Assembly (NCBI GenBank): GCA_002404055.1
Contig: DHIZ01000036.1
Location: forward strand, 1 to 22,212
Reading direction: 5' to 3'
From: Chloroflexi bacterium UBA4733
Lineage (GTDB): Bacteria; Chloroflexota; UBA4733
Length of the DNA stretch: 22,212 nucleotides
This document shows, piece after piece, positions 1 through 22,212 of the stretch; positions within the stretch are counted from its first letter, which is position 1; each line of letters opens with the position of its first letter. Under the pieces are notes generated by a model, which had not been told where the DNA came from, did no database searches, and saw only the letters and a list, made by a program, of their open reading frames with translations. Both the position numbers and the translations under genes were made by a program.

Positions 1-4
1 GGGA

Positions 5-2044
5 TTATCTGAAAGCCCTCTTAGTCGTGTTAACACTTTGCTGTCCAAGCCAGACATATTTGTTCTCTCGTGGACCCCAGAGGTCGGCATGGTGGACGTT
101 CGCTGGACCGTTCTTACCGACTTCCTTCACGAAGACACCTATGGCAACTCCCTGCTGGATATCGAAGACGTTTTCATCTCGTCCGCCCTCAGGTGGCAAT
201 TCGCGCTTCTTGCTGTTGCCGTGTAGATTCAGGATGTAGATGTCCGTAAATGTCTCCATGAGTTGTTGGCGCATCCCTCGGAATGTCGGGTTGTCCAGGT
301 AGCCATGGTTGGTGATGAAGGCGAGGATACCGGAACCGGTCTGCTGGATGCGCCACTGTCCGAAGCGCAGGAACTTCACGTAGTCGTCCTGGAGCCACTT
401 GGGATTACGCTCGCCGAGCGGCTTGCCGTCCACAGCGTAGTAGTCTCTGACTAGCCGCTCGATCCAGTCCCCTTTGTTGGCCGAGTTGCCGGAGTAGGGA
501 GGGTTGCCGAGGACCACCAGGATTGGCTTGTCTCGCTTGATGTCCGCTGCCGCATTGGCTTCCTCAGAGATGTAGCGTCCGACCAGCAGTTCCGACTTCT
601 TCAGCGCCTGCTCCAAGGTGTTGGTGAGGTATACCCCGAGTCGTTCATCTCCCGTGAAGGTGTAGGCCCAATCCTTGCGCTGCGATTCCGGCAGGTCGAG
701 TCCTGCCAGTTGCATGCCGAGCTTCAGGTGGGCGACCGCGTATGGCGCGATGAGCAGTTCGAATCCGTGGATGCGGGGCAGCAACTGACTGCGGACGTAG
801 CCGGACCACAGACCGGCCTGACGCTGTTGCATGAAGTGCTGGCGGATGTGGTCGGTGACGGCGTAGAGGAACGTCGCGGTGCCACAGGCAGGGTCCAAAA
901 TCTGTACTCGGGGCATACGCTCAACTATGGAGCGTCCCGCGGCGTTCGTGCGTTGGTGCGTCACGTCGCCCGTATCCGCGAGGCCGTCTGCACAGCCGAA
1001 ACGTTCTCTCAGCAGGTGATCGACGGAGCGCACGATGTACGAAACCACCGGCTCAGGCGTGTAGTAGACGCCGCGGGACTCCCGTAACTTCGGGTCGTAG
1101 GCGGCCAGAAAGGTCTCGTAGAAATGCACGACGGGGTCTTCCTGACGGGTGCGCTTGCCAAAGTCCGCCAGGACCAGGGCCATGTCCGTCTGCGCCAGCA
1201 GTTGCGCGAGGTCATCGACGAAGCCGATGAAGGGTTCGTCGTCCACATCCGGCCCCGTGATCGTATTGAAGAGGCGGCGGAGAAACGGGTTAGTGCGAGG
1301 GATTTCGCGGGCGGCATCCTGACGGCGGAAGGGGGTGGATCCGGTGTGGTTGATGCGCGCCGCAAACAAGCCGTAGCTCAAGGTCTGGGCGAACATGTCT
1401 GCAAACTGCGGTATGGGCAAGTCCGGGATGAGCACCTCGGTAAACGCCGAGCGTAAGTCCTTAAGTTCGTCGGACTCTGACCCCGTAGCGAAGCTCTGCA
1501 CAATGATGTCGCGGATCAGGTGGGTCAGGCGAGCCATGCGTTGGGCCAGGTCGCGCGGTGTGCGGATCGGTTCCGGCTGGCGGGCCAGAAAGTCACGCAG
1601 CAGGCTGACCACGGCTACCATGCCGGCTTGATCTATGACCAGGCGACCGCCGCGTGTACGTTCCCACGAGCCAAGGCGGGCCGTCAACCGTCGCTCTCCA
1701 CCGACATACCAGCGAAACTCCAGGTAGTCGGTGAGCAGCAGGTTATCAAGAGACGGCAGGTAACGGCGGAGTTGTTCGCTGCGCTCCGTCTCGTCCAGCG
1801 ATACCCCGATGTCTTTCGTTTCGACGTAGCCGATGGTGAGCGGTCCATGACCCGTGTCGCGGGATACCACGTAATCCGGGGCGCCGCAGGCTACCCTTTT
1901 GGGGTCGTTTGTGGCGGTGACACCCGGGCCGAGCGCCTCGATCAGTTCCTTCAGCGCCGGTCGGTAACTATGCTCCGTGGCGAGGCCCGACCGCAACGTC
2001 CGCTCAACATCTCTTTGATACGACTGGATCGGGTTCGTGCTCAC
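5..2044 (-). CDS. Type ISP-like restriction-modification enzyme, truncated at its C-terminus
   Basis: Likely a single-chain restriction-modification protein that methylates adenine in DNA and carries its own nuclease domain. The N-terminus has a PD-(D/E)XK-like pattern (D57, then E75-x-K77 in VETKD). The methyltransferase core has motif I DPACGT at about residue 384 and motif IV NPPY at about 514. No helicase motifs are visible, so this resembles the short nuclease-methyltransferase form rather than LlaGI-type enzymes. The open frame extends upstream to 2299, but that extension is low-quality sequence and runs into the divergent Uma2 gene. The GTG at 2044, reading VSTNPIQSYQRDVERTLRSG, looks like the family start. 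The protein is 679 residues and stops at TAA just after the methyltransferase domain, so the C-terminal target-recognition region of the family is missing. The stop is four bases from the window edge, so a frameshift with continuation outside cannot be excluded. Family assignment is confident; activity is doubtful. Confidence 0.8.
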   Translation of the reverse strand: MSTNPIQSYQRDVERTLRSGLATEHSYRPALKELIEALGPGVTATNDPKRVACGAPDYVVSRDTGHGPLTIGYVETKDIGVSLDETERSEQLRRYLPSLDNLLLTDYLEFRWYVGGERRLTARLGSWERTRGGRLVIDQAGMVAVVSLLRDFLARQPEPIRTPRDLAQRMARLTHLIRDIIVQSFATGSESDELKDLRSAFTEVLIPDLPIPQFADMFAQTLSYGLFAARINHTGSTPFRRQDAAREIPRTNPFLRRLFNTITGPDVDDEPFIGFVDDLAQLLAQTDMALVLADFGKRTRQEDPVVHFYETFLAAYDPKLRESRGVYYTPEPVVSYIVRSVDHLLRERFGCADGLADTGDVTHQRTNAAGRSIVERMPRVQILDPACGTATFLYAVTDHIRQHFMQQRQAGLWSGYVRSQLLPRIHGFELLIAPYAVAHLKLGMQLAGLDLPESQRKDWAYTFTGDERLGVYLTNTLEQALKKSELLVGRYISEEANAAADIKRDKPILVVLGNPPYSGNSANKGDWIERLVRDYYAVDGKPLGERNPKWLQDDYVKFLRFGQWRIQQTGSGILAFITNHGYLDNPTFRGMRQQLMETFTDIYILNLHGNSKKRELPPEGGRDENVFDIQQGVAIGVFVKEVGKNGPANVHHADLWGPRENKYVWLGQQSVNTTKRAFR

Positions 2045-2113
2045 TTTTTCGTACCCCCGAATGAGAGTGATGCCCCCGGCCCTTTGGACCAGGATTTGCC
2101 CAAGCAGACGGCT

Positions 2114-2152
2114 TTGACAAGTATTTTTCGTCCCAGATGGTATGGCCTGGGA
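2114..2152. promoter_or_regulatory. Candidate divergent promoter/operator region between the R-M gene and Uma2
   Basis: The 160-250 bp between the two divergent genes holds a perfect -35 hexamer TTGACA at 2114-2119 on the plus strand. An imperfect TGGTAT follows 18 bp later. A 6-bp inverted repeat, tcccag/ctggga, lies at 2131-2136 and 2147-2152. On the minus strand, TTGCGT-17 bp-TACCAT overlaps the same stretch. The -10 matches are weak and the inverted repeat is short, so this is only a candidate control region. Confidence 0.25.
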
Positions 2153-2297
2153 ACGAAAGACGCAAGACTCTCGCCCTTGGCGGAGCCAAATTGCGGCCGA
2201 CGATACAATGGAAGCTATGGACAGTATGCTATCCCTTGATCGCGTTCTGGAACGTGTCCTGGCAAGGCCGCAGGGCGGGAAGGCGGTGTTGAACGCC

Positions 2298-2873
2298 ATG
2301 GTGCTGACCAGGCGGCGCTACCGGTTTGATGAGTGGATCGACTCGCCCGAGAACACCATGCTCAGCGAACTGGTAGAGGGGATCCCGGTAGAGCGCATGT
2401 CTACATCGCGGGACCATGGCAGGGTGGTGGCAGAGCTGTTCGATTGGCTGCGTCGCGCTGAACGCGCCGGCTTCGGTGAAGTGGCGCTTGGACCGGTGGC
2501 CGTGGTGTTGGATGCATCGGGGCCGCGCCGGAACGTGCGCGAGCCGGACCTCTGCTTCATTCAGGAGCAGCGCCTCTATATTGTCACCGGCAAGGGCATC
2601 GAAGGGGTGCCTGATCTTGTCATCGAGGTGCTGTCACCGACGAACCGGAACGACCAGTTGCCCGGCGGTGATATCTGGCGAGACTATGAGCGGTTCCGCG
2701 TGCCGGATTACTGGATCGTAGACCCGGAGATACGGACTGTCAGTCAATATGCGCATCTGGGCGATCATTATGGGCTGCCGGTGGTGTTGCGCCCTGGCGA
2801 TGCGCTAAAGAGCGTCCTGTTGCCCGGCATAATCCTTCCAGTGGCGGATATTTTCGCGTCGCTGCAGGGGTAG
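2298..2873 (+). CDS. Uma2 family (DUF820) endonuclease-like protein
   Basis: A member of the Uma2/DUF820 family, which has a PD-(D/E)XK nuclease-like fold and is abundant in cyanobacteria and Chloroflexota. The cellular role is unsettled. Visible family marks are the N-terminal RRRYRFDEW, ELVEGIPV, EPDLCFI (the acidic residue of the fold), PDLVIEVLSPTNR, and the C-terminal PDYWIVDPE. The usual lysine of the last motif appears as arginine in this copy. I chose the ATG at 2298 because it gives 191 residues, matching the family and the two later copies in this window. Upstream in-frame ATGs at 2208 and 2217 would add about 30 residues of non-family sequence. It is divergent from the restriction-modification gene and diverges clearly in sequence from the other two Uma2 genes. 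Confidence 0.8.
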   Translation: MVLTRRRYRFDEWIDSPENTMLSELVEGIPVERMSTSRDHGRVVAELFDWLRRAERAGFGEVALGPVAVVLDASGPRRNVREPDLCFIQEQRLYIVTGKGIEGVPDLVIEVLSPTNRNDQLPGGDIWRDYERFRVPDYWIVDPEIRTVSQYAHLGDHYGLPVVLRPGDALKSVLLPGIILPVADIFASLQG

Positions 2874-2885
2874 GCCCAACGTCCG

Positions 2886-3773
2886 ATGCGGAATGAGGCG
2901 GGCACGATGACGGCTATCGCGACGATCTCAACGGCGGGTCAGTCTTGTTGCGCTACCATGGTCGACGTTTGGTGGCTTGAGCCGGGCATCGTCGGAGAGT
3001 TCTATTGCGCACCGGAATGGCATGTGCTGCCCCGCCTACTCGGTGACTACACGTTCTGGTTCGTGCGTGGCGGGGTTGGCACGCTCACTTGTGCAGGCCG
3101 CGACTACGGTCTCACCGCCGGCGACTTGCTCGTCGTGCCCCCGGGCGTCGTCCACGCGGCGACGCACGATCCAGCCCGGCCACTCTGGGTGATCACCACG
3201 CACTTCACCGTGCATACCCACGAGGGAGTGCTGCCTTCACTCCCATCCGAGGCCGACCCGTCGCTACACCGCCACTTGATCGAGCCCCACGCGTTCGATG
3301 CTTATTTCACGCGACTGCTGGCGCTCCGGGCACTGCAGCCACCGGAGTGGCAGGCTGTGAGTAGCGCACTACTGCTACTCCTGCTTACTGAACTGAGGCG
3401 AGAGGACGCCCAGTTCACCCTCGCGCTCACCCGTGGTTGTCACGATCACCCGGCCATTGCTCAGGCGCTGTTGCGTCTGGAGACTAAAGGACGCTACTTT
3501 GCTACGTCCGGCGCCTTGGCCAAGGCGTGCGGCTTCTCGTTAGGCCACTTCTGTCGGGTCTTCCAGCGACAATTCGGCTGCCCGCCTCAGCACTACCTGC
3601 TCCAGCGCCGTATCGACCGGGCTCGCCAATTACTCCTGGAGAGCGACCTGAACATGCGGCAAGTGGCCCAGGCACTTGGCTACCGGGATGTCTATTTCTT
3701 CACGCGCCAGTTCAAAGCACTGGTGGGGCAGCCGCCCGCCGCCTTCCGACGTGAGGCTAGGGACCGAACGTGA
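2886..3773 (+). CDS. AraC family transcriptional regulator with N-terminal cupin domain
   Basis: A cytoplasmic DNA-binding regulator that probably senses a sugar or related metabolite. Residues about 40-110 form an AraC-type cupin sensor (FYCAPEWH, then GVGTLTCAG, then GDLLVVPPGVVHAA). Residues about 204-290 form the double helix-turn-helix DNA-binding domain: ALAKACGFSLGHFCRVFQRQ, then MRQVAQALGYRDVYFFTRQF and a final P-x-x-FRRE. The length of 295 residues is normal for the family. A second ATG at 2907 is better placed behind a purine-rich stretch (gaggcggg, 2895-2902), so the true start may be there. It lies 12 bp after the Uma2 gene and 135 bp before a sugar-binding lipoprotein gene, the usual arrangement for a local activator of a carbohydrate uptake operon. 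Confidence 0.9.
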   Translation: MRNEAGTMTAIATISTAGQSCCATMVDVWWLEPGIVGEFYCAPEWHVLPRLLGDYTFWFVRGGVGTLTCAGRDYGLTAGDLLVVPPGVVHAATHDPARPLWVITTHFTVHTHEGVLPSLPSEADPSLHRHLIEPHAFDAYFTRLLALRALQPPEWQAVSSALLLLLLTELRREDAQFTLALTRGCHDHPAIAQALLRLETKGRYFATSGALAKACGFSLGHFCRVFQRQFGCPPQHYLLQRRIDRARQLLLESDLNMRQVAQALGYRDVYFFTRQFKALVGQPPAAFRREARDRT

Positions 3774-3804
3774 ACGAGGCGCAACCGATGACTGCATCAA
3801 ACCA

Positions 3805-3859
3805 GTGCAAATGCACGTTTCACGCGTCCATTGCCGTGGCACGGTCATGCCGCTAGCAT
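3805..3859 (+). promoter_or_regulatory. Candidate promoter and operator ahead of the first sugar-binding protein gene
   Basis: TTGCCG at 3831-3836 is followed after exactly 17 bp by TAGCAT at 3854-3859. Each matches the sigma-70 consensus at four of six positions. A short palindrome, gtgca-aa-tgcac, lies just upstream at 3805-3816 and could be a regulator site. The placement between an AraC-type regulator and its probable target supports this reading, but the matches are modest and the promoter is unproven. Confidence 0.3.
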
Positions 3860-3908
3860 GCAGCGAGTAGTGCCTTCGCGGAACATTCCACCAGAATGGG
3901 AGAGATAT

Positions 3909-5411
3909 ATGCCCGACAACAGCATCTCGAACTTGGGGGCCAGAGCGCTGGCCCGTGTGCTGCCTCGCCGCCGCCTGCTGACCGTGCTGGTCGCGGGCGC
4001 GACGATACCGTTGCTGGCAGCCTGCGGGGGGAGCGCCACCGCCATCGTCACCGCCTCGACCACGAGGACTACCACAGTGGCTGCCACCCCGTCCCTGGCC
4101 TCCACAACGTCCCGGACCGCGGCCGCGCCAGCCACGAGCGCCGCGACGACGACTTCGGCCACGACGACTAGCGCGGCTGCAGCACCCGTAGCCACCGCCG
4201 CGCCGACCCAGCCGGTAGCAGCGGGTAGCAAACTCGTCTTTTGGAATGCTACCGAAGGCACAGTGACGGGCTACGAACAAGGCGACAAGAATGGCTTCCT
4301 CGACTATTTTCGGGCGAAACATCCCGAGATCCAGTTAGAGGCGGATTACTTCCCGGACATCTACACGAAGTACGAGAAGACGGCTGTCGCCGGCACGCCG
4401 CCGGATGTTTCCTTTGTCAGCGTCGTTTCGGTCTACGACTACGCGAAGAAGGGATTCCTCACCAACCTGCAGCCCTACTGGAACCGCAGCAAGCTGGGCA
4501 TGGGGAACTACTATCAGGTCTTTTTTGACGCGATGCGGTACCCATCGACCACAGCGGATCTCTACGCCATACCGTACGAGTGGATCAATACCTGGCTCAC
4601 CTACAACAAGGATCTATTCCAGCATGCGGGCGTACCGTTTCCCGACGAGACCTGGACGTACGCCAAGGTGCGTGACACGGCGCACGGGCTTACCGACTCG
4701 ACCAAGCCGCAGTGGGGCACCACGTCCAGCATCGACTACAGCCATCTCGGCTGCATCATCCCCTCCAACGGAGGAAGCCATCTCAGCCCGGACTACCGCA
4801 AGTGCACCTTCGATTCGCCGGAGAACGTCAACACGATTCAGTACCTGCACGATCTGATGTACAAGGATAATGCGGCCCCGCCATCCGGCACCAAAGCTCC
4901 AGACAAGGGTTGGTTTGTCAACAATCAGCAATCCATCAGCATGTGGGATTGCTGCGGCACCCTTGGCACGTACCGTCAGAGCAAGGGACTATCTTGGGAC
5001 ATTACTCTGAACCCGAAGGGCACGAAAGGGCAGTATAACGTCGGATGGTCCAACCAGTACGTCATATCGACCGTATCCAAAGTGAAGGACTCGGCCTGGG
5101 AGTTGATCACTGACTCTATCCGCCCGGATCGCCCGCCACTGACTTTTGGACAGGGCAAGGCGCCAATCATCAAGGCTGCCGCCGAGGCCTGGCTGGTTGA
5201 CCAGAAGAATGAGCCACCGGCGAACCTTAAGGTCTACTTGGACGAGCAGTACCTCACGCAACTCGTCGTCGGTCCTAACTGGAACGACTGGCAGAAAGTG
5301 CTCAACCAGCAACTCAATGATGCCCTTCAGAACAAGGTATCAGTTCCCGACGCCGTAACTGCGGCCACCAAGGCCGTGCAGGTCGTGCTTGATAAGGCCT
5401 TCGCTTCATGA
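3909..5411 (+). CDS. Extracellular solute-binding protein, family 1 (ABC sugar importer lipoprotein)
   Basis: A surface-anchored binding protein for an ABC importer, most likely of sugars or oligosaccharides. The ATG at 3909 has gggag six bases upstream. It yields 500 residues with an Arg-rich n-region (PRRRLLTVLVAG), a hydrophobic core and a lipobox LLAAC whose Cys39 would be lipidated. Residues about 42-105 are an Ala/Thr/Ser low-complexity linker. The binding domain follows, with the typical family 1 text FWNATEG, KTAVAGTPPDVSFVS and YAIPYEWINTWLTYNKDLF. The upstream in-frame extension to 3831 is not signal-like and is rejected. The gene follows an AraC regulator, but no permease or ATPase follows it. 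The stop overlaps an ATG (ATGA) that opens a degenerate frame, suggesting partners were lost. The exact substrate cannot be told from sequence. Confidence 0.93.
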   Translation: MPDNSISNLGARALARVLPRRRLLTVLVAGATIPLLAACGGSATAIVTASTTRTTTVAATPSLASTTSRTAAAPATSAATTTSATTTSAAAAPVATAAPTQPVAAGSKLVFWNATEGTVTGYEQGDKNGFLDYFRAKHPEIQLEADYFPDIYTKYEKTAVAGTPPDVSFVSVVSVYDYAKKGFLTNLQPYWNRSKLGMGNYYQVFFDAMRYPSTTADLYAIPYEWINTWLTYNKDLFQHAGVPFPDETWTYAKVRDTAHGLTDSTKPQWGTTSSIDYSHLGCIIPSNGGSHLSPDYRKCTFDSPENVNTIQYLHDLMYKDNAAPPSGTKAPDKGWFVNNQQSISMWDCCGTLGTYRQSKGLSWDITLNPKGTKGQYNVGWSNQYVISTVSKVKDSAWELITDSIRPDRPPLTFGQGKAPIIKAAAEAWLVDQKNEPPANLKVYLDEQYLTQLVVGPNWNDWQKVLNQQLNDALQNKVSVPDAVTAATKAVQVVLDKAFAS

Positions 5412-5716
5412 CGGATTCCGCCGGATTGGCAGGCCGGATCTCGATGCCTCCGCGCGAATTCTCGACATTGGCTTACTACAACCGCTTCTACGTCGACTTA
5501 AGATCCGAACTCACCTTTCGTGCCACCGATAGCGTCGGCTGGCGAACCTGGAAGGCGGCGCTGACAGCGAAGCTCACGGACTCAAGATCGGAGCAAGATA
5601 ATGCAAAGTATGCAGGTGCAGATGCATTGTTGCCGGTCAACTGCGTCGGTACGATGTCTTGGACGGTAGCGCCGGTGCCGAGACAGCATGGCCGGAACTG
5701 TCCGGACGTTAGGTAG
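5408..5716 (+). pseudogene. Probable hydrolase-gene remnant downstream of the binding protein
   Basis: A 102-codon frame starts at the ATGA overlap with the preceding stop. Its first half, roughly to 5583, reads like a protein N-terminus (PPREFSTLAYYNRFYVDL, then WRTWKAALTAKLTD). The pattern of a tryptophan followed by K/R-x-x-L-x-x-x-L resembles the N-terminal segment of the alpha/beta hydrolase encoded at 6521 (TLAEWQVQLRAALWQVLG). The second half has no recognisable character. My reading is a truncated leftover of an esterase-like gene. It could instead be a small real protein, since translational coupling is possible. The 316 bp between the flanking genes hold nothing else I can identify. 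Confidence 0.35.
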
Positions 5717-5727
5717 GGAGGCGGATC

Positions 5728-6510
5728 GTGGCAACAGTACGCGCGGAGGCAACCTTAACGGCAGAGCAGCGCCGGCAGGCCGAAGTAGACGGCTATTTCG
5801 TCGTGGAGGGCCTGCTCTCGCCCGAGCGGTGCGGGGCCTACATCACCCGGCTCACGGAGTACGCCACCAGCGAACGCCCCTTGCCGAACGGTCTCAGCAT
5901 CCAGCGGGAGCCGCAGGTGGCGCGCGGTGAGTTAGCGGCCAAGCCGGGGGAAGACGTCCGCAAAATCAGCGGCGTGGCCAAGGGCGATGACCTCTTCCGG
6001 CAACTGGTGCTGCATCCGACCATCGTGGCGCTGATGCAAGGTCTCATGGGCCCGAACCTCAAGCTGTTCCGAGCGGACGTGCTCATGAAGCCGGCTGGGA
6101 TCGGTTCGGCCAAAGGGATGCACCAGGATTCGCCCTACTGGCCGATCCAGCCGATGGCGCTGTGGTCCTGCTGGCTGCCCTTCGATCCGGCGACGCTGGA
6201 GAACGGCTGCATGACGGCCATCCCCGCCAGCCAGACGCGAGGCGCCTTACCCCATGTGCATGTCACCGACGATTACGTGATCTCGGCTGCGCACTACGAC
6301 CAGCGCCAAGTTGTGCCGATCCCCATGACACCGGGGAGCGGCCTCTTCTTCCACAGCCTGCTGCTGCACGGCACCGCCGCGAACCGCTCGATCCAGCCCC
6401 GCCGCGCCATCACGATGAGCTACATGGCTGCCGAGTATCACTACACCGGCAAGCCGCCCCAGCCCGACTACCTGCACATCAGCGGCGGCCATGTCCCAGG
6501 CGGCGTGTAA
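5728..6510 (+). CDS. Phytanoyl-CoA dioxygenase (PhyH) family protein
   Basis: A non-haem Fe(II)/2-oxoglutarate-dependent oxygenase that hydroxylates or otherwise oxidises a small molecule in the cytoplasm. The iron site is visible: H132-x-D134 in MHQDSPYW and the distal histidine H214 in LLLHGTAANRS. R225 or R226 is placed to hold 2-oxoglutarate. N-terminal DGYFVVEGLLSPE is the usual PhyH opening. The GTG start at 5728 follows agggaggcgg with good spacing. The length of 260 residues is normal. The next gene starts 10 bp after this stop, so the two are almost certainly co-transcribed. The family name does not imply phytanoyl-CoA as substrate; bacterial members act on many compounds. The setting beside a sugar-binding protein and a hydrolase suggests a catabolic step. 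Confidence 0.88.
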   Translation: MATVRAEATLTAEQRRQAEVDGYFVVEGLLSPERCGAYITRLTEYATSERPLPNGLSIQREPQVARGELAAKPGEDVRKISGVAKGDDLFRQLVLHPTIVALMQGLMGPNLKLFRADVLMKPAGIGSAKGMHQDSPYWPIQPMALWSCWLPFDPATLENGCMTAIPASQTRGALPHVHVTDDYVISAAHYDQRQVVPIPMTPGSGLFFHSLLLHGTAANRSIQPRRAITMSYMAAEYHYTGKPPQPDYLHISGGHVPGGV

Positions 6511-6520
6511 GGTGTCGACG

Positions 6521-7654
6521 ATGCCTGCATCACCGGAGGGCCCTGCCGCAGACGACCGAGAACGGTCGTCCCAATCGGTACACGCCGCTGCTCCTTCCGC
6601 AAGCGGAGCCGAGGAGGCGCCAGGGTTGGCGACCCATGCGTTGCTGCAACGCCTGCTGCTGGTAACGCCGTCGCGTCTTAGCCTACCGAAGTCCGTGGAC
6701 AGTCCAACGACGCTGGCAGAGTGGCAGGTGCAACTCCGAGCTGCTCTCTGGCAGGTGCTTGGGGTAGCGCCAGAGCCCCAGCAACCGGTCGCAGTGCAGG
6801 TGCTGGACAGCGAACAGTGTGATGGCTACACGCGACAGCATCTGCGCTACGCCGGCACGTTGGGGGGAACCGGCATAGCCTACCTGCTCGTACCGGACGG
6901 AGCGACCGGGCAGGCGCGGCCCGGGTTGATCTGTCTGCATGGGCACGGCGCCAACCTCGGCAAAGCACTCGTCGTGGGGCTGCCGCCGGACGCGGAGGCG
7001 GCAGCAACGATCGCCAGACTGCGCTACGACTTCGCCGTCGCCTTTGCCCAACGTGGCTATGTGACACTGGCCCCCGACGCCATCGGCTTCGGTGAGCGCG
7101 CTCCAGACCACTCTGGCGGCTATCACACCGCCATGGGGCTCGTTGCGGAATATCTGGGACACTCCCTCACCGGCCTGCGTTTGCTCGACGACCAACGGGC
7201 GCTGACGGTGCTGGCGACCCGGCCCGAGGTGGATGCGCGCCGGCTTGGCACGGTCGGACTGTCTGAAGGAGGGAAGCGGGCCCTCTTCCTCGCGGCCTTT
7301 GATGAGCGCATCCGGGCCGCTGTCGTGAGTGGCTACTTCACCACCCTGCGCCAGGAAGTGCTGACCTGGCGGCGGTTGCAGGGCTGGGACCTCTGCAACC
7401 ACCTGTTCGGACTACTCCGGCTCTGCGATCTGCCGGACATCGCCGCGCTCGTGGCTCCGCGTCCTCTGCTCATTCAAAACGGCCGTCGGGATTCTCTCTA
7501 CGGCGTCGAGGAGGTGGAGACGGGCTTCGCCACCGTGCGCCGCGCCTACGCTGTCGGAGAGGAGACCACCTGCGCGCTGGACCTGTTCGACGGGGAACAC
7601 GTCTTCAATTTGGCTCCTGCCGCGGGATGGTTCGCTCGTCACCTCGCTGCGTGA
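6521..7654 (+). CDS. Alpha/beta hydrolase (dienelactone hydrolase / acetylxylan esterase-like)
   Basis: A serine hydrolase, probably an esterase. The fold shows an oxyanion-region motif (GLICLHGHGANLG), the nucleophile elbow GLSEGG with S248, the acid in NGRRDSLYG (D324) and the histidine in FDGEHVFN (H360). No secretion signal is evident, so it probably acts in the cytoplasm. The ATG at 6521 is preferred because aaggtg lies six bases upstream. The in-frame ATG at 6491 would overlap the oxygenase gene and add non-family residues. The first about 35 residues are Ala/Ser/Glu-rich and probably disordered. It forms a tight pair with the PhyH-family gene. Together with the upstream binding protein they suggest uptake, ester cleavage and oxidation of an acylated or aromatic glycoside-type compound, which is an inference from context only. 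Confidence 0.85.
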   Translation: MPASPEGPAADDRERSSQSVHAAAPSASGAEEAPGLATHALLQRLLLVTPSRLSLPKSVDSPTTLAEWQVQLRAALWQVLGVAPEPQQPVAVQVLDSEQCDGYTRQHLRYAGTLGGTGIAYLLVPDGATGQARPGLICLHGHGANLGKALVVGLPPDAEAAATIARLRYDFAVAFAQRGYVTLAPDAIGFGERAPDHSGGYHTAMGLVAEYLGHSLTGLRLLDDQRALTVLATRPEVDARRLGTVGLSEGGKRALFLAAFDERIRAAVVSGYFTTLRQEVLTWRRLQGWDLCNHLFGLLRLCDLPDIAALVAPRPLLIQNGRRDSLYGVEEVETGFATVRRAYAVGEETTCALDLFDGEHVFNLAPAAGWFARHLAA

Positions 7655-7674
7655 GATCCAAGCACAAATTGCAT

Positions 7675-8275
7675 GAGGATGGCGGAGGAGTCCATTTTTG
7701 CCACTATTCCCTCTGCTCGCCCTGCGAGAAGCCGTCGTGAACGCGCTCTGTCACCGAGACTATTCCATTCCGGGTGGCGCCGTCAGTATCACCATTTATG
7801 ACGACCGGTTAGAGGTTTGGAGCGCTGGAACGCTGCCGTTTGGTCTCCAGGTTGAGGACCTCAAGCGGGATCATCAGTCGCGCCCGCGCAACCTGTTGAT
7901 TGCCGGCGTGTTCTACCGCCGCGGCCTCGTCGAACAGTGGGGACGCGGCACGCAGAACATCGTCGAACTCTGCGTCGAGGCCGGGCATCCGGAACCGGAG
8001 TTTGTGGAGCAAGCGGGTGCAGTTGGTGTTCGCTTCCTGCCGAGCGGCTACATTGCCCGCACCGAGTCGGCCACGACCTCACGCCTCGTCAGCGCGAGAT
8101 TCTGCACTTGCTGGCCCAAAAGGGACCAATGTCCGCAGCCGAGATTCATGCCGCGATAAGCCATCCGCAATCGAAACGATCAGTCCAGACAGACCTGGCG
8201 CTCCTGCATCGGCTCAATCTTGTGGATCCCACCGGACGGGGCCGGGCAGTAGTGCATCGGTTACGTCGGTAAGAT
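7675..8275 (+). pseudogene. Remnant of an AlbA_2/HATPase_c_4-type ATP-binding transcriptional regulator
   Basis: The frame from about 7698 encodes the C-terminal ATPase-like half of this regulator family (ALREAVVNALCHRDYS, then IYDDRLEVWSAGTLPFG, then VEQWGRGTQNIVELC). The N-terminal DNA-binding AlbA_2 domain is absent: a stop in this frame at 7674-7676 and the preceding hydrolase gene leave no room. The frame then breaks at a run of three C's (8056-8058). Restoring one C joins SGYIA to a second frame reading PHRVGHDLTPRQREIL and a winged-helix tail that ends at 8270-8272 (RLRR). The piece is therefore both truncated at its start and frameshifted. A TTG at 7698 with ggaggag upstream could allow translation of a short product, but I read this as a decaying gene. 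Confidence 0.75.
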
Positions 8276-8298
8276 TAAGAGGCCCGCCCCAACGACGC

Positions 8299-8370
8299 TT
8301 CGGGATTCTGCGGGATTACTTCGCGATTCTGCGGGATTCTGCGGGATTACTTCGCGATTCTTCGCGATTC
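8299..8370 (+). repeat. Degenerate short tandem repeat
   Basis: About 70 bp built from 10-11-bp units of the form tgcgggattac/ttcgcgattc. The 23-bp block at 8308-8330 recurs at 8339-8361, a period of 31 bp. It lies in the noncoding gap between the ATP-binding remnant and the end of hemL. No function is evident; slipped-strand expansion is the simplest explanation. Confidence 0.8.
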
Positions 8371-8440
8371 GGTCCGTTGGGAACAGCCCGCATGGTCGTT
8401 GCACCGGCGCCTACAGCCTTCTCTCCGCTCGGGCTGGCGT

Positions 8441-9718
8441 TCACCCTGCCAGTGCCACCTCCGCCGCTTGCACCGTGGCTGCGATCACGTCGTCATCGTG
8501 CGCCAGCGATACGAAGGCGGCTTCGAAGGCGGATGGCGCCAGGAAGACACCCTGCTCCAACAGGCGGCGGTGGAAGCGGCGGAAGCGGTCGGTGTCGGAC
8601 TCCTGGGCCTCAGCGAAGGTGCGCACGGGGCCGGGATGGAAGAAGAGGCTGAGCATGCTGCCAGCACGGTTGATAGTGACGGGGACGCCGTGGCGCCGGG
8701 CAGCGGTTGCAAGGCCCGCTTCCAGAGCGGCCGACCGGCGTTCCAGCGTGGCGTAGGCATCCGGTTCCTGCAATGCCTTGAGCGTGGCGATGCCGGCAGC
8801 CATGGCCAGGGGATTGCCGGAAAGCGTGCCGGCCTGGTAGACCGGCCCGGCCGGCGCAATCTGCTGCATCAGGTCGGCGCGGCCGCCGTAGGCGCCGACC
8901 GGTAGTCCACCGCCGACAATCTTGCCCAGGCAGGTGAGGTCAGGCGTCACGCCGTAGCGCGTCTGCGCACCGCCATAGGCGACGCGGAAGCCGGTCATCA
9001 CTTCATCGAAGATCAGCAGCGCGCCTTCGCGGCGGGTGATGTTGCGCAGGCCGGCCAGGAAGCCAGGTTCCGGTAGCAAGACGCCGGCGTTGCCCACTAC
9101 CGGCTCCACGATCACGGCGGCCACGGCGCCGGGCTGGCGCGCGAAGACCGCTTCCACGGCGGCCAGGTCGTTGAACGGGACGCTGCTGGTGTGCTGCACG
9201 GCGGAGGCCGGCACGCCGGGGCTATCCGGCAGGCCCAGGGTCGCCACGCCGGAGCCGGCGCTGACCAGGAAGGCGTCGGCGTGGCCGTGGTAGCAACCGT
9301 CGAACTTAATAACGCCGGGGCGGCCGGTGGCGGCGCGGGCCAGGCGCAGCGCGCTCATCGTGGCTTCGGTGCCGGAGTTGACGAAGCGCACCTGCTCCAC
9401 GGAGGGCAGGGCCGCCGTGATCAGTTCTGCGAGCTCCACCTCCAGGGGGTTCGGTGCGCCATAGCTCCAGCCGCGTTCGACGGCGGCATGGAGGGCCGTC
9501 GCTACGCTTGCGGGAGCATGGCCCAGGATCAGCGGACCGTAGGCGCAGACGTAGTCGATGTAGCGCCGACCATCCACATCATAGAGATACGGCCCTTCGC
9601 CGCGCTGCACGAAGAAGGGCGTGCCGCCGACAGCGCGAAAGGCGCGCACCGGACTGTTGACGCCGCCTGGCAGTAACTGCTGGGCGCGCGCAAAGAGGGT
9701 CTCCGATAACGTTGGCAC
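8441..9718 (-). CDS. hemL: Glutamate-1-semialdehyde 2,1-aminomutase
   Basis: Converts glutamate-1-semialdehyde to 5-aminolevulinate, the committed precursor for haem and other tetrapyrroles in the C5 pathway. It is a cytoplasmic class III aminotransferase-fold enzyme using pyridoxal phosphate. Visible marks are [20 protein letters not shown], the phosphate/ring-binding aspartate in [12 protein letters not shown] (D238), and the cofactor lysine in [16 protein letters not shown] (K266). The GTG start at 9718 shares its first base with the stop of the upstream gene (TAGTG) and has ggagag five bases before it. This makes it far better than the in-frame start at 9748. The product is 425 residues, normal for the family. 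Tight coupling to the cobA-hemD gene places both in one tetrapyrrole operon. Confidence 0.95.
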
Positions 9719-11307
9719 TATGTCTCTCCTGCGGCCGCCACGAACCACAAATGCAGCACCTGCACCAGGGCGGGAATGGTGTGTTCTGCGGCAACCACGT
9801 CAACCCGCAGCCCTGCCTCCTGCGCGGCTGCCGCTGTGACCGGGCCGATGCAGGCGATGACGGCGTTGCCCAGCGCTTCGGCAGGGCCGGCGTAGCCGGC
9901 ATGGCGGGTGAGGTCGGCAAAGTGGTGCATGGTGAGGCTGCTGGCGAAGGTGACGGCGTCGATGCCCTCTGCCAGGGCCGCGCGCAGTTGCGCTGCGTCG
10001 CCCTCGCCGGGAACAGTGTCGTAGACGGCGACTTGTTCGGCGATGATGCCGCGGGCCAAAAGTCCCTCCCGCAGTGCCGGGCGAGCCGCCGCCGCCAGCG
10101 CCAGCAGCACGCGCTCCCCAGGCTGCGCGGGGATGCCGGCCGCCAGTGCTTCACCGATGTATTCCTGCGGTCGGTAGGACACGCGCAGGCCCAGACGCTC
10201 CGCCTCGCGCGCCGTGGCCGGGCCGATCACGGCGATCTTGCGGTCAGCCAGGTCACCTAGGGGGCGACCCAACGCCAGGAGCCGCGCAATGGTCAGCGCC
10301 ACGCCGCTGCTGCTACTGAAGACGACCCAGGCGTAGCGATCCAGGTGTAAAAGCGCGTCATCAAGCTCCGGGGAGGCGGCGGGCGCAATGGCCAGCGCCG
10401 GCACTTCCACCGGAATGGCGCCGGCGGAGCGCAGTTGGTCCGCCAGTTCGCTGGCCTTCTCCCGGCTGCGGGTGACGAGGATGCGCTTGCCAAACAGCGG
10501 GTCCGTGTCGAACCAACGTAGGCGCTCTCGCAAGGCCACCACCTCGCCCACCACGATGATGGCCGGCGGGCGCAGTGGACGGACGCGGGCCGCCAACAGG
10601 GCCTCAATGCTGCCCAGTGTGCCGGTGACCGTCTCCTGCTCTGGGCGCGTACCCCAGCGGATCAGGGCGATCGGCGTCTCCGCAGCGCGGCCGGCCACCA
10701 GCAGGCTGCCGACAACCTCGGACAGGTTACCCACGCCCATCAGTAGCACCAGCGTATCGGCGGCGGCCAGCGCCTGCCAGTCCAGCGCACTCTCTGCTTT
10801 GCCGGGCTCTTCGTGGCCGGTGGCGATGGCGAGCGTGCTGGCCAGGCCGCGATGGGTCAGCGGGATGCCGGCGTAGGCGGGAACGGCCAGTGCGGAACTG
10901 ACGCCGGGCACAACTTCGAAGGGGATACCGGCGGCGCGCAATGCCTCCGCCTCTTCGCTGCCGCGACCGAAGAGGAAGGGATCCCCACCCTTCAAGCGCA
11001 CCACGACCTTACCCTGCCGCCCGTAGGCGACGAGCAAGGTGTTGATCTCCGTCTGAGTCAGCGTGTGTTGCCCGGCCTGCTTGCCGGCGTAGATGCGTTC
11101 GGCAGTGTCCGGCGCGAAGGCAAGCAAGGCAGGGTTGGCGAGGTAGTCGTAGATCACGACCTCGGCCGAGGCCAGGCAGTCGCGCCCTTTGATCGTCAGC
11201 AGCCCCGGATCGCCCGGCCCGGCGCCGACCAGATAGACTTTGCCTGACGTAGCGGGCTCCCCTCGGTTCACAGCAGGCTGTCGGCCGCCGCGTCTCCATG
11301 CTAGCAC
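9718..11307 (-). CDS. cobA-hemD: Uroporphyrinogen-III C-methyltransferase / uroporphyrinogen-III synthase fusion
   Basis: A two-domain tetrapyrrole enzyme. Residues about 22-265 are the SAM-dependent uroporphyrinogen-III methyltransferase, which forms precorrin-2 for sirohaem and cobalamin. Its motifs are [36 protein letters not shown] and [22 protein letters not shown]. Residues about 275-529 are uroporphyrinogen-III synthase, which closes the hydroxymethylbilane ring ([20 protein letters not shown], then [12 protein letters not shown] near the end). Fusions of these two activities are well known in bacteria. The start is uncertain: GTG at 11307 gives 529 residues, while GTG at 11271 begins just before the conserved domain. 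Neither has a strong ribosome site. The gene overlaps hemL by one base, so the two products should be made in concert. Confidence 0.93.
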
Positions 11308-11367
11308 CTGGGCCCCGAAGCTGGGTGGTGCATTCCGGCAAGTTGTGAACGCATTTGGGCCGGCACG

Positions 11368-11474
11368 CCCGGCGACTGAAGTCGCGGGCTAAAACGAGCG
11401 AAGCCCGCCTTCGCGGGCTGATTAGTCCGCGTAGGCGGACTTGGCAATGCTAGCCCGCGACTTCAGTCGCCGGG
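11368..11474. repeat. 107-bp palindromic element with cloverleaf folding potential
   Basis: A perfect 23-bp inverted repeat (11368-11390 and 11452-11474) encloses two further perfect hairpins. One is a 7-bp stem with loop cttc (11402-11419) and the other a 6-bp stem with loop gtag (11425-11440). Together they give a closed stem with two inner hairpins, like a cloverleaf. Each outer arm also contains its own 14-bp palindrome, gcgact-ga-agtcgc. It sits between queA and cobA-hemD, both on the minus strand. It looks like a dispersed REP- or MITE-type repeat rather than a simple terminator, because there is no T-run and the structure is too large. Transcribed, it could affect RNA stability or termination between the two genes. 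Confidence 0.85.
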
Positions 11475-11546
11475 GAAACTCCAGAATGCCCACCGCTCCC
11501 GTCTCGCCGTCCCCCGCCCGAATCACGTGACTATTGGTGGTCGCCC

Positions 11547-12569
11547 CTATTGAATCAACATGGCGTCGCCAAAGCTGTAGAAACGATAGCCGCTGCCGAC
11601 GGCTTCGGCATAGGCAGCCAGGACGTGCTCGCGTCCGGCGAAGGCGCTGACCAGCATCAACAGTGTCGAACGCGGCAAGTGGAAATTGGTCAGCAGCCCA
11701 TCGACTGCCTGGAACTGATAACCGGGCTTGATGAAGAGCGCGGTCTCGCCGCTGCCGGGCTGCAGCTCGCCAGTCTGTGCCGCCGATTCCAGTGTACGGC
11801 AGGTGGTCGTGCCGATGGCGATAATGCGCCGGCCGGCGCGGCGCGCGGCGTTGAGGCGCGACGACGTCTCCGGCGTCAGCGTGTACCACTCCGCGTGCAT
11901 CTGGTGATCGTCCACCGCCTCCGTGCGCACCGGCAGGAAGGTGCCGAGACCGACGTGCAGGGTGAGGCGCTCTACGGCGATCCCGCGCGCGTCCAGCGCC
12001 GCCAGCACCCCTGGCGTAAAGTGCAAGCCGGCGGTCGGCGCCGCGATGGAGCCTTCCGGCGCTGCATAGATGGTCTGGTAGCGCGCCGGATCGGCCAGAT
12101 GGGTGTGGATATACGGGGGCGTCGGCAGCTCACCCAACTGCGCCAGCGCCGCCGCCACCTCGCCGGACGGCGTCTGCAGGCGTACCTGCCGCAGCCCATC
12201 GTCGCGCACGGCCAGTACCTCGACGGTCAGTTGCCGCCTATCCTGCCCCACGACCACCCGGCCACCGGGCGGCAAGCCGGGGCGCGTCATCGCCAGCCAG
12301 TCATCACCGCCAAGCGGGCGCACGAGCAGCACTTCCGCTCGCCCACCGGTCGCCTTGCGCCCATGTAGCCGCGCCGGAATCACCTTGGAGTCGTTGACCA
12401 CCAGCACGTCATCCGGCTGCAGCAGGTCCGGTAGCTCGCGGAAGCGGTGATGCGCGATGGCGCCGGTCTGGCGGTTCAGTAGCAGCAGGCGGGAGGCGTC
12501 GCGCTCCGGCAGCGGCTCTTGGGCGATGCGGTCGGGCGGAAGGTCGTAATCGAAGTCGCTCACCAGCAT
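11547..12569 (-). CDS. queA: S-adenosylmethionine:tRNA ribosyltransferase-isomerase
   Basis: Transfers and isomerises the ribosyl part of SAM onto preQ1 at the wobble position of GUN tRNAs, giving epoxyqueuosine, the penultimate queuosine intermediate. The 340-residue protein has the family sequence throughout: SDFDYDLPPDRIAQEPLPER, DVLVVNDSKVIPARLHGRK, the internal GLHFTPGVL and VGLGTFLPVR, and near the C-terminus NFHLPRSTLLMLVSAFAG. The ATG at 12569 matches the usual start, although the ribosome site is weak. No other queuosine gene lies nearby. The palindromic element separates it from the tetrapyrrole genes downstream, so co-transcription with them is possible but not assured. Confidence 0.95.
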   Translation of the reverse strand: MLVSDFDYDLPPDRIAQEPLPERDASRLLLLNRQTGAIAHHRFRELPDLLQPDDVLVVNDSKVIPARLHGRKATGGRAEVLLVRPLGGDDWLAMTRPGLPPGGRVVVGQDRRQLTVEVLAVRDDGLRQVRLQTPSGEVAAALAQLGELPTPPYIHTHLADPARYQTIYAAPEGSIAAPTAGLHFTPGVLAALDARGIAVERLTLHVGLGTFLPVRTEAVDDHQMHAEWYTLTPETSSRLNAARRAGRRIIAIGTTTCRTLESAAQTGELQPGSGETALFIKPGYQFQAVDGLLTNFHLPRSTLLMLVSAFAGREHVLAAYAEAVGSGYRFYSFGDAMLIQ

Positions 12570-12648
12570 GGGGCACAGGCTACCACGAACAAGCCGGTGA
12601 GGGCGTATTGCCGGCGCTCCGGCTCTTTGTACTCATGCCCCGCCGGCG

Positions 12649-12665
12649 ACTGGTACGATACCAGT
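12649..12665. promoter_or_regulatory. Short palindrome between divergent queA and Uma2
   Basis: A perfect 7-bp inverted repeat with a 3-bp centre (actggta-cga-taccagt) lies in the 134-bp gap between queA and the second Uma2 gene, which diverge. It is 39 bp before the Uma2 start. The position and symmetry would suit an operator for a dimeric repressor, but no matching regulator or promoter elements are identifiable. Confidence 0.3.
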
Positions 12666-12703
12666 TCAGGATGTCAAGCTCCGCGTGCAAGAGGAGGTCG
12701 CCC

Positions 12704-13282
12704 GTGGGTTCCGCCCTCACAACAACCAGGCGCTACACTGTCGATGACCTTGACCAGTTTCCTGATGACGGCAAACTCCGGGAATTGGTCAACGGCGAGA
12801 TTGTGGAGTGGGACGCGCCGTCGTGGGAGCACGCCGCCCTGGAGGCGGAACTGACCAGCATTATTCGGAACTTTGTCCGCGAGCGTCGTCTCGGCACCGT
12901 CGGATGCGGCGAAGCGATGGTGCGCATCCTGGGCAGCGCGCATGATGCTCGTGGCAGCGACATTGAGTTCTGTCGCCGCGGGCGTAGTACGTGGGCCGAA
13001 GCCCGGCTGCCCGCCGCCTTGACGCCTCCGGATCTCGTGGTGGAGATCATTTCGCCGTCTGACCGGGCCGATCAGGTCATGGAAAAGGTGCACGACTGGC
13101 TGCGGGCGGGCGTGCAACTCCTCTGGTACATCAATCCAGAGACGGGAACCACGACGGTCTATCAGGGTGATCGAATCACCCACGTAACGGCGGACGCGGT
13201 GCTCGACGGTGGCGATGTCCTGCCGGGGTTCCAGATTCGCCTCGGCCAACTGCTGCAGGAGCTGCGCGCGGAGATGGTGTAA
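12704..13282 (+). CDS. Uma2 family (DUF820) endonuclease-like protein, copy A of a close pair
   Basis: A PD-(D/E)XK-fold Uma2 protein of 192 residues with the order TRRYTVDDLDQFPDD, ELVNGEIVEWD, RGSDIEFCRRG, PDLVVEIISPSDRADQVMEK and LLWYINPETG. The GTG at 12704 is the start. The strong site gaggagg lies six bases upstream, and it makes the protein exactly as long as the paralogue at 14990. The longer open frame to 12608 has no family sequence. Aligned by eye, the two copies differ at about 36 of 192 positions (near 81% identity), whereas the copy at 2298 is much more distant. It stands 219 bp before a binding-protein gene. The 13283-13501 gap shows only a loose -10-like TATGCT at 13469 and no firm promoter. 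Confidence 0.85.
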   Translation: MGSALTTTRRYTVDDLDQFPDDGKLRELVNGEIVEWDAPSWEHAALEAELTSIIRNFVRERRLGTVGCGEAMVRILGSAHDARGSDIEFCRRGRSTWAEARLPAALTPPDLVVEIISPSDRADQVMEKVHDWLRAGVQLLWYINPETGTTTVYQGDRITHVTADAVLDGGDVLPGFQIRLGQLLQELRAEMV

Positions 13283-13501
13283 GTCGTCATTGGCGCCTAC
13301 CTGGCGCTTGTCGAACGGCGTTCATGCTGCGGCCGATGGCAAGGCATTGGGCTCCCCCAGCAGTCCGATCTTCCGTAGTGGCGTCGGAACGGCTCAGGTG
13401 GCTGGCGGCTGGTTGGAGCGTCAGGCAGCGGTGGCGAAGCTGCCGGGTCGTCTGGGCAACACATATGGTATGCTAGGCCCGCACACGGCATCAGGACGGG
13501 G

Positions 13502-14965
13502 ATGGTAGGGATGCCTGGATACACCATTGGTCGACGAGCGGTCTTGCGCGCCTGCGCCGCGGGTGGGTTGCTCCTGGCGGCGCCGCTCCTCGCTGCCTGT
13601 GGCAGCACCGGCGCCAACGGCGCCTTGACGGCGACGATGGCGACGATGGCGACGACGGCAACGATGGCACCGGCGTCCAGCGTGGCACTCAGCGTGTCAA
13701 CCACAACGGGGAGCGCCAGCACTACCGCTCAGCCCGCATCCAGTGCCGCCGCCGCTCCGGCCGGCGCTCCAGGCGCCCTCAGCTTCTGGTCGATGGATGA
13801 CCCCACCACCGGCCAGCACTACAAGGCCTGGGTGCAGCGGATCAAGGACTTCAATGCCGCCAATCCAAAGTCCCCCGCCGCGATCGTGAACATGTCCTAC
13901 AGCAGCGTCAACACAAAACTGCCGGCGGTGGTCGCTGCCGGGACGCCGCCGAACGTTGCCGAGCAGGATCGCTACACCATCGCGGCCGGCGCCGCGCGCA
14001 GCTTGATGCAGGACATTTCGGCGCGTGCCAACACCGCCGGCATTAAAGGGGACGATCAGCAACCCTGGGCCTGGCAGGAAGTTGCCATCAAAGGCAAGCT
14101 CTACGGCCTGCCGACGGACACCGACAGCCGCATGGTCTTCTATAACGTCAACCAGTTGCAGCAGGTCGGCCTCGCCAAGACCACACCGAAGACGCTCGAC
14201 GACTATGCGCAGATCGCCCAGAAGCTCACCATCAAGCAGGGCGACAGCTTCAAGCAGATCGGCTTTCTGCCCTGGTACGACAACTGGGGCCTCTTCGGCT
14301 TCGGCTGGCTGTTCGGCGGTGCCTTCTACGATGAGCAGTCCGGCAAGGCCACCCTCGACGACCCCAAGAACATCGCGGCGCTGGACTGGCTCAACAATCA
14401 GGCCAAGCTCGTCGGCTATGACCCCGGCCAGGCGTTCATCAAGGCGCGCGGCGCGCAGGGCAATCTGTTTCAGTTTCAGGCGATCAGCACGTACTTCCAG
14501 GCCAGCGCCTCAGTGCATACTTACCTGGACACGTCCGGCCTGGACTGGGGCGTGTGGCCGCCCCCGCCGCCCCAGGGGATGGCTCACACCAGCACCTGGT
14601 CGGGGGGCTTCTGCGTCGTCCTGCCCGCCGGGGCGAAGGACCCAGACCCATCGTTCGACCTTATGCGTTACCTGTCGGACGCTCCTTGCCAGTTCCTGCT
14701 CGCCAAATTGGGCCTCAGCCTGCCAACGATCAAATCCGTGGCCAGCGACCCCTACTGGAATACCGTCGACCCGCGCGTGAAGCAGTTTGTGGATATCCTG
14801 CCCTACTCGCATAGCCGCCCGGCCATCCCGCAGATCAATCTGATGAATACCCAGCTCAATACGGCGCGCGCCGACGTGCTGAGCGGCAAGAAGGGCGCGG
14901 CGGAGGCGTTGCAGGAGGCGAACCAGCAGGTTAATCTGGCCATCCAACAGAACCGCACATCCTGA
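13502..14965 (+). CDS. Extracellular solute-binding protein, family 1 (lipoprotein), without permeases
   Basis: A 487-residue lipid-anchored binding protein of the sugar ABC-importer type. The signal has twin arginines (GRRAVLRACAAGG) and the lipobox LLAAC with Cys33, so Tat export is plausible. Residues about 34-95 are a low-complexity linker containing an Ala-Thr-Met repeat. The binding domain then shows LSFWSMDDPTTGQHYKAW, LPAVVAAGTPPNVAEQDRYT and GLPTDTDSRMVFYNVNQLQQ. An in-frame ATG at 13511 is an alternative start and would change little. The gene is bracketed by two near-duplicate Uma2 genes, the second beginning only 24 bp after the stop. A membrane histidine kinase follows that. No transport partner is adjacent, so it may serve a distant importer or the kinase. 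Confidence 0.92.
   Translation: MVGMPGYTIGRRAVLRACAAGGLLLAAPLLAACGSTGANGALTATMATMATTATMAPASSVALSVSTTTGSASTTAQPASSAAAAPAGAPGALSFWSMDDPTTGQHYKAWVQRIKDFNAANPKSPAAIVNMSYSSVNTKLPAVVAAGTPPNVAEQDRYTIAAGAARSLMQDISARANTAGIKGDDQQPWAWQEVAIKGKLYGLPTDTDSRMVFYNVNQLQQVGLAKTTPKTLDDYAQIAQKLTIKQGDSFKQIGFLPWYDNWGLFGFGWLFGGAFYDEQSGKATLDDPKNIAALDWLNNQAKLVGYDPGQAFIKARGAQGNLFQFQAISTYFQASASVHTYLDTSGLDWGVWPPPPPQGMAHTSTWSGGFCVVLPAGAKDPDPSFDLMRYLSDAPCQFLLAKLGLSLPTIKSVASDPYWNTVDPRVKQFVDILPYSHSRPAIPQINLMNTQLNTARADVLSGKKGAAEALQEANQQVNLAIQQNRTS
13631..13666 (+). repeat. In-frame 9-bp tandem repeat in the lipoprotein linker
   Basis: Four copies of a 9-bp unit (gcgacgatg with two single-base variants) encode Ala-Thr-Met three times and Ala-Thr-Thr once. 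They lie in the flexible segment just after the lipidated cysteine. Because the unit is a multiple of three, slippage would change linker length without breaking the frame. Confidence 0.85.
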
Positions 14966-14989
14966 TTTAGCGACACGAGGAGTGAGCTT

Positions 14990-15568
14990 ATGGTACTCTC
15001 GCTCGCACCAACCAGACGCTACACTGTTGATGACCTTGACCAGTTCCCCGACGACGACAAGCTGCGGGAGTTGGTGGACGGAAAGATTGTGGAGTGGGAC
15101 ATGCCATCGTGGGAGCACTCCACGCTGGAGGCGGAACTCGCACGGATCATCGGGAACTTTGTCCGCGAACACCGCCTCGGTCTCGTCGGCAGCGGCGAAG
15201 GCATGGTGCGAATCCTGGGCAGCGCCCATGATGCCCGCGGCAGTGACATTGAGTTCTGTCGCCGCGGCCGACGCAGCCGGGACGAGGCCCGGCTATCCGC
15301 CGCCTTGACGGCGCCGGATCTCGTGGTGGAGATCATTTCCCCCTCCGACCGTGCCGATCAGGTCCTGGAAAAGGTCCACGACTGGCTGCGGACCGGCGTG
15401 CAGCTCCTCTGGTACATCAATCCAGAGACGGGGACCACCACAGTCTATCAGGGCGATCATGTCACCCACGTGGCGGCCGACGAGGTGCTCGACGGTGGCG
15501 ACGTGCTGCCCGGCTTTCAGGTTCAAATCGGACGCCTGCTGCAGGAGCTGCGCGCGGAGATGGAATAG
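14990..15568 (+). CDS. Uma2 family (DUF820) endonuclease-like protein, copy B of a close pair
   Basis: A 192-residue Uma2 protein with the same motif order as copy A at 12704, including unchanged blocks such as RRYTVDDLDQFPDD, RILGSAHDARGSDIEFCRRG and QLLWYINPETGTTTVYQGD. ATG at 14990 has gaggag seven bases upstream. Differences from copy A are scattered, with a small cluster at the stretch after CRRGR, as expected of paralogues diverging under constraint rather than one decaying. It follows the binding-protein gene by 24 bp and precedes the hybrid kinase by 19 bp, so these three genes look like one transcription unit. The role of a nuclease-like protein in that unit is unknown. Confidence 0.85.
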   Translation: MVLSLAPTRRYTVDDLDQFPDDDKLRELVDGKIVEWDMPSWEHSTLEAELARIIGNFVREHRLGLVGSGEGMVRILGSAHDARGSDIEFCRRGRRSRDEARLSAALTAPDLVVEIISPSDRADQVLEKVHDWLRTGVQLLWYINPETGTTTVYQGDHVTHVAADEVLDGGDVLPGFQVQIGRLLQELRAEME

Positions 15569-15587
15569 GGCGCCACGGGCGGGGGCA

Positions 15588-17840
15588 ATGATCCGTCAGG
15601 CTGCGAACTCCAACGACACCGAACTTCGGGACGGGCTGGCCTGGGTTCGCACCGATACGCTGTCGACGTTGCTGGTATGCGCCGGCGCCGTGCTCTGGCT
15701 CTGGCTGCTGACCTTTTTGCGGCAGCCCGATCAGTTCTGGCCCGGCTGGGGCATCCTGGGCCTGCTGTTCATCGTCGTCTGCGTCTGTTTTTTCCTGCGC
15801 CAGCGCTACTATCTCGCCGCGTGGTTGTTCAGCAGCGCCCTCTTTGGCGGAGTCACTGCCGCTCTTCCCTCCACCGGCACAGCCAACTTTATGCCCTTCC
15901 TGTATCTGCCGGTCGTGCTGGTGACCGGCGCCCTGCTGGGACCAGTCGCCTGTCTCGTGTTCGCCTTTGGAGCCACCGTTGCTCTTCTGCTCGTACCGGC
16001 GACGCAGGGGGGCTCGCCGGCAGCCGGCGTGCTGTGGGCCGCCATTCCCCTGCTGTGGCTGGCCGGCCTGGTCTCCTGGGCGTCCACTCGTAACCTGCTC
16101 ACGGCACTGCGCTGGGCCTGGTCGACCAGTCGGCATGCGGAGCAACACCTGCGCGAGGCCCGCGAGTACCAGGCGCAGCTCGCCGGGGCCAAGCGTCAAC
16201 TGGAGGATGCTAACTACCGCCTGGGGCGCGCCAACGTGGCACTGCACCGGGCGCGCCTGGAAGCGGAGGAGGCGCGCCGGATTAAGGCGCAGTTCGCTGC
16301 CCACGTAAGTCACGAGTTGCGCACCCCGATCAATCTCGTCGTCGGTTTCGCCGAACTCATGCGCGACTATCCGGAAGTGTACGGGGACGTGGCGCTGCCG
16401 CCGGCCTATCTGGCCGACTTGAATGCCCTCTTCCGCAGTGCCAAGCACTTGAAGTCACTGATCGACGACATCCTCGATCTGTCGCAGTTGGATGCCGGTC
16501 AAATGCCGGTCATGCGCGATGTCACCGAGGTTGGGGCGCTGATCCACGAGGTGCTGGCCATCGCCCTACCGCTGGCCGAGCGGAAGCGCCTGACCCTGCG
16601 CTGCGATGTCGCGCCCGATCTGCCTATGCTGTCGATTGATCGCTTGCGCATCCGCCAGGTGTTGCTGAACCTGCTGAACAACGCCACCCGCTTCACCGAT
16701 CACGGCGGTATCACCGTGCGTGCCTACGCGCAAGCGGAGGAGGTCGTGATTGACGTGGCGGATACGGGCATCGGTCTGCAGGCGGCAGACACCGAGCGGC
16801 TCTTCGAGGCCTTTCGGCAGCTTGATGTCTCGCCCACACGCTCGCGGGGCGGAACCGGGCTGGGCCTGGCTATCGCCCGCCGCTTCGTGCAGTTACACGG
16901 CGGCAGGATCTGGGCTGCCAGCGCCGGCCCCGGCCAGGGCAGCACCTTTGCCTTTGCCATCCCGTTGGTTCCGGCGGTAACGGAGACCCTGGGCGAAACC
17001 TCGACTGGTGTACTCGCTCCGGGCCGGCCGGACGCGGCTGCGCCCCGCCGGCGCGCCGACCCCACCGTCGTCGTGCTCGATGAAGATGCAGCAGTCGTCG
17101 GGCTGTTTCGCCGCCACCTCGACGGCTACCGCGTGCTGCAGGCCGCCCGACTGGAAGAGGCGGTGGCGCTGGCAGCATCGACCGCCGCCCACGCCGTGCT
17201 TGCCGATGCCGCCCCCGCCGATGCTGAGCGCCTGCAACGCCAGTTGGACGCCGGCGCGGGCAGCGCGGCAGTCCGTCTGCTCGCCTGCCCAATGCCGAGC
17301 GGCAGACGGCAGGCCCGCACCCTTGGCGTTGTTGATTACCTGGTCAAGCCCGTGGATCGCGACAACCTGCTGGCATCGTTGCGCAGTGTCGCGCCATGGG
17401 CCCGGCGCGTGTTGGTGGTGGACGACCAGCCGGATATGGTCAGCCTGCTCTGCCGTATGCTGCGATCCGCCCCCGAGCCGTACCAGTTGCTCCGCGCCTT
17501 CAGCGGGGAGCAAGCCATGGAGCACCTGCGTACCCAGTCGCCTGATGTCGTACTGCTCGATCTGCTCATGCCGGAGATGGATGGCTTCGCCGTGCTGGAG
17601 CTCATCCGTCGCGAACCCGCGCTGGCGATGATTCCGGTGATTGCGGTCAGCGCCAAAGGCGCTTTCGATCCGCTCGCTCCGTCGGCGGCGCGCGCGCTCA
17701 CGCTGGTGGCGGATCACCCGTTCGCTATCGGCGAGTTACTGCGCCTGGTTCAGACTACTCTGGATGCGCTGCCGCCGGCAACGGAGACCACTGCTGAATC
17801 GCCAGCAGCAGCGCCGGGCGTGTCAGTGGCTTGCGAATAA
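15588..17840 (+). CDS. Membrane hybrid histidine kinase with two C-terminal receiver domains
   Basis: A 750-residue sensor kinase. About six hydrophobic segments fill residues 20-180, with no large extracytoplasmic domain. A coiled-coil linker follows (REAREYQAQLAGAKRQLEDA and onward). The HisKA domain has the phospho-acceptor His242 in SHELRTP. The ATPase domain shows the N-box near 364 (LLNLLNNATRF), DTGIGL at about 392 and GTGLGLAIARR at about 422. Receiver 1 (about 493-600) keeps acidic D498/D500, D540 and K587 but is otherwise weak. Receiver 2 (about 606-740) has D612/D613 and D658 in LLDLLMPEMDG, yet its conserved lysine is replaced by histidine (VADHPFAIGEL). I chose the ATG at 15588; the longer frame to 15351 is a shadow of Uma2. 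It starts 19 bp after Uma2 copy B. Its last 86 bp overlap the convergent regulator gene. Confidence 0.9.
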   Translation: MIRQAANSNDTELRDGLAWVRTDTLSTLLVCAGAVLWLWLLTFLRQPDQFWPGWGILGLLFIVVCVCFFLRQRYYLAAWLFSSALFGGVTAALPSTGTANFMPFLYLPVVLVTGALLGPVACLVFAFGATVALLLVPATQGGSPAAGVLWAAIPLLWLAGLVSWASTRNLLTALRWAWSTSRHAEQHLREAREYQAQLAGAKRQLEDANYRLGRANVALHRARLEAEEARRIKAQFAAHVSHELRTPINLVVGFAELMRDYPEVYGDVALPPAYLADLNALFRSAKHLKSLIDDILDLSQLDAGQMPVMRDVTEVGALIHEVLAIALPLAERKRLTLRCDVAPDLPMLSIDRLRIRQVLLNLLNNATRFTDHGGITVRAYAQAEEVVIDVADTGIGLQAADTERLFEAFRQLDVSPTRSRGGTGLGLAIARRFVQLHGGRIWAASAGPGQGSTFAFAIPLVPAVTETLGETSTGVLAPGRPDAAAPRRRADPTVVVLDEDAAVVGLFRRHLDGYRVLQAARLEEAVALAASTAAHAVLADAAPADAERLQRQLDAGAGSAAVRLLACPMPSGRRQARTLGVVDYLVKPVDRDNLLASLRSVAPWARRVLVVDDQPDMVSLLCRMLRSAPEPYQLLRAFSGEQAMEHLRTQSPDVVLLDLLMPEMDGFAVLELIRREPALAMIPVIAVSAKGAFDPLAPSAARALTLVADHPFAIGELLRLVQTTLDALPPATETTAESPAAAPGVSVACE

Positions 17841-18981
17841 AAGCGCTGGCGCCCAACGCGAGCGCCAGTTCCGCCTCATCCAGCACGGTGCAGACAATAA
17901 TGGGGACGGCCTGGGTGGTCGGGTGGTGGCGCAGCGCCTGCAGGGCATCCCAGCCGTCACGTTTGGGCAGCATGACGTCCAGGATGATCAGGTCCGGCCG
18001 CGTTCGTGCCGCCAGACTGATGCCATCCTCCACGGTTTCCGCCGCAACGATGGCGATCGCCTGACCGGCAAGATAGCGGGTGAGCAACTGGACCATATCG
18101 GGATTGTCGTCCACGACCAGGAGGCAGCGCCCCGGCAGTGGCAGCGTCAGGAGGAGCGTCTCGGCCTGTGCCGACTGCTCGCGCGCCAGGGTTCCGCCGA
18201 GCATCTGTAGCAACTGCTGCACCGCCGGCGGCTGTTCCGCCGGGATGGCAACCGGCTGACTCTCTGCCCCTAACGAAGGCTCGTAGGCGACGGTCAGGCT
18301 CACGCTGCCGTCGGCCATGCCGCAACCGAGCGTGAGCTTCCCAGTGCGCGCCGGCTGTAAGAGGCACTCGGCCAGGCTGATCAGGAGTTGTCGCAGCGCC
18401 GTGCGGTTTGCCGGCAGCAGAATCCCACCGGCCGGTACATGCTCGTGGATGCTGACGCCGCGGCGGATCGCCAGCGGCGCCAGCACCGCTGCGACGCCAC
18501 GCACGACTTCACAGACATCGAGTGGCCCTTCGGTGTGCGCCAGCGCCGCGATGTCACGATCAAAGGCGTCGGTCGGCATGCGGCCACGCTCCGGGCGCGT
18601 CGGTGACGAAGAATCTAGCCGGCGATCCCAGAGCAGTAGCGCCATGGTCTCAACGGCATGGCGCTGCTCCCGGTGGTATTGGGACTGACTCAGGCCAAGC
18701 TCGCTCATGACTTCCCGGTAGGGCAAGGCCTCGATATAGCGCAAGTCCAGGACCTGGATGATCCGGTGCTGCCGCCCCGAGGCTGGGTAGCCTTCTGCCT
18801 TGAGTGTTTCGATAGCGTCCAACAGTATCCGGCGCAAGGCCTGACCGCGGGCGGCCCCGGACTGCGGATGAGCCGGCAGCAGGACGATGGCGAACGGGTG
18901 GTCACGCAGGTGGACGAGGTCGTGCAGGTGTTCGAGCGCATCTTTGACCTGCTCGAAGAACGCAGCGGGGAGACCGTCCAT
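17755..18981 (-). CDS. Response regulator with degenerate ATPase-like domain and C-terminal receiver
   Basis: A 408-residue regulatory protein. The N-terminus (EQVKDALEHLHDLVHLRDHP) resembles an opening I recall from Chloroflexota regulators. Residues about 75-120 look like a sigma-70 region 4-type helix-turn-helix (LPYREVMSELGLSQSQYHRE). Residues about 155-280 have the layout of a histidine-kinase ATPase domain, but the N-box asparagine is missing (LISLAECLLQ) and no DxGxG is present. ATP hydrolysis or kinase activity is unlikely. The receiver (about 286-405) is intact, with D291/D292, phospho-acceptor D335 in LIILDVMLP and K384 in FIRKP. ATG at 18981 with ggag upstream is preferred over GTG at 18996. 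The gene is convergent with the hybrid kinase and is the obvious candidate partner for it. Confidence 0.8.
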   Translation of the reverse strand: MDGLPAAFFEQVKDALEHLHDLVHLRDHPFAIVLLPAHPQSGAARGQALRRILLDAIETLKAEGYPASGRQHRIIQVLDLRYIEALPYREVMSELGLSQSQYHREQRHAVETMALLLWDRRLDSSSPTRPERGRMPTDAFDRDIAALAHTEGPLDVCEVVRGVAAVLAPLAIRRGVSIHEHVPAGGILLPANRTALRQLLISLAECLLQPARTGKLTLGCGMADGSVSLTVAYEPSLGAESQPVAIPAEQPPAVQQLLQMLGGTLAREQSAQAETLLLTLPLPGRCLLVVDDNPDMVQLLTRYLAGQAIAIVAAETVEDGISLAARTRPDLIILDVMLPKRDGWDALQALRHHPTTQAVPIIVCTVLDEAELALALGASAFIRKPLTRPALLLAIQQWSPLPAAAHPE

Positions 18982-19221
18982 CAATTCGCTCCGCACCTGC
19001 CAGGACTACTCTATGATTACAACATGGTCGCTCTGGCGCTATGCCGTGCTTCCCTACGGGCAGCCCTTAGTTTATACTCTCAAGTATCGTGGCGTTTGTT
19101 CTGGTCGGCAACGGCGCGCAGGCGGCCCGACGGTGTCATCACCAGGGCAGCGCCATTCGCTGCATCGACCGAAGCCTGTTCTGTAGCGCGTGACGGTTCA
19201 GTTCAGCAAGGAGTGGCAAGG

Positions 19222-21183
19222 ATGTCTAGATTCCCAACGTTGCCTGCCAGCAGGCGGTCCTTCCTGGCGCGCAGTGCCGGAGTGCTCTTCGCCGGCGGGG
19301 TGGTGCCGCTGCTGGCTGCATGCGGCAGCTCGTCCAGCGCGACTACCTCGGTAACGGCCAGTGCGGTGGCAAGCACGTCGGGCGGCGCGACTGTCGGCAG
19401 CGGCGCGACCGCCGCAAAGCAGGCCGGATCGTCCACCAGTGCGGCCCCCGTCAGTCAGGCAGCAGCCGGACAAGCGGCGCAGGGGAGTGTCACCTGGTTG
19501 GTGCCGGAGGACCCGCTGCTCGACAAGTTCTCGCGCACGGGGATCGTGCCGGACTTCAAGAAAGCGCAGCCTAACATCAATGTGCAGGTGGTCTCCCCCG
19601 GCAGCACGGCCTACGGCGAGAAGCTGCTGGCGTTAGTGGCTGCCGGCACCACGCCGGAGGTCTTTACCGACTGGGGCAACATCGGCATCTTCACCTTGCA
19701 GAGCCACCAGATCGTCACCGACCTCTCTACCTATATCAATCAGGCCAAGATCGACCTGAGCTTCCTGTTGCCGTCCTACGTCACCGAGTACTCGGCCAAC
19801 GGGGGCCTGTATGCAGTACCCTGGAACAGCAACCCAAACTTTATCGTTTACAACAAGACACTGTTCCAGAAGTACAACGTGGCGCTGCCGCCGACCGATT
19901 GGAGCGACAAGACCTGGACCACGGACAAAATGCTGGCGGCGGCGCAGACCCTCACCCATGCCACTGGCGATCCGTCGACTTCGACCTTCGGCCTGATTAT
20001 GGGCGCCGGCTCCATCGGCTCGCTTGGCTGGCTCTGGAACGCTGATCCCTTCAACAACACCGGCGGCCCCGAGGCCTCGACGGTCTACCAGGGTCAACCC
20101 TATGGCCAGGTATACCCGGACCGCCAGGGCATGGTCGACGCCATGACCTGGCTGGCCGACCTTACCCTGAAACAAAAGGTCAGTCCGACTCCTACCGATA
20201 CGAAGGCCTTCTCCACGCAGGGCAACCCCATCTTCAGTGGGCGGGTCGGCATGGCGGCGCCCAGCGTTGCGGCGGGCGGATCTGCCACCCGCCGGCGCTC
20301 CTTGCAGCGGGAGCGGACTCTCTGGTTCTATCTCTTCATCGCGCCCTGGCTGATCGGCTTCCTCTGCTTCACCGTCTACCCGGTCATTGCCTCGTTCTAC
20401 TTCAGCTTCACGCAGTACAACGTGACGCAGGCGCCGATCTGGATCGGGGCGGCCAACTACGGCAACCTGATCCACGACAGTCTGTTCTGGCATTCGCTGG
20501 CGATCACCGGTATCTACGCCATAGTGTCGGTGCCCTTGAACCTGCTGCTGGCCTTCTGTTGCGCGCTGCTGCTGAACGTGCGCCTGCCTTTTATGCGGGT
20601 GCTGCGCACGATCTACTACTTGCCGACGGTGCTGCCCGTCGCCGCTACCTCGGTGCTCTGGTTATTTCTGTTCCTGCCGGAGTTCGGCATCGTCGACTGG
20701 GTGATCCACTCGCTGACCGGTAGGGCCGGCCCCGACTGGTTAGGCGACCCGCAGTGGGTGTTACCGGCGCTTATCCTGATGAGTGTCTGGGGCATCGGCT
20801 CCGCCATGGTGATCTTCCTGGCGGGCTTGCAAGCCATCCCGCCCGAACTCTATGAGGCGGCGCAACTGGACGGCGCCGGCTTGTTCGCCCGTGCCAGGAG
20901 TGTCACGTTTCCGATGGTCACGCCGGTGTTGCTGCTGAACCTGATTCTCGGTCTGATCGGCGCCTCGCAGACCTTTACGCAGCCCTACATCCTGACGCAG
21001 GGCGGGCCCGACTACGCCTCCTACTTCTACAGCCTGTACCTCTACCAGAATGCCTTTGAGTACTTCAAACTCGGTCTGGCCTCGGCCCAGGCCTGGATTC
21101 TCTTCGGGCTGGTCCTCATCTGCACCGTGACGGTCTTCCGTTCCTCGGCGCGCTGGGTGTATTACGGTGGCGAGCGTTCTTAG
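19222..21183 (+). CDS. Fusion of a truncated sugar-binding lipoprotein with a UgpA/MalF-type ABC permease
   Basis: One uninterrupted frame of 653 residues. Residues 1-343 are a family 1 solute-binding protein. It has a twin-arginine-like signal (RRSFLARSAG), lipobox LLAAC with Cys34, a Ser/Ala/Thr linker to about 90, then a binding domain with GTTPEVFTDWGN and VPWNSNPNFIVYNKTLF. It breaks off at FSGRVGM. From Met344 (20251) a complete 310-residue permease follows, with six hydrophobic segments, the N-terminal ERTLWFYLFIAPWLIGF and the ATPase-docking EAA loop ELYEAAQLDGAG near 545. By comparison with the protein at 3909, about 155 C-terminal residues of the binding protein are missing. ATG at 19222 has aaggag eight bases upstream; the longer frame to 18658 is rejected. 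The permease may be translated separately from 20251. A deletion that joined two neighbouring genes, or an assembly error, are both possible. Confidence 0.85.
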   Translation: MSRFPTLPASRRSFLARSAGVLFAGGVVPLLAACGSSSSATTSVTASAVASTSGGATVGSGATAAKQAGSSTSAAPVSQAAAGQAAQGSVTWLVPEDPLLDKFSRTGIVPDFKKAQPNINVQVVSPGSTAYGEKLLALVAAGTTPEVFTDWGNIGIFTLQSHQIVTDLSTYINQAKIDLSFLLPSYVTEYSANGGLYAVPWNSNPNFIVYNKTLFQKYNVALPPTDWSDKTWTTDKMLAAAQTLTHATGDPSTSTFGLIMGAGSIGSLGWLWNADPFNNTGGPEASTVYQGQPYGQVYPDRQGMVDAMTWLADLTLKQKVSPTPTDTKAFSTQGNPIFSGRVGMAAPSVAAGGSATRRRSLQRERTLWFYLFIAPWLIGFLCFTVYPVIASFYFSFTQYNVTQAPIWIGAANYGNLIHDSLFWHSLAITGIYAIVSVPLNLLLAFCCALLLNVRLPFMRVLRTIYYLPTVLPVAATSVLWLFLFLPEFGIVDWVIHSLTGRAGPDWLGDPQWVLPALILMSVWGIGSAMVIFLAGLQAIPPELYEAAQLDGAGLFARARSVTFPMVTPVLLLNLILGLIGASQTFTQPYILTQGGPDYASYFYSLYLYQNAFEYFKLGLASAQAWILFGLVLICTVTVFRSSARWVYYGGERS

Positions 21184-21194
21184 GAAGGCGGACG

Positions 21195-22076
21195 ATGGCT
21201 GAATCGCAGTTAATTGTGCAGCGGCGGGCGAGCAGCCTGCGCCTTGGCAGGGCAGGCATGCACCGGGTCCACATGGGGCTGGCGTTGCTGATCCTGCTGC
21301 CCGGTGCGGTCGTCTTCATCTTCCCCGCCTTCTGGATGGCTATTTCCTCCTTCGAACACGTCGCCCAGATTCTGCAGTATCCGCCGAGCTTCATCCCCAA
21401 CCCCTGGACGTTGCAGGGCTACGCAAAAGGCTTGACTGCCCAGCCCTTTGCCCGCTACTTCGGCAATACTATCGAGATAGCCGTGTTGTCCTCCATCGGC
21501 GGCGTGCTCTCCTCCTCCCTGGCGGCCTTTGCCTTCGCCCGCATCAAGGCGCCGGGATCGGAGGCACTGTTCCTGCTGGTGCTGAGCACGCTCATGCTCC
21601 CCTACGCCGCCGTGATGATCCCCCAATACGTCATGTTCCGCCATCTGGGCTGGATCGACACTTACCTGCCGTTGATCGTGCCCGCCTGGTTCGGTCTGCC
21701 GTTTCAGATCTTTCTCTTCCGGCAGTTTTTTGCAACGATCCCGGAGGAAGCCTTCGAGGCGGCGCGTATCGATGGCTGTGGCTATCCGCGCCTCTACTGG
21801 CAGATCGCCATCCCGCTCTCCATCCCGGTCGTCGCCACCGGCTTGATCTTCCATATTCAGGCCGTCTGGAGCGACTTTCTGGCGCCGCTGATCTACCTAA
21901 ACTCCAATGCCAAGCTGACGGTGTCGCTGGCCCTGGCCGCCTTCCAATCCAGTTGTGATTGCACAGCCTGGAACCAGTTCATGGCTGCTGCACTGCTGGT
22001 GACGCTGGTGCCGATCACCTTGTTCTTCTTCGGTCAGCGCTACATCCTGAGCGGGATCGTGGTGACGTCGCGGTAA
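21195..22076 (+). CDS. ABC sugar-importer permease, UgpE/MalG type
   Basis: The second inner-membrane subunit of a carbohydrate ABC importer, pairing with the permease part of the preceding gene. The 293-residue protein has about six hydrophobic segments. It starts with the typical LLPGAVVFIFPAFWMAISSF and carries the cytoplasmic ATPase-contact loop EEAFEAARIDGCGYPRLYWQ. A C-terminal QRYILSGIVVTSR closes it as in the family. The ATG at 21195 follows aggaaggcgg and lies 11 bp after the upstream stop, so translation is probably coupled. No ATPase gene follows within the window. Many importers of this class share a single distant MsmX/UgpC-like ATPase, which would fit. Confidence 0.93.
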   Translation: MAESQLIVQRRASSLRLGRAGMHRVHMGLALLILLPGAVVFIFPAFWMAISSFEHVAQILQYPPSFIPNPWTLQGYAKGLTAQPFARYFGNTIEIAVLSSIGGVLSSSLAAFAFARIKAPGSEALFLLVLSTLMLPYAAVMIPQYVMFRHLGWIDTYLPLIVPAWFGLPFQIFLFRQFFATIPEEAFEAARIDGCGYPRLYWQIAIPLSIPVVATGLIFHIQAVWSDFLAPLIYLNSNAKLTVSLALAAFQSSCDCTAWNQFMAAALLVTLVPITLFFFGQRYILSGIVVTSR

Positions 22077-22149
22077 GGTGGGCGGGACCCTGCTTCTCCC
22101 TCGTATCGCGCTCCATGCTACGCTAATCGTCACCAGGAAGCGAGGCAGC

Positions 22150-22212
22150 ATGCAGGCCGAAACAGCCACTCTAGACTGGCCGCCCGATCTCTTCGACAGT
22201 GAAGAACAGGAT
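22150..22212 (+). CDS. Start of an unidentified gene, cut by the window edge
   Basis: An ATG at 22150 preceded by the purine-rich aggaagcgaggcagc opens a frame that runs unbroken for 21 codons to the end of the window (MQAETATLDWPPDLFDSEEQ and one more residue). The acidic N-terminus is not enough to name a family. It is on the same strand as the permeases, 73 bp downstream. Confidence 0.4.
   Translation, partial: MQAETATLDWPPDLFDSEEQD

Follow-up and report, generated by a model that had tools for sequence, protein, structure and literature searches.

In carbohydrate importers of the CUT1 type (UgpB/UgpA/UgpE, MalE/MalF/MalG), a solute-binding protein (SBP) is followed by two permeases, the first of which carries an EAA motif. 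We have analysed a stretch of 22,212 nucleotides from Chloroflexi bacterium UBA4733 (contig DHIZ01000036.1; hereafter the window) that likewise contains an SBP, a UgpA-like and a UgpE-like permease in this order, but in which the final third of the SBP gene is missing and what is left of it continues into the first permease. Fusions of binding domains to permeases exist in the osmolyte and amino-acid importers OpuA and GlnP, which are similar to the window in this respect, although they belong to other transporter families and keep whole binding domains.

A preliminary description of this locus had placed the known fusions in amino-acid and osmolyte importers, and this proved too narrow, as a MalE domain fused to MalF and competent for transport is described in an excerpt of PMC7756565, whose reference 38 (Licht et al. 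2019) concerns a natural MalE-MalF fusion. The PDB chain 6ffl_A, listed as 'Maltose/maltodextrin transport permease homologue', belongs to an entry linked with the natural MalE-MalF fusion. The host of this fusion is said to be Bdellovibrio. Like the window, it has a binding domain and a MalF-type permease in one chain, but it retains a solute-binding domain, whereas the window lacks 174 residues of its own. Four fusions present in the databases (P0019-P0022, 770-827 aa) likewise carry PF00528 behind PF01547/PF13416 in a single chain. In all four the match to the SBP profile extends as far as positions 297-306 of 307, and SBP and permease are separated by a hydrophobic helix that the fused frame of the window does not have; their SBPs are not close to that of the window. 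The fusion of an SBP to a MalF-type permease is, as such, not new.

The fused frame and its junction

The fused gene (19222-21183, + strand) is a real open frame of 653 codons in a window containing no N, and its third-position GC is high all along (0.78-0.93). It is preceded by AAGGAG (19208-19213, +), 9 nt 5' of the ATG at 19222, which is its likely ribosome-binding site, and it starts with a lipoprotein-type signal sequence (19222-19323, +) ending in LAAC (Cys 34), whose twin-arginine-like beginning, SRRSFL, may be a Tat-like signal. R11, R12 and C34 (P0001 numbering) are invariant across 22 aligned unfused SBPs. A family 1 sugar-binding lipoprotein contributes its N-terminal part as residues 1-343, with the SBP domain from 19465 to 20250 (+). 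The Pfam SBP_bac_1 profile (PF01547) is matched by residues 108-345 at positions 13-233 of 307 only, so that the fused frame does not hold a complete two-lobed family 1 SBP, while in the unfused relative P0001 the match reaches position 300.

The rest of the frame (20251-21183, +) encodes a complete UgpA/MalF-type permease of 310 aa, in which BPD_transp_1 (PF00528) is nearly whole (fused-frame residues 443-644, profile positions 4-176 of 184) and the EAA motif reads EAAQLDGAG. The PRK10561 UgpA profile aligns with this permease over positions 9-294 of 295 (E 6.2e-25), with a score of 88.6 bits that stays below the 335-bit equivalog cut-off. It is followed by the second permease of the operon (21195-22076, +), of the UgpE/MalG type, which is intact, contains PF00528 and is 78.8% identical over 293 residues to its orthologue in the related genome G002; the PRK10973 UgpE profile matches it with an E of 6.5e-31, again under its equivalog cut-off.

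Both parts meet at the ATG at 20251-20253 (residue 344), which supplies the methionine of the RVGM motif on the SBP side and at the same time the natural start residue of the permease. Because the stand-alone permease P0046 (309 aa, starting MAATAV) aligns from its first residue with Met 344 and is 89% identical over its whole length, the permease of the window is complete at its start. The preliminary description was right about both the composition of the frame, the N-terminal two-thirds of an SBP plus a complete MalF/UgpA permease, and the exact position of the join. As RVGMAE is found at the break point in P0001, P0002 and P0004 and P0046 begins with MAA, both edges in an ancestor of this kind would carry ATGGC within their own reading frame, although this is derived from the protein sequences of relatives; the putative deletion junction would correspond to ATGGC at 20251-20255 (+), that is, the Met-Ala of RVGMA and the Met-Ala start of the permease. 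In the two relatives that we compared by DNA the edges do not have ATGGC in common, the longest shared strings being TCAGCG (G002) and GCTGC (G001). No repeat of at least 12 nt touching 20201-20300 was found elsewhere in the window, and no AGGAGG-like sequence was seen upstream of 20251.

Gene order in relatives and searches for the junction

The 18 closest SBP matches (P0001-P0018, E <= 7e-98), obtained in a protein search that scored only the 7995 candidates with most shared words, are all unfused and contain SBP domains only; they measure 369-528 aa, with fewer than 430 aa in P0005, P0014 and P0015. In a sample of 400 genomes of the phylum, 7 had a match at E 1e-95. Searches by the family, the order and the class of G002 gave the same three genomes each time, G002-G004. 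In all four related genomes with an orthologue (G001-G004) the SBP extends beyond the break point. In the proteins P0001, P0002, P0003 and P0004 the homologue of residue 344 is followed by 174, 174, 174 and 170 residues, respectively. This confirmed a loss as described previously but not its size, which had been put at about 155 residues by comparison with the paralogue at 3909 and which amounts to 170-174 when measured against the four orthologous relatives.

An adjacent permease was seen in two of these four genomes. In G001 the SBP gene ends at L001:7485 and a separate permease starts at 7506; in G002 the corresponding positions are L057:1484 and 1501. The spacer between the complete SBP and the permease is therefore of 16-20 nt, and, counted from the SBP codon that corresponds to residue 344, the permease ATG comes 529 bp later in G002 and 536 bp later in G001, which is the length that the window lacks by comparison with each of them. 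The ancestral order is thus that of two separate genes. A relative with an entire SBP gene and, behind it, a permease gene of its own is what the preliminary description had named, as one half of the case against its reading, and this half is found in G001 and G002. In G003 no permease was found beside the SBP within the 5982 bases examined, and the contig of G004 stops within the SBP. Furthermore, P0002 (SBP, 520 aa) and P0046 are each assigned to a 4887-base contig of one source, and their genes are therefore probably adjacent.

The preliminary description had suggested looking for the same junction in related genomes and protein databases, and the junction did not appear there: none of the 10 matches listed from the 400 phylum genomes is a fusion, and none of the 9 proteins matching the junction region (residues 312-380) has a permease domain. 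Of the 1452 frames with 150 aa or more in the window and the related loci, the fused frame is the only one joining an SBP to a permease, and none of the 70 plasmid records matched covers more than 80% of the query. Within the sequences searched the junction is unique, and as far as these go the truncated fusion would be a private deletion.

Several loci had to be discarded as fusions. In L082 and L084, near permease matches from G001 and G003, a stop codon parts the SBP and permease frames, L083 contains permease frames only and L081 holds a permease-permease fusion instead. This last one (G001:C7:45500-50000, positions 356-2389, - strand) is a frame of 678 residues with matches to the UgpA-like as well as the UgpE-like permease of the window, a fusion of the MalF-MalG type. 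As a separate observation, P0045 (919 aa) reads as two SBP-like halves in tandem, and its precomputed Pfam list has no permease domain.

We also looked for the missing SBP tail in the rest of the window by tblastn. Weak matches only (best E 0.05 to 0.1) were obtained besides a decayed fragment of another SBP copy at 13335-13439 (+), which corresponds to residues 327-361 of P0001 (68.6% identity over 35 residues, E 5.8e-9), spans the junction position and lies directly upstream of an intact SBP gene (13502-14965).

Origin and function of the fused allele

We consider that the in-frame chimera was produced by a fairly recent single deletion in an SBP-permease-permease operon, a reading to which we give a probability of roughly three in four. 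The deletion would have removed about 0.53-0.55 kb, comprising the final ~174 SBP codons with their stop, the short spacer and the ribosome-binding region that had belonged to the permease, and the break probably took place at the short ATGGC match, in frame at the Met-Ala codons of the SBP and at the Met-Ala start of the permease. With ATGGC in frame at both edges, a join that falls exactly at an ATG and keeps the frame would require no further assumption. In the product, an export and lipoprotein signal would be followed by a binding domain that is incomplete and by a permease that is whole. Of the origins that had been proposed previously (a novel chimera, a deletion product or an assembly collapse), the deletion product is the one favoured by the gene order of G001 and G002 and by the uniqueness of the junction in our searches, whereas the absence of 174 residues and of a linking helix argues against a novel chimera that works.

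Several features suggest that the chimera would be unable to bind sugar. Residues 103-518 of P0001 align with the solved relative 6rjy_A, but in the fused frame this alignment stops at residue 333, and therefore a large C-terminal share of the binding-protein fold has been lost. A simple Kyte-Doolittle hydropathy scan, which is not a topology predictor, found no extra membrane segment in residues 37-370, the first permease helix starting at 371. Positively charged segments of membrane proteins stay on the inside (the positive-inside rule), and an exported SBP piece would place the arginine-rich start of the permease outside, against this rule. Export of the SBP piece and normal insertion of the permease would then be hard to reconcile. 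Moreover, the loss of the spacer with the ribosome site of the permease, together with the lack of an AGGAGG-like sequence before 20251, indicates that the permease would be translated mainly as part of the chimera. From these features the fused gene would most likely represent a loss-of-function allele of the importer.

The SBP piece is 94.1% identical to P0001 over a core of 253 residues, and of 132 sites in this core that do not vary among seven relatives, the window has changed one, the relatives themselves ranging from 0/131 to 15/146. In the permease, 3 of 184 otherwise invariant sites are changed. The core changes specific to the window and to P0001, counted with five outgroups, were 10:3, 7:2, 6:4, 7:2 and 3:2, and this excess in the window would represent a mild lean towards relaxation. 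The low decay of the SBP piece would follow from a recent event, from an artificial join or from continued use of the piece, and the conservation data do not separate these three cases.

An artificial join, in which a chimeric fragment of library DNA or an assembly or scaffolding error lost ~0.54 kb while the organism has the normal two genes, is in our opinion improbable, but it deserves attention because the junction is known from a single source sequence and appears in no other sequence searched, and the low decay of the SBP piece (1/132) would be expected from it. However, the window has no N and the surroundings of the junction have no repeated sequence of the length given above. Short-read assemblers collapse repeats at word lengths that are far above 5-7 nt, and the inferred match at the join is only of about this size. 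In addition, the relic at 13335-13439 indicates that SBP copies genuinely break up in this region, and such a rearranged neighbourhood, which also includes the pair of Uma2-family genes described below, lends more credibility to a genuine deletion than to an artefact, although it does not prove the deletion.

Far less probable, and in our view very doubtful, is that the truncated SBP has become the N-terminal domain of a working permease, either as a half-domain outside the cell or as a tail inside it, in an importer that is independent of a binding protein or that borrows one of the 13502 type. The intact frame with its high third-position GC and the well-kept permease are in line with such a protein, and the conservation of the SBP piece would likewise agree with a domain that has a function. 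The SBP gene at 13502-14965 has an orthologue in G004 (88.9% DNA identity over 1239 nt) located directly before the intact SBP gene, so that a neighbouring SBP could serve these permeases. Excerpts from the literature point in the same direction, as the MalE-MalF fusion is able to transport (PMC7756565) and maltose permease mutants import sugar without the binding protein (PMC3899296). Nevertheless, 174 of the ~519 SBP residues are absent, each of the four natural fusions examined has kept its entire SBP together with one more predicted membrane helix, and no relative has this junction in common with the window. If such a functional chimera were true, it would be a natural MalF-type importer freed of its binding protein in one step. 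At present the locus exemplifies a single deletion between adjacent operon genes, to all appearances an ordinary one with a probably non-functional product, and not a novel type of transporter. A caution also follows, since a domain search by itself would label the fused frame as an SBP-permease fusion protein.

Neighbourhood of the fused frame

The intact SBP gene at 13502-14965 is flanked by two Uma2-family genes (12688-13282 and 14974-15568, both +), which are 80% identical over 300 nt with a constant spacing of 2286 nt, and this suggests that the pair arose by segmental duplication. About 4.2 kb separate this SBP gene from the fused frame, an interval that contains a Uma2 gene, a hybrid histidine kinase and a response regulator gene on the reverse strand. 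In the locus of G004 mentioned above (L063, G004:C263) the two SBPs may share one operon.

Two other frames of the window were noted for their domain content. The short frame at 7698-8159 (+) contains HATPase_c_4 (PF13749) only and may be what is left of the C-terminus of a longer regulator, and the frame at 9718-11307 (- strand) combines a tetrapyrrole methylase (PF00590) and a uroporphyrinogen-III synthase (PF02602).
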